Part shown: positions 1 to 64,000 of the stretch, piece by piece
Position numbering within the stretch: position 1 is the first letter of the stretch
Layout of the letters: every line of letters begins with the position of its first letter
IMG/VR virus record: IMGVR_UViG_3300035661_000023
Coordinates: 1-64,000 of that record
Source: a virus
Strand: one strand, 5' to 3'
Length of the DNA stretch: 64,000 nucleotides
Made by a program: the position numbers and the translations under genes
The notes under the pieces: model-generated
The model's database searches: none
The model's input: the letters and a program-made list of their open reading frames with translations, nothing else
What the model was told of the DNA's origin: nothing

Positions 1-230
1 CAGATATAATCAGGGATAGTAATAAACTTGTCTAGTTTATTCTGTGCTGTAATCTGATGTTTGAAGTATTCCTTCTTAATGCCATCCCAATAGTATTCAC
101 GGAAGAATGAAATGGCTTCATCAATTCTGTCCTCTAGTTGCTCAGTAGCAACATCAATGTTAATTAATGGCGCACCAAGTGCTCTAAAAACATATGCCTT
201 TAATTGTTCTCTATTAGAAACTATTGCCAT
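1..230 (-). CDS. gp13: Neck protein, T4 gp13-like (5' part of gene only)
   Basis: Only the first 76 residues lie in the window; the gene runs off the left edge. The N-terminus (MAIVSNREQLKAYVFRALG, then APLINIDVATEQLEDRIDEA) resembles T4 gp13, which begins with the same pattern of a 'LK..V.RRLGAPIINVEL' segment, an acidic helix and 'YHFDG' (here YYWDG at about residues 47-51). gp13 sits in the neck that closes the filled head and receives the tail. It is the last gene seen in the leftward late operon and follows the fibre genes, as in T4, where gp13 follows the fibre and whisker genes. The start is the ATG at 228-230, 2 bases after the stop of the peptidase gene. Confidence 0.75.
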   Translation of the reverse strand, partial: MAIVSNREQLKAYVFRALGAPLINIDVATEQLEDRIDEAISFFREYYWDGIKKEYFKHQITAQNKLDKFITIPDYI

Positions 231-232
231 GT

Positions 233-682
233 TCAACCTTGATTAATCTTGTTTGATTTCTCTATTAGCAACTTTAGAGAGTAATATAAAATACCAGGGC
301 TGAATAGATATGCCTTTTCAAATCCAAGTAATTCTGCAATTATCTCTGAACAGAAGTATTTATTCTTTGTGTTGTAGATCTATGGAATTATAAATCCAAA
401 ATTTCCTAAGAGATCATATCCCATACCCACTTTGGATTGCAAATTGTTTCTAATATCTGCTTCCCATTCATCAGGTAAATCAATAAAATCCCAACGATCT
501 GGATCATATACGATATTTTTGATTCTTACCCCACCATCTATGTAAGATGAAGAACCCTACATGCCGTCCTAGAACAAGAACTCGCAGTGAGAATATGGAG
601 TTCTTGTCCACCAACGGACTACTCTAGAGTAGATACCCTCTATCCCGGGTCTCACATCTTTATAGAAAGCAGCTTGAAACAT
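233..682 (-). CDS. Permuted papain-like (NlpC/P60, YiiX-type) hydrolase
   Basis: This 149-residue protein has the look of a permuted NlpC/P60 cysteine hydrolase: an N-terminal block with RWWTRTPYSHCEFLF (residues about 23-37) carrying the His-Cys pair, and a C-terminal YFCSEIIAELLGF block (about 109-121). Which Cys is the nucleophile cannot be settled here. Three TAG codons fall inside (about residues 38, 42 and 102); without reading them through only fragments remain. The product probably cuts a peptide or amide bond in the cell envelope, or processes a virion protein. It lies between fibre-partner genes and neck gp13 in the late operon, so a virion-associated role is the simplest inference. 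Confidence 0.65.
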
Positions 683-806
683 GATTAGCCTCTCTATACA
701 ATTCTTCTTGAGTCATTCAGAATCCTTATGACTTTCATTTGGTTCAACGGCTGAAGTACCAATATCATACCTAGGCTCCTATAGCAGTAACGAGATACTT
801 TGCCAT
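683..806 (-). pseudogene. Remnant of a glycine-rich fibre / partner gene pair
   Basis: An ATG at 804-806 opens a 13-codon frame reading MAKYLVTAIGAQV and ending in TGA at 765-767. KYLVTAIGA matches the start of the glycine-rich domain in the two fibre genes to the right (KYLVTAIGG, KYLITAIGA). A little further on, another frame reads AVEPNE, resembling the end of the 135-residue partner (APVQPNEIPRGI). The simplest reading is a deletion that fused the start of a third fibre gene to the tail of a third partner gene. The stretch is short, so this could also be an expressed mini-peptide or chance similarity. Confidence 0.4.
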
Positions 807-808
807 TA

Positions 809-1216
809 TTAACCCTTGTAGACTTCATCGAGTTGGATAGCAGAGTCCAGAATGATCAGAGCACGACCTACAGCCAATAGACCAAGACTTTCCAGTGCCA
901 TAACACCTGCCCTAGTATCTTCTCTGTCTAGATCAATGAATGTAGCTGCCATGATCTTTTCTTTGTAGCGACGTATTGCTGCAGTGTTCACGGTTGAACC
1001 AATAGAAGCCAGATCAAGAGCAATAGCCTCACCATCGGAGAATCTATTCATGAAAGCCAGTTTAGTGATATTTCTATGTTCTGGCTATTGCACGACTACT
1101 GCTGCTTCAATAACTTCTCTGTAATTTCCGCTAGGGAAATTATCTGTCATATACATATGATCTGCTACAATATTGTTATGTACAGATCCATCTGGATTTA
1201 AAATTTCAAAAATCAT
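809..1216 (-). CDS. Fibre-partner protein, paralogue A (135 aa)
   Basis: This 135-residue protein starts MIFEILNPDGSV and is paralogous to the gene at 3155-3562, which has the same length, the same start (MIYEILKDGQV) and a shared core: RLAFLHRLTDAEAIALDIAS there, KLAFMNRFSDGEAIALDLAS here. One in-frame TAG lies near residue 44. Each copy sits beside a glycine-rich fibre gene, which suggests a fibre-assembly or fibre-binding role, but I do not recognise a named family. It is transcribed leftwards and begins 15 bases after the fibre gene ends. Confidence 0.7.
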
Positions 1217-1230
1217 GTTCAGTTCCCAAT

Positions 1231-2091
1231 TCAGAAAACAAATTCAATAATAACACCACCATCACCACCTTTGCCAGAAGCTGCATTATCACCCGATGGT
1301 CCGCCACCACCACCAAAATTTCCACCATAGCCACCACTCTGTGTATTCTGTGCATCATATCCACCACCGGCAAACAGACCTCCATGGCCGCCGTTGCCGG
1401 CCTGGTAGCCGCCTCCAGCTCCTGGCCCGCCAGCCGCAGAAAAAGAGTCAGATGCCCCAGATTTTCCCCCCGAGCCCATGGGACATAACAGTCGTCCTAA
1501 AAATGTGTTAGTGTTTATTAAACCAGATATTGCAGACCCCCCGGCATAGCCAATACTTATTGATAATGCTGATTCTCCTACTCCAGCGCCATAGCGTGCT
1601 GTACTTGGCGCTGGAGTAGTCCCGTATACACCGACCGCACCTCCACCGGAACTGTTAGCATTACCTGCGCTGCCCCCTTGCACATTCATTGTGTTGCCAC
1701 CCTAAGCGGTACCCCCTGCGCTTGCCCCTGATGCTGCACCGCCTGCTCCCCCGTTCGATGTGAGAGTCGTATAACCTGGTATTGTCACAGTAGTTGTTCC
1801 GCCGGCGTTGCCAGGCACTGGGGCACCTGCCACATATGCCCCGCCTGCCCCAACGGTAAAACTTATTACATCACCTGCTTTTAGTGCACAAATAGATTGC
1901 GCGAGCCCACCCGCGCCCCCACCGCGGCACAAGTTTGTGCCAGATCCACCACTACCACCACCGCCGATAGCAGTAACCAGATATTTTCCGTCCATTGGAA
2001 CAGTAAACTAACCAGATGTATTTGTGGCTCGCATCTGCAAGAACTAGCCAGCAGATGATGTTGATGAGAAGAATTGAGTTAAAGTGCTCAT
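1231..2091 (-). CDS. Glycine-rich tail fibre / adhesin A
   Basis: The 286-residue product begins MSTLTQFFSSTSSAG and, after a short stem, enters a glycine-rich domain starting at KYLVTAIGGGGSGG (about residue 36) and continuing to the end (GGDGGVIIEFVF). Such Gly-rich domains occur in phage receptor-binding fibre tips, where they form polyglycine-II-like bundles. It is a close paralogue of 2187-3155 in architecture: MS..., KYL(V/I)TAIG, GGAGGLAQS and a GG(V/I)IIE ending. Three TAG codons (1702, 2008, 2044) are read through. It has its own upstream hairpin and a TATAAATA late-promoter match, so it can be transcribed separately from the neighbour. Confidence 0.75.
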
Positions 2092-2186
2092 CTTATTTCT
2101 TATCCTATTTGTTTGAACTATAATGTATTTATATGGGTGTCAAGAGAGAAAATACATAACTAAAGATTATGTATTTTCATTCTTAA
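2092..2186 (-). promoter_or_regulatory. Stem-loop plus late promoter (TATAAATA) cassette
   Basis: The 95-base gap between two fibre genes holds a 9-bp inverted repeat (2150-2158 with 2168-2176, 9-base loop containing CTAAAG) followed, in the minus direction, by TTGACA and an exact TATAAATA at 2126-2133, the T4 late-promoter consensus. The start codon of the fibre gene is about 35 bases further on. A hairpin that ends the upstream message followed by a late promoter is the likely function. Related hairpins occur at 23.76, 33.69 and 47.12 kb. Confidence 0.6.
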
Positions 2187-3155
2187 TCAAAGAGTGTAAG
2201 CCATCCACTCGATAATGATACCACCATTGCCACCATTGCCACCTGCGGTATTGTTTTGGTTTGGGAATGATCCCTATCCACCCCCGCCCCCACCAAAAGC
2301 TCCACCGGAACCGGCACCGCCATTATAATTAATCTAAAAAGAACCCCCACCACCACCAGCAAACATCCCACCGTGCTGACCATAAACATCACTGTAAGTT
2401 TTGTAACTTTGTTGTCCACCTACTCCGGCACCACTCTAACTTCCTGTAGAAGTATATCCAGTAGGCTGTAAAATTCTGTTCGAGAAGATTGGTACAACAC
2501 CAGTTATAGTAGGTGTCAGTTGGCCAAAATTATACCTGTACAGGCCCCCTTCTGTGATATCAGACCCAGAAAGTTCCATTGCATTCATAAAACATGTCAA
2601 CTATGGATTCCCAGATGTGCCCGCGCCGCAGCCCGCGCCGGCATTTTGTGCATCACACACCTTGCCGTACACACCTACTGCTCCACCTCCCCCGCCAGCC
2701 AAATATCCTTGGCTGGCCATATACCCATTAGAACCGCGTCCGCCATTGATATTCATTACATTTCCGCCTGCTCCAGTACCACCAGATCCACCAGTACCAC
2801 CTAGTCCCGGGTTTAACCCTGCTCCCAAGCCACCCATTATCCCGCCATTAGCAGTAAGAATTCCGCTGCCATTAAGAGAAATCGTGGTATTGCCGCCATT
2901 TGAATCGAATGCACCAGCACCACAGATATATGTTAGAACATCACCAACTTCTAGTGTGATCAGGCTTTGTGCTAACCCACCTGCCCCGCCGCCACCTCCT
3001 CCATATTTTCCCCCACCCCCACCAGCGCCAATAGCAGTGATTAAGTATTTCGTTCTAATCCTTGCAGTAAATGTGCCAGAGAAAGTACTTGCATGAAACT
3101 GATATAGTCCTGTTGCACCAGAACCGCTGCCAAAAAATTGCTATACATTACTCAT
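2187..3155 (-). CDS. Glycine-rich tail fibre / adhesin B
   Basis: The 322-residue protein begins MSNV followed by a TAG codon and QFFGSGSGATG, then shows the same layout as fibre A: a short stem, KYLITAIGAGGGG (about residue 36), GGAGGLAQS, and a long Gly-rich body ending GGNGGIIIEWMAYTL. Five TAG codons are read through. The stop of the upstream 135-aa gene overlaps this start (TGATG), so the two are likely translationally coupled. In family terms this is a receptor-binding fibre tip. Its relation to fibre A suggests duplication and divergence of host-range proteins. Confidence 0.75.
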
Positions 3156-3562
3156 CAGATACCTCTTGGAATTTCATTTGGTTGCACCGGAGCAGTCAGA
3201 ATCTGTGCCGCTCTACCCTGAGCAATAATACCCATCTGCTCTAGAGCATTCACACCAGAGATCGTTTCTTCTAGTGCCAGGTCAATATATGGAGCTGCAT
3301 TGACCTTCTATTGGAACCTGCGAAGTGATGCAGCAAGAATACTAGTGCCTTGAGAAGCGATGTCTAGAGCAATAGCTTCTGCATCTGTGAGACGATGCAG
3401 AAAAGCAAGTCTAGTCACTCTCATTGGCTCTGGCATCAAGTTCTTAACTTCAGGAATATCAAGAGCACGATACGTACCATGCTCAAAGTTCTATAACATG
3501 AATTCATTCTAGGCAGTGATTGTATTGATCACCTGTCCGTCTTTTAGAATTTCATAAATCAT
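3155..3562 (-). CDS. Fibre-partner protein, paralogue B (135 aa)
   Basis: Paralogue of 809-1216, same length of 135 residues, beginning MIYEILKDGQVINTITA. Three TAG codons lie inside. The conserved stretch RLAFLHRLTDAEAIALDIAS marks the pair. The ATG at 3560-3562 is preferred because it matches the start of the paralogue. It lies between the 626-aa fibre gene and glycine-rich fibre B and is coupled to the latter, so it probably helps assemble or attach fibres. No enzymatic motif is visible. Confidence 0.7.
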
Positions 3563-3578
3563 TTGTTCTCCGATTACA

Positions 3579-5459
3579 TTAAGATATGGTCCAGCCGATG
3601 CCTTGATCCATGTAAGTGAATGTCAGCGTACTGTTATTGTAGTCGATGTTACAGTTCTCAGACAGAGACATGATATTCTGACCGTTGCGCATGACTGTAC
3701 ATGACTATGTCGCATGTTTGTATATAACAACCTTGTCCCCGGGAACTGGATTCGCCGGCAAGAATACATTGTTACCAGCCCACATGATACAGCAATCATT
3801 TGCCATGGCATATAAAGGAGTCCCAGCAGAACTACCCCCATTAACTACTCGCTGACCACCGATAGAAGTCCAGTCACCCCATACAGTACCTTCTGCAACT
3901 CGCAGGTACATTCTACTAGCATTACCAGCAGATAACTCCACTGCCAATTGAGCTGCATATCCAGTATTGTCATGGTAAAATACCAAAATGTGCCAATAAC
4001 CAGCCAGAGTGATTGCTGTACCAGTAGCATTATGCAAACCGTTTCCATCATTAGTATAGAAACCAGCCTCGAGTGTAGTAGACTGAAAGAATGCAGCAGT
4101 GTGCGGTGTGTCCTCAAAGATGGGAGTCCGTAACAGAGCACGAGCAGAAGCGACATCACTAATGCCGAACAGTGATTTACCTACAGTAGAACCGCCCAAA
4201 TTGGTCAATGCCTGAGAAGAAGTAGTCGCTGCAGTGCCACCCTATGTAATAGGAAGTGCAGTCATAAGTGACAGACTAGAAAGAGTACCAGCGCCCGCCG
4301 TGATCTATCCATTGTTACCGAATGAATGAGTAACACCTGAACCGTCAGCAGTAAGAATCTCTACTCTGTTATCTGCTACAACTTTTCTAACTTCTCTACC
4401 ACCCAACTTGAGCGCACCGGAGTATAGTACGGAACCAGAATCACCTTTAAAATCTGGCACACCAGTTAGATCAATATTAATCTTCTCTGAACCGGACAGT
4501 TTGATAGAAATTGGCTTATAAGCACCAGAGCCAAACTTACCAGATTCAATCACTGTTGCTTCTGCATCAACACCAACATTCACAAAACTTGTATTAGCAA
4601 TATCAGAACTTGAATAAGAAATTAGACCCGATGCAGTACCGCCACCATTTGGTGCAATACCAAGCTGCGCATTAGAATCTGCAGCAGAAGAAGTGATCAG
4701 GAATCTCTTAGTATGATCTGCATTACTCAAGTCGGCAATGATTTTTCTATTGTCACCAACGAATTCGTACGATCCATTGTGAGTAACATCTACATCACCT
4801 AGAGAAACAAGTCTCTGTGTTACATTGATAATCTCTGTGTAACCGGTTACTATCTTTGCAGTCAGTGTTCTTGCGGGTGTGAACTTAGTAAAGTCGCCTG
4901 ATTCCAACAGCGTGATCTCAAATGCTATGTGATCATATATTGCAGAGCCAGTTGGTACACAGAAGATTCTGATATTACCGGTTGGAGTAGTCCAAACTTC
5001 AAACTGGAGACTTTGTGGTAACTCATTTGACTCGTGGCTAGTCCAGTGGAATACAGTGATTGCAGAACCAGTGGTGGCTTGGAAATAGATCTTCCCTTTG
5101 CCTTCAAGTGTAGTAGTGCTCTACTTCTGCAACTGCGCGGAGATATCAAATATCGCCTTCTCACCATCATTTCCTCGTCCATAATCACCAATGAGAACAC
5201 CAGCAGTGGGCACAATACCGGAATATGCAATTGCATACTTTTTGATTCTACCTCCAGCTAAGTAGATATCATTCATGCGAACGATATCACTGAACACTGG
5301 GTTGGCAGCACTCGCTTTGGTGTTGATTTCCTCATTCAATGCCCAAAGGTTATAATCGCCTTCTGCATTGGTAAGAGGAGAACCTTTGATGGCAGAATCC
5401 TATATTACTGCCTATGGAATACCTGGGGTTGCTGTCTGTCTGTAGAATATATTTGCCAT
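3579..5459 (-). CDS. Tail fibre protein (626 aa)
   Basis: A 626-residue protein starting MANIFYRQTATPGIP, rebuilt from several TAG-separated pieces (six TAG codons). The N-terminal third contains baseplate-attachment-like sequence, followed by repetitive beta-rich sequence with many short Ser/Thr/Gly runs, and then a segment GGTAATTSSQALTNLGG (about residue 410), a motif common in phage fibre shafts ahead of a receptor-binding tip. The C-terminal region (HILVFYHDNTGYAAQ, WGDWTSIGG) resembles fibre head domains. It lies between the 62-aa coiled-coil gene and the fibre-partner gene. I infer a long or short tail fibre; the T4 counterpart would be in the gp10-gp12 position. Confidence 0.7.
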
Positions 5460-5474
5460 TGTTTGGAGTCCTGA

Positions 5475-5663
5475 TTATCGGCTAGACAATAATTGCAGAA
5501 TCTTGTCTAGCTTATCCTCAAGATTTGCTAGTCGCTGCTCTGTCTCTTTTTCCTTCAAGTATTTATTAAGACCTTCTTGATCTTTCACTATTATGCTACC
5601 ATTAGGAGATTTGTAGACCCCGGACAGAGGTCTACCAGATGTATCAACTACTTGCTTGAGCAT
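5475..5663 (-). CDS. Small coiled-coil virion-type protein (62 aa)
   Basis: A 62-residue protein: MLKQVVDTSGRPLSGVYKSP, then a short basic linker, then a heptad-like helix (ETEQRLANLEDKLDKILQLL) at about residues 38-58. Its start overlaps the stop of the upstream 830-aa structural gene by one base (TGATG), indicating coupled translation. Small proteins of this layout occur beside baseplate and fibre genes in T4-like phages of cyanobacteria. The specific function is unknown; a trimeric coiled-coil connector is possible. Confidence 0.65.
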   Translation of the reverse strand: MLKQVVDTSGRPLSGVYKSPNGSIIVKDQEGLNKYLKEKETEQRLANLEDKLDKILQLLSSR

Positions 5664-8155
5664 CAGATAACAGCAATAACTCTGTAATTCTTGATCACAG
5701 GTGACATGTTCTTGTACTTAGAACTCATCACACACTTCAGATTGTAGGTATCAAATCCTGGTAGATCGTACAGATAGAATTCATAGTCGAATAAGTCACC
5801 AAATGAAGTAGATTTATTTCTAGCGACATCGCAGTTCAACTTCTTCCATTGCAGTTCTGAATGCGTACTGGTGTCATTAGACATACTAGTTCTGACATAC
5901 CATTCAACAGATGTGTCAGGAGTAGAAGCCATGAATGAAATTACCTTGATACCAGTAGAGAGAGTCTCTAGCTTGATTTCTTTAGTTATGTACTTAGCAA
6001 GTGCATAACCATTGTTTGGTAACAACTCTGAGTTCACCTTATCGATGACTGCTGCAGCGGTTGCAGTCTGACCAGAGCCGCCCGGGGCAGCAATAACAAT
6101 TGTTGGAGTTCTAGTGTAACCTGATCCACCGGAGACAGTCAAGCCGGTAACACTGCCACCTGCTACAGTAGCAATAGCAGTTGCCGTAACAATGTTCTCT
6201 TTATTTGGCTCATCCTCTGCTGGCACAATAGTTACAACAGGAACACCAGAGTAACCTGTACCACCAAACAATTGTGTGAAACCAGTAACTGAACTAGAAG
6301 CAACAGTAGAGTTTACATCTTCAATGAATGCTTGATTGTTGATAGCATTTGCATAAGAAGTAACAGTTGCACCGTTTCTCAGATCAAGAACCGGTGATAC
6401 ATTGCTAGCAGAAGTAGTAAGTGCTATATTCAACTTGAATGAAGAATCTGTCTCACCATTGTTAACAGAAGTAGCTCTATTTGCGATTATAGATTCATAT
6501 AGTGCAAAGTTAGCAGCATATAGATCAGTGGGCATATCTCCACCGGTGTACTGGTAATTTGTGTCCAGAAGTTTGTGTGATGCTCTCAGTGCGGTACCAA
6601 CAGGTGTAGCAAATTCAAGATTTGGCACAAATAGACTGATCGGCTTGTTGATACTCACATTAAACCATGCCTCAGAATAAGCAGTTACAATACCTGGCCA
6701 TGTACCAGCATCTACTTGTACATTTGTCGTATAACCGGATCCAGGATTAGTAACAGTTGCACCAACGAATCTTGGACCTGAGCCAAACTATGTAGCTGTG
6801 TTAACAGAAGCGGTAGCAGCAGTTCCACCAGCAGGTGCAGGAATTGTTACACCAGTAGGGACAGGGCTATCTGCATTCTGATTCTCAAATACTACATGAG
6901 TTATCACACCACAAGAATTTATCGAGCCCGTAGAAGTAGCAGTAAATCCTGCACCAGAACCCGCCAATTCAAATTCAATTGAATAGTCATCAACAATTCT
7001 GGTAATACCGAAAGAACCTGCCAGATTAGCACCAACGATGCCATTATAATATGCATTGGCATGAATGGAGATAGGATTAATGACAATGCGTTCTTTGTTA
7101 TCGAATAGAGTGTAGCCGTGCTGCTCGAAAGAGCGATAAACGACTTTATTACTTCCAGTAGTAGTAAAGAACTGAGTACCTTTAACCCAACGGTTAGCAG
7201 AGTCACCACCCAGAGTCACAGTAGCAGAATCAGATGTGAAATCTGCAATATTCATGCGGAACTTCATATCTTCAAACTGATCTGTGGTCCATGTGGATTC
7301 GTTCTGGCTCTTGAACAAAGAACCAACATACGGCTGTTCGAAGATGGTTTTCTTAGTCTCATTGGACTTTTCACCCATCTTAGATGCCCAGATCTGGTAA
7401 GTATTACAGTTCTACTTTACGACAAAACAGAATTCCTTGTCTTGTGGCAGGTAAATTGGGACAGGGAATGTGAATTTAGTAGGGACCGATGCATCATTAG
7501 ACACAAGAACTTGATTAGGGTACAATGTCACATTTGCATCTTCTGATACTAACTTTTGAGTAGGGTACCCGTTCAGCATTTCTCTCAGATCAACCGAGAC
7601 TGGAAACGTCTGATCCTTTGTATAGAAATATATCTCAATACTTGTAACAAACACACCACCTTGCTTCCCATACGTAAAGAAGGACTGTGCCAATGGGTCT
7701 ACTCCAGCCCTAGGTGGTGGGGGAGCGACAGTATCAATATCGAGCAGAGAGATAGTCTTTCTGAATACCTGTAGAGTACCTTGAGCAACAAATGTTGCAT
7801 CCAGTTCACCGAGTGTGTTGCCGTCTACTGCAAGATCAGCAATCTCTGATGCTTCTGTAGCAATAATATCCAAGTCACCTGCCTTAAATTTACCACCTTC
7901 AATATTGATGATAAAATCTACATCACCGTTTGTAGACACAACAACCGGTTCACCCATGTTTTTATAATCAGAAGCAGAGTTCCAGTTCCGAGATTCAACG
8001 CGGTGATCATACTTCACACCATCTAAGAAAATATGAAGAACCGTATTAGGTCTTGCATCCTTGTAAGTGCAAGTAACCTTTTGTGCACGAATATAGACCA
8101 GAGGTTCTGATCCAAGCAGTTTCGTTACTGCATATCTTCTAGAAATTGTTGCCAT
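5663..8155 (-). CDS. Large baseplate/fibre structural protein (830 aa)
   Basis: An 830-residue protein starting MATISRRYAVTKLLGSE, joined across two TAG codons (6788, 7412). Around residue 155 it has VDPLAQSFFTYGKQGGVFVT followed by an EIYFYTKD segment, a pattern shared with large baseplate-associated proteins next to gp10-gp12 in T4-like phages. The middle has QNCNTYQIWASKMGE. Further on there are repeats of the type GGTGYSGVPVV and GGSGYTRTPTI, a Gly-Tyr repeat also seen in the gp8-like gene. It follows the DUF4815 protein by 8 bases. Most likely it is a baseplate-periphery or fibre-attachment protein. Confidence 0.7.
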
Positions 8156-8163
8156 AATTTATC

Positions 8164-11100
8164 TTATCTCAAATTTAAGCCGTTGCGGATGTACTGTTGG
8201 ATGCTAGGGTATTCCCACGTAGAAAGTGCTCTAGTCTTTGAATCCCAGCCCATGATCGTGTCTATACTGATCTCTGAAGGCCCAGAGTAATATGCACTTC
8301 CGAGTGTGTTTGGTAGTTCATATTTAACCCCAGTGTATGGGAGTTCGGGAATGTTGTACGGTTCAGCGAGTACTGGCGGAATAGCCGCTGGTTGTGTAGT
8401 CCATGCCCATGCATTTCTTCTCAGAGTAATCTCTGGTAGGAACAATGTCTCAACCCAGTAATCTTGCTTAGGTGACAGTGTAAGAGAACCAGAGAAATCA
8501 ACAACGTTGAACGGATTCACATTAACAATTTTGGATGAATATTGAGACTTCGCAAAATTCTACTCAATATAGTTAAGAGTTACAAACCCACCATCATTCA
8601 CCTTCACGTTGGTAGTTTCTGTAGCAGGAACATACAACTGAAGATTGATCTACTCATTTTCCAGACGGCAGTAGATTCCATCCTGTGGAGAAGTAGAGGC
8701 AGAATAACCTGTGGCTAGAACATCTGCGATCTCAAATGGATCTTGCACATTTTCTACTAGGTACCCAGTCTTGTATTTCTCCAGACCTGTCTTAGCATCA
8801 ATAACCTTAGTCTGAAGCAATTGTGTCTCTGCTACCGATAGAGTAGCAAATTCTTCCACCTTATCGATTCGTTCTTCAATATTGGAAATTGCTTCCATTG
8901 TATAAGTGTTTACAGCCACACGATAAGAATTAATATCGTTAATGGAATACAGATATGGAGGAAGGTCGTATCTGTCTAACACATAAGCATCTTCTGGTAC
9001 TGCAGGAACTCTAGGTGCTTTACCTGGGTTGCCTTCTTGTACAAAGATCTCGCCGGATTTATCTACACAGACGAGATCAATCCTACCAAGATAATAAGTA
9101 ACACTTGTATCGATTGAAGAACCAGAAACAACAGGATTCGAATTCACACCGGTACGAAGATCCAAACAATCTCTCATGGAGATAGGAGAACCATTTGCAG
9201 GAGTGTAAGATTCAATATAATGATTTGGTATACCGGCATATGAATCTGCACTGAAGAAACTAGATGTTCCAGAGTGTTGCAGGTAAACATACTTGATCTT
9301 GATATCCTGACCTGCTGGTAGTGAAGAGATACCGGGCCGCAATTCAAGATATGAGTTCAGATATGCAAACTCTGTGGTGTTTCTCGAGAATCTGAAGTCA
9401 TTGATTCGCTCAATGCCGCCGATTACAACACTCTACACAAAGACAACATCATAATTGGGCAGTGTAATTTTTCTCTGCCCCAATGTAGAAGTTGACATGA
9501 ACGGGGTATCAGAAACTTCTTGCACTGTTTTTGTCTTTGCGGCAGCTGCTGATTTTCTTACTTGAACAAAGCAGATGTAGCCAGCAGTATTAGGTCCGGT
9601 GATAGATGTTCCACCACTAGAAACACTGAATCCTGCAATAGACACAGGAAGACCTGCCAGGCTGTATACTGTAAAGATACCTGTGTCTACACCAACGACT
9701 GTACCAGAACTCACTGTACCAGAAACAGATGAACCAGAGTTGATCGTCAATCTTTCCCATGTGGTTATATCCATATCTGGTAGATTGTTAGAATCCTTCA
9801 GTGTCTAGACACCATTTCTACCTAGATACTGAATAAGGTTATCAGCACCATCAGAGAACAAGCAACCGATAGAAAGAATCTTTGCGCCTGCTGCAGGCGA
9901 TGTGGTAGCAATAATCTATCCTGGCTGTGGCATCTACGCACCTGGGGTATTTCCAGATTTGAACACAAATAGCATGTTAGTGGACTGTTCATATCCACTA
10001 ATAGAGAACTCTGTGCCATTGATAGCAGTCACTGCAGAGATTGATGCCCAGTTGCTAGTGGAATCAACTTGTGTCTCATGAACCATAGCACCAAACGTTG
10101 TGCTAGTACCAACAATTCTTGCACATGTTGACAGAGAAGAGTACCCATTTGCATAGGCGAAATCATAGAAGTAAACTTTATCTACTCTTCTTTCTCCCCA
10201 TGAAGAACCTGCATAGAAATCTACCGTCAAGAACTTAGCAGTAGCTACAACATTACCACCTGCGGAAGCAGTGTCATAGAATGTAATCGTTCCGCCTGGA
10301 GCAGGTAACTGACTCGCATTAGTAACATTCACCAGAACATATGAACCATACGCAATTCTTTTTGTCAGTCGCTCTGGTGCACCACTAGTTCTAGGTTTGT
10401 CTACTACTACATAGTTTGGAACAAGTGTTTCTACACCGAAGCCGTAAATGTATGCTTTACCCTGAGTAACATTGTATACTAATTTCTGTTCAAAACTAGC
10501 TTCTTCTGAGGGAGATGTAGCAGTAAACTTGCCGCTGTTGTTACCCGCGCGCAGATATTCCTGTGCATAACCTTTCAACCCATCTACTACATAATTACCT
10601 GATTCTTCATATGTGCGCTTGGCGAATGATTTCTCGAGTTCGTTGTACTTCGGGAAACGAGCATGTTCTTCCAACACACCTTCGTTGTATCTCATCAGTT
10701 CAACATACTCATCTGTGATAGCAGCATCGAGTGGGAGCGAGATCAAGTCGATCTCAATCTTGACTCTGTCCGCGCCTGGCGCAGTGTAGTTATAACTACC
10801 CTGAGATGGATCTAACAGTGTCTCATCATCTGTATATTCTACAAGAGATTCTGTGATCTTGAACAGAACATGTGCAGAAGGAGAAACAGTGTATCTGGAG
10901 ATAGTTACTGTCTGCTTCGGTGTGCTAACGAATGTGCCATTGATGTAATACACACCAGCATTCACGAAAGCAAGTGAGCCAAGACCAACAGGTGAAGGTT
11001 CACCGGAAATTAGATTCAAATCATTAATCAATGCTCTCTGTGAAATGTCAGTTTTCACATACACTTCTTCATCTGGCAAGAATTTGCTAGTAGCAAGAGT

Positions 11101-11508
11101 ATTTCCGCTCTGAGTGTAGATACCAGATTTTGTATAAGCGAGATAGAAGGTCTTGGGTGTGCTATTGGATGATTCATTCTCAATGTGAATTATCTTAGCC
11201 TCAACACCGGATGTCACACCAACAATCGTCTTGTTAAAGAATCTGGTGTTATCAATAATTATGCCGTTGAATGATGAGCCTACGGTAATGTAATCTACAC
11301 CCAGTTGAGCAAAACTATTACCCGGAATAACAATGGAACCATGTTTAAAAATGTGGTTGCCAAACTTCTCGATCTGATTTCGCAGTATAGTCTGAAGTTG
11401 AGTCAATTCTCTGGCTTGCACAGCATAACCAGGTTTGAACATAATCTGATGATAATTCTTGAATTCATCAAAATCATCAAAGTATGGGCTGACGTTATAG
11501 TTCTTCAT
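8164..11508 (-). CDS. DUF4815-type baseplate protein (1,114 aa)
   Basis: The 1,114-residue product starts MKNYNVSPYFDDFDEFKNYH and continues with FKPGYAVQARELTQLQTILR and a GNHIFKHGSIVIPGNSF block; this N-terminal signature is that of DUF4815 proteins encoded beside the baseplate genes of T4-like phages. Six TAG codons are read through (8560, 8650, 9433, 9805, 9916, 9934). The rest is beta-rich. Its place between gp8 and the fibre genes corresponds to T4 gp10, so I infer a baseplate-pin or fibre-network role. No catalytic motif is visible. Confidence 0.75.
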
Positions 11509-11555
11509 GTTTCTTTGTCTTTCCTAAACAATCTCTAGGAGTATTTACGGCCGAA

Positions 11556-13892
11556 TTATAGAGAGATATTCTAGAAATTCAGGAATGTTTTGATAATGAT
11601 ACCTTGATTCTCTGAGAATGTAAAGGGTTGTTCGTATGAGTAAAATACTAGATCCCCAGAGTTCCTATTGATAGTAGGTGTATCCGCAATCTCTGTTACA
11701 GTACATCTAATAAGAGTGTTCATCTCTAGAAACAATTCTCCGGATGGTGGAATATTTCTATCACCAATTGGCACTAGAACCAATTCCGAATTTGTGTTAT
11801 TCACAGACAGCACTCTGAACTTCTGTATGCCATATTGTGTGTCAGTCATCACCAATGTATTTTCATAGAAACCTTCTAATGAAGCTTCATTAGTAGAGAT
11901 ACCAACGGTATAAGTCTAGAGAGTTTCATCAGCCTTGATTGGCTTGGTGTATACATCCTTCGGTCCACGCAAAAGACCATACAATCTATAATCTTGATTA
12001 ATGTAGTTTAGAGCGCTGCTCATGCGGAATGAAGCATAGATACTAACACCCTGAGCACCAAGTTCTTTTGGAGCATTAGCACCATGTCCACCAATAGGAG
12101 GAACTATAGCGTATCCAGATGCTTCTGTCAGTGATGTATTAGAATTCTCGCGCTGACTGTCGTAAAAAGAAAGATTGGCGTAAGTGTAACCAAATCCCGG
12201 ATCTGTAAATCTTACATCAACAATCTCACCATCATAAACAATCGCTTCTGCTTTTGCACCGATACCGTCGCCAAGAACTGTAACAGTCACGAACTTGCTA
12301 TCTGTGTATCCAGTGCCCCTAGTGATAGCACCGGTGACGATATCAGACATTTTAGCGGCATACAGACCACCTGGAACTGCAAGTTGTTCAATATACTATT
12401 GATCAGATGTGAAATCTGATTGGTTAATAACAGCTTGTAATGATGCAGGAGAAACACCTGCTGCACTGGTGCTAGCACTCAGAGAGATAGATGTATACCC
12501 TTCACCTGCATTCTGTGTTACAACTTCGATAATTCTACCATTTGAGACGATAGGAACAAATTCTGCTCCATTTCCATCACCTGCAACAACGATAGCAGTA
12601 TCTGCATTAGATGGATATCCCATGCCAGGATCTTCTGAGAAAACATTTACTACTTTGTTCTTAGATATGATGCACTTCACTATTGCGGTTGGGTTTTGTG
12701 TGCCAATCGCATTAAAGAATTTTCCTGTGGGGTAGACACCAACCGCATTATTCTAAACAACAAGTTCAGGAGCAGAAATGTAACCAATACCTGGGTCAAT
12801 AATCTTCACTTTGATGATCTCACCCTGTACATATTCCTTACCATCTGCAGCTGTACCAGCCTCTTTAGCTACTGCAACACCGAATGTAGCTCCACCAACG
12901 GACACTGTTACGTTGTCAGAAGTTTCATAACCATATCCTGGGTTAACAATGGTGACACCTGTAATCACACCAGAAGTAATAACTGGTTCTATTACTGCAC
13001 CAACTCCGAACACAGAACTAACTGTGATTCTTGCACCAGCTGTGTAACCTGTGCCACCTGTGATAGTAAGAGCAGCAATCGCACCAATTGGAGAAACAGA
13101 ACTAATTGTGAGTACTGCGCCTCCCCCAGTTACATGACCTGCATCTATAACGGATATCGTCGTCGCTTCATAGTTATCATACCCAGAACCACTATCCAAT
13201 ACGATGACATTTTCAATCTAGCCACGGTTATAGAAACTATCTGAAATAGCCTTCTGCACAGGAACAAAAGATGAGTTACCAAATTGACGCAGTTTGTACT
13301 TTGGAATCTCATACATGTACTTCCACATGTACCCATCACCCAAAATAGCATTAGGAGAACCTTCAGCGGTCGGATAACCTGTTTCAGAGTTGTACCATTC
13401 TGTCTCTAGGAATCGTACTGGAGTAACACCAGTAAAGGTTGGCTTGATCTTTGAACTTAGACCAGCTGGACCAAAATGAAGACTTGGGTTGTTCAAGAAA
13501 CGATTTTCGTTGTTATCCAGGCACTTGTACACTCTATAGATCTGGTCAGCACCCTGGGTGATCACATAGAAACTATTCCTATAGTTATCTGTCACTAGAG
13601 GAGAAATACAATTCCTTGTGTGATCCCATCTAGAATAAACGGTATTTGCCTGCCATTCTACACGTGGGATTACTTTTGATACTGCATTAGAAGAAATCTT
13701 CTTATAGTAAACAGAGTCATTTCTGATGTCAGATTCATCTTTAGCAGAACCGATTACAGATGGAAGAGTCCCTCCGTATTCATAGCCGGATGTTTTACCT
13801 AGGAAATGATACCAGATAGATCTTTTGAGTTGGATATCACTGACGATAATATCAGCAACATCCCCAGCGAAATCAGTCTTTAAAACGGACAT
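11556..13892 (-). CDS. gp8: Baseplate wedge subunit, T4 gp8-like with repeat extension
   Basis: A 778-residue protein beginning MSVLKTDFAGDVADIIVSD. Residues about 1-225 carry the gp8 hallmarks: SIWYHFLGKTSGYEYGG, VIPRVEW, YRVYKCLDNN and GDGYMWKYMYEIPKYKL, comparable with 'VYRCLDV..GDGYVWEYLFEIP' in T4 gp8. T4 gp8 is only 334 aa; here a long C-terminal part is built from Gly-Tyr repeats (PGIGYISAPEL, PGMGYPSNADT, AGEGYTSISL, PGFGYTYANL). Five TAG codons are read through (11571, 11916, 12396, 12753, 13218), the last codons being TAG-NISL-TAA. gp8 forms part of the wedge that opens when the tail contracts. Confidence 0.8.
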
Positions 13893-13910
13893 AAGACTCT
13901 CAGTTCAAAA

Positions 13911-14393
13911 TCAGTTAACGGTGATAGACCATGTGACAGTAAGAGAATCACCTGCTTCTTTGTTCACCACATTGAAAGTAGTTCTTGCCAGCATGTTGCC
14001 ACCTGAAGCTGCATCCATAATACCGGCTTCCTTAAGTGCACCAGTGCCAGCTCCCGGACCGAATAATGCAGTGTAAGTAACTGTAGGCCCAGTGCCTGTG
14101 TTTGCACCTGAGGAAAGAGTAAGTGCAACTCGACCGACTTCAGCACCGAGCCCCACATCGCCAGTAACTGCAGCTGTCTGCGTAGTACCAACTGCCATGT
14201 GCGACATAGGAGAAGTATATACTACACCTGATGCTGCTTGCCTCATGAGTCTGGCGATATAATCTTTACCAGATCCAACAACTAGGTTCTTCACCTCTCT
14301 GCTGTCTTTAACAGTGCCATCGGCTGCTGTTAGCTTAATCGTAAGTTGACCAGTAACTCCTGAATCACTTACTAATACTCTGTCATTGATCAT
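13911..14393 (-). CDS. Conserved phage structural protein (160 aa)
   Basis: A 160-residue protein, MINDRVLVSDSGVTGQLTIK..., with no TAG codon. The run KNLVVGSGKDYIARLM followed by SPMSHMAVGTTQTAA is a familiar pattern in small phage tail or fibre-associated proteins of unknown function. Its start overlaps the stop of the upstream gp7-like gene as ATGA. Position between gp7-like and gp8-like wedge genes suggests a baseplate component. It is shorter than T4 gp9 (288 aa) and I cannot claim homology to it. Confidence 0.6.
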   Translation of the reverse strand: MINDRVLVSDSGVTGQLTIKLTAADGTVKDSREVKNLVVGSGKDYIARLMRQAASGVVYTSPMSHMAVGTTQTAAVTGDVGLGAEVGRVALTLSSGANTGTGPTVTYTALFGPGAGTGALKEAGIMDAASGGNMLARTTFNVVNKEAGDSLTVTWSITVN

Positions 14394-16141
14394 TCTACGA
14401 TCTCCAATTGTATTGAGAAGAAACCACCTTCGGTGGACGGGTCGGTTACGTCAAAGAAGGAAGTTACGGAAATGTGCGCCACGGGGTAATTATAATCATT
14501 ATTTATGCCGTACCACGTGTCAGCTGACCCAGAAACATCCCCATAAGAATAATCGGGTTCCCAGCCTCCAAATGAAATATAGTCTGCTACTACATTCTTC
14601 TAGATATTCTTAGCAAGAGTTTCTGAAGGAGATATGTAATCTTCGAGTACCTTTTCAACATGCTTGATATTAAAGTCAAATGTTGATGTACCATCAAACA
14701 GAACTACATAATCTGAAGATATACTTCTCTAACCTGTAACAGCGTAATCCAATCCGTTCATTCTTCTCTATTGAATGAACGACTTAGTTCCGGCAGGGTG
14801 ATTAAATTTAATTATCTACTCTGCTTCTTTAAACTATTTCTATGTTTCAATAGTATAAGAATATGTCTGATAATAGAAACTATCTTGAATGATGGACTGA
14901 GCATCAGAAATTAATCCCGTCCAGTCATCGAATCTACCATTACTCTTTACGATATAATCAAATTTCTAGATCAATACTGTTCTGGATTCTTTCCATTGAT
15001 CTATTGTGTAAGAACTAAAATCCGTAAACAGAGTCGGTTTAGCCTGACTTACAGTCTGAATAAATGCCAAAGAACCATAATATGGTCCTACTTCCGGCAT
15101 CTGTTGCTTGTAGTAATCTCCAGACAGCATATACGTCTGAATCCAGGATCCACCATCAATAACCTCTGTCATACCTTCTATATCATCTAGAATATCAATT
15201 CTGTGATGTTCTGTGATAGCACCAGTAGTGAAATTGACTGAATCAATCTCCGATGTTATATTAATATTTCCGGTCGGAGGCTTCTAGAATGGATAAATTG
15301 TATACCATGAATTTTCTAATAATTCATAGCCATATTCTTTTATTTCTACAGTTTTGATCTACCCAGTACCAGTTGAACTGTACACCCTAGCAATTGTTGA
15401 TTTCTTCTATCCGGGAATCTAGAAAACCTGCCCTTTTTGCCAATACTTTCCGCCGGTATGGATATCAAAATGACTGAATGTCTTTTTAATAATACCTTCG
15501 TAGACCTTAATCCCATTTCGTTTAATCTGAAATTTTTGAAGATTACTCTCTGATGTTGTGTCAATATAGAACTGTTGTTTAGAATCAAAGAAGATCAATG
15601 AATCAGAATTGGAAACAACTTCTACTTTCTTGACATTTATAGAGAAAATACCCTTTGCATTGGCCCATGATAACTTATCGTATGGCTCAATCACGAACGC
15701 ATCTGATATTTTGTAAAGTGTCTATAGACGAATATGGTATTCCTGAGTCCATGTAGACTCAGAGGCACGAAGCATATTATACTTCGGATATGCTACTTCA
15801 ATTTCTTCACCGAATGCAATTCTGAATAAGAACTTAAGACATTTCTCAGTACCTTTATGAGAATATACTTCTGCTGCATTTCTTAGAAAATTGATAGTTG
15901 TTATATTTGAAAATGTTGGTACATCTATTGCAAATTGATTTCTGTAATGCTCAATGAAAACATCCAGATACTTTTCATCCAATGAGGAAGCAAGATCCAA
16001 ATCAGTAGCATAATTCAACTTACCATTGAACGTATCTTCTTCAATGAATCTATAGTATTCCTCTACGAATTGAATTAGATTCGGGAATTCTTCTCTAAAG
16101 AACTCCGGAAATCTATTGCTTGTTATTAGATCTGTTTTCAT
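14390..16141 (-). CDS. Baseplate wedge protein in the gp7 position (583 aa)
   Basis: The 583-residue product starts MKTDLITSNRFPEFFREEFP and has an N-terminal helical part with FVEEYYRFIEE, YSHKGTEKCLKFLFRIAFGE (about residues 92-111) and a following YPKYNMLRAS; this signature occurs in baseplate proteins of T4-like phages. About 12 TAG codons occur, one of the highest densities in the window, and the gene is unrecognisable without reading them. It overlaps gp6 upstream and the 160-aa gene downstream as ATGA. Synteny gp25-gp6-this-gp8 places it where T4 has gp7, although T4 gp7 is much longer (1,032 aa). Confidence 0.7.
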
Positions 16142-17928
16142 TTAATAGATGAGAATGTCTTCGACTACACTTTATCATAATCAACATAAGTAAGAACTTC
16201 ACAATCTTGATAATCTATTTTTATAATAGTGTCTCTCAATGGGATAACATCATAAGATGACACAAATATATCAAACCAGAAACCATCATCATATAAACTA
16301 GAAATTGTGATAGCATCAGTCTTGATAATGCCTTCTTTGAAATCAACTGTGCCGATCTATTGAATGAATTGATCTACACCTGAGGGTAGTACTTCATATA
16401 AATCCAATTTTCCAGCAAGTGAATTCATTAAGAAGAAAGAATTAGAAGATCCAGGAAGATAGAACCTGCTAGATTTAACCTATCCTGTTTTGATATCAAT
16501 GGGGTTATTTAATTTCACAGAATATGTTTCAGATGTGCCAACAATAATAGTAAGATACTGTTTGACATAAACCTTTGTCAAATTGCTAACAATACTATAA
16601 TCTGTAGAGTCAATGAGTTTAGTAAGAGTAGAATATCTGAAACTCTTTTTCAATGAATTCAAAGAATTAACATAATTCAAAACCCCATTCTTGATTAGAA
16701 CAGAAATATCATCAGCTGTTTTAGTTGTTTTATCAGGATTAAAATATACACCTGTTTTGATTACTAGATTAGTATATGTTGGATCTACAATAATAGGCTG
16801 AATAGAAAGCATTGATCTATTCGCCTTCAAGAACTCAACTATTTCAAATTTCTCATCTACAGAACATGCATTTCTATCAAATGGTTTTGCACAGATATAA
16901 ACTGACCCATATCTTGGTGGATAATGATCTTCACCTCCCCAGACGGAGACAGATTCAACAAATGGAAACTGTTGTAATATCTGTGAGATATAATCTTTAT
17001 CGGTTACAGCTCTATTCTGCGCAACATAATTGCGAGGTGCATTATACTTTACGGACTCAATTGATTCTGCATTTGCACCACCTGAAGATAATTCCAAAGT
17101 AGTCACTTGATAAAGTGCATCACCCCTGTATCCACCGGCATAATAGAACTGCCCACAATTATTTGCTGATTGTCCGGAAGAAGCATAATAATCCAAGTAA
17201 ACAACATTGCCAGTATCAATTGCTTTACCTAATACATCATTACCAAAATAAACTTCATAGAAAAGATCTTCTCTTTGTTTAACAAAATAAACAGTATCTT
17301 GACTGGAGACCTATAGAAGATCCAATGATCTATTAAATGTCTGGGATGATATATTGCTAACAGATTCTTGAACTCGCACTGTCAACGAAGTCATGTCGGC
17401 ATTCTTATTTGGGATGACAAATGTAGTACCGATTGAATTGACATAACTGGTCTGTATGTATGATCCTTCTATTACATCTACCTCAAATACGAATCTTCCA
17501 TTCAACAGTTCTGCAGTCTTAGCATAATAAGTCTGGAAAACATATTCATTGGTACCAATTACTCCACGAAACATCGTTCCCTTTGGTAGGGTTAATTGTG
17601 TCGATGTAAGATTTTGTACTTCCTACATCTCTACTCTGACTTTTGCTCTGGCAGATGTGACAGATTTGGCTGTATATCCAATTGATTTAGCCAGAGACAC
17701 AACACTCGAATACTTACTGGCAGAATCAATGAATGACTCGTTCAGAGCCATATTTGTATACAATGAATGATAATGTAGGTTATAAGCAAGAACATCAATT
17801 AATGTACTTAGAGCAGAACCCTCAAAGTTATAATCACTGAATGTAGCTTGACCTTGAAGGAATGTCTTAATATTTGCTTTAATTCCATCAAAATCCAACT
17901 AGTCTACTTTGATAAGATTATTACTCAT
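16138..17928 (-). CDS. gp6: Baseplate wedge subunit gp6-like (baseplate J family)
   Basis: A 596-residue protein. The ATG at 17926-17928 (MSNNLIKV, Asp, TAG, LDFDGIK) is chosen because it overlaps the gp25 stop as ATGA. Residues about 10-90 (NIKTFLQGQATFSDYNFEGS, LIDVLAYNLHYHSLYTNMAL) are the typical N-terminus of T4 gp6 / baseplate-J-like wedge proteins, and YNAPRNYVAQNRAVTDKDY (about residue 290) is the conserved J-family core. Six TAG codons are read through. gp6 dimers link the wedges into the ring around the hub and move during sheath contraction. Length is close to T4 gp6 (660 aa). Confidence 0.85.
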
Positions 17929-18311
17929 CTTGTTCTTTCTAATACTACATTGACACTTATAGGCTGTTCAGTGTTGATGATTTTGTAAATGATTGTGATA
18001 TAGATAGCATTATTGTCCGGGCTATCGTTGATGCTAGTGTTAATCAACGCAGCCCTTGGTTCATAATTTTGAATGACATCTGCTATCATCTTTTTCAACA
18101 TGATATTTAATTGATCGCCATGCAATTCAAATAGCAACTTCTTTACAGGAGTCCCTATGCTTGAATTAAATGGTCGCTCACCATTTAATGTCAGAATCAA
18201 ATTCTTGATAGCAAATGAAATTGCTCTAGCATCAGTCTTTACTGCAATATCCCCTGTAATAGGGTTACTGATAAAAGCAGCGTCAAAATCTGTGAACGTT
18301 CTTGTTGCCAT
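17925..18311 (-). CDS. gp25: Baseplate wedge subunit gp25
   Basis: 128 residues, MATRTFTDFDAAFISNPITG, with the gp25/GPW family pattern: DARAISFAIKNLILTLNGERPFNS near residues 27-50 and PRAALINTSI about residue 86. T4 gp25 is 132 aa. It contains no TAG codon. gp25 contacts sheath and gp6 in the baseplate core and is structurally similar to type VI secretion TssE. It lies directly after gp5 and overlaps gp6 as ATGA. Confidence 0.9.
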   Translation of the reverse strand: MATRTFTDFDAAFISNPITGDIAVKTDARAISFAIKNLILTLNGERPFNSSIGTPVKKLLFELHGDQLNIMLKKMIADVIQNYEPRAALINTSINDSPDNNAIYITIIYKIINTEQPISVNVVLERTR

Positions 18312-18312
18312 A

Positions 18313-20751
18313 TTATGCCTTTAACACAAATTTTCCACTGCCGATTGTCTTATTAATTGCCGCATCAATTGTAAGATTTTGACAACGATAGTCACCTTCT
18401 TTGAACTAGACATGAATCCACGTACTAGAACCTTTGTATTCTAGAATCAATTGTCTATATGCGGGCAGTATCTTTTGGATCTCAATAATAGCCTGATAAT
18501 GTTGTTCTCTGGAGAATCCTGATAGTTGAATATCAGCAGCACATCCTGTCAAGTGATCTGATGTTTTCTAGCCACCTATTTTACTATTTACGGTTTCTGA
18601 TCTCCATGTGTTTGTGATTCTCATGTTTGGAAATTTTGCCTTAATTGTGTCCAGACAGTTCACAGTCAATTTCTTGAGATTGCACACAATCTCAGAAGCA
18701 GTCTTTCCGTAGTTTTTTCCTCTGGGGTATCCAGAACTTCCAGTCAGAACATCACCAAGTTTAAACAGCGATGACAATTGATATTGCGGGACTATGTCAG
18801 CATCAGTCAGATTCTCACAATCTGTTGTTAATGGCATCGGTGTTTTTTCTCCTGGCACAGTTTCTTCCTTTGCATCACCTGTAGCCTCTTGAGTTTCATC
18901 CTCGTCGAATTCTTTAGCATTTCTAATCTGGAATTCTACCGGGGATCCTTCATCTGGTGTTTCATAGTTTGCATTGAACATCGCCTTTCTGGTAGGAGTC
19001 GTAAGCAAAGGTAAATCGATTTTGCCGCCAGGTTCTTCTGTTGGTAGTTCCATGCCTCGTACTTTTCTATCAGAGTTCAAGTGAATGTTCTATCCTTCCA
19101 GGGATGTTTCACCATCAGATTCTTCCATAAAAGAAGCATTAGTCTTGATGCTAATATCTTCTTTAGCATGTAGTGCGAATTTTTTACCTACTGCAAGAGT
19201 GTAATTCCCTGTGACCTCGGTTTTCATATCACCAAGTACTTGTAATCTAGCATCATTTTCTACTCTGATATTGGCATCACCTACTATAGTAAGATTACAA
19301 TTACCCTTGATGAAAATATTTCCATCTCTATCCAGAATCTCATATGAATCCCCAACGATTCTGATCATCTTCGTGCCATTGACATCAATTTCTTCATAGG
19401 TGCCGGACTTATGCCACCTATGTAGTCTCTCATTTCCTTTAGAATCATCGAATTCTTCTATGTGACCTCGCTCGGTCATCTTCACATGATTGTAAGGCCA
19501 AGTTGGATTGTAAGGTACCGGGGGTTGTTTCCACGTATTACCTGATGCCGTCTTTACCTACTTGATTCTAGAAGCATCTTTTCTTGCAACGATCGTCTCG
19601 TTTATGTTCTCAGCTCTGGCAAGTCTATTAGAATCAGGTTCGTTCTTGTCTCTAGGGTAAACACCATTCGGATCTTTGAAACCTTCTCCCGTGCTAGACT
19701 GCTGAGTGAATGTAGGAGGTTTGACCCATTTTCCAGTTTCTTTTTGTGTTTTTTCTTCTGTCAGAACTTGATCTGGCGTCTTGTCGATTTTACCCTCAGA
19801 GTTATGAAATCCATCTCTTTCGAACCAATCTCTTTCTTTTGCTCTGCGGTTACCCACATTCTTTGCATAAGTCATCGGGATCAATGCTGCAGCTTCATCA
19901 TATCTTCCAGAATTCAAAGAAGAGAAGAACTGAGACTTGATTAGCCGAGGATAGCCGATGTTATATGCCATCGATACTACTGCCTCAAACATACCTTGAG
20001 TCACAGGTGCTGACAAGTTTCTCTTGATAACAGCAACAAATTCCTTGTTCAGCTTATTCTTGAAAAGATCAATACACTGCGCCTTTGTCAGCACTGTGCC
20101 AGGTCCTACTCTGGAATTGTCCAGAAGATAAGTAGATCCAAACCCGATAGCCCATGCGTTGTGTGTGTCTTGGTACTAGTAAATTCTAGTATCATCTGGT
20201 ATTGATTTCCAATTCTTTCTGTAGTCATTTCTACCGGCAGTCAGGGATGACAATGCTTCTTCATCCATAATAAACATTTCACCGGCATCTGTCATCTATA
20301 GTTCTTGTGGATACTTCAGTGTGTCTGGAGTTGTGTCACCAGAAATGACTGGGTTACCATAGCCATCAGTGACAGTATTCCCCTGAGAATCTGTTACTAC
20401 CGACCCGGTACTATCTCTTGGTACAACTGGCTGATCAGAAACTTCTTGATTTGTGTTGTCAGGAGATTCAAATGGAACACCTGCAATCTAACCTAAGATA
20501 ATAGGGTGCTGCCGATGCTCATCTGCGAATGCAATAGCTACCCATGAACCTTCTACTAGCCCCAGCGGTGTCTGCCCAACACCGCTCACACCTGCAGATG
20601 TGATATCTTGAATAGGTATTGCCCATGGCAAATCGGTGGTAGGCAGTTCTGCCTTATTCTCAGAATGAACACCAAAAACTCTTACTCTGCATCTGCCAAT
20701 CTTAAACTTATCATTTGTGCTTCTTTGTTCTACTACACCAAAATAAATCAT
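18313..20751 (-). CDS. gp5: Baseplate central spike gp5-like: OB fold, lysozyme-like domain, beta-helix, M15 peptidase-like domain
   Basis: An 812-residue multidomain protein. Residues 1-95 (MIYFGVVEQRSTNDKFKIGR, GRCRVRVFGVHSE, HPIILG) form the OB fold that sits on the hub. About 150-335 resembles the T4-type lysozyme domain (YQDTHNAWAIGFGST; MAYNIGYPRLIKSQF; RRAKERDWFERDG). About 423-555 is a short-period repeat matching the gp5 needle beta-helix (KSGTYEEIDVNG, SYEILDRDGNIFIKG). About 700-800 holds TWRSETVNS, SDHLTGCAADIQLSG and STWIHV, the His/Asp/His zinc pattern of M15 / D-Ala-D-Ala peptidases. T4 gp5 (575 aa) lacks this last domain. Seven TAG codons are read through. The start overlaps the stop of the hub gene (ATGA). 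Confidence 0.85.
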
Positions 20752-22031
20752 GCTATACTACCTTCTCTTGATAATTCAATTGTACACAAATGTGCCTTTT
20801 TAGTGAATCTGTGATTGATTGCCGTTATAACATAGTAACCACTATAGACAACATCTAATAGATTTGATGGGTCATCCTGTGCAGTAATCTGTAGTTTAGC
20901 AGTTGAATCATAATAAATTACTTTGCCAACAGTGTAATCAGTTCTACCAAAAACATCAATCTCTATTTTCTATGAATTGATAATTCTCATATCCTACATT
21001 CTAGATTGAAAGAATTTAGAATTAGTACTATTGGCAGAATCGGTTACATCATAATGTTTTGTGGCAAATACTCTTAATGGATCAACCGAATCGACTATCT
21101 ATTTCGGGAACAATGCAGACTTATTGATTCTTGATTCAGATCTTGCCGAATTAGTTTTTGCCGAAACTGTTTTTTTCAGTAGATCATATGATGTAAGTCT
21201 AGTCGAAATGGCACCAGAATTATAAACATCTAGATAATCATACAGAGTGTCAACTCTGACCTACTGCACAACCTGAACATCTTTATTAGGGTTTCTATGT
21301 GCAGAACCCATTAAATCACCCTCAGTAACAATGTCTACACTGAAATCATTGTCTTTGAATACTTGAAAAGGTTTTTCCTTATCAATATCGAAAATAGTAC
21401 TTAATGTTTTAAAGTTAAATCCATCTCTATTTTCAAAGAATGAGAAAGATGCATCTCCAGACACAGACACAGCGTGCTGTGTACAATACTCAATACATTT
21501 CTATGGCTGCCAGAAATTGGAGATAAACTTCATCTGGTGAGAAGATTTATCTGTAAGGAATTCCTTACCAGAATCTGGATAATACTTCTTCAGAATCAGT
21601 GAAATTATCTCATCCTATGTGCCACGAAAAGCAGAACTAATTTGTCTTTTAAAATCAAATAGCATCTCGACTGAAGCAAAATAGAATACATATTGTTGCA
21701 TTCTATCTCCTACCATAGATCTATCTCCCATCTTATAAACCCAGAATAGACCTGATATGATGTTTCTTGGTTTATTCTTATCAATACCTTTTGTTCTAAT
21801 AGATAAATTGATGAGATCCTTACCCCCTCGGCCGAGGTAATTCGGGATATCAATTGTGTCTCTCATTACTACTTTTCCAGTAATAAAAGGAGAGTACATA
21901 TCTTCGTAGATATTAATTAGATCGATCTGTTCGGTGATGTCAATACCTTCACCTTCTGCTAGAAGTAGTTCGAAGAAATCTAATTCATATTCACCCGCGT
22001 TGGTAGAAAATTCAGTTGTTTCTGCCATCAC
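20748..22031 (-). CDS. Baseplate hub protein, gp27-like position
   Basis: A 427-residue protein starting MMAETTEFSTNAGEYELDFF, with LINIYEDMYSPFITGKVVMR and a DTIDIPNYLGRGGKDLINLS stretch, then SVSGDASFSFFENRDGFNFK. These are features of hub proteins related to T4 gp27 / VgrG N-terminal barrels, which carry the gp5 spike; the short product directly downstream is gp5, as expected for a spike-hub pair. Six TAG codons are read through. It overlaps gp53 upstream and gp5 downstream as ATGA. I assign hub function from context and general similarity rather than a decisive motif. Confidence 0.7.
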
Positions 22032-22603
22032 ACACCTGATAATAGTCTTTGAATATCCGACACAACTTTGTCAATCATAGCAGGATTTAATACTTTAATT
22101 CTTCTCTTAGATTCATTTAATCTATCTTCATATTCGAAGTTACTGATAGATTCAAATTCTCTACTATATTCAATGTATGAATCATCTGGATACAATGCAG
22201 CAAATTGTACCTCGGTCAATTTCTATACTGTATTCCCATCTCTATCTTCATAATGAAGATTACCAAAGATAATATGCTGATCATACACTTTATCTTCACC
22301 ATATTTCTACTCACAGTATTTTATCAGCTGAATGGATGTCAACGGAAAATCTTTTCTATAATCAAATCTCTGATTCAATAACATTATAGTCCAATGATAA
22401 ATCGGCTTTCCATATAACTTCTCAGAAATAATATCAAATGTCTCATTATCTTCAATATCATACTCATCAAATAGAGTAATATTCTCTAGAATCTCTTTTC
22501 TAACTCTGACATTCAGCGCGATATCTTTAATCGCTACTATAGTTATTTTTCCATTAAGTTCGAAGTTGTATCCTATTGTGGGAAAATTGATGAAATATGA
22601 CAT
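22028..22603 (-). CDS. gp53: Baseplate wedge subunit gp53
   Basis: 191 residues, MSYFINFPTIGYNFELNGK, the expected size for T4 gp53 (196 aa). The segments YDIEDNETFDIISEKLYGKP and YHWTIMLLNQRFDYRKDFPL are characteristic of gp53, including the LysM-like fold core. Two TAG codons (22307 and 22223) interrupt it under the standard code. gp53 clamps neighbouring wedges onto the hub. It overlaps the hub gene as ATGA and begins just after the tube-cap gene. Confidence 0.85.
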
Positions 22604-22605
22604 GA

Positions 22606-23595
22606 TCAGATTCCCTACTTGTCGAAAGGAGATGTCTCCTTAGTAGCTGTACCTAACTCTTTGAATTGCAATTGCAATCTTATTTGTGTGGGCATACCAT
22701 TAGCAAAAGTATTAAATTGCCCATTTGGTGTGTAATTAACTGTGCAGTTAGTCAAAACGGCGGTCATCTGCTTCTCTAAGTGAGTATTCTCTACATCACC
22801 TCTGAAGTATTTTATCTCGAATTCAGACGGGTAAATGTACAGATAGTTTTCCCTGTCAGCATATTCTGGTAGCATGTGGTAACGGAACATTCTAATGATA
22901 TCAAGTACTGCATTAGCTTCGGCTTCACTTCTTGGTGCAAAATCGTAATCGTATGAGAAAGTACGGAAATCTACACCCTTGAACAATTGCCCCATCTTAG
23001 AGCCACCACTGGTAGTCCTTGTAGCTTTCTGCACGTAATTTTGTCCATCGAGAATTTTTCTACCAATAGCAGATGCACCTAATGACACGATGTCACTGAT
23101 GCTAGCAGAATCTTTACCCAGTCCAACCGCGGTTGAAGCATCTTCAATAAAACTGCCATCCGTTAAATCTTCTTCAGACCAGCTAACAGAGTATGTGTTT
23201 GATAAAGAGTTTGGGACATATAGAGTAATTGCCGCCATCAGACGTTTCAATGGCGCAACTATAATATTAGAATCCTATGCACCAGATATATGTCTGATTG
23301 TTTCTTTTAATTTTTCACCCTATGCTTTATAGTACTCATTTGGTGGAAGATCCTGTGCATAACCTCTATAGTCAAACTAATTGTTATCACCTTGTACTAA
23401 TGTCTTACTCTTACCAGACACATTGATAAAGAATACTACTTTGTTACCACCAAACTCTGGGCTAGAATCTAATGTGATGGGATATTGCAGTGCAAATTTA
23501 TCCTGCTGCATACTCAGCGCATACAGTGCATCTCCTTTTGCATCAACATACCCTTCTGCTTTCGTGTATGATTCTCTTTTGTAAACTAATCCCAT
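22606..23595 (-). CDS. Baseplate tail-tube cap/initiator, gp48/gp54-like
   Basis: 329 residues starting MGLVYKRESYTKAEGYVDAK. Residues about 205-240 carry FRTFSYDYDFAPRSEAEANA followed by IIRMFRYHMLPEY, a signature of the T4 gp48/gp54 tube-cap family that starts tail-tube polymerisation on the baseplate. Four TAG codons are read through and the last codons are Lys-TAG-Gly-Ile-TGA. T4 gp48 has 364 and gp54 320 residues, so either assignment is possible. This is the first gene of the leftward late operon, and the promoter must lie in the 265-base region to its right. Confidence 0.8.
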
Positions 23596-23860
23596 TTTAT
23601 GGATCCTAAATATAGTAACAACTTATACTATTTAATAGCGCGTGACATGGCAAAATTTCATCAAGACAAGTATAGTCTTAAGAACCCGGATTCTTTTTAA
23701 GAGATAATCTTCCCTCACCAGGGTGTGTTCCTTTCTTCACTGCCCTTGATATGAACTAATACATGGCTAAAGATTATGTATTTCCGAACTCATAGACCCA
23801 GCTAATAAATAATAGTATGTCACAAATTCTCCTATGAACTAATAGTACCTTATATTCACA
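23596..23860. promoter_or_regulatory. Divergent control region between the two late operons
   Basis: This 265-base non-coding stretch separates the leftward tube-cap gene from the rightward gp4 gene. On the minus strand an ATTAAATA element (around 23625-23632, late-promoter-like) lies about 30 bases before the tube-cap ATG. On the plus side there is TAATAAATA near 23801-23810, also late-promoter-like. A stem-loop (23758-23764 with 23776-23782, loop containing CTAAAG) belongs to the dispersed hairpin family. The phrase TATGAACTAATA occurs twice (about 23749 and 23833). No open frame or RNA gene was seen. Confidence 0.5.
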
Positions 23861-24301
23861 ATGCCCAATTTTCCAAAACCAAAAAAATGGTTCCCAAAAA
23901 ATACACAGAAGTATATTGGAAATGTGAATAACATAATTTCAAGAAGTTCTTGGGAAACCAAATTTCTAAATTGGTGCGATACTACTCCGGGTGTAATAAA
24001 ATACAACTCTGAGGAATTAGTAGTTCCATATATGAGTCCGGTAGATGGATTGCAGCATAGGTACTTTGTAGATTTTATGATAATGGTAAAGACACGGCAA
24101 GGTGAAATCAAAAAATATGCCGTGGAAATCAAACCAGAAGCACAGACTGTTCCCCCTAAGCCCAATCGGAACAAAGTTCGTTACTTGAATGAATCTGCAA
24201 CATATGCCATCAATCAAGCTAAATGGGAAGCAGCATCCAGATTTTGCAATAAAATGGGTGTAGAATTTATTGTGTTAACAGAGAAACATTTAAAAGTCTA
24301 A
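23861..24301 (+). CDS. gp4: Head completion protein gp4 (gp50), TnsA-like nuclease fold
   Basis: 146 residues: MPNFPKPKKWFPKNTQKYIG, RSSWETKFLNWCDTTPGVIK, YNSEELVVPYMSPVDGLQHR and YFVDFMIMV. These match T4 gp4 closely in pattern (YIGNP..IV.RS.WE.KF; W.SEE..IPYISPVD...HRYF.DF). The conserved E (WETKF), D (FVDF) and EIKP motif (about residues 94-97) correspond to the TnsA/PD-(D/E)XK-type nuclease core seen in this family. gp4 finishes filled heads before tail joining. It opens the rightward operon and has no TAG codon. Confidence 0.9.
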   Translation: MPNFPKPKKWFPKNTQKYIGNVNNIISRSSWETKFLNWCDTTPGVIKYNSEELVVPYMSPVDGLQHRYFVDFMIMVKTRQGEIKKYAVEIKPEAQTVPPKPNRNKVRYLNESATYAINQAKWEAASRFCNKMGVEFIVLTEKHLKV

Positions 24302-24302
24302 T

Positions 24303-24890
24303 ATGACAGGACAGAACAGGAAAACGGTATTTGAGTTATCTAGAATCAATGCGGAGGAAGTTAAAAAGTCCTCCACTTGGTTTAATGAGCAAGTAAAAAG
24401 ACTATCGACGAAAAATATAACACCAAACCGAGTCATGAATGAAGGTGGTGTGCACCTGACTCGTAGATTAGTCCCAGGGAAGATGTACTTCTACTATTAT
24501 GACCCAAAGTTTAAAGAAACTCTGCCGTTCTATGACCAGTTCCCACTTGTGCTTCCATTTGCAAAAACTCCGGGTGGTTTCATCGGACTGAATATGCACT
24601 ATCTTGATTATAAGATGCGTATGACTTTGTTTCAGAATTTACTGGAAACAGCAGGTGCGAAACATCTGACAGAGACTGCAAAGATCAAATATTCATGGGC
24701 TACTATTGCTAATGCTTCCAGATTAGCTCCAGCACAGGCATGCGTGAAGAAATATCTAATGGATCATGTAATGTCACCATTCTGTGAAGTACCGCCAGAA
24801 TTCTGGCACACAGCAATGATGTTACCGGTACAAAGATTTGTTGGTGCGAGTAAAGAATCAGTTTGGAAAGAAAGTAGGAAATACAGATGA
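24303..24890 (+). CDS. Conserved T4-type virion protein (195 aa)
   Basis: 195 residues, MTGQNRKTVFELSRINAEEV. The block MYFYYYDPKFKETLPFYDQF, then PLVLPFAKTPGGFIGLNMHY and LDYKMRMTLFQNLL (about residues 60-120), is a recurrent pattern in T4-like phages for a small structural or packaging-associated protein next to gp4. I cannot tell whether it corresponds to a named T4 protein such as the DNA-end protector gp2. It has no TAG codon, starts 1 base after gp4 ends and overlaps the next gene as ATGA. Confidence 0.6.
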   Translation: MTGQNRKTVFELSRINAEEVKKSSTWFNEQVKRLSTKNITPNRVMNEGGVHLTRRLVPGKMYFYYYDPKFKETLPFYDQFPLVLPFAKTPGGFIGLNMHYLDYKMRMTLFQNLLETAGAKHLTETAKIKYSWATIANASRLAPAQACVKKYLMDHVMSPFCEVPPEFWHTAMMLPVQRFVGASKESVWKESRKYR

Positions 24891-26254
24891 GTGATGCTAA
24901 ATCAAACTTGAGCAATTTTGTTGCCAGAGTCAAAAAGAATGGTCTACTCTCTGCATCTCATTTCTATGTAGTCATACCTAATTTTAGCCCAAACGCTTCA
25001 GACAGAGATCTGCTAATGTTCTGCGATGCCGCTGATATTCCTGGCATAACTCTGATGACAACGGAGATCAGACAATTTGGAGAATTGACAACACTTCCAC
25101 ATGCTCCAATGTATCAACCCGTGCAGCTGTCTTTCATTTGTGATTCTACTATGGATGTTAAGTATGCATTAGAAAACTGGATAGATTCTGTCTTTAATAG
25201 AAATACAAGATCATTTAATTTCTATGATTCGTACACAAAAGATATTGAAATTTATATTGTAGATAAACAGGGGAATGATGTCCACAAAGTAACTCTGTAT
25301 GAAGCATATCCAGTTTCTATTGGCAATATTCAACTGGATTACTAGCAAGAATCTATTGTGAAGGTGCCAGTTACTATTGCATATAAGTGGTGGGAGACTA
25401 GTTTTTACGGTAGTTCATATAAAGAAGATCAATTCCAACTGAATAGACATCTACCAGTATCTGTGCCTGTGCGCATGGGTAATATTAAGCCAGGGACTGC
25501 ACACTATTTTAATGGACAAGAATTCTCTGGCTTTGAATTCCTACAGTAGAACTTAGTATTGTCTCCAGAAAATCAAGGTATCTTCACCGGTATCACAGAA
25601 TCTGGTAATACTACTGGCAATGTTATGGCGAATGGTTCATTCACATAGATTATTGGTAACAAATCACAAGATATCATTAATCTTGGAAATGAAGTACAAC
25701 AGTAGTTCGGTCGTGCTGGAAATGGTCTATCAGCCGCGATGATGGTAGCACAGACAACAACTAGTCAAGGTGTCACCTATGCATCACAGATGGCAGTACA
25801 TGCAAAGACTATATCATCTGATATGTCTGGCTACGCTCAAGGTCTTGTACAACTAGGCCAAAATATCTAGAGTATTACCAAACCTGCTAGCATGATAGGT
25901 ACCGCTGTTTCTTCTCTGGGTGGGACTCTCTCGTCTATAGATAGCACATTGCAAATGGTGGGAATTAGATCTTAGCCGTTTCAGAATGTTGCTAGAGAAT
26001 TATATGGGGTGGGAGGTAAGATCGGACAAGCCGTTAACTTGCATGGACTCGCAGGGGGTTTGCAAACTGTCGGTGCTAATATGTCTGCAACTAGTTCCAT
26101 ATTCCAGTAGGTATAGAGCCAATTGGCTGGAAAAGAAGGTTTCTCTAAACAGATTGAGACTGCAATGACACAGATGGGCAGAGCGTTCTAGAACAACGGC
26201 TCGAATACTATGAACGCAGCAAATGTGTTAGAAAATAGGGCAGGAGAATTTTAA
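24887..26254 (+). CDS. Tail-tube-fold protein with C-terminal extension (gp19/gp54 family)
   Basis: 455 residues containing nine in-frame TAG codons, the first after residue 152. Residues about 15-215 match the T4 gp19 tube fold: SASHFYVVIPNFS, DLLMFCDAADIPGITLMTTE, QPVQLSFICDSTMDVKYALE, VFNRNTRSFNFYDSY, and PVSIGNIQLDY continuing through TAG into QESIVKVPVTIAYKWWE. That continuity of the tube fold across TAG is strong evidence for read-through. The remaining ~240 residues are Gln/Ser-rich and helical. In T4 the relatives are gp19 (163 aa) and gp54 (320 aa); with the extension, a tube initiator is more likely than the main tube. Confidence 0.75.
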
Positions 26255-26670
26255 TGAGTAAAGCTATAAGTGAAGTATTTGATGTTGAACCATACCAGCA
26301 ACCTACACCACAGGCACCTATGGTTCAAGGAGACGAGATTTAGCATGATGCAGAATATGCTTCAGACAACATCAGAAAACTTATTGAAATCGGCATGGGT
26401 GCAGTAGAGGACGCGGCATCTGTTGCTAGAGACTCAGAGTCTCCAAGAGCATATGAAGTAGTTTCTACAATGATAAAGAATCTGACAGATATGAACTTAC
26501 AGTTAATGGATATCCATGGAAAGAAACAAGAGCTAAATAGAGGTAACGGGGCAACATCTCCACAAGGTGTCAGCAATGTAACAACAAATAATGCATTCTT
26601 TGTAGGAACTACTAAAGATCTTAATGAATTGATTATGAAAAGGATGTCTGGAAATGGCAACACAATCTAA
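26254..26670 (+). CDS. gp16: Terminase small subunit, T4 gp16-like
   Basis: 138 residues starting MSKAISEVFDVEPYQQPTPQ, one TAG codon. The central helical hairpin (IRKLIEIGMGAVEDAASVAR, SPRAYEVVSTMIKNLTDMNL, QLMDIHGKKQELNR) is the hallmark of T4-type small terminases, in which the PRAYEV..LIK..AD.N motif is conserved. gp16 forms a ring that regulates the large terminase during DNA packaging. Length is slightly under T4 gp16 (164 aa). The ATG overlaps the previous stop (TAATG). The large terminase itself is not in the window. Confidence 0.85.
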
Positions 26671-27373
26671 ATTAGCAAATCTAACTGTTTCACCTCTGTA
26701 TGATGTGATTATACCATAGACTCAAGAAAAAGTAAAATTTCGTGCATACAATGTAAAAGAAGAGCGTGCACTGTTGACTGCAGATGAGTAGGGTGATGGA
26801 TCTGTTATGATCTAGACATTGAACCAAGTCGTTCTGAACTGTCTCACACCAACACCAAAATCATTAACATCATTTGATCTAGAGTATATCTTTTCTCAGA
26901 TTAGATCCAAATCTGTTGGTGAAGTAGCTGTGATCAAAGTAGGCTGTGATGAGACTGAATGTAAAGATGTATAGATTGAATACAGATATGATCTATCTAA
27001 TTTGAAGGTTGTATTCCCAGAAGGTATTGCTAAGACTATCAAATTATCCGACATAATCGCTGTGAAGATGAAATACCCATCCGTTGAAGATTCACTAAGA
27101 ATAGAGTTTATCAAGTCAGAATCTGACAAAAAATATGAAGCTATCAAGTCATCTATCGACCTGATTTATCATGGAGACGAGGTAATTCATGTGGATGAAG
27201 AACCACCAGAAGCGATTGTTGGGTTCATTGATGGTCTGAACCCACAATAGTATAGAAAACTAGAAGGTTTCTTTGAAGATATGCCATATCTGGAAGGTGA
27301 ATTAAAGTATCGTTGCACAAAATGCAAAAAAGATCATACTAAAAAAGTGAGAGGTCTGGCTAATTTTTTCTGA
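26654..27373 (+). CDS. gp26: Baseplate hub assembly protein, gp26-like
   Basis: 239 residues: MATQSKLANLTVSPLYDVII, Pro, TAG, TQEKVKFRAYNVKEERALLT, with five TAG codons. The sequence LVFP-like/KVVFPEGIAKTIKLSDI and the C-terminal YRCTKCKKDH (CxxC, about residue 225) match the T4 base-plate hub protein gp26 family. The T4 protein is needed for hub assembly. The gene overlaps gp16 by 17 bases and is followed after 2 bases by the small 56-aa gene, a pairing that recurs in T4-like genomes. Confidence 0.75.
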
Positions 27374-27375
27374 TA

Positions 27376-27546
27376 ATGCTCTGTCATGAAAGTCTGGAGA
27401 ACCATTACAGAACGAATTTTCTTCTCCAACACAAATTCAATTATTCCATGACAGAGCTAGATGAAATGTTGCCTTATGAAAGAGAAATCTACATAGGGCT
27501 ATTGTTACAATACCTGGAAAAGAAACAACAGCAAAATGCAAGCTAA
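27376..27546 (+). CDS. Small hub-assembly-associated protein (56 aa)
   Basis: A 56-residue frame, MLCHESLENHYRTNFLLQHK, followed by FNYSMTELDEMLPYEREIYI and GLLLQYLEKKQQQNAS. The motif 'TELDEMLP(Y/W)EREIY' is a common companion of gp26-like genes in T4-type phages, where it is usually left unnamed. In other phages the two can be read as a frame-shifted or overlapping pair. The start ATG is close to the gp26 stop and the 3' end overlaps the tape-measure-like gene by 11 bases. Function unknown; assembly of the hub is inferred from context. Confidence 0.65.
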   Translation: MLCHESLENHYRTNFLLQHKFNYSMTELDEMLPYEREIYIGLLLQYLEKKQQQNAS

Positions 27547-29326
27547 TATACTAAAGTCAGTATCAGGAATTCTTTCCGCTGATTAGATTCAGAAGAAAGT
27601 TGACAAGGTAGAAGAGACCGATAAGAAAAATACAGATCGGTTAGTCAATGCTATGCACAATTTGACTAAGACACTAGTCAAAATAGAAAAAGATTCATTG
27701 AAACAGACAGGAAAAGACAGACCGACAATTTCTGGGCTTATTAATCAAGCAAAACTGGCAAAGGAAAAATTCACAACCAAAGCCGGTATTGTAGGTATGT
27801 TAGCTGACAAAGTAGCTGACCGCCCAATTTTAGGTGCTGTAATGGGATCCGTTGCTGCGCATTTAGAAAACAAGTCATCAAATAAAGCTAGAGAAGAATC
27901 ATTTGTGTCTGTTGTTAGCAAACAAACTAAACTCGGCAGAGATTTAATCGCGGATAAAGGAGAAGCAGGAGCAGCAAAAGAGCTAGCATCAATCTATAAA
28001 GAAAAATCGAAATTAGAAAACATCGTTGAAGCCAAAAAGGCAAAACAGTCTGCAATTAAAGCCGAAGGTAAAGAACATGGAGTTAATGCAGATCTGTTAC
28101 CCGAAGAATTAAAAGAACTTCAAGATAATGAAGAAAAATTAAAGAAGATTGTTTCATTTATTAATGAAGGGATGAAACAATCTCCAGATAAAACTGACCC
28201 CGAATCGGAAAAAAGTAAAGAGGGACATGATTCACAAGTGTTAATGTCTGATGAGGAAGCAAAACAACTCAGAGAAGAATTAATTCAATCCATTATGGAT
28301 GGGATGCATGCAGGTTATGATGAGTTGTCGGCTGAAGAAAAGGCTGCACTTGAAAAAGAAGACCCAGAAAAGATCAAAGGTATTAGAGAAGGTATTGAGA
28401 AGGAGGTTTTATCTCTTAGCAAGCAACAACTCCACGAATTAATGAAAATTTCTTCTGAGTTAGATCATGATGAAGATGCACAAAAAGAAGCAGAGATAGA
28501 AAGCAAAAACAAATTACTACAACCGATATAGAAAGAAAATACACCCAAGGAAGAAAAAAAAGGATTTTTCAACTCGATACTCGGTTCTTTTGATAAAATG
28601 TTTAGCCCGTTGAAAAATGTCATCGGGATATTTTCTAGTTTATCTGGAATGATGGGTAGATTTATTCCCATGGTTGGGAGTCTGTTGAGCGGACTTGCCC
28701 CAATTTTAGGACCTATGGCGGCTGTTGCTGCGGCAGGTGCGGGTGGTGCTATGATAGGGAATGCTATAAATGACGCAGTAGAATCATAGACAGGAGTATC
28801 AGTAGGGACCCACGCCGGTGATATGATTGACTCTTTCAAAGGTAGTTCCATCGGGAACATGTTAGGGTTTCAATAGGAAGATCAACAACAGAAGGAACAA
28901 GAACAAAAGGGGGCAGAGGACTCTTATAACAAAAAATTGAAAGATGGAAAACAGATATCAGAATATCAGGCGAAATACTACTCGGAACATGGTATAAAGG
29001 TAGATCCGGCTCTTATCACCAAAGATAAAGCGCCTATTGAGAAATAGGTCAAAGATAAAGCGCCTATTGAGAAATAGGTCACCGATGAAGCACCAAACAA
29101 ATTAGAAAAAGAAGCATACATGGAACGGGCAACCGATGCCGTTGTGCAACTGGATGAAGAAAATGAGAAAGCAGATAAAAAATCAACTCAACCTGTAGTA
29201 AGTGGCCCAACAGTTGTCAATGCACAAAAGACATTCAATAATACAACTCAAAATATTGTCAGGCCTCAAATCAGAAATCCAGAACCATAGTATATCAGGG
29301 TAGAATCTAGAAGGTTTGCTTTCTAA
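27536..29326 (+). CDS. Tape-measure-like / hub protein (596 aa)
   Basis: A 596-residue protein starting MQANILKSVSGILSAD with seven TAG codons. The first ~330 residues are charged and helical (long Lys/Glu-rich coiled coil). A hydrophobic stretch (MFSPLKNVIGIFSSLSGMMG, FIPMVGSLLSGLAPILGPMA, AVAAAGAGGAMIG) covers about residues 355-420. This is the pattern of tape-measure proteins, and the length is nearly that of T4 gp29 (590 aa). Its place after the hub-assembly genes fits. A perfect 30-bp tandem repeat duplicates KDKAPIEK-TAG-V near residue 500. I assign by layout rather than clear homology. Confidence 0.6.
29021..29080 (+). repeat. Perfect 30-bp tandem duplication inside the tape-measure-like gene
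   Basis: Two identical 30-base units (29021-29050 and 29051-29080) encode ten residues each, including a TAG codon in each unit. Because 30 is divisible by three, the frame is kept. If this gene sets tail length, each such unit would alter length by a small step. Confidence 0.95.
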
Positions 29327-29330
29327 ACTA

Positions 29331-29357
29331 GAAAAGGGCCTAAAGGCCCCTTTCTTA
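29331..29357. terminator. Hairpin between convergent operons, candidate bidirectional terminator
   Basis: AAAGGGCC and GGCCCCTTT flank a TAAA loop, giving a GC-rich stem bordered by A and T runs on both sides. It lies 4 bases after the stop of the rightward operon and touches the stop codon of the leftward 79-aa gene, so it can serve as a Rho-independent terminator in both directions. Confidence 0.7.
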
Positions 29358-29594
29358 TTCTGCTTTTTTCTTACTAATTTTTTTCGTGGTTGGTGCTTCA
29401 ATGGGGATCTCAATAGCATCTTCAAGAGAAGGTACTTGTGCGGCTTCAGCAGCCGCTTCAGCAGCCTTAGCAATCTCTGCCTAAACCTTATCCAATTCCT
29501 ATTGTGCATCAGTAACAGCAGAGTCATTTCCAGCGCGTGTATGGAAAGCAACCATGCGTTCCAGTGCTTCTGCATGTGTCTTTTTATTAAACAT
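29355..29594 (-). CDS. Small Ala/Glu/Lys-rich protein downstream of gp32 (79 aa)
   Basis: 79 residues, MFNKKTHAEALERMVAFHTR, two TAG codons (after DAQ and DKV), then an alanine-rich stretch AEIAKAAEAAAEAAQVPSLE and a basic tail TKKISKKKAE. Read with TAG as stop it would be only 31 residues. It is the last gene of the leftward gp32 operon and ends in the shared terminator. No family recognised; the composition suggests a helical, possibly DNA- or capsid-core-associated protein. Confidence 0.6.
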
Positions 29595-29649
29595 AATCTT
29601 CTCCAAATAAAAATGGAGAGGGAATTCCCTCTCCTAGATCAATTATTTA

Positions 29650-31273
29650 TCAATTGTCGGAAATAGACCGAAAATAATCTTCTATATCATCGCCATCCGA
29701 ATCAGGTTCGGCTTGTGGGGCAGGTTTAACTTTTGTTTGAACTTTTGGTTCAGTGACAGTCTTACCCTGAGTCTTAGGAGCAGCAACAGGCATCGCTGAC
29801 ATTGACTCTGCAACTTCCTCGGCAGTCTTAGTACCAACAGTAATTCCATTCATGACTGCATCAAACTTACGCTTGAGTTCGTCATAAGATTTGAACTTTG
29901 AAGGAGCAATAAGTTCCTTCAATGGTTGCATCTTGTTGAGAATTTCAACAATTTCCTCATCCGAACCTGCGATAGGAGAAGCATCAGCAAACTCAGATTT
30001 GTCATAGTTAGGATAACCTTCTACTTGACGCATGCGCAGTTTGAAATTTGCACCCTCGAACGGGTCGAACGGATTCAGTGGTTTCTCATCTTCGAATGTT
30101 GGATTAGCAGATTCCATCAACTTTTCAAAGATTTTCTTGCCAAATTTAAACTTCATCACACTACCTTCTAATTCCGGCTTAGTTGGATAAGACACAATCA
30201 GAATATTAGCGATGTAATTCAGGCGGCGCTTGGACTTGCGAGCAGATTCTTTATCTGCCTCGAGACCGGTCTTCCATAGTGCAGCATTATACTCACTTCG
30301 TTTGTGTTCAACACCAATCGTTACTTGATGCCCGTATTTCATACAGCTCCAATTTTCACTGGAGACCAGACTATATCTTGTTCTCTGATTTGTCTCAAAG
30401 AACCTCGGCATTTCGAATCACTTGATTCTACTCCACATAGGATAGTCGTTGAACCTTCTTCATGCTTGATAATCAAACCACTATCAAGGTTAGAAGCTTG
30501 GCTGCTGATTGCCCAATCTAACAATTTCTTAGACCCGTCAAGTTTGCCCTTTCGGGCTTCGCTTTTACTAGGAATGATCAAAACTGCAACTTTATTCTGC
30601 ATCATAACACTTCACCATTGAACTTATTTCTAATAATCTCATTTCTTATTGTTTTTGTGAAAATGCAATAAGAATTATAACCATGTGTGAAGTTATGATA
30701 ATTTTTCATATTACCACACTCACAGATATCATCTCCAGATTTTTTCAAATACTTGTCATAGTATTCTCTAGATGTAATTCCCATAGCTCTGAGATTGTTT
30801 AAAAAGCCTCTTAGATGTTGATAATGTTTTCCTGTAATTACGCATGTTATACTCATCTGAATCTCTTTTAAACTATTATTGAAAAATGATTCAGAGCACA
30901 ACAACACTTTGTGGGATTGTTAGCTTAAGGGGATTCCAGCAATTAACCGAGTTTTCACTGAAAGATTACTCTATCAGGCCGCTAGAAAGTTAACGGGATC
31001 TGCTTCACCGAGAGTAGTACGGCTGTTTTCAATATACCACCGACCAGTAGGACCTTGGAAAGCATGGTTGTAAATGCTCACCCAGGGTAGTTCGTCATCG
31101 GGGTGTTTTGGCAGGAAGCGAATGACAGCAGAACCGTTGCCGGCTTTGTCACGTTCCAGTTTGAAGAAATCATCGTTGTCATCTTTCTCATAAGAGGTGG
31201 TCTTTTTCAAGGCCTATTGAAGAGAAGCGAAGTCACCACGTGACTTGCGAAGATCTGAAAGAGTAAAGCTCAT
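29650..31273 (-). CDS. gp32: Single-stranded DNA-binding protein gp32, split by a group I intron
   Basis: Two exons, 30993-31273 and 29650-30298, joined across an intron. Exons total 930 nt (310 codons including stop), i.e. 309 aa, against 301 aa for T4 gp32. Exon 1 encodes MSFTLSDLRKSRGDFASLQ, a TAG, and KLERDKAGNGSAVIRFLP, the classic gp32 start of the OB core; exon 2 continues SEYNAALWKTGLEADKESAR and KRRLNYIANILIVSYP, and ends in an acidic tail (DSDGDDIEDYF). Splicing restores DPV-SEYNAAL. The zinc ligands of T4 gp32 are absent, as in cyanophage relatives. gp32 coats single-stranded DNA in replication, recombination and repair. Confidence 0.85.
30299..30992 (-). ncRNA. Group I (td-like, IA) self-splicing intron in gp32
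   Basis: A 694-nt insertion interrupts gp32. In the minus direction the exon ends CCGT and the intron contains GCGG 10 bases on, forming P1 with the expected U.G wobble at the splice site. Exon 2 starts AAGT, which can pair with ACTT in intron positions 3-6 (P10). The intron ends in G. Conserved core parts are visible: GGCCTGA, the P/Q region TTAATTGCTGGAATCCCC with AACAATCCCAC, the R/P7 strand GTTCAACGACTAT, TCAAGTGATTCGAAATG, and the S strand AAGATATAGTC. These resemble the T4 td intron part by part. Splice sites are inferred from pairing and protein continuity. Confidence 0.88.
30602..30856 (-). CDS. Intron-encoded homing-endonuclease-like protein, short (84 aa)
   Basis: Inside the gp32 intron, 84 residues from the methionine at 30856: MSITCVITGKHYQHLRGFLN, NLRAMGITSREYYDKYLKKS and a Cys-rich CECGNMKNYHNFTHGYNSYC. 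The 'GITSREYYDKYL' plus Cys motif resembles the N-terminal zinc-binding module found in phage homing endonucleases. No LAGLIDADG, GIY-YIG or HNH catalytic centre is visible, so the gene is probably truncated or acts as an accessory DNA-binding protein. A longer frame with an upstream start (30907) exists, but MSITCVITGKH is the more natural start. Confidence 0.55.
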   Translation of the reverse strand: MSITCVITGKHYQHLRGFLNNLRAMGITSREYYDKYLKKSGDDICECGNMKNYHNFTHGYNSYCIFTKTIRNEIIRNKFNGEVL

Positions 31274-31334
31274 TTTATTTTCCTTTAAGTTAAAGCGGAC
31301 TTGCCGCTACAATTATAGTGCATATAGCACTGTT
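31274..31334 (-). promoter_or_regulatory. gp32 leader: promoter -10 and hairpins before the start codon
   Basis: In the minus direction TATAAT (31312-31317) is followed by AGCGG-CAAGT-CCGCT, a 5-bp stem with 5-base loop, then CTTTAA/TTAAAG symmetry and an AGGA ribosome site before the ATG. T4 gp32 represses its own translation by binding a structured leader; this leader could serve the same purpose, but that is inference. Confidence 0.45.
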
Positions 31335-31529
31335 TTACTGAAGATCATCATCTTCAAACATTTCATCAATGTCTGAATAATCATCCTCATCAGTATTTAT
31401 ACTGCAGTAATGACGCCGAGAATTAAATTCTTTCTCGGCTTGTTCGCGCTGTTGTATTTTATAAGATTTGCTAGCTCTACGATCTAGTTCATCTTCATAC
31501 CGTTTATGGATATTCTTAACCTTAGACAT
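31335..31529 (-). CDS. Small charged hypothetical protein (64 aa)
   Basis: 64 residues, MSKVKNIHKRYEDELDRRAS, basic and helical in the first half and strongly acidic at the end (DEDDYSDIDEMFEDDDLQ). It lies between gp33 and gp32 with only 2 bases to the gp33 stop. No TAG codon. The acidic tail resembles that of gp32-type or RNA-polymerase-binding proteins only in composition; function unknown. Confidence 0.55.
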   Translation of the reverse strand: MSKVKNIHKRYEDELDRRASKSYKIQQREQAEKEFNSRRHYCSINTDEDDYSDIDEMFEDDDLQ

Positions 31530-31531
31530 AA

Positions 31532-31822
31532 TTAGTCTTCTTCAAACTCCAAACGTGTTGACTTAGGCAAAAGACCTGCATCTTGCATTTCTGCTGATAC
31601 TTTATCTTTTAGAGATACTGTCAGCATTTTTGCTAATGTCTCATACTCTAGATCATACACTTCACAAAAGTCAACAAGAACTGATGTTAATGTTGTAGAG
31701 TCTCTCTTGGCAAGAGTTTCTATAAACTCTGAGAACTCAACTGCAGTCTTGAATATCAGATTCGGGGGATTCTGAGCCAACTTTGCCAAGTCAGCTCTTT
31801 CAAAGATTTCAACTCCAGGCAT
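31532..31822 (-). CDS. gp33: Late transcription co-activator gp33-like
   Basis: 96 residues: MPGVEIFERADLAKLAQNPP, AVEFSEFIETLAKRDSTTLT, SVLVDFCEVYDLEYETLAKM and LTVSLKDKVSAEMQDAGLLP. The pattern 'S..E(I/A)....L.. (T/S)...A(V/L)..FCE...LE.E..AKLL...LKDKL..EA' is that of gp33-type proteins of T4-like phages, which link RNA polymerase to the sliding clamp for late transcription. Finding it fits the TATAAATA promoters upstream of late genes here. No TAG codon. Confidence 0.75.
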   Translation of the reverse strand: MPGVEIFERADLAKLAQNPPNLIFKTAVEFSEFIETLAKRDSTTLTSVLVDFCEVYDLEYETLAKMLTVSLKDKVSAEMQDAGLLPKSTRLEFEED

Positions 31823-32048
31823 ATGCTTGTGTCATACGATGCAGACGTTGGACCAAAGAATATTCTTCTGAAATATCTTTGAATTTTTTAGACTTCATGA
31901 AACCCGAGCGCTTCATAGATTGATCTGCTTCCATATCCAAGATTCGAGTTTTATGCTCGAGAATCATCTTAATATCATCCATGCGCTGGAGATTACGCTC
32001 ACGTTTTGCGGAGAGAATAGCAACTTCAATTTTACGGTATTTCATCAT
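31809..32048 (-). CDS. Small basic helical protein (79 aa)
   Basis: 79 residues from the ATG at 32046-32048: MMKYRKIEVAILSAKRERNL, QRMDDIKMILEHKTRILDME, then FMKSKKFKDISEEYSLVQRL. The frame is open further upstream but that extension runs through the neighbouring membrane-protein gene and lacks a good start. It overlaps the gp33 start by 14 bases. Mostly helical and charged; no family recognised. Confidence 0.5.
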   Translation of the reverse strand: MMKYRKIEVAILSAKRERNLQRMDDIKMILEHKTRILDMEADQSMKRSGFMKSKKFKDISEEYSLVQRLHRMTQAYAWS

Positions 32049-32062
32049 TTTAGTACTTTCGA

Positions 32063-32278
32063 TTATCTGCCAATAGAAATAAGTTGAAAAATCATAAAGA
32101 AAAAGGTAGCACCAATTGCAAAAAGAACAACGAAAGTCACTAGTGCTGTGATAGGTAGAAGTAACAGAAACCACGAAAGATCACGTGCATAACAAGGAGC
32201 GTGCACCAATTTCAGTAAGATTGTCACCAACCACATGATCACACCACAAATAATCAGACCGATAGTAGGGAAAATCAT
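32063..32278 (-). CDS. Small membrane protein (71 aa)
   Basis: 71 residues, MIFPTIGLIICGVIMWLVTI, then a short polar loop (HAPCYARDLS) and WFLLLLPITALVTFVVLFAI plus a further hydrophobic run (GATFFFMIFQLISIG). Two to three membrane segments are evident. A perfect promoter cassette lies directly upstream, and a five-codon leader (ATG at 32290-32292) ends in TGA overlapping this ATG, so translation may be coupled to the leader. Likely an early inner-membrane protein of unknown role. Confidence 0.6.
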   Translation of the reverse strand: MIFPTIGLIICGVIMWLVTILLKLVHAPCYARDLSWFLLLLPITALVTFVVLFAIGATFFFMIFQLISIGR

Positions 32279-32292
32279 TTCAATATCCTCAT

Positions 32293-32336
32293 TGTGTAGC
32301 CTTTAGATGTATTATACCACACAACCGAATAAAAGT
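32293..32336 (-). promoter_or_regulatory. 44-bp promoter/RBS cassette, copy 1
   Basis: Identical over 44 bases to 32712-32755. In the minus direction it holds TGGTATAAT (an extended -10), about 20 bases of leader with AAAGG, and then a start codon immediately after the repeat. TTGAAC lies 18 bases upstream of the -10 in this copy. It begins right after the TGA of the upstream gene. Confidence 0.75.
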
Positions 32337-32711
32337 TCAAATTTTAGACAAAGATGTTATAAGTTTTGCTGCACTTCCATTGCCAGTCTCAAATACATCC
32401 CAAAGCCCCATCAATTTTTCATAGTTCAACTGGATCCAATCTGAAATGTCATCAATTTCACGTTGATCAAGTTTGCAAGATTTTGGTGTTAGGACCTGAG
32501 GAGTTTTGCTCACCGACATAACGAAACAAGAACTTGTGTTCATCTTGCCTCTTGTATTCGACACCTTGATCCTAGGGCCATGCTGACCACCTACTTCTCC
32601 TAACCAAATGACATATGGCAGCCCTGTATCTTCTGGGACAAGATTTGCCATTTCATCTAGAAATGATTCCAGAATAATCATTTCTTTGTTATATTCTTTG
32701 AATGTTTTCAC
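32337..32711 (-). CDS. Hypothetical protein with KTFKEY N-terminus (124 aa)
   Basis: Start choice: the GTG at 32709-32711 lies 7 bases after an AAAGG in the promoter cassette and gives MKTFKEYNKEMIILESFLDE; an internal ATG at 32681 would give 114 aa. The KTFKEY start recalls the T4 internal-protein tag MKTYQEF. The rest, EMANLVPEDTGLPYVIWLGE, VGGQHGPRIKVSN and NTSSCFVMSVS, resembles small phage proteins of unknown function with a beta-rich core. It ends at 32337, touching promoter copy 1. No TAG codon. Confidence 0.55.
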   Translation of the reverse strand: MKTFKEYNKEMIILESFLDEMANLVPEDTGLPYVIWLGEVGGQHGPRIKVSNTRGKMNTSSCFVMSVSKTPQVLTPKSCKLDQREIDDISDWIQLNYEKLMGLWDVFETGNGSAAKLITSLSKI

Positions 32712-32755
32712 TGTGTAGCCTTTAGATGTATTATACCACACAACCGAATAAAAGT
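32712..32755 (-). promoter_or_regulatory. 44-bp promoter/RBS cassette, copy 2
   Basis: Perfect duplicate of 32293-32336, with the extended -10 TGGTATAAT (TATAAT at 32730-32735). It lies between the end of the GIY-YIG gene (32760) and the GTG at 32709-32711. The upstream -35 region differs from copy 1 because it lies outside the repeat. Confidence 0.75.
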
Positions 32756-32759
32756 ACAC

Positions 32760-33182
32760 TCAGAATGAATTCTTTTTCAGTGCCTACTAGACATGCTTCT
32801 TAGTCACACGGAAAGATACCCACTGATTGTAATATGCATCACTGAACATCGCTCTTTCTTCCATGATATACCGAGTTTCCTCATAGTTGCATTCCTACTT
32901 CTAGAAGCAGAACTTGATGATTTCTCGCTTAAATTTATCTGCACCAAGAGAAGCAACTTCTTCTTGAAGTTCCTGATTCTATCCGTAGTAAGTCTTCCAG
33001 TCAGACTCTACCATCATCTTCTTCTTAACACCCTTGAATTGCTTTGTTCTGCGGAACTGAAGAAGTTTTTTTCCGAGATACTGCCGACCTGTATCCAAAC
33101 GAGTAATCCTGTAGATAAAACCTATTGCCTTTTCAGGTGGTTCATCTACAGGATCACCATTTAGAAACCACTCATTACTCAT
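32760..33182 (-). CDS. GIY-YIG-like endonuclease (140 aa)
   Basis: 140 residues starting MSNEWFLNGDPVDEPPEKAI. The GIY-YIG core is seen as GFIYRITRLDTGRQYLGKK (about residues 21-39), followed by ESDWKTYYG, a TAG, and NQELQEEVASLGADKFKREI; the catalytic Arg and Glu of the family would lie in the later helices. The gene continues through five TAG codons to a TGA; with TAG as stop it would lose the C-terminal half. Such small GIY-YIG proteins are common free-standing nucleases in T4-like phages. The start overlaps the zinc-ribbon gene by 8 bases. Confidence 0.75.
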
Positions 33183-33318
33183 CATCAGTTTCGTCAAGTG
33201 GTGCAGGAGAACCACACACTGGACAGTACTAAATTTGCGCATCATCAAAGTCATCCCCAAGAATAACTTTGACATCAACACCACAATCATCGCATGTAAA
33301 AACAACCTTCTGAGACAT
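33175..33318 (-). CDS. Zinc-ribbon protein (47 aa)
   Basis: 47 residues with two Cys pairs: FTCDDCGVDVKV (CxxC near residues 9-12) and YCPVCGSPAP (CxxC near 33-36). A TAG codon sits directly before YCPVCG; in such zinc ribbons this position is commonly Gln in an 'IQYCPxCG' context, which supports TAG = Gln. Short zinc ribbons near phage replication genes may act in transcription or nucleic-acid binding; the role here is unknown. Confidence 0.65.
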
Positions 33319-33375
33319 TATAGAGACCTTTCATATAGTAAAATATACTCAGATCTATATATTCATCTCATTATT

Positions 33376-33624
33376 TCACGCTAAGAATTCAATAATCTTT
33401 GCAGCGGGTTGATTACCAGTCATAGTACGGATAACTTGATCATTTTCGTCTACAATCAACATAGTTGGGACTGAGCGTACACCGAATTTCATTGCAACAT
33501 CAATCTGTGTATCAATATCGACCTTCTCCATAGAACGGACAAGTGGGTGATCAATTTCATTCAGTGTCATTTGCAGGCCTGCGCACGGCTGACACCATGA
33601 TGCACCTATCTTAACTAATTTCAT
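33376..33624 (-). CDS. Thioredoxin
   Basis: 82 residues, MKLVKIGASWCQPCAGLQMT. The active-site motif WCQPC (residues 10-14) and the cis-proline loop SVPTMLIVDEND (about 51-62) define the thioredoxin fold; the length matches small phage thioredoxins and glutaredoxin-like proteins. It lies downstream of nrdA and nrdB, so it likely supplies electrons to ribonucleotide reductase. No TAG codon. Confidence 0.9.
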   Translation of the reverse strand: MKLVKIGASWCQPCAGLQMTLNEIDHPLVRSMEKVDIDTQIDVAMKFGVRSVPTMLIVDENDQVIRTMTGNQPAAKIIEFLA

Positions 33625-33674
33625 ATTTCTTCTCCTTGATCATTGGCAAGCTAATGCCGTTTGTTGAAAATTCA

Positions 33675-33717
33675 TGAACTAATACACAATCTTTAGATGT
33701 GTATTTTCTTGCTTGAC
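33675..33717 (-). promoter_or_regulatory. Stem-loop of the dispersed hairpin family, upstream of thioredoxin
   Basis: AATACACA (33682-33689) pairs with TGTGTATT (33699-33706) around a loop containing CTTTAG; GTCAAGC follows on the minus side. The sequence matches the elements at 2.15, 23.76 and 47.12 kb. It lies in the non-coding gap between nrdA and thioredoxin and could act in termination or mRNA processing. Confidence 0.55.
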
Positions 33718-33761
33718 TACCTGTGAACTAGAATAGATGTCTCATCTTGGGTGGATTGAAC

Positions 33762-33779
33762 TCTGGGATCAATCCCAGA
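33762..33779 (-). terminator. Hairpin after nrdA, candidate terminator
   Basis: TCTGGGAT and ATCCCAGA form an 8-bp perfect inverted repeat 10 bases downstream of the nrdA stop. No T-run follows, so it may instead stabilise the 3' end of the nrdA message. Confidence 0.4.
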
Positions 33780-33788
33780 TTCTATTTC

Positions 33789-35510
33789 TTAGCTACAGGC
33801 AACACATTCCGTGATTTTAGATGCGGCAATACCAGACTTGCTGTAAATGTAATACAGCCCGCGAATACCTTCATCAAGGAATGCTGCTTGATGTATTTCT
33901 GCGATCTTTTCCTCATCTTCTTCAGCCGAGCAGAATAAGTTCAGTGATTGCCACTGATCGACAAATCTACCTCGAGCCGAAGCTAATCGAAGAACAGCCA
34001 TCTGATCAATTTCAAACGCAGTCTTGAACACAGACTTCTCAAATGTATCAAGCCATTCTACGTGCTGAACTGAACCAAATGCCTCTGTGACCTGAGCAAT
34101 ATTCTGCTTGGTGTACACACCCTTCTTCTTCATTAACTTCAGTAGTGTGGGGTTGATTCGATCAACTTCACCTGCTGCTGTAGACTGAGTGAATGTCATA
34201 GCTGGATCAGGATTGATACCTTCAGAAATTCCACCCATAATCAGTGCAGTTGATTTGGTTGGCGCAATTGCAATCCTATGAGTATTTCTGATACCAAAAC
34301 CTTCACACCACTCGGGTTCACCAAGTTCAATAGCCATCTCTCGAGATGCCCTCAGTGACTCATCATGGATATGTTTCGCAATCTCTTGTGACAACATGTG
34401 GGCTTCTAGACCTTCAAATGGCAACATTCTTTCCTGAAGAAGTGTGTGGAATCCACATTGGCCCAGACCGAGAGCACGACCTCTTACGGTAGCACGAACT
34501 GCAGATTCAAGACCTTTGATGTTCTGCGCGCGTTCAATGAACTCAGAAGCAACACAGTCCAAAAAGACCGTCATCCAGAAAATAGCATCTGAATTTTTGA
34601 TCAGATCCCATTTCACCACATTGGCAGAAGATAGCACACAAGTGAAAGTATGTTCTTCTCCTTTGTATAATCCAGCGAATAAAGTAATTTCATCACACAA
34701 GTTTGAAGCCTTAACAGTAAGGCCAAATTTCTTATATGTTTCTGGATTGTTTCGATTGATCTTATCAATGAAACAGAAGTATCCCTTCCCGGTCACCATC
34801 TTCAGTTTCAACACTTTACGGAAGCGGCGGATAGCTTCCTCATCACCAGATTTGAGATTTTCGATATACTCATCGGTAATATTCCAGCCAATGTTTGCAT
34901 CATCAGGCTCAGCTGCTACATAATCTGCAATCTCATCAAAGTCACCATGATCGATAGGGAGATAACCAGCCCAGGCACCTCTTCGGGCAGTACCTTGCGC
35001 TACATTTCTCATGGTATGAATTCGATCTTTGAACACAGGAAGAACACCTGATGCCTTGCCGCCTACGGATATAGAAGTACCACGTGGGCGGATACTCCCC
35101 AAATAAGAACTGGTACCAAACCCATATTTTGTGAGCAGTGCGGTTTCGGTCAGATCAGAATAAAAACCATAGATGCTGTCTTCAATTGTGCCACCTGAAC
35201 AACTCACCGGCATACCGCGAGTTGTCCCCATATTTGCCAGAACTGGGGTAGAAGGGCTCATCAGACCATCCCATAATAGAGAGAAGAACTTGGTTTCAGC
35301 CTGTGTTTCGTACTTAGTCCCTTTTAGATGTTTTGCAGCAGTCTTTGCAATCCTCTCGAACTGACCTCTGACACTTCTACCGCCGGTATCATACTCATAC
35401 TTTTCCTTGAACAACTGATACCCACCAGATGTATACCATTCTGGTACAAGATCTTCTTCTTGAAGGTGTTTTCGTTCTTCTGACAACTTTTCATAAATGC
35501 TAACCGACAT
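33789..35510 (-). CDS. nrdA: Ribonucleotide reductase, large (alpha) subunit NrdA
   Basis: 573 residues from MSVSIYEKLSEERKHLQEED; the ATG at 35510 is preferred over an upstream in-frame one that would overlap nrdB. Class I signatures are present: SPSTPVLANMGTTRGMPVSC (substrate-binding Cys), GTARRGAWAGYLPIDHGD, NLCDEITLF with the NxCxE radical-site motif, a later FTCVLSSAN, PTKSTALIMGGISEG, and the C-terminal redox pair CVACS. It reduces ribonucleotides to deoxyribonucleotides with NrdB. At 573 residues it lacks much of the ATP-cone N-terminus of bacterial NrdA. Strikingly, it has no TAG codon in 1.7 kb. Confidence 0.93.
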   Translation of the reverse strand: MSVSIYEKLSEERKHLQEEDLVPEWYTSGGYQLFKEKYEYDTGGRSVRGQFERIAKTAAKHLKGTKYETQAETKFFSLLWDGLMSPSTPVLANMGTTRGMPVSCSGGTIEDSIYGFYSDLTETALLTKYGFGTSSYLGSIRPRGTSISVGGKASGVLPVFKDRIHTMRNVAQGTARRGAWAGYLPIDHGDFDEIADYVAAEPDDANIGWNITDEYIENLKSGDEEAIRRFRKVLKLKMVTGKGYFCFIDKINRNNPETYKKFGLTVKASNLCDEITLFAGLYKGEEHTFTCVLSSANVVKWDLIKNSDAIFWMTVFLDCVASEFIERAQNIKGLESAVRATVRGRALGLGQCGFHTLLQERMLPFEGLEAHMLSQEIAKHIHDESLRASREMAIELGEPEWCEGFGIRNTHRIAIAPTKSTALIMGGISEGINPDPAMTFTQSTAAGEVDRINPTLLKLMKKKGVYTKQNIAQVTEAFGSVQHVEWLDTFEKSVFKTAFEIDQMAVLRLASARGRFVDQWQSLNLFCSAEEDEEKIAEIHQAAFLDEGIRGLYYIYSKSGIAASKITECVACS

Positions 35511-35512
35511 AT

Positions 35513-36475
35513 TCAAACCTTCCAAACAAATTTAGACTCATCCCAATCTCTAGCATATTCCCTCTACATCCCCTAAAAGAAATCATTGAAAGTGTAATCG
35601 TTGATTGCTTTATAGAACCACTCAGAGATAGGATCATATGTTACTTCAAACGGTGGTTGGAAACCGAGCTGTTTGAAGCACTCATTGATTCTTGATTTAA
35701 CAAAATTCTTCAATTGTTTGGCAGTAATTCCATCCTGTGTGCCCTTCTCAAACACCATATCAATGATTTCATCTTCATGTTCGAAGATCTTTAGGGCTGC
35801 GGTGGTAATTTTACATTTCAATGATTCCCATTGTTCTGCATTCAGACCAGCATTTTTTGCCTTGACCTTAAACGCGTAAGCAGAAGCAAGTGCATGCAGA
35901 TTTTCATCGCGCAGAGAGAAATTGATACCGCGAACTACATTCAATAGTTTATTCTTGCCCTGCTACTGGAAGTGTTTCAAGTAAGCAAATGCGGAATAAA
36001 GAATAACACCTTCTACCATAGAGAATGTAGCAAGAGCAGCGAGTTCATCTTCTTCTGAAATGATCTGTGCGATATGCTCCATACGTTCTTTTAGCACTGG
36101 GTTATCAAGATACTACATGTAAAAGTTTTCGTCATCCAAATGCAGAAGTTGATTGATCTTATTATAAAAGGGTCCATGTACTGCAAGTTCGAACATAGCA
36201 AATGTGGAAGCCATCCGGTGCCATTCTACACCATCAAACATTCCCTTGAATCTGCCTCCCCACCATTCGTCCCCTGCATGTGTCTCATACAGAGAGAACA
36301 ATTTCAGTGTAGTGATTACCCCATGTTTTTCTGCCGGTGTGAAATTCACCAACACATCTTGAATATCTTTTTCTACATTTACTTCTTCTGGTAACCAAAA
36401 TATCTTTAGTTGTTTATCCGTAAACTCTTGTGGTACTGGATCTTTATCAATCGGGATTAAGTGTTTTGCTAGCAT
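35513..36475 (-). CDS. nrdB: Ribonucleotide reductase, small (beta) subunit NrdB
   Basis: 320 residues starting MLAKHLIPIDKDPVPQEFTD, four TAG codons. Metal-ligand and fold motifs are seen: TTLKLFSLYETHAGDEWWGG, FAMFELAVHGPFYNKI, EEDELAALATFSMVEGVILY and FSLRDENLHALA. The C-terminus, after a TAG-Gly-Met-TAG stretch, ends WDESKFVWKV. NrdB generates the radical or oxidant used by NrdA. Only the TAG-read-through version reaches the normal length; with TAG as stop it would be split into a 120-residue and a 123-residue fragment. nrdB precedes nrdA by 2 bases, in the order opposite to many bacterial operons. Confidence 0.92.
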
Positions 36476-36481
36476 TTTTCC

Positions 36482-36877
36482 TCAGTGTGAGTAAGTTGGT
36501 TTTTGTTTGTCATAATAATGTGTGTCAATATCTTCAGTCATCAATTTGATAATGTCATTCCAATTAACATCTTCAAGTTCATTCATATCTTCATCATATA
36601 CAGTCCCATAGGCACAAATATCTGATATAAAGAAACCAGTGTTAGTTAACTTGCCAATAAATTCTGCGACATCATACAACTCATTACAAACAGCACCTGT
36701 TCTGATAGTAAAACCCGCTTCTACTTTCTTTTCTGTGTGATTCCTAATCATGAACCTGATTATAGGGACATAAAATGTATCAGTATCCTATACTACTTTA
36801 ATACAATCAATTGCTAGTAGATCGAATTGATCTTCTATAACAGGAAAACAAGAAAAGAGTTTTACATAATCAATCAT
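36482..36877 (-). CDS. Hypothetical protein (131 aa)
   Basis: 131 residues, MIDYVKLFSCFPVIEDQFDL, one TAG codon near residue 30, then FYVPIIRFMIRNHTEKKVEA, FTIRTGAVCNELYDVAEFIG and an acidic C-terminal part (DEDMNELEDVNWNDIIKLMT). The ATG at 36875-36877 is chosen because it follows the primase stop by 2 bases. It sits between primase and nrdB in the replication/nucleotide operon. No family recognised. Confidence 0.6.
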
Positions 36878-36879
36878 TT

Positions 36880-37899
36880 TTAGAATTTCTTTCTATGATT
36901 GATTTCAAGTTTAGCTTTAAGCCCTGTGGTCACATTCTGCATTATAATTTCCATCAATTTCTGTTTAGACAAATTACCTTTGACAACACAATCATTTATA
37001 TCTTTCCACGGAATAGATTCTGGCATCAGAGATACACGGAACCCATCATCAACAATCCTCTCCAATGATTTATATACCTGCTTATTTCTTTTCCAATCAG
37101 AATCTGGTATTACTATAATCTTTTCTCTATTTTGTTCTAGGAATGGAAGACTGAAGTCACCTCCATTTACTGCTATGCAATTATCCAGAAACAATGAATC
37201 GATCTGACCTTCGACTGCCAGAATATCTTTGTTCATGTCTAATTTCCATAGCCCGTAAATTTTTGGTCTTGCTTTATCAACCATTACCGTGACATATTTT
37301 GGTTGTTCTTTTCCAAATGAACGACCCGAATAGCAAATAACAGATCCATCTGAATCATAAAAGGGGAATACTAATCTTGGATGGGGACTATTTAACTTTT
37401 CAAAAACCTCATCATACTTCGCTGCAAATTTGTAGAAGTTCTTGGCGATGCTGATATCCTACCAGAATTCTCTTGGGATTCTTCGGGACGTCACATATTG
37501 TATCACAGAACTGGATTCTTGTAGCTTTGTTAGCGGAATCAAATCTTTATCCAGATCTATGTGCTTTGGTTCAGGTTTTTTGACAATAGAAGTGAACAGT
37601 GGCTTCGGTGTAGTAAACCCACCCTTAGAATCTTTGAACTTCTCCATCCTATACTCTTGAAATAGATTTGGATCTTCTTGTTTCAAGAAATTGCCGAATG
37701 AACTTGAAGCCGAACAGTGGTAGCAATGAAACATCATACCATCATCCATCTGGTAGAAGTTTCCTCTAGCTTGAACTCTGCTTTTACTGAAGTCTTCGCA
37801 TGAATGAGAAAAAGCATAAACATTCCCCCTCTTCTGTTTGAAGTTTGGGAGTCTGCCGCCTAGTAGTTTGGAGTATTTTAGGTCAATGTAGTAGCTCAT
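36880..37899 (-). CDS. gp61: DNA primase, T4 gp61-like
   Basis: 339 residues starting MSYYIDLKYSKLLGGRLPNF, one TAG codon (37459). The zinc-binding domain has AFSHSCEDFSKS... and GMMFHCYHCSAS (residues about 32-62). The TOPRIM core follows as KDILAVEGQIDSLFLDNCIA (about residue 225-245) with GG and the acidic IIVIPDSDWKRNK. T4 gp61 is 342 residues. The enzyme makes RNA primers for lagging-strand synthesis with the gp41 helicase, which is not in the window. It is the first gene after the non-coding region at 37.9-38.2 kb. Confidence 0.88.
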
Positions 37900-38211
37900 A
37901 ATGAGTACTATATCATAAAAACAAGGGAAGAACGCGGGAAACTTAAAAAACTGTGTTTTCTATCAAAAAGGTAAGGGATACCCCTTAGTACGCAAAAAAC
38001 GATCAAAAAAGTGTATATAGATCAATCACTTAGCTGTGTGTTTTTACAGTTCTAAACAATTTTCTAGAGATTTCTCTAGTGATTTCCTGGGATTCCCTCT
38101 GGTGTGAAAAATATTTTGCTAAGAGGGGTTTACATCGGAATCGTTCAATATACAATCATATTAAAAGGATAATCTTAGTTGCCCCCACCGCTCGGTTGTA
38201 ATGTAACTATA
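37900..38211. promoter_or_regulatory. 312-bp non-coding region with short inverted repeats
   Basis: No plausible gene is seen on either strand, even with TAG read through. It holds a 7-bp perfect inverted repeat CTAGAGA-TT-TCTCTAG (38064-38079), AAGGG/CCCTT symmetry around 37968-37986, several A/T-runs and a possible -10 (TATGATATAGT) just before the primase start on the minus strand. A promoter for the replication operon is likely; an origin of replication is possible but not shown. Confidence 0.45.
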
Positions 38212-38349
38212 TTAGACTAAGGTCTTTAACTTTGGTGGATCTTGCATCAGATCAGGTGGTGGCAATGGAAACTTTTGTTTTTCTGCAACTGGTACTGTGC
38301 TGCACCCAGCAAATAATAGAACACACAACGATGCTAAAATGAATTTCAT
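38212..38349 (-). CDS. Outer-membrane spanin, Rz1-like lipoprotein (45 aa)
   Basis: 45 residues, MKFILASLCVLLFAGCSTVP. A lipoprotein signal peptide with lipobox LFAGC (Cys 16) is followed by a short Pro-rich tail (PLPPPDLMQDPP). Size and layout are those of Rz1-type o-spanins. The start overlaps the end of the membrane protein upstream as ATGA, the usual spanin-pair arrangement. It links to the i-spanin across the periplasm to fuse membranes at lysis; this implies a Gram-negative-type envelope. Confidence 0.75.
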   Translation of the reverse strand: MKFILASLCVLLFAGCSTVPVAEKQKFPLPPPDLMQDPPKLKTLV

Positions 38350-38912
38350 TTGTTTTCGTTCCATAATTTTTCTTGTCTGCGGACCCACTCTTGAAGAGAC
38401 TTAAGTTGCTGAGCAGTTCTTTGGCAAGTTGAGTAATTCTCTTTCACGACCGAACTCACATCACTAAGTTTTATATCAGATGGTGTGGTGTCTGTTTCTT
38501 CAGGTGAGATGAGAACTTGATTTACAACTGAATCATGTAATCTCACAAACCCAGTGTTGATAGTACAAGCAGAATCATCCTTCACAGTAACAAATTTAGT
38601 CACAACTTGTTGTTGCACTCTATCTATATATCTAATCTCTGGATAAAATTCTGTAAGAATCTGGGTGTTGATATAAGCAGATTGCGCTTGAAGAGAAGCA
38701 ATTTCTAATCTAGCAGCAGACATTTTGATTTCCCAATCAAGTCTTTCCTATTCTTTTCCCTTAAAGAATAAACCAAGACTAATTAGCAAAACACCAATGA
38801 ACTGACCAATAATCTTGTATTGACCAATTGGCAGAATATATGAAGCTAGAAATAATACTGATCCAATAATCAATATTGAAAAACTATACTAGATAATAAA
38901 AGATTCAATCAT
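38346..38912 (-). CDS. Inner-membrane spanin, Rz-like (188 aa)
   Basis: 188 residues, two TAG codons. The N-terminus has one or two membrane segments (FSILIIGSVLFLASYILPIG; IIGQFIGVLLISLGLFF), followed by a helical periplasmic domain (MSAARLEIASLQAQSAYINT, VVTKFVTVKDDSACTINTGF, VRLHDSVVNQV) and SLQEWVRRQEKLWNENK at the end. The sequence 'VVTK.V.V..D.A..I..GFVRLH(D/N)S' recurs in phage spanins. Only the TAG-read-through form has the membrane anchor; the standard code would leave a soluble 125-residue piece. It overlaps its o-spanin partner (ATGA). Confidence 0.75.
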
Positions 38913-39664
38913 AGGTCTACAATTTCAATTTCATCATAAATGGTATAAAATGATTCTGCTAATTGTTTTGGCTTGCGTTTGATGTTTGCCCAATTACCAG
39001 AACCTTTTCTAGAATATCTGATACCTTTCAGTGTTCCCTTTGAATCTTTAAGAACGATAATACCCGTTGGATTCTTTTTGGCGAAATCATATATCTCTTT
39101 GTGACTGTTATCTTCCAAATTCAGATACTGATTCCATCTACGATATTTAGCCTTGCCTTTGCTAAATTTTCCGAATGTGTCATCATCAACTTGGAATTCA
39201 GCAAATCTTCTAACGATCTTGGATTTCTTGACTGGAGTATCGGTAGCGACACCAGCACCTGTTGAGTTAGCAGGCGCGTCTTCTGAGAGTGCTTCAAATG
39301 CATCTTCTACCAAGTCGCGTTCTTCAAAAGGAAGATTCCAGACTCTATCAAAGTTCTCACGGAAGTGAATCAGAGCTTGATCCTCAGAATGTTGTGCTTC
39401 AACAGATTCACGTACTAGAAGATATGCTGCAGCTAAAGAACCAATTCTAGTCTTGCCACCTGGTACTAGAGCAAACACTTTCTTGATGTTCCATACCAGG
39501 CGATGTAGCATGCTGGTAGAATTCTTTTCTTCAGGTGTTTTCGCATTCTTTAGTTTATTCCCATTTGCATCAATTAAACCATACTTAAATGCATCAGTCT
39601 TTTCAAATGGGACTGTTAGCAAGTAAATTATGCGAAGGGCTATGAGGTTGTCTACGATGCGCAC
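38909..39664 (-). CDS. Conserved T4-type protein (251 aa)
   Basis: 251 residues, MRIVDNLIALRIIYLLTVPF, with EKTDAFKYGLIDANGNKLKN and STSMLHRLVWNIKKVFALVP following. This N-terminal pattern is found in conserved proteins of several T4-like phages without known function. The C-terminal part is basic with a Gly/Lys-rich loop. It overlaps the spanin gene as ATGA and has no TAG codon. A virion or late function is inferred from the neighbours only. Confidence 0.55.
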   Translation of the reverse strand: MRIVDNLIALRIIYLLTVPFEKTDAFKYGLIDANGNKLKNAKTPEEKNSTSMLHRLVWNIKKVFALVPGGKTRIGSLAAAYLLVRESVEAQHSEDQALIHFRENFDRVWNLPFEERDLVEDAFEALSEDAPANSTGAGVATDTPVKKSKIVRRFAEFQVDDDTFGKFSKGKAKYRRWNQYLNLEDNSHKEIYDFAKKNPTGIIVLKDSKGTLKGIRYSRKGSGNWANIKRKPKQLAESFYTIYDEIEIVDL

Positions 39665-39667
39665 TTA

Positions 39668-40033
39668 TTATTCCCAGAGATTTGTTTTGTTATCACCATT
39701 ATATCTTTTGGCAAGATTGAGTGAAATTAATTGTTCATTTATCGTAGTTGCATTGCCATCTAGATTAATATCCGCCAGCCATCTTCCATACTTATCTGTC
39801 TTTGTCTACTGTATCACAACACTCTTATTCAAAATTTGATCAATAAGAAATTGTTTTGCTTGTTTTGCTATTGCTTGAATTGCTTCATTTTTAGAATTAA
39901 TTTCCGGAGTGTCAATCCCATTTAATCTAAATCTGATTTTTGTTGATACATTGAATCCAAGATCTACTACTGCATCAACAGTATCACCATCAACTATATT
40001 AGTAATAGTTGCATTATAGACATATCTAATCAT
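39668..40033 (-). CDS. Staphylococcal-nuclease-like protein (SNase fold)
   Basis: 121 residues: MIRYVYNATITNIVDGDTVD, then IRFRLNGIDTPEINSKNEAI, and, after a TAG, TKTDKYGRWLADINLDGNAT. SNase family marks are the DGDT (Ca-binding Asp), RLNGIDTPE (catalytic Arg), and DKYGRWLA(D/E)I near the end. The family cuts DNA and RNA. Position between late genes suggests a nuclease for host-DNA breakdown or virion processing. Reading TAG as stop would remove the DKYGR motif. Confidence 0.85.
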
Positions 40034-40404
40034 AACTTCCTCAACTTTTCTATGATTACTTGATCTAGACTTATATCACTGATTGGATATTTCCCCGAAA
40101 TAAGATAATCTTCTGGGAGTCTGTTCAAGAAAATTAAATATGGAATTAAAGTTCCCCATTGATGATCTTCAATTTTATAGAAGAGCATATCTAGTGTAGC
40201 ATTACCAAAAATGTTTAAACAAATAACTAGATGGTTCAGAACTAATCTCTCATTGCTAGCCCCCGAACCATCTAGATACTTATTGAATATCTTTTTAATA
40301 TGAGAAAATCTATCAATGTCCTATTTGAACTCATCCACAGATATGCATTGTGGATTATCATATGAGTGCAAAGCAAGTTGTAGAAAGATTTTCTCATTCA
40401 TCAT
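40030..40404 (-). CDS. Conserved phage protein, DUF7207-like (124 aa)
   Basis: 124 residues, MMNEKIFLQLALHSYDNPQC, a TAG codon, then NERLVLNHLVICLNIFGNAT and LIPYLIFLNRLPEDYL. 'NNERLVLNHLI.L.NVFG......L.F' followed by 'L..FL..LNRLPE' is widely conserved in T4-like phages, where the product is not characterised. It overlaps the SNase gene as ATGA. I give the family name tentatively. Confidence 0.55.
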
Positions 40405-40422
40405 ACACAGATTGAATTAGAA

Positions 40423-40995
40423 TCAAGCAACGATTAGTTTAGCACCATTAGATGTGACCTGAGCAGTACCGCCGGCATTAGTAACCACACAACGATACTC
40501 GACACCATTCAGACCTGTAGAGTTAGAGATATTCAATGTGTTGGTAGTAGCCGTAGAATACACACCACCATTAGCAATATCAACATATGATGCTGCGCCA
40601 GTCTTTTGTTGCCACTGATATGTAGCACCAGCAGGCACAGAAACAACCACAGCAAATGTTGCCGCAGCAGGAGCTGTTACACTTGCTGTACTTGGTTGTG
40701 AGGTAATAGCAAACTCAACATCAGCAACAACAAAGTCATCAGCAGCATCGCCGGACTTAGAATTGAGAGCTGTAGAATTAGTCAGAGAAACCAAGCACTC
40801 AACATATGTACGCTGATTGCCACCGGCTTCATCTTTAGTCTTGATTAGATACCAACCTGGTCCTTTGATGCCTTTTGTCTTGTTAGAAGTCAGTGCTGCT
40901 TCTTCAGAAGAGACGAAGAATGCCTTTGCTTTATCAGCAGTGGGCAACCACTTTGGTTTAGAGATTTCTGCATCTGTTATGCCGAATAGTGCCAT
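40423..40995 (-). CDS. Virion surface protein with C-terminal Ig-like domain
   Basis: 190 residues. The first ~90 (MALFGITDAEISKPKWLPTA, KGIKGPGWYLIKTKDEAGGN) form a small capsid- or tail-binding domain. The last ~90 form an Ig-like domain, with ATYQWQQKTGAASYVDIANG and GLNGVEYRCVVTNAGGTAQV showing the W...Y.C strand pattern. Ig-like domains decorate capsids and tails of many phages (for example Hoc in T4) and may bind surface glycans. A single gene, no TAG codon. Confidence 0.75.
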   Translation of the reverse strand: MALFGITDAEISKPKWLPTADKAKAFFVSSEEAALTSNKTKGIKGPGWYLIKTKDEAGGNQRTYVECLVSLTNSTALNSKSGDAADDFVVADVEFAITSQPSTASVTAPAAATFAVVVSVPAGATYQWQQKTGAASYVDIANGGVYSTATTNTLNISNSTGLNGVEYRCVVTNAGGTAQVTSNGAKLIVA

Positions 40996-41039
40996 TTTGT
41001 TTCCTTAAGTTAATTGTTTGTTATTTATTAGTGATCTGA

Positions 41040-42200
41040 TTATTCTTTGATCAGATTTCCAGAGAGTTTAGCTGCATACCTAGCAATCTTTGAATCTACA
41101 GATTCATTTGCTTCTTTGGATTCTTTAGTCAGACGATCAGTAGCCTTAGCGACACCCTTCAGACGCTTAGTAGAAGTTTCTGTAGCATCATATGAAGCCT
41201 TGTGCATAGTATCTGCATATCCTTCTCTGCGCTTTGCATTCTCCGGTTCGCCTGCTTTTCTATAGTATTCAGCATCTGCTCGTGCTTCTTTTTCATGATT
41301 GTTATTGTGCATTGCAGCAGTTGCATTTACAGTAGAAGAACCAGCAGCTTTCTTGATGTATGAACCCAGAGTTTTCTTGCTCAGTTCATCCAGAGATTGA
41401 TATTCTTCATCCAACATGAATTCAACGATAGAGTTGAGTGACTGACCTTCGGTGATATCTGCCCAATCTTCTTCGTCTAGTCCCACTGATTCATTCATAG
41501 CCTTGCGAGCTTTATCTACTGAACCACCTGGAATTGATTGACCATGATGATCAACATGACGAATTGTATATCGTCCACGGAACATTTCCTCACCTTGAGC
41601 ATGTGCTGCATCGGATGCCGCTTTATATCCATCATCTGTTGACAGATTTACACCATTTTGTCCGTGGGTAAATGTTGGTGCTTTGCCAAGCAGATCTTTG
41701 TCAGTCCCGCGAGTAGGTCTTACTTCCAAAGAATTTAGCATTGCTTTGTAAGTTTTAGCTTCTTCTAGTTCTTCGGACTCATTAGTGCCAGCCAGCTTAG
41801 CGGCTTTACGAGCAGCTAACTTAGCCTTCATACTAGCTTTAGCCTCATCAGACCAACCCTTACCAGTAACACCAGAACCATTCTTGTTCAGAGCACCAGC
41901 AGGGCGCCCACGACCACGCTTGACTGCTGGTTCGGCAGCAACTGTGGACTTGGCTGCTTTGCCAGAATCTTCATCATCTGGTAGCACTTTTGAATATACA
42001 CGACCTGTTGAGGTTTTCTTTTCCTTGTGTCCGGTCATAGTATAGTCGGTGTTAACAGCAGAGCGCTTGACCTTCTTAGGTTCATCTGCAGGTACACCTT
42101 TACCGTACTTGCTCAGTGTTTTTCCGATAGAACCGAAGTCCATCTCGTCAACCTGATCTTCTTCTAAGCTAGTACCAAATTTGATTTCTGATTTTGACAT
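41040..42200 (-). CDS. Prohead-core/internal virion-like protein (386 aa)
   Basis: 386 residues, MSKSEIKFGTSLEEDQVDEM, Lys/Ala/Glu-rich, with an AT-hook-like KRGRGRPAGALNKNG (about residue 93), suggesting DNA contact. Two copies of a short motif (SLDELSKKTLGSYIKKAAGS near 270) recall motifs in phage internal proteins; the neighbour at 42244-43026 has the related ELSTGTLDSYAEKAK. Together with the gp68-like neighbour this suggests scaffold/core or packaged proteins that a prohead protease trims. No TAG codon in 1.1 kb. Confidence 0.55.
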   Translation of the reverse strand: MSKSEIKFGTSLEEDQVDEMDFGSIGKTLSKYGKGVPADEPKKVKRSAVNTDYTMTGHKEKKTSTGRVYSKVLPDDEDSGKAAKSTVAAEPAVKRGRGRPAGALNKNGSGVTGKGWSDEAKASMKAKLAARKAAKLAGTNESEELEEAKTYKAMLNSLEVRPTRGTDKDLLGKAPTFTHGQNGVNLSTDDGYKAASDAAHAQGEEMFRGRYTIRHVDHHGQSIPGGSVDKARKAMNESVGLDEEDWADITEGQSLNSIVEFMLDEEYQSLDELSKKTLGSYIKKAAGSSTVNATAAMHNNNHEKEARADAEYYRKAGEPENAKRREGYADTMHKASYDATETSTKRLKGVAKATDRLTKESKEANESVDSKIARYAAKLSGNLIKE

Positions 42201-42243
42201 TGTTAAAACTCTCCTATATTCTTTTATTTAATCTTCACCGGAA

Positions 42244-43026
42244 TTAAGAACCAATGGTCATTCTGTGTGCTGGATATAATCTACCATCAGCCCCTACCTT
42301 CTTATCAGCCGAAGCAATCTCACCTTCTTTCATAGCAGAGTATCTACCTGTGGAAATAAGTTGCTGTGCTCTCATGGATGAACCAACTGAATCATGAGTA
42401 TGCCAAGTTCCATCCGATTTCTTGGATTGGATGACGAACTCACGTCCTGCTTTACGGCTCAGTACTTGATATTCCTTACCGTCTTTTTCTTTAGAGGAAT
42501 GTACAACAGTTGCTTCATCAACTTCATGTACAATCTCTTCGGATTCTGTAACACCCCAGCGTTGCCCAGCTTTCTTGTAGGAAGATTTTGCAGTAGCCTT
42601 AGTAATACCATCTTGTCTCTTACCGGACTTGTCTAGCAATTCCATAGCACGAGTTAGATTCTTAGATCTACCAGCTTTGTTCATCAGTGCTGAACTGGAT
42701 TTCTTAGCCTTCTCTGCATATGAATCCAGAGTACCTGTAGACAATTCATTGACGGTTGCTTCACGCTTGAACTTTACAGTATGAGCATTACCGGTCGACT
42801 TGCTAAGTTCTTCTGCCTTTTTCTTAGCTGCAATTTCACTATATGCAACATGAACCTGCTTGCCTTTGTGGTCAACTACAGTGAACGATTCACCAAGTTC
42901 TGATACAATCTCTGCAGATTCATCAAGTTTGCGCTTGCAAAGTTTCTTTACTGTAGCCAAAGCCTTAGTCTTATATGACTGAATGGTGTCGGTTGATAAT
43001 TTATTGGTATGCATAACTTCTTTCAT
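42244..43026 (-). CDS. Internal virion-like protein sharing the (L)ST.TLxSYxxKA motif (260 aa)
   Basis: 260 residues from MKEVMHTNKLSTDTIQSYKT; this start is just after the stop of the upstream gene (43028). The protein carries LSTDTIQSYKTKA near the start and ELSTGTLDSYAEKAKKSSSA at about residue 105, the same motif as in the neighbouring 386-aa protein. The composition is Lys/Ser/Glu-rich. It is probably a prohead core or packaged protein; no enzyme motif is visible. No TAG codon. Confidence 0.5.
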   Translation of the reverse strand: MKEVMHTNKLSTDTIQSYKTKALATVKKLCKRKLDESAEIVSELGESFTVVDHKGKQVHVAYSEIAAKKKAEELSKSTGNAHTVKFKREATVNELSTGTLDSYAEKAKKSSSALMNKAGRSKNLTRAMELLDKSGKRQDGITKATAKSSYKKAGQRWGVTESEEIVHEVDEATVVHSSKEKDGKEYQVLSRKAGREFVIQSKKSDGTWHTHDSVGSSMRAQQLISTGRYSAMKEGEIASADKKVGADGRLYPAHRMTIGS

Positions 43027-43027
43027 A

Positions 43028-44092
43028 TTATCGTGATAGACGTTCTTTTTCCACTTGTCTGACAAGTGGAACTAATTTCATAGCCATTCTATCAATGACA
43101 TTCTTTCTGCGTTTGATAATACGCTCAATGCGTTCCTTTTCACCCGAGGAAAGTTGGTCCAATGGCTTCTTTGCTAATTTCTTTTCCATGGCTTTTACAG
43201 CCAGTTTTCTTGCTCTATGATTCAGCGTAGCACCACTTGAATGCTTCTTCAGGGCAATCTTCAATTTAGCTTGAAGTTTATTCTTGTTTTTTGCCATTCG
43301 GATTCTTGCTTTAAGTCTCTCCGAACGGGATAATACTTCATTCAGTTCTGATTCATCGATAGACTCTTCCAAATGATTCCCTTTTTCATCATAGATTCCA
43401 AACTCTTCATCATCATATGTGGAAAGAATATCTTCATGATCTAAATCTGCAATCATGGCATCCAACTCTTGATCCGAAAATTCATCATCATCTACTTGTT
43501 TCTTTTCCTCTGTGACGATAATCTTTACTTTAGGAGAAGCGACAACATCAATGCCGGCAGATTCTGCCAGTTTTAACATCTCATCTACCAGTGCTGCGTT
43601 CTCTGCCGACATTTCACCTGCACTAGCAATTGCATTCTCAATAACTTGTGTGGGTGTTTCACCGGCAACAGACTTATATCCGAGTGACTGTGCAATAATA
43701 GATGCCGCTTGTGTTTTTCGTGTCAGATCTTCATTTACTTGCTTCTTGACTGTAATCTTGGCAACTTTCACCTATTCCTTAACAGGAAGAACAGGTTTCT
43801 GTTTTGTTGCGATCTCAATACAAGGTTCAAATGTGATAGATTCTTGCAGAGGTGTGTAGATCTTATTATCAATCACTACTTCTAGCCTAACTGGATAATT
43901 GCCAGCAGATAGAATATTCTTTAGTACTGGAATTTCTACTTCGGTAGATTCGTTAACATTTCTACATGGTAGCATAATGCTGAAATCTTTGCCCTCTATA
44001 ATGAATCTTGCCATGGGCTGAGATTCTGCTCCAGTTACTGAAACACCAAATTCTAACTTGGTACTTTCGTCTAATTTTAGTTGTGTGATCAT
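43028..44092 (-). CDS. Two-part protein with a basic core-like C-terminus (354 aa)
   Basis: 354 residues, one TAG codon at 43772 joining an N-terminal beta-rich part (MITQLKLDESTKLEFGVSVT) to a long helical part. The acidic middle (DDDEFSDQELDAMIADLDHE) precedes a very basic tail: RSERLKARIRMAKNKNKLQA, HSSGATLNHRARKLAVKAM and KPLDQLSSGEKERIERIIKR. Proteins with this basic tail are found in T4-like phages near capsid genes and are probably prohead-core or DNA-condensing. If TAG were a stop, the gene would be two unrelated-looking genes. Confidence 0.6.
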
Positions 44093-44118
44093 GTTAAGTC
44101 CATCAAGAATGAATTGAA

Positions 44119-44430
44119 TTATTTATTATTTGTGTATGCATTAATAGCAGTTTCTGCAATTTTTGCCCCTGACCAAATTCCCAGATAAGACAAGAACATC
44201 CAAGTATCAATTGTATTGTTCTTTAGTACAATGTACATGACGACCCAAGTGCTTACTGCTAATGATACGAATATTGCCATACGAAATGCAGATGGTTTTC
44301 CTGAATCATCTCTGAGCATATCTTCGAATTCGAAATTGTTGTCTGGGTCCTTTTGTACGCGATAGAGTACCCAGCCACCCATCATGAAAATGAGTAACAT
44401 CACAATTGACGCTATATCAAAGCTATCCAT
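44119..44430 (-). CDS. Small membrane protein, possible holin (103 aa)
   Basis: 103 residues, MDSFDIASIVMLLIFMMGGW, then a polar stretch (DPDNNFEFEDMLRDDSGKPS), and two more hydrophobic segments (FRMAIFVSLAVSTWVVMYIV; WMFLSYLGIWSGAKIAETAI). Three membrane segments with a short polar loop fit a holin-like topology. An upstream in-frame ATG at 44454 exists, but the later one avoids a long overlap with the upstream gene. The spanin pair lies 6 kb to the left in the same direction. Holin function is a guess. Confidence 0.5.
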   Translation of the reverse strand: MDSFDIASIVMLLIFMMGGWVLYRVQKDPDNNFEFEDMLRDDSGKPSAFRMAIFVSLAVSTWVVMYIVLKNNTIDTWMFLSYLGIWSGAKIAETAINAYTNNK

Positions 44431-44827
44431 TAGTCTATCTAGATGTTGTTGCAATTCTATTCACCGTTATAGTTATCTGTTCTTGTTCGTAAATCTGAAC
44501 TCCATTCACAGATACCATAACATTATTAGTCGAAAAGTTCTTGATTCCTTTTAACGTGGCAATAACTCTAGCTTGTTTTTCATCAACAATCTGAGTATCC
44601 TCGTACCATTTTCCATTGTATTTAATTCTTACGGTTACTCGGAAATGTGTTGGCTTCCTATGTAATGGGGCAGGAACGAAACCACCCCAGCCTCCACCAC
44701 CACTGGAATGAGGGATGACAGGCTCAATGATTACTTCTGTTTCGTATGTACCTAGATTTGCTATAGATCTGGTAGTGACCTAACCAGGGAATAAACCTTG
44801 TACCGCTAGATTCTTATGCTCGAACAT
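44417..44827 (-). CDS. Hypothetical structural-region protein (136 aa)
   Basis: 136 residues, MFEHKNLAVQGLFPG, three TAG codons (near residue 16, then RTSR-TAG-TNG-TAG-L at the end). Beta-rich with IANLGTYETEVIIEP, a Gly-rich GGGGWGGFVPAP loop and FRVTVRIKYNGKWYEDTQIV. Two of the TAG codons lie in the last eight codons, so translation that terminated at TAG would lose only the tail. It lies between two fibre-locus genes and the membrane protein; function unknown. Confidence 0.55.
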
Positions 44828-44831
44828 AGAA

Positions 44832-45569
44832 TTAGACTCGAGTTATGATGGTTTCTGTGGATGTTGTGACGATGTTCTGGCTTATAGATCCAGCGACACG
44901 TGCATTCTCTGTGACGATCAGTGGCTTAGTAATGTCCAAACCGAGAAGTTCATACATTTCCAGAATCATAGTTGCTTGTGTTGGAGTCAGTCCAGCAGTC
45001 TGGTTTTCCAGAGTTAGTACATGAGCAAGTTCAGGAGCAAGTTCAGTGCGAACTGCAGCTGCTATAGTATTAGCCTAAGGTATCTGGTTTGATTTAGCTA
45101 GGACTGTAGATGATTCAATTTCTGCTAGAGTAGCTCCGCCACCAGCTCCAGTCTACGTCAATGTTCTATCTGTATAATTCCAGATATCTGCCGCTGTTGG
45201 TCCAGAACTACCTGATGTTGATACCGTGTTCACCAATGCGGAAACTGTAGCAGGAAACTGTGCTACCATTCCTGGAGTATAATAGGCTGTTTCATAGTCG
45301 TCAGAGTACAACACACCAGTAACTCTGACCTTAGTAAAATCCAAAGATAGCTTCCAACCATTGATCAAGAAGTACACATCACCTGTATACACACCTGGGC
45401 CAATTTGATCCAAACCTGTCACCCTGATGGCAGGAAGATATTTGAGGTTATCGGCTGTGGCTATCCAGTCTACCCAGGCAGAATATACATCTACTCGAAT
45501 ATCAAGAGATGTTACTGTGCTCAGTACACTGATTACCTTTGTCACACCATCAAATGTTACTTTTGCCAT
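44832..45569 (-). CDS. Conserved fibre-locus protein (245 aa)
   Basis: 245 residues, MAKVTFDGVTKVISVLSTVT, with LDIRVDVYSAWVDWIATADN and LKYLPAIRVTGLDQIGPGVY. The pattern 'MAKVTFDG..K.I.V..GVT.LDVKVDLYS.WK(E/D)W' and 'YLPA.R..GGD' is common in phage proteins encoded beside fibre genes. The C-terminal half is helical and variable. Two TAG codons. Presumably a fibre attachment or trimerisation protein. Confidence 0.65.
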
Positions 45570-45634
45570 CGATAAGAATTAGTTCAAAAAATAAGGGGAA
45601 TGTTCCCTTATTTACAGATGAAAATCTGAGATGA

Positions 45635-47068
45635 TTAGGATGCGTAGACGCGATCTTGTTCTGCAGTCAATGACAGAGAAATGGCTTTACTTCTAGTCAG
45701 AGTACCAGTTGCAACCACATACTTGCCAGAACCTGGGCGGACACCAATCAAGGTAATCGCTCTGTCTGTAGCCGGAGTTGCTCCACCCTGTACGTTACCA
45801 TCATAGTCATACGTGAAGGCAATAGATGAAGCGGAAATAGTTCCTGTGATTGGTGTGCCCTAGGCATCGTTAACTGTGATCGCACCAGATTCACCATAGT
45901 CGTTACCAGCACCCGGAGGAGATGTGAACATCATGCGATATGAAGAACCAGCTCCTATCAATGGCGCGTTGAATGTAATTGTACCAACTGCGGTGTATGG
46001 GTTAGTTCTCAGCGTATTTGAATCATCATAGAATTCAATACGGTTAGAGTCAGCTGACTGGATATTATCGATGTAAACTGATTGTGATGTTACCAGAGTA
46101 TCACCAACGAATGTCAACAGAGAAGAAGCAGTCTTACCAGTTACAGAACCTGCGGTACCGGCAGTGTTGATGTTACTGTTCTGACGCAACAAGTATTGAA
46201 TCTTGGTGTAGATCTGTTCAAGTGTTGCATTGTTACCGTTAATGATAATCTTGAAGTTTCTAGAAGTACCACCGATAACTCTTGTCTGGTTTTCCGTGTA
46301 GTAGGAAACATTAATACCAGAGTATGGTGCTCCTGACATTGCAGCATCAAGAATAGGTGAACCAGAAGAGTAGGTCTTCAAGTCATCTTCGTTTGACAGC
46401 AGAACATTAACGATGTTAGCACCAGTAGATGTCTTACCGGTATCAGCCAGCACTGAGTCTTTGTACTTCTTGTTAGATTCTCTAACGAATGCCTTGAAGT
46501 AAGTTCTCTTGTCGAATGTTGTCGTTGTTGCATCAGCTGTAATATCACCATAAATCTGGATACCTTCGTCACATTGGTCAGTGAATGTAAAGTTAGTAGG
46601 AGCATCAATAGAAGCTCGTTGATAGTACAACTGAGAACCAGCGGATACGGAACCCAGACCCACAATACCCACATACTGTCTAGCCAAAGCACCACCAGAG
46701 ATTAGGTTACCAGAACCATCATACACACCAGCTGTGAATTCAGACCAACCACCATCACGCAGCATTTGACGGGTTGCATCATTAGCTGGTTTCCAGCCGT
46801 TGTACCGAGCACCATCAGTACCAAATTGGAACTGACCAGAAAGTCGGTCAATCGCATACATCGGAAATGGAGAATCTTGGTATGCAAGCGTATTCCACAA
46901 GTCAACAAACTTAGAATATAAAGCAGCTAGTTCTACTCCATCTTTGGCAATTAAGCCGTTTGTAGTAGAACCGTCTGCAGACGCAATAAGTGTAAATGTT
47001 TTAGCAACTTCGTCAATTGTAAGATTTGTTCCTACTATAAGTTGCGTTCTGCTATTCAGCTTTGCCAT
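45635..47068 (-). CDS. Conserved structural protein next to the giant fibre (477 aa)
   Basis: 477 residues, MAKLNSRTQLIVGTNLTIDE, one TAG codon (45860) close to the 3' end. The N-terminal pattern 'KL.S...L.VGTNLTID...T..L' is shared with proteins near fibre genes in large myoviruses. The body is beta-rich with long Ser/Thr/Gly stretches typical of fibre-associated proteins. It has its own hairpin and TATAAATA promoter and is separated from the giant fibre by about 100 bases, so it can be expressed independently. Confidence 0.6.
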
Positions 47069-47167
47069 GAATTTTCCTTAATAGTTTTGATATATTTATA
47101 GTCAAGCGAGAAACACATATGATCTTTAGTTGTGTATTAAGTTCATCTTTAGTGTAACTTGTGTAAC
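47069..47167 (-). promoter_or_regulatory. Stem-loop plus late promoter (TATAAATA) cassette
   Basis: The gap between the giant fibre gene and the 477-aa gene holds, in the minus direction, ACACA/TGTGT arms around a loop with CTAAAG (47113-47135), then CTTGAC and an exact TATAAATA (47093-47100). The arrangement is the same as at 2.09-2.18 kb, a copy of a mobile-looking control cassette. Confidence 0.6.
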
Positions 47168-50100
47168 TTACTCATAAGCCAGATCAACCAGTTGAGCAAC
47201 AGGAATTGATGCATCGGTGGTACCTAGCGCATAATTACGAATTGTGTATGGTTTGAATCCAGGTTTGTACACAACAATGTCTACATTCTGTTGAACTGAA
47301 TACTCATAGTTCCAATATGTCACCGAGTTGTTTTCTATAGAAGCAATAATGGTTGTTGTACCTGCCATCAGGACCACGATATCAGATCCAGTCTTAAGAC
47401 CAGTCAGTGTCAGATTGTTCACAGATGCTGGATAGTAATTTCCCACTACATTGTCTAGTTCTGTAAACAGGCGGATTGCCATTAACTTACTGGTCGGTTG
47501 TGGTGCAAATACACCAATTGTGTTAGTCGCAGTGATTGTCCCGTGAATACCAACAAGACTCACCTATCCAGATGCAGTAGACAAACTCGCCGCTGTGTTG
47601 CCATAAGATGCTGTGGTTACAGTAAATGTTGTGGCGTTTACAATAGCATGCACGAAGTAGGTAGTTCCCGTGCTCAGACCACCAATCGCGGTTTCTACTC
47701 TGAACCCCATACTTGAGTGTAGGTTAGCAGTGCTGTCACATGTTACTGCTGCATACGTACCGGTTATTACTGTAGATGTAACACCTTGAGGAAAGTTAAC
47801 TACCCATGTGGAGCCGGAGCCGGAGCCGGAGATATTTGCTACAATATATGTACCAGAAGTAACCCCGGTGCCTGTCACCAGCATACCAGGTACTATTGTG
47901 CCAGCAGCTAATGTTCCGACTGTTAATGTAGTTCCAGCAATTGTGGATCCATTCAGTGTCGCTGTTGTATTAGCAGCAGTTGCTGAAATTGTAGCTACTA
48001 AAGTACTAGAATAAATTGTGTCACCGGTAGCCCAAGACCCAGTAACGCTGGAGCACGCGATGCTACCAGTTGTTGATGTAGTTATAGTTTCGTCGGCTTC
48101 AATTACAGCCGTACCAGTTGCAGAGGCGGCTGATAGTGTGTTTCTAATTGTTTCACCGATGACAAACTGTGCAGTCTGCCCTGTGTATTTCATGACATAT
48201 CTTGCACTAACCCGAAACTTGATTCTGAAACCAACTGATGGATCAAAAGCAGTTTCGTATGCTAGATTGCAGATCCCATTATTGCCGTTTAGCAATTTCC
48301 AAGAACCAGAATAACCAGCACCTCTGTCTAAATCATACTCAAGTTTTGCACCCAGAGATGTTACTGGGCTCAGTCCAATATCAACGCCATAGATGTGTGG
48401 CATGCGTCTAGAGAATCCAGTTACACCCTTGATAACATGAGGCCACTCGAATGTGACAACATCTGAGTTGGTAGTAAAGAACAAACCACCCGAGTTATCA
48501 AAATAAGCATTACCAGATACAAACGCATAAGGTTTCAACGACTTAGTCGATGGAGACATTCTAACATCCAAACATCCCTTGTTTGCAGCTCCCCATGTCA
48601 TTTCGTGGAACATGTTATCATAAACCGCAGCAAGTGATGCTGGGTTAACTGGGAAACTATCCTGAGATGGGTTAGTGGTCATATTCCATGATACAGCACT
48701 GTTTACTGGGATAGAATCGCAGCCAGGGGACCCTTTGTAGATTGTATCTAAAGAAGAAGCACCCCACGGACTAATTCCGCTTAGGGTTGATGTTACGTTC
48801 TGAAACTTGATCCCAGATGATGCGTTGTTAATAATAGAATCAAAATACACAGTAGACACATAATTTCTTGGATTGACCATCTTGATATTATGTAAGTACA
48901 CATTATAAGCAGCTGTGGAATATCCCAACAAGTTACCGACGGAACCATTGAACGAGATTGTGGAATTCTTTATCGTGATACCACTAGCTCCGTTCTATGG
49001 ATACAATAGAACGTTTCTATCAGCCAGATAGTTGTTTGCCGGTTGATAATTATCGATCGTGTGATTTGAAGATGAAGCATAAGCAAACGCTACATCTGTT
49101 CCACCAGATTCTGTACTGTAAACTTGGTTCTGATCGGTGATTGTAAAATTAGGTCCTGAATTATCGACATGCAAGTGAGCCCAATACTGACCAGTAGGTG
49201 CTGCTTGGATGTTAGTAACAATACCTGCTGGAGCATCATATAGGAAATAACCAGAAACACCATCAGAGAAGTTGAATAATTGTTGCGGCAAGAATGCAGT
49301 AATAGCCGTCGCATTAGGTGGTGTCGGCACTGGTATAGATGATCCAACTGTGACCATAGCTCGTACAGCTTCTACCATACTACCCATCAGTGGCAATCTG
49401 ATGACTGCGTTAGTTGCGTTTGATGTTGTTGTAAATGTTACAGAATATCTCTTCCATTGGTTAGTCAAAACCAAGCTATTAGTTGTAGTTCCAAACAACA
49501 GATCACAAGTAATATAGTCACGAAGATCTGGGTGTCTAGCTCTTAGATAGACCTAGAATGTATACGGGACTCCGATTCCTGTGTTGATAGTTTGTGTCAG
49601 AGTTCCGTTTGCAGCAGCAGCATATAAAGATGCCCCTAGTGCAGTTCCTAGTGCAGCGTTATTGCCAATAAGGTTGTCAAATGGTGTATACACAGCAGCG
49701 TTTGTTGCTGTGATGTTCGATGCCACCCATGTTGTTGCTAGAGTATCTGATTGCAGTGCCTGGTTTTGGATGACAACAGGAGCAGTAGCAATGCCAGCCA
49801 TCTCAGGCAGTTCTTGCCCAACAACAAAGCGTAGTGTTTGATTCACAAATGTATTTGTGTTTGCAACGGATACTGTCATGGAAGTTGCAGAGTCTACAGT
49901 CTACACTACACTATCTAAGCCAACGTTAGAACCGAAGATATACATTCCGGGAGCAGGACTGAAGCCGATATAAGATCTGTTATTACCTCTAGATGTCACA
50001 TTAGCAGTTAGGTTAGCAGACAGCACGATTGTATCAAAATCTGGCACATCTATCACAGTAGTTCCTACTGGAATGCCGGGTCCGGTTACAATTACTCCTG

Positions 50101-53100
50101 GTATGATACCGTTGGCAAAGAAGTTGAATACCGTAGATGATAGTACGTTTGTACCAACTTTTCCATCAATTTCAAATGATGCTTGCCAGTAGTACCAGCT
50201 ACCTTGTGTGGTGATTGTGTTAGCCGCAGCAGTGCCAGAGCAGTTTGCGATCGATGCAGCTCCACCACCGGACAATTTGCGCAGTCTGTAGTAGTACGTC
50301 GTTCCTTTAGTCACACCATGTGTGTCATTAAAGAACATCTGCCCAGCAGTTACTGATTGTGTAGCACCAATTAATGTTGTAGCATCTCTAGCAGTAAAAC
50401 CTGGTGTAGTTGATCTGAACAACTGATATACACCTTTATAGAAAGATGCAGTCATACCAGACGCAGTTTTAGTAGCAGGCTTGTTGATAGTAAACGTTGT
50501 GCCGTTTGTGATACCTGTTACAATTGCTCCGTTCACTGGGCTGCCAGCGGCACCACCGAATAAAGCCATAGCACCAGTTGCAACTTGGTTACCGTTACTT
50601 AATACCATGACAGTGCCGACTTGCAGACCAGCAGTTGATGTACAAGTCACTGTTGTGCTACCGTTTGTTGTAGAAACAGAAGACGCTGTGTTTAGTGCAG
50701 TACTAAATTCTGTCGATTGGTGATATACGGAAATTCTGTTATATACTGGCATAACATCTGTATACAAAGTCCAGGTAGGAGTTGTTACAGAAATGTCAGA
50801 AGTATACGCAAACCTACCCGTTATCGCAGACACAACACCAACGGCATTACCATTATTCGCAATGCCAATCCAAGATGTAACATCTGGTAGATATTTCAGA
50901 GCAGACCAAGTAACACCATCGGTTGAAGTGGCGAAGCACGCAGATGCTTGAGCTGCAGTAAATGCTGTGTGTGATGTAGTATTCCACACAGAACCAGCCA
51001 TGATCACAAACACAGAACCAGTGAATATGATCTTAGAATATGTCATACCTGTGGGGAGAGCTGGTGCAGTGCTAGCTGTCCAGGATGTTCCGTCTGTGCT
51101 GTATGCGGTAGGCCCTGTTGTACTTGAACCCGAAATTGCAACGAATTTTGAAGCACCGAATGCAATCTATTGCCATAGAGATGATGCTAGAGCACCACCA
51201 GCAGTCCAAGTTGCTCCATCTACGGAATATGCAGATGCAGTACTTGCCACAGACCCACCTGCAATTGCTATATATCTTCCTGCACCGTTTGAAGTTACAT
51301 CAATCCAAGTGGCTGATGCTAATGTGGTTGCAGTAAAAACGAAGGACCCGGTTGTTACACTACCTCTAGTGCCAGCCGTTGACACAGCAGATCCACCAGA
51401 TACTGCTACCCATTTATTTGTTGCTTGGGTGTTATCAAATGCCAGTTTTTGCCACTGAGCAGCTGCTGGTGCAGTTGTTACTTGTGACCAATCTTTCCCA
51501 TTAGTGGAAATTGCAATTAATGTAGAAGCCGCCCCACCACCACCGATTGCCATAAAGTAGTTCTGTGTTGGGCACCAGATAATATCTCGCCAGTATGTAG
51601 AAGCTGTGGTTGATGCTATAGGTAATTGATATGCAGTCCAAGTTACTCCATTATCATCAGAAACCATAGCTGTGTTAGCACCAACAGCTATAGCCCCGTC
51701 TAAAAATACCCATGATCCATTACCGTATGCCATACAAGGTGCCGTTGTTTGCTACCAAGCCGGAGTTACACCCACACGCTGTGGCATTTGCAAATACTTC
51801 GGGAAATTGCCATGCACACCACAAATTGGCATAGAATCTACATAAGACGTTACATCTTGCACATTTGTTGTTTTGTATGATCTAGACTTCAACCAGTATT
51901 TTGTGTCTTTTGCAATGTACTGTTCGTTCTTAACATCTGCCAGAACACGCATACCAGATGCCCAGCTATACCCCTCATTGTTGATACCAGTTCTGTGTGT
52001 GATATTAGAAATCTTGGTGTTGTTGACAACATAGCACCCCATCACACCATTGACATTATACAGCTTGATGTTAGAATAGTTATGATTATTACCAGCACTA
52101 TTTGGTGAAAATGCAGTGTTGTTTGGTCTAGTTTTTGGATATGAACCAACCTGGATTCCTTTGAAGTTGTTGATCGTGACATTATTAGAATAACTAAGTC
52201 CAAAGAATCCTGCATATGCTGAGCCAATCGATGGGTTTGTCTACAAACCGTAGTTCATATGACCACCAAACGTCATCGTCACATTTTGTATATTTGCATT
52301 AGAAACATATGACCACAAAGCACTAGTCAACGAGTTACCAAAAGAGGCAGTATTGCCTAATAACATACGATGTTCGCGAACTACCCAGGGTCCATAATAT
52401 GTGTACGCAGTTGTGCTAGTCGTTGTGTGTGCAGCAGTAGAAATCACTAATGATGTCGCAGAAACTACTGAGGTAACAGTTGCCGCATGAATAGCTGCAC
52501 CACCAGTAGTCAACAACATACCAGGAATAATAGCAGTTGATGACGGTATTGTGATTGTTGTTGAAGATGCAGTAGAAGCACCAGTAGCACCAAGAGCTAC
52601 TGGGCTAGTTACCATCATCCCGAATGATGGTAACTAGAATGCTACGTTATCCATCGATAGCTGGTAGCACTCTGAAATGAATGGAACACACTGCCCACCT
52701 GAGTTAGTGATTGATACAGAACTAGCTTGTGAGAAGTTAGAATATGATTCACCAAACAGAGTCTTGTCAAAGCTAAATTTCCCCCCACCAGCAGAAGTTC
52801 TTAAGTGGAACGGAGCATTACTAGATGTAAACACCGCATTCATGAAGTTAGCCGGAGAATAATCCGTTAACATTATGTTTGGGACTCTAATCTTAGCACC
52901 GGTCGGCGGGAGAGTCCCATTCGTGCCATCTCCGAATCTCAGTGTAGTTGTATTCTGTGCATAGATAGGCAGAATTGCTGCCATTGGTATATTAGCAAAA
53001 CCAGTAGTACCAGAAGATGATGCAAAAGATATTACACCATTAATCGTGAAACTAGTTGAAGATAGTACTTCTTGTACCACAGCACCACCAGATATACTTC

Positions 53101-54649
53101 TGCTGTACACCCAAGTACCGGGTACTAACCCAGCGGTCGATGTGCAGGTTATGACATTTGTATTTACAATTGCATTTGTGTTGCCCAACATTAAGTATTG
53201 GCAAGCAGATTTATTAAAATCTTGAGTGAATACTTTTCCCCCATCGCCCTTCCCGACGGAACGAAATCCATTACGCATCCAGTTCCATTGTGCATAGTCT
53301 GGAGAACCAGAAACATTAACCCATGCTTCATATACACCAGATCCAGAAGCTGTCTCTACCCATATAGTTGGGATATAGTCACCGGTAGTATATGGAGATA
53401 TGACGGTCTGCCCAGCGATTCCGGAGCCAGTGCCAATCTCAATCCAATTGCCGATGGTTTCGAATGTACCAAGTCCGTTTGTGCAGTCGATAGCACTGAG
53501 AACTGCTGTTGTGTTAAGTCTGCCAGTACCAAATCGAATTGGTGTTGTTGTGCTAGAGTTTGTTACAGAGACCTTCCCATTAGTGACGGTCAGTGCTGTA
53601 GTTCCTGCTAAGAAGACTTTCTGATCAGTGTTGACAGTCAAAACAGCACCGTTGTTTACAGTAATGCCATCACCAGATACTAATCTTGGTTTGATCAGTT
53701 TAAATTCTCTGTTATATGCAGCAGATGTGATTGTGGTCACAGACCACTTGACTCCGTCATATGAGAAAGCACCCACCGTACTTGAAATGGTGAGAGCAGT
53801 AAACATCTGCAAACCGTTCGAAGCAGCTTTACCACCAGCAATAATCCAGTTACCAGTAGCAGGAAGTGTAGATGCAAGCCACGTGGCACCGCCATCCAAA
53901 GAATATGCACCTGTTGTTCCAGTTGATGGAACTGCTACCCATGTCCCATTAGAATTGCCAATGTTTGCCCAGCTAATCATAGACCATGCTGCAGCCGATG
54001 GCAGAACTCCAGATCGCAGAGTCCAGTTCTGCCCATCGGTAGATGTACACACATCTTGAGACCCATTGGCGATAAGCACAAACACACCATTGGCAAACTT
54101 CAGATCAATCCAAGCAGCAGTAGAGGGTAGAGTAACTGAGGACCAAGTCGATCCAGCATCGATCTAATATGCAGCTGATGTAGAAGAAGGGGCTACTGTT
54201 ACGAATGTATTGTTGCCAAATGCTAGCAATGACCAAGCTGCAGCAGATGGAAGTGTAGAAGCAGTCCAGCTAATACCTTCCTTGTGTCGCATGTAAGCAG
54301 CAGAAGTTGTGGATGTGTTAACAGAAACAAATGACCCATTACCGTATACACATTTCTTCCATGCAGTACCAGTAGGTAATTGTGTAGCAGCATTAGTAGA
54401 AGCAGCACCAGAAGTTAGAGGAGCAATAACGGCGGCACTAGTTCTGTCTGCGGCTACTAAAACACATAATCCATCATCAGAAAAGTCCCAACCTGTCCAT
54501 GTAGATACAGCAGAGAATATATTACCAGAAGTAGTCCAATTCTGCCCATTGACAGAATAATAAGAAGTTTGCGCGCCGTTTATGGGTGTGTAAAACTGGT
54601 ACCCGACTTCTGAAATATTTTGATCTGTTGTTACAACGTATTGAGTCAT
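47168..54649 (-). CDS. Giant tail fibre / adhesin (2,493 aa) with BNR/sialidase-like repeats
   Basis: Ten pieces separated by nine TAG codons (54164, 52634, 52241, 51752, 51167, 49901, 49553, 48995, 47564) share one frame with no TAA or TGA from 54649 to 47168. The N-terminal ~380 residues and a middle block (about 980-1,170) have short repeats of the type WTASTLPSAAAWSLLAFGNN, YSLDGGATWLASTLPATGNW and YSVDGATWTAGGAL, the S.DGG.TW pattern of BNR/sialidase propeller blades. Much of the rest is beta-rich (TNSTTV..T.STAGL.VG type repeats, IKNVTMTFGGHMNYG-type beta-helix). It probably binds host surface sugars. Confidence 0.8.
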
Positions 54650-55188
54650 TAATTAAAACCCTCTGGCCATCCTGTATTGATATCTATTGATTCTGGATTT
54701 TCAGAATCATCCACCAATGATTTTAAGTACTCTGCATATCCATAAATGCTTTGTTCTTGAATCATCTGGGAATAGTATATCTATTTAATGAGGTCAGAGG
54801 TCATTAAAATCTTAGAACTACTCATTGTTTTCCACATTAAATCTTGTGGGATATTCTCACCAGCAATCAGTAGAGCCAATTGTTGTAATTTAGAATGTGT
54901 GTCGGAGTGAAACCAATTTTCTCCTACTTTACAACCACCATTGGTCATCTTATCATCTCTGATTGCTTGTATATTATTCCAAACATCATCTGCTATCTTT
55001 TTATTAGCAATGTCCATTACACCAAAATCACCATTCACTGCTCTATTGAATAGTTCAACTCCCATTGGGTCTGTATCTGCTGAACTGGCGATATATGGAG
55101 TTTCTACTTCCTGATCTTCAAATACTACATTCATTGAAATAGTATGTCTAGTGCGCCATTTTGGTGAATTAGCAGATATGTAGTTCAT
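54649..55188 (-). CDS. DUF4376-type fibre-assembly protein (179 aa)
   Basis: 179 residues, MNYISANSPKWRTRHTISMN. The C-terminal part has DDVWNNIQAIRDDKMTNGGC, KVGENWFHSDTHSKLQQLAL and MWKTMSSSKILMTSDLIK-TAG-I, matching DUF4376, a family often fused to or beside tail fibre genes and probably involved in fibre assembly. The TAG is 44 codons before the TAA stop. The ATG of the giant fibre overlaps the stop (TAATG), supporting coupling of chaperone and fibre. Confidence 0.75.
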
Positions 55189-55193
55189 AATAA

Positions 55194-55499
55194 TTATTCT
55201 GTCTTATTAAATTTTACTGTGTTCAATAGATTACTAATATTAGAACTAATTTTCTCAATATCTTCATCCATTCTAGCACTCTCAGTTGCAATGATATTGA
55301 TTTCTTTACTTAGATGATCTACTTGTCTTTTAACTAAATGCAATGCAGTATTGAAGTTTTCGTGCTGCATTTTGTCATTGCTACAAGAATCATATAATAT
55401 TTGTTTTATTTTATCAGATGTCTTTTTCTGTCTAATCAAAACAAATACTATAACTACAAGCAATAATAGAATCAGTAGATCTATATAATGCATAATCAC
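55194..55499 (-). CDS. Small TM + coiled-coil protein 1 (101 aa)
   Basis: 101 residues: MIMHYIDLLILLLLVVIVFV, one membrane segment, then a coiled-coil region (KQILYDSCSNDKMQHENFNT, LHLVKRQVDHLSKEINIIAT). The start overlaps the stop of the next gene (ATGA). No TAG codon. With its three neighbours it forms a run of small anchored coiled-coil proteins upstream of the fibre-assembly gene. Confidence 0.6.
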   Translation of the reverse strand: MIMHYIDLLILLLLVVIVFVLIRQKKTSDKIKQILYDSCSNDKMQHENFNTALHLVKRQVDHLSKEINIIATESARMDEDIEKISSNISNLLNTVKFNKTE

Positions 55500-55789
55500 A
55501 CCTTGATATCTTTATATTTGGAGATTTCATTCCGAAGTTTATCTACTTCAGATCCCAATGTTTGAATTTCCATGTTGAGCATGTGGTTCTCTTTGACCAA
55601 CTGAATCAAATCATAATTCAGTTTCTGCATCTCTTGTCTTAGTAAATCTAATTGTTTGCCTAATTCAACATTACGAAAGATCATCAATTTGATACAATCT
55701 GTATTGTGCTTCTTTTCTGTATACAAAAGAAGACACAACGCAACGCAGACTAGACAAATTAGTAGGGAAATGAATTCCAGATATATCAT
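55496..55789 (-). CDS. Small TM + coiled-coil protein 2 (97 aa)
   Basis: 97 residues: MIYLEFISLLICLVCVALCL, one membrane segment, then a basic linker and coiled coil (LGKQLDLLRQEMQKLNYDLI, MEIQTLGSEVDKLRNEISKY). The start overlaps the stop of the upstream coiled-coil gene as ATGA. No TAG codon. Same architecture as neighbours; spanin-like or signalling roles are possible, none shown. Confidence 0.6.
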   Translation of the reverse strand: MIYLEFISLLICLVCVALCLLLYTEKKHNTDCIKLMIFRNVELGKQLDLLRQEMQKLNYDLIQLVKENHMLNMEIQTLGSEVDKLRNEISKYKDIKV

Positions 55790-56115
55790 GGTTGTGGTTT
55801 CTTATTGAGCAAATCCTCTAGCTCCTGAATCCTGGAATTCGAGTCTCGAATTTGGTGCATCAATGACAGATTCTGCTCATGAATCTCTGTCAATTGATCA
55901 CGCGCCTTTTTTAATTCTGTAGACAGTAAAGTGACTTGGCTCATCAGCTATTCAATCTGCTGATGCTGCAATGTACCAACCGAAGTTACTTCTTCAATTT
56001 TAGTTTTCTTAAAATAAAACCAGATGCCGCTAAGAAGTGCAACGAAGCTTATACCGATAGAAACCTATCCGCCGCCATTCTAGTTCCCTATCAATGAAGC
56101 GATTATTGTGTCCAC
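55786..56115 (-). CDS. Small TM + coiled-coil protein 3 (109 aa, GTG start)
   Basis: 109 residues. A GTG at 56113-56115 is chosen because no ATG precedes the membrane segment; the protein reads (V)DTIIASLIGN-TAG-NGGG-TAG-VSIGISFVALLSGIWFYFK, and after a short linker a long coiled coil (KKARDQLTEIHEQNLSLMHQ, SRIQELEDLLNK). Three TAG codons, two of them ahead of the membrane segment. Overlaps the upstream membrane gene by 13 bases and the next by ATGA. Confidence 0.6.
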
Positions 56116-56495
56116 TCTCGATCCTTATTCTTATGTTCACTTACAATAATGGTGTTTATGACGAATGCAACAAAACAAGAAACTCCTATCACCATCATGA
56201 TAGTCATTTCAATCGTTGAAGATGATTTATTTAATGCAAAAAACACCCATATAGAACCGGCTCCCCATAAGGATGCAATTCTTGCATATAATTGATGTGG
56301 ATGGAATGCAATTGCAACCAATTGAATAGACTATACCAATATGCACAATATCCCCCATAGAGGAACATAGTTTTCTAATTGATCTGTGTCAATTTGAAAT
56401 AGAAATACAACACCAATGATCAGCATCGCGATACTAGATGCGACCTCTAGTGCACGTGTGTCTGGTGTAATGAAATTCCTGACAACTGGGCTCAT
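56103..56495 (-). CDS. Membrane protein with several TM segments (130 aa)
   Basis: 130 residues, MSPVVRNFITPDTRALEVAS, one TAG codon. Three to four hydrophobic segments: SIAMLIIGVVFLF, VPLWGILCILV, LWGAGSIWVFFAL, TIMMVIGVSCFVAFVINTII, and a charged end (SEHKNKDREWTQ). The start overlaps the upstream gene stop as ATGA. Function unknown; it belongs to the same co-translated membrane-protein run. Confidence 0.6.
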
Positions 56496-56785
56496 CTGTT
56501 TTTTCTCACGTTGTGCATGTTGAAAATTAGCATCACAAGAATATTAAAGATGGACCAAGCATAATTGGACCACTCTGTACCTTGCAGATCACCAAGAATA
56601 TAGAAAGAATACTACCAACCTGACTGTGCAATAATTAGAACAACACATGCCATACTGGCAAGATAGATTTTTACTTTATCCATCTTACGTCTGGAATTCT
56701 TGTAAGTAAATCCCATGCCAAACAAGGCTGTAATCGCCATTACTATTGGCACAAGATCTACAAAAAACATTATCCCGATTTGCAT
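56492..56785 (-). CDS. Membrane protein (97 aa)
   Basis: 97 residues, MQIGIMFFVDLVPIVMAITA, one TAG codon (near residue 52, GW-TAG-YSF). Three hydrophobic segments are visible: LVPIVMAITALFGMGFTY, VKIYLASMACVVLIIAQSGW, WSIFNILVMLIFNM. First gene of the membrane-protein run; the stop overlaps the next start as ATGA. No recognised family; a holin-type role is conceivable but not supported by anything specific. Confidence 0.55.
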
Positions 56786-56802
56786 TTAGTGCTCCATCTA
56801 TA

Positions 56803-57138
56803 TTATTCCACCAGGATTTGACCAAACTGAAATCTGATTTTGGTTACCCCAGGTGAGCCAGTCACACTGTACACATAACGAGGTCTAGTTAATGTTGTAG
56901 TATCTTCTACAATTATTTGATATATGCCTTGCAAAGGTGATGTTTTGACTATGCTTGCTGCATAAGTTGTACAACCATTCTCATATTCCAAGATCTGACA
57001 TGTGATGTCAATTTCCTAAATGTCAATTGCAACACCGGTGGAATCTATTGCTTGGCAAGTGAATGCATTATCCTACCCTTGATAGACATACAAGTCTCTT
57101 TTTGAGACTATAATATCCGATTGACTGTTGATGGACAT
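56803..57138 (-). CDS. Small beta-rich virion-type protein (111 aa)
   Basis: 111 residues, MSINSQSDIIVSKRDLYVYQ with two TAG codons (after YQG and IDI). Later parts read CTTYAASIVKTSPLQGIYQI and RPRYVYSVTGSPGVTKIRFQ, a beta-rich pattern seen in small phage structural proteins. The ATG at 57136-57138 follows the previous stop by 1 base. Its role is unknown; an Ig-like or beta-sandwich fold is possible. Confidence 0.5.
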
Positions 57139-57139
57139 T

Positions 57140-57928
57140 TCAATCTCCCATCAACTTTCTGACTCTGAGTTTTCTAGCCGTATCATCTGTATTCAGAGAG
57201 TATCCGGGCATAGTATAACGTTCTTGATCACGTGCCGGATCGGATGTATATTTCTGCACGGAATCTTTTAATGTGTTCTGAGTCTTTAACCCAAGTTTAG
57301 AGAGCATACCGATCATGTCGGCATAAATCTTCTTCTGATCTAATGTCATAGCCTTGGCACCAGCTTTCTTGATCAGTTCATCTACTTGTTTCTGTGGTTC
57401 AGTAGCAGATAATTTGATGCTCAGAGCACCAGAGATAATAGAAATTGCCTGGAGTTGGTCCTACTTTGTCGCTTCGAACAACTTCTCTGAGTCAATGCCT
57501 ATCTTTTCAGCAGATTCAAAGATTTTGGAGAAATTCTTATTCTTGAAATGATCAAACATCTTGATCATACCAACTGGATCTTTAACCGCAGATTCTGAAA
57601 CTACAGATTCAAATCCCATTGGGATTGAGTGGCCTTTATATGTGCCAGCTTGAAAATGTAATGATTGTTTAGATGGAATCAGATCAATAGGAAAAACTCT
57701 TTTCGTTTGTCCCTATTCATTCACAACGACTACATAATTGCTACGTTTGTCCAGAATCTCATGCAACTGATCTTCAATCAGTACTGATCTGCCGATGGTG
57801 AACACATTCTAAGAGAAGAACTTTTCTCTTTCTGGTGTGGGTTTGATCTATTCCTCAACCAGTTTGGCACGTGAACGTTCCTCTGTGTTGCGAAGTTTAT
57901 TCCCAAAATCTTTGAAATTGATGGCCAT
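57140..57928 (-). CDS. Conserved T4-type structural protein (262 aa)
   Basis: 262 residues, MAINFKDFGNKLRNTEERSR, four TAG codons. Proteins starting 'MAINFKDFG.K' are found in T4-like phages and are usually annotated as virion structural proteins. Middle and C-terminus are helical (MIKMFDHFKNKNFSKIFESA, KIYADMIGMLSKLGLK). It follows the cytidylyltransferase-like gene by 87 bases that hold an ATTAAATA late-promoter-like element. No enzyme motif is seen. Confidence 0.55.
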
Positions 57929-58015
57929 CTTTATAGAACTCAATGTTAGTGATAAGTGTATTTAATCCTTATCAATCTTCGTGGGCACAGTTTGGAACAG
58001 ATTTGTTACCCCTCG

Positions 58016-58645
58016 TCATGTGTCTCCCTCCCAGCAGGTACCTCTTGCTTCGAACAGTCTATTCAGAAAAGTTTTAAACTTGACTCCCTCTGATATGCCC
58101 ATCCCCGCGCGTAGCTCTTTCATAAGGAGAACGGCCTCTGAATCTTTAAAAGTAGGCGGGAGACCTTTTTTAAAATCCACTATATCATTCCTAAAAGCAG
58201 CATCACGCATTTTGGTAGCCGACATACCTGTTGCTCCATCAGCATCTGGATCTCTATCTCCAGCAGATACAATTTCAATCTAGCTAAAAGAATAATCTTT
58301 CCCATTATATTTGTTCAATAGTTCTTTAAATTCCGGAATCCGGTCTGAGCCTGCTACTACAACTAATTTGTCATACTTCCCAGACAGAGACTTAGCTAGT
58401 TCTACAATGGTTCTAATTTTGTCATTAGCAGCTACAATATTCACACCGGGAAACATCTTCTTCGCCCAGAATACTTTTCTGTTCACGGGCAATGGATTCT
58501 TCTTCTTGTCCTGAGTCTTTGAAAGCATTATCATCTGATCTGCACCTCTGTGGAGGGATTCCTCTACCACTTTCTTAACAAGTAGTAAGTGGCCAATTGT
58601 CTAAGGATTCATCCTAGCGAACTATAGAACTATCGTGTTTTTCAT
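58016..58645 (-). CDS. Nucleotidyltransferase of the HIGH superfamily (cytidylyl/adenylyltransferase-like, 209 aa)
   Basis: 209 residues, MKNTIVL-TAG-FARMNP-TAG-TIGHLLLVKK. The N-terminal 'FARMNP.TIGH' is the nucleotide-binding T/HxGH motif, and SATKMRDA (about residue 145) matches the ISSTxxR motif of NadR/TagD-type enzymes. SGKYDKLVVVAGSDRIPEFK fits the Rossmann-like core. The family joins NMP to phosphorylated substrates; the actual substrate cannot be deduced. Three TAG codons, two of them inside the N-terminal motif, so the standard code would hide the enzyme. It ends 87 bases before the next gene starts. Confidence 0.75.
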
Positions 58646-58647
58646 AG

Positions 58648-59343
58648 TTATCGGTTCTTGTTGGAATTATGAGCATCTGCCAAATGTTGCAGAGCATCTT
58701 TCTTGCTACTGAACCCAGTTTCTGAATACTGAGAACCAGCTGGAGTTTTATTGAACACATTCCCATGTCTGTTATGTTCACCACCATGGATGGTTGCTTG
58801 CCACAGTCTCACATTTTTGCGTGATGTGACGATGCGACTACCAGCAGGTTTCTTATCTTTATATCCAGAGTATGAAGCAACGTGACCAATATGCTTCCCT
58901 TCATGGAATACATCATGATGCTCTTTTGGTTGACCGCTTGCGTGTACACCAACTGACTTTTCCTTGTTCTTCACTACATCGAACTTTACATCTCGAGATG
59001 CACTGGTAGCTGGAGAATCAGAAACAAAGGCTGCTTCTTCTAACTCAGAAGATTCATTCCTTCTGTATGGATTTGGATTCAATTTCTCAAAATCCTTAGA
59101 AACACTAGCATGAGGATATGCTACCTCGGTTCCGTCTTTATGCTGTAGAGTAGTAAGTGTTCTGCCGATCTTTGTTACTTTTCCAGAAAGAGTTTTGAAT
59201 TTCATTGTCGGATGTTTAACCCAAACTGAATCACCAACTTTATGCTCTAGACCTTTGGCACCAGAATCTTTTTCTGCATTATAGGTATTACCGCGTTGTA
59301 CCGCCTCATTCAGTCGAATACAATAATCTTTAAAGCTAATCAT
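58648..59343 (-). CDS. Protein with capsid-targeting-like N-terminus and SH3-like/KOW segment (231 aa)
   Basis: 231 residues, MISFKDYCIRLNEAVQRGNT. The first 14 residues resemble the T4 internal-protein tag (hydrophobic/aromatic helix ending in LNE followed by Ala), the context cut by the gp21 protease. Then comes GLEHKVGDSVWVKHPTMKFK and SGKVTKIGRTLTTLQHKDGT, a small beta-barrel of the KOW/SH3 type, and a His/Gly/Lys-rich part (VVKNKEKSVGVHASGQPKEH, HDVFHEGKHIGHVASYSGYK). I infer a protein packaged in the head. No TAG codon. Confidence 0.5.
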   Translation of the reverse strand: MISFKDYCIRLNEAVQRGNTYNAEKDSGAKGLEHKVGDSVWVKHPTMKFKTLSGKVTKIGRTLTTLQHKDGTEVAYPHASVSKDFEKLNPNPYRRNESSELEEAAFVSDSPATSASRDVKFDVVKNKEKSVGVHASGQPKEHHDVFHEGKHIGHVASYSGYKDKKPAGSRIVTSRKNVRLWQATIHGGEHNRHGNVFNKTPAGSQYSETGFSSKKDALQHLADAHNSNKNR

Positions 59344-59506
59344 TTTCCATCCTTGAAGTATTTTCAGTTCGCCAATTTAATATCTATTTAATATTTCTTC
59401 CCACATAATCAATTTTAAATTTTTCTTACATCCTATTTTCTCACTTGACTACTATAATCAAACTACTGATGTAAATGGTTTTGACAAATTTTACAATCGA
59501 ATTCAC

Positions 59507-60757
59507 TTATGATCTTGCTGTCTAATCCCAACCTTTAATTATCTTAGGATCCCAATTATTTTTGCTGAATGCAAATCTGTCTACCAACTTAACAGCATCA
59601 CCATCACTATTAATTGCTACAAAACCTTCGGGAGATGTTACTTTGTACCCATTTTCTGTGCGGAGTAGATGCTTGATATTCTAAGCACGATTGAGTACAC
59701 CAACAATAACACCTTTTACTTCATCTATAGAATATGAGAGATCGAAAATTTTCCCAAGTTCGGCAGTATTTATCGACGTCAGGAACTCTAGCACTCTCTG
59801 TCTTTTGGCAGTTGCAGAATCCTTTCCCTTAGCAGACTTCTTCTATTCGATATCCTTGGCATACCTGTCATGTACAAATTGTAAGAACCCGGCAGCAATC
59901 TTGATACCAGGTTCCACCTTGGTACCAGTCTTTACTCTATTATTGATATACATCAACATCAAATCAAGTGCTTCCTGGTCTGAATGAATATGATCGATGA
60001 TTCGACCGTTAATCTAGTTAAAGAGTTTACCAATATCAGACAACTTCTTCTGCACTAGTGCATCTTCCTCCGGTGTGAAGTTTGCACGGCCGGTCTGATT
60101 CTCATACGTAGCATCAATAGCCCATACAGAACTGACCTTCTTTAGATCAACAGTAAGACGCTCACCGAATGATGCATTCAGAGAAGCAAAATCAGATCCA
60201 GTATACTTGGTGTGAAAAGCAATACCAAGTTTGGATTTCTTGATAGTAGCACCGAGTTCAGAATCAACAGGAATCGCATACACAATTGTGTTTGGTTGGA
60301 AAGTGTAGCACTTCTCACCATCAATTTCATGTGTCCCAAGATCACCAGGTGTGTACAATAGATCACCCTGGATGATACCTTTGATACCCAACTTCTTCAG
60401 TTCCGGCAGAGCAATAGAGAACTTAGTATGCAGTTCTCCGGACAGATCTGCGTCGATATCAGCTTGGGTTTTGTAAACTTTTGGGCTTTTATTAAAAATA
60501 CCCTTCTTGGCTATGAAGAACTTACCATCTGATGGATCAATACCACAGATGATTGCGGGAGCTCCGTCCCACTTCACACTTACATTAGAAGAAGTCTTGG
60601 CACCATTATTCCTGAGCATGTCTCTAACATCACGCAGGAAGTTGATGGCTTTTCTTGTCCCAGTAACTCCCTCCATGAATACCAAGTCCTGGAGATGTGT
60701 CATATGAGAATTTACTTTTGCTTCTTGAATGAGCTTATATTCTTTAAAACTTATCAT
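59507..60757 (-). CDS. KxDG nucleotidyltransferase-like protein, DUF6267-like (416 aa)
   Basis: 416 residues from MISFKEYKLIQEAKVNSHMT; this ATG overlaps the previous stop (ATGA). The start is the capsid-targeting-like tag (LIQE then Ala). The core carries VKWDGAPAIICGIDPSDGKF (residues about 63-82), i.e. the K-x-D-G nucleotidyltransferase motif of RNA/DNA ligases, with FIAKKGIFNKSPKVYKT, GIKGIIQGDLLYT and TFQPNTIVYAIPV as following motifs. Four TAG codons are read through, the last just before the TAA stop. The function may be ligation or nucleotidylation, possibly inside the virion or soon after injection. Confidence 0.6.
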
Positions 60758-61416
60758 TTGTTCCACTCCGCCCACATACCTGTTGCTGGGGCATAATATG
60801 CACCGCGATTTTGGTACAGTTTGAACTATCTTTTTACATCGAATTTCAGTTCCAATTTATCAGGCGCAACTGGCATCTCATAGAAATCATTACCCTTTTT
60901 TGAAGCTAATGGGACTCCTCCAGCATTCATGATCTGTTGTGCTATCTTTTCATCATATGAATCCTTAAGGATTCGAACAAAACCGTGTATTTTAACACCT
61001 GGGATCTTGTACAGCTATTGCCAATTACGTCTGCCACCTGCTGTCTATAAATTGTCTGCTGCTATATTGAATCCAAGAATACTCATAGCAATCCCGTAGA
61101 GACTCTTTGCCATACCTCTGCCTCTTAATTCGGGATTGACATGGATTAGAGATGCTACTCTAACAGGCACGGGGTAGTCGGTTGGATACCGATTTGTCAA
61201 TTCTAAGAATCCAGCCTCTACTAACTCTTCTTTTTTAGTGTCAGCATAGATCACAATGACGAGTGTATCACCTCGTTTTTCAGACAACCAAAATAGATCA
61301 GAGCCACCAGGAAGTGGCTTTAGCTTTTTGTCTGTCTTTGCAATCGAGCTCGCCGGTTGTAGTGTGAAAGGATAGACCTTATTGATTTCGTTAAGATATT
61401 CTTTAAACGACAACAT
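60754..61416 (-). CDS. GNAT-like acetyltransferase with targeting-like N-terminus (220 aa)
   Basis: 220 residues, MLSFKEYLNEINKVYPFTLQ, beginning with the same MxSFKEY tag. The middle has ASLIHVNPELRGRGMAKSLY, the GNAT acetyl-CoA-binding R/Q-x-x-G-x-G/A motif. After three TAG codons the C-terminal half reads KIHGFVRILKDSYDEKIAQQ and YYAPATGMWAEWNK. The ATG follows the stop of the ATPase-C gene by 1 base; its own stop overlaps the next start (ATGA). The acetyl acceptor is unknown. Confidence 0.6.
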
Positions 61417-61417
61417 G

Positions 61418-62473
61418 TCAACAGAATCGGAGAGTAAATTTCTGCCATTCTTCCTATGAACCACCCATTTTTTCTACACCAGCTCTTGTATTAAGAGCTC
61501 GAACAAAAGAACGAATGTTAGCTGTCTTTTCTGGGATTTTTCTCTTTTTCAGAATTTCGATGATTTCTTTTCGTTCTGCTTCATCCAACTTATAGTCAAC
61601 ATCAAGAGGAATCTTCATACAGATCTTGCCAAGGAAGTCATAGATTTCTTCATTTGTAGGATCGATGTTGATAATATATCCACGAGTACGCAGAGCACCA
61701 TCTGGGTCCAATTTGTTTAGTTGCAGATTGGAAATACCAATGATCTTGCCGGTAAACTCAAATGAACGGGGTAGTTCATCCTGCTCCCCTTCTGAATCCC
61801 AATCATAATCAGCAGCATCAACATAATTCTTGCCACCTTTTTGCCAAGAAATTTTTCTAACTTTTTTAGTATCGGCTGCGGCTTTGAACAAATTCCTAGA
61901 ATCAACATCTAAGAAAGCGCCATCACTGTCGTCAAAAAGTATAATTTCTTTGCGATGCTGAAATAGAATTCTATAGATACCAGCAGTGGACGCAGTGCCT
62001 GTTATTTTTACATACCCATCACCATCTGTTTTACCTGCAGCCTTCAGCTCATCTTCAACGTTTTGCGTTTTACCGGTATTATGGTGATTGATACCATCTG
62101 CGGTTAGATATGTATGCTTCTCCGAATCTACTTCCATGTCGTAGAATTCGGATTCTCCATAAGTAGAAATATCTGCTACTTTTACCGTACCATTAATAGT
62201 TTCAATCTCATCTCCCACAGAAAGATCACGAGCGAATATTTTACCATCTGGAGACATAAAAATATGTTCAGACGAGCATTCTACTGTAGCACCGGAATCA
62301 AATACCACAGATGTCGATCTTCCAGTTTTTACAACAAAACTTTTCACAGGTTTAAAACCATCTTTTGTTTCGATTTTGATCTTAAGATCAGAGATATTAT
62401 AAAAAGTTCCGATGTCTAGCTTACCGAACTTCTCTTCTACCATCTATTTAATTGCCGACAGAGTTGTTTTCAT
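61418..62473 (-). CDS. Split-intein C-half + C-extein of AAA-like ATPase (351 aa)
   Basis: 351 residues from MKTTLSAIK-TAG-MVEEKFG. Residues 1-132 are the C-terminal intein fragment: a Hint fold with GATVECSSEHIFMSPDG (block B, with its His), DLSVGDEIE, DMEVDSEKHTYL (block F) and GINHHN (block G) at the end. Thr133 is the +1 residue. The extein (133-351) opens TGKTQNVEDELKAAG, carries EIILFDDSD (Walker B, about residue 174), KVRKISWQKGGKNYV and LDPDGALRTRGYIINIDPTN. Its Walker A is completed only by joining to the gene at 62567-63535. The start was chosen because it is coupled to an upstream TGA. Confidence 0.85.
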
Positions 62474-62566
62474 TTAGTTCTTTCAAATAAGAGATTGAGA
62501 TTATCTTGATTATTTATCAATTCATTCATTTCATCTAAAATAGAGTTGAAATTGGAAATTATAAGT
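62470..62566 (-). other. Spacer between the intein halves that is open in the +1 frame
   Basis: After the TAA of the N-half gene, the next frame (+1) is open for about 34 codons, reading VKLIISNFNSILDEMNELIN and NQDNLNLLFERTK, and ends in a TGA that overlaps the ATG of the C-half. It could be the rest of a longer N-intein (45 residues if a base was gained in GGT) or simply a coupling peptide. Confidence 0.5.
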
Positions 62567-63535
62567 TTAACCTATTTGAATATTAATTTCAGTCTTGCCG
62601 GCTAAACAGCCCCCTCTTCCAGAAATGAACAGGGCTTGAGTTGCATTCTACATCAGAAGTTTCATAGCAGTCTTCAAAGAATCTAGCTGCTCCTCGTATG
62701 ACAGACGCTCGATATCTGCTTCAGATGTACCTTCGACTTCAACTTCTTCTTTCTACCCAGGTTGAACAGAGTAAGAAACAACTTCATCATCCCCACTTAC
62801 TGCTGCCAGGATCTTTGCTGCATCTAACTTAGCAACAACTTGTTGATTTACTACATTCTTGGTACCTTCCTTCTGTAGGATGTTTGGGTACATTTTGATA
62901 ATGAGACCGTTGATCATGTTCCAGCCTGCGCCAAATTTCTTTGAACCCCCGGCCTTATATTGATCGTTCATATGAATACCTTGCTTCCATGCTGCAATAA
63001 CGGCAGTGAGAGTCTTGGAAATTTCACCAGAAGAATATCTAGCTTCATTGATTTCAGCTACACGAGTGAAGTCTGTTATCATTGGTATGTGCTGAATCTA
63101 CACAAACTCATTAATGTAGAAACCAGATTTATCTAAACCACCCTGTATTAGGTCTACCACCATTGGGAGAACTTTAATAATCTACTGCTCATGATCTAGT
63201 TTAATATGATGAGATGGGTTTGGCTGTGGAGTCTTAGAACCATCCCAGAAATCGATGGAAACTAGTCCCTGTGAGCCGATTTTACCAACTGTTTTCCAGT
63301 TCATACGTACGGATTTAGCACTCCCTCCATCCATGATAAAGAATCTGACACCAACATGTTGTACACCACCTGATGGAATAAAAACTTCTGGTGTTGGGTA
63401 TGGGAACACTTTATTCCCAAGTTTTGAACGCAGATACTTCATGATTAGAAGTTGCGAGGATGTAAAATCTTTTGAGCGAATTGCTTCGGTAATTAGGTTC
63501 ATGTTGAAAATATCTCCATCTAATATGTTGATCAT
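62567..63535 (-). CDS. N-extein + short split-intein N-fragment of AAA-like ATPase (322 aa)
   Basis: 322 residues from MINILDGDIFNMNLITEA (a second start at 63502, MNLITEAIRSKDF, has a better GGAG site). Four TAG codons are read through. The N-terminal domain (FPYPTPEVFIPSGGVQHVGV, WDGSKTPQPNPSHHIKLDHE, GSKKFGAGWNMINGLIIKMY) is unclassified. The last part reads QALFISGRGG, then CLAGKTEINIQIG-TAA: Cys310 starts the intein fragment, whose block A (C-L-A-G-x-T-x-I) is typical. SGRGG is the first half of a Walker A, completed by TGKT from the downstream gene after trans-splicing. Confidence 0.8.
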
Positions 63536-63563
63536 GAAGCTATTTAATCAATATCTACTTGCT
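63536..63563 (-). promoter_or_regulatory. Late-promoter-like element ahead of the ATPase N-half
   Basis: In the minus direction TGATTAAATAG (plus-strand TATTTAAT at about 63541) lies just before the ATG at 63535 and after the terminator. ATTAAATA is a one-base variant of the T4 late consensus TATAAATA; the same element occurs before the gene at 59343. If the 63502 start is used, it lies about 35 bases upstream, the normal distance. Confidence 0.4.
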
Positions 63564-63590
63564 AAAAAGCCCTCCGAAGAGGGCAATTAT
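63564..63590 (-). terminator. Rho-independent terminator
   Basis: In the minus direction GCCCTC-TTCG-GAGGGC is followed by TTTTTA: a 6-bp GC stem with a stable UUCG tetraloop and T-run (stem 63569-63574 with 63579-63584). It separates the sugar dehydrogenase from the ATPase N-half. Confidence 0.85.
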
Positions 63591-63600
63591 TATGCAATTA

Positions 63601-64000
63601 TCAGATTTTCACAAATGTGATGTGCTGTTCTTTTTCTCTTGGGAGAACTTCACCATACGAATTGCGAATATCACAATTTACATTCCATGCATCACGAAGA
63701 ATACTCAAAGACATATCTGAAAAATGTATCAATGCCGGGACATCTTTGCTAAAACATGCAGATCCAGTTCCAGCTCTTCCATCATGCCCAGGTACAACAC
63801 TATGACTTTGTCCTATGCGAGGGTCACATGTGAATGCATCTCTGACTGTGTCGTAAGCAGCACCATGTTTTTCCATCAATTCTTTCATCTGGTTCCAGAA
63901 AACAACTTTCAATGCAAGATATGAGTTGATGGAATACTTGGTAAATGATGCCTCTTTTGCAGACATTTTCTTCACAGGACATTTATTGCAAATGCTATAT
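63601..64000 (-). CDS. Nucleotide-sugar (UDP-glucose/GDP-mannose-type) dehydrogenase, 3' part
   Basis: The frame is open to the right edge; 132 codons are visible. AKEASFTKYSINSYLALKVV, FWNQMKELMEKHGAAYDTVR, DPRIGQSHSVVPGHDGRAGT and GSACFSKDVPALIHF are the central-domain motifs of UDP-glucose 6-dehydrogenases and relatives, including the catalytic Cys in the 'GG.CF(P/S)KD' loop (here GSACFSKD). The C-terminal domain seems short: the protein ends at KEQHITFVKI about 65 residues after the catalytic Cys. The enzyme oxidises a UDP-sugar to a uronic acid, perhaps modifying host surface sugars or DNA. Confidence 0.7.
   Translation of the reverse strand, partial: YSICNKCPVKKMSAKEASFTKYSINSYLALKVVFWNQMKELMEKHGAAYDTVRDAFTCDPRIGQSHSVVPGHDGRAGTGSACFSKDVPALIHFSDMSLSILRDAWNVNCDIRNSYGEVLPREKEQHITFVKI

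Follow-up and report, generated by a model that had tools for sequence, protein, structure and literature searches.

The gene for gp32 is interrupted in the stretch of viral DNA analysed here (the window; positions 1 to 64,000 of the 97-kb IMG/VR record IMGVR_UViG_3300035661_000023), which raises the question of whether the interruption is a group I intron like that of T4 td, as an earlier note had proposed from the sequence. In T4-like phages, gp32 is essential.

Host Gene and Exon Structure

The insertion lies on the minus strand of gp32 in phase 2, between GT and A of the interrupted codon (Table 1). The proposed exon sum of 310 codons proved correct, as 281 and 649 nt make 930 nt, equal to 309 codons and a stop. 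Exact removal of the insertion restored the host gene in a frame of 309 codons followed by TGA, and the junction ...GATCCCGT + AAGTGAG gave GAT CCC GTA AGT GAG TAT, reproducing the predicted DPV-SEYNAAL. The joined protein matched the Pfam gp32 family (E-value 4e-40) and the ssDNA-binding protein of PHROG 224 (E-value 3e-100), and was aligned to T4 gp32, across the CPVC motif (Cys-Pro-Val-Cys), and to the gp32 of HTVC008M. In the alignment, the intron site adjoins the V of the T4 motif. The unspliced reading frame runs into a TGA inside the intron (...DPVNFLAA, then stop), so full gp32 cannot be made from unspliced RNA. The joined frame also contains a single in-frame TAG at codon 20, which was absent from the earlier note.

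Table 1. Coordinates of the gp32 exons, the intron and its elements in the window.
Feature	Position	Strand	Remarks
gp32 exon 1	30993..31273	-	codons 1-93 and two bases of codon 94; 281 nt
In-frame TAG, gp32 codon 20	31214..31216	-	CAA in L004
Group I intron	30299..30992	-	694 nt; RF00028 49.9 bits and empty sites in relatives
P1	30979..30996	-	exon CCGU 30993-30996 with intron GCGG 30979-30982; read from sequence
P10 strand ACUU	30987..30990	-	partner exon 2 AAGU 30295-30298; read from sequence
P2 hairpin	30958..30977	-	GUAA loop
P3 5' strand CUCGGU	30946..30951	-	partner GCCGAG 30404-30409; covaries across 10 introns
P4 5' strand UUGCUG	30937..30942	-	partner CAGCAG 30502-30507; invariant
P5a 5' strand CUAACAAU	30916..30923	-	partner AUUGUUAG 30518-30525; surrounds the intron ORF
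Intron ORF, 84 aa	30602..30856	-	putative homing-type endonuclease remnant; only the N-terminal Zn-finger-like part
P6	within 30455..30496	-	CUUC 30493-30496 / GAAG 30455-30458
P6a	30482-30488 / 30465-30471	-	
P7 5' strand GACUAU	30442..30447	-	partner AUAGUC 30369-30374
P7.1 / P7.2 region, td-like	30415..30441	-	alignment to the T4 place
P8	30380..30403	-	
P9	30347-30364	-	GAAA loop
P9.1	30332-30346	-	
gp32 exon 2	29650..30298	-	ends at TGA; 649 nt

Group I Identity

A search with the Rfam group I model RF00028, the check suggested in the earlier note, matched positions 30347-30644 with a score of 49.9 bits (E-value 1.5e-11, under an E-value threshold with 901 bases searched); this was the sole match in the 97-kb record. 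As the gathering threshold of the model is 50 bits, an Rfam gathering scan of the whole window reported nothing, the score being 0.1 bit under the cut-off. This null result is no real refutation, since the same search of T4 gave three strong places, with 105.3, 40.3 and 35.7 bits, two of which score below the gp32 intron. We take these places to be nrdD, td and nrdB, by their number and map order. Against this yardstick, a score just below 50 is ordinary for an ORF-bearing intron of such a kind, and the Rfam gathering cut-off can overlook ORF-bearing phage introns. A megablast search of the region against phages gave no match. The gp32 insertion was confirmed as a group I intron.

Intron Fold

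The elements previously named, comprising P1, P10, the terminal G, both P7 strands and the td-like stretch, were all found on the minus strand where they had been placed. P1 carries the U.G at the splice site and is extended inward by U1-A10 and A2-U9, with only four exon pairs. The P3-P8 core, including the G-binding site of P7, was present.

Covariation was analysed in an alignment of 10 introns, made up of the window intron with its ORF cut out and nine introns found by pattern. The P3-P7 cells were paired in 97.7% of cases compared to 86.6% in shuffles, and 36 of them showed double changes compared to 12.3 in the shuffles, which ignore relatedness. The pairing fell to 30-52% on sliding by 1-3 columns. 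The main covariation support came from P3 (double changes in five of the seven pairs), the strands of which were positioned by eye, after Rfam's model, and some came from P5 and P6. P4 and P7 were invariant and gave no covariation support, as the nine relatives had been chosen for their shared P4'-P6-P7 sequence. P5a comprised eight perfect pairs, a number equalled in 68 of 5000 shuffles, and was retained with two compensatory changes in a related intron at locus L135.

The Rfam alignment placed the 5' half of the model from 30644, on the end of the ORF and the sequence beyond it, with several mispairs. This placement was rejected in favour of a 5' half at the intron start, made up of P2, P3, P4, P5 and P5a, because CUCGG/CCGAG pairs and covaries there, while the choice of Rfam mispairs P3. 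Minimum-energy folding missed the core of the intron, a failure to be expected with a pseudoknot.

Filled and Empty Sites

Relatives of the gene were drawn from IMG/VR as a set of 80 loci. The identical 694-nt intron was present in two contigs from other metagenomes, which excludes an assembly artefact. The close relative L004 showed an empty site exactly at the intron position, with amino acid identities of 96.8% and 89.7% over the two exons, and the gp32 of L005 likewise had no insertion. No insertion was present at any of the remaining loci of this set for which both halves could be located (L058 starts too late to be judged), and a second set of 80 gp32 loci, found with the HTVC008M gp32, was also intronless. 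The site was empty in L004 and in about 156 other gp32 loci tested. A match to gp32 was found at 2417 places in 2415 phage records and was a single piece in 59 of 60 sampled records, although the count of places may hide short inserts because nearby pieces were joined.

Introns of T4-like phages have been described in td, nrdB, nrdD and gene 43 (PMC2993671; PMC2988022), those of gene 43 in Aeromonas phage 25 and phage JSE (PMC2993671). As a host gene, gp32 appears to be unreported in the open-access literature searched, a limited claim as the reviews date from 2010. An intron in an essential replication gene of a T4-like phage is not in itself new, given gene 43.

Junction Codons

The codons around the junction were CCC GTA AGT GAG TAT in the window, compared to CCA GTC TCC GAG CAC in L004. 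Among 27 distinct contexts, the junction serine was encoded by AGT only here and by TCN in the 26 others, and it is with AGT that exon 2 can pair with the intron ACUU of P10. The fit of the exon codons to the intron guide suggests co-conversion during homing, or later adaptation. Mismatches to L004 cluster at the junction, but the C-terminal tail of the gene varies more.

Reading of TAG

In-frame TAG occurred in 41 of the 65 ORFs of at least 150 aa, 162 times in total; examples on the minus strand that read TAG as sense include 8164-11508, 14390-16141 and 47168-54649. In L004, gp32 likewise holds one TAG close to its beginning, at codon 27, and the gp32 of L005 has none.

The meaning of the codon was addressed by comparison with a 60-kb relative over 11,393 aligned codons at 88.8% identity. 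Serine stood opposite TAG at 47 sites, glutamine at 15, and any other residue at four or fewer, with log-likelihoods of -198.8 for serine and -317.1 for glutamine; both genomes share the recoding, and the sites available in more remote relatives were too few for a decision. The glutamine cases were mostly CAG, one transition from TAG, and the serine cases mostly TCT or TCA, two changes away. Serine thus fits far better than glutamine. The TAG at gp32 codon 20 itself faces glutamine in L004 and L005. Judged from these alignments, the phage reads TAG as sense, most likely as serine. No tRNA gene was detected by ARAGORN either in the 97-kb record, which is a fragment, or over 60 kb from the relative. 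Where phages recode TAG in the literature searched, it is to glutamine (PMC7886860), so a serine reading would be unusual.

Intron ORF and Homing

The ORF of the intron is located in the P5 arm. Its 84-aa product gave nothing or chance-level matches against Pfam, PHROGs, PDB and PADLOC, and tblastn against phages gave no match. In viral contigs outside the window phage, 40 relatives were identified, in which the shared 60-odd residues mostly lie within proteins of about 280-600 aa. In many of these, repeats (DUF7487) occur together with a restriction-endonuclease-like segment at the C-terminus, tentatively Vsr-like/EDxHD by our reading of its motif; some relatives are short (L100, 130 aa) or have different ends. 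Two motifs usual in the relatives are altered in the window ORF, the first CxxC to CVIT and YCSxxC to YCIFTK, which breaks two conserved cysteine pairs, and the nuclease part is missing. The ORF does not encode an intact endonuclease and is best read, from these comparisons, as the remnant of a larger one. Among 20 of the ORF relatives scanned, none was near an Rfam-recognised intron.

In T4, gene 32 is known as a target of homing, and SegG, a free-standing endonuclease, has been assigned to it (PMC2988022). A SegE-like GIY-YIG ORF (4702-5127, minus strand; 26.5 bits, cut-off 25) was observed in L004 directly downstream of the intronless gp32, with no counterpart at that place in the window. 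The window encodes a protein of the SegE_GIY-YIG family at 32760-33305 (minus strand; 111.5 bits), readable only with TAG as sense (five TAG) and also present in L004 at 83.7% DNA identity.

Relationship to td and Other Introns

The claim that the intron is td-like was supported by an alignment with the T4 intron at 143.6 kb in P7-P7.2-P3' and in P9. This T4 place (W01:143611-143841; 40.3 bits), which we take to be td by its map position, could be aligned with the gp32 intron from P7 to P9.1, and P7.1 and P7.2 hairpins of td-like appearance are present between P7 and P3'. The intron would belong to subgroup IA, probably IA2 to judge from what is generally known of td. The two introns share the P7, P7.1, P7.2 and P9 stretch, a T4-like host gene and an ORF in a peripheral arm. 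They differ in the host gene (thymidylate synthase in T4 td), in the arm that holds the ORF (P5 here, whereas the td ORF lies in P6a) and in the ORF itself, which is the GIY-YIG I-TevI in td and a Zn-finger remnant in gp32.

The td comparison needs one qualification, in that the nearest relative found was the ORF-less intron of L135, located in a tail-sheath-like gene. It was the closest match over P3-P7 and P5a, and scored 105.2 bits with RF00028. An HNH-like ORF lies just upstream, an arrangement (L135, oriented 5875-6624) such as would be expected if the intron homed in trans. Truncated endonuclease ORFs are likewise carried by the T4 nrdB intron and the gene 43 intron of phage JSE (PMC2993671), but with other host genes and another family of endonuclease than in the gp32 intron. 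Two contigs (L086, 118-3592; L091, 5517-8999) each hold three group I introns in a span of about 3.5 kb, and at L089 (3278-3659) a group I intron splits what looks from its sequence like a DNA polymerase gene.

Discussion

We conclude with high confidence that the gp32 insertion is a td-type group I intron, predicted to be self-splicing, which either entered gp32 after the split from L004 or was lost there. The intron is very probably spliced. The transcript would fold through P1-P9, and a guanosine would attack the 5' splice site that the U.G of P1 marks. The released end of exon 1 would then attack behind the terminal G while P10 keeps exon 2 in position, and the joined exons would yield an intact gp32 message. 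A homing endonuclease was probably once carried in the P5 arm. With only 84 aa of it left, autonomous homing has probably been lost; a nuclease acting in trans could still move the intron.

Three other explanations were weighed. The intron could be a domesticated control element which, together with the codon-20 TAG read as serine, times gp32 production in a T4-like phage. We consider this improbable. The single TAG near the gp32 start, both here and at codon 27 in L004, would suit such a role, as would the dependence of full gp32 on splicing; however, L004 lives without the intron, the gp32 of L005 has no TAG, two TAG positions are few, and mobile introns require no such role.

Marginally less credible is a group I intron that has decayed and lost its splicing, leaving gp32 made in pieces or absent. 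The decay of the endonuclease and the Rfam score just below the cut-off would fit such a loss, but the catalytic core, the guide pairings and the terminal G are intact, both gp32 exons are open and conserved in a gene generally known to be essential, and three contigs carry it without a single difference in sequence. That there is no intron at all, only an assembly artefact or the fortuitous arrival of a free-standing endonuclease gene, is very improbable, for although such endonucleases do split T4-like genes (PMC2988022), the same sequence recurs in independent contigs with a complete intron fold and frame-restoring ends.

With the self-splicing intron as the preferred explanation, gp32 joins the T4-like genes that bear group I introns, at the position of the CPVC motif. 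L004, with its empty site, and the window phage, with its filled site and guide-matching codons, form a clean natural case of co-conversion or of adaptation after intron gain.
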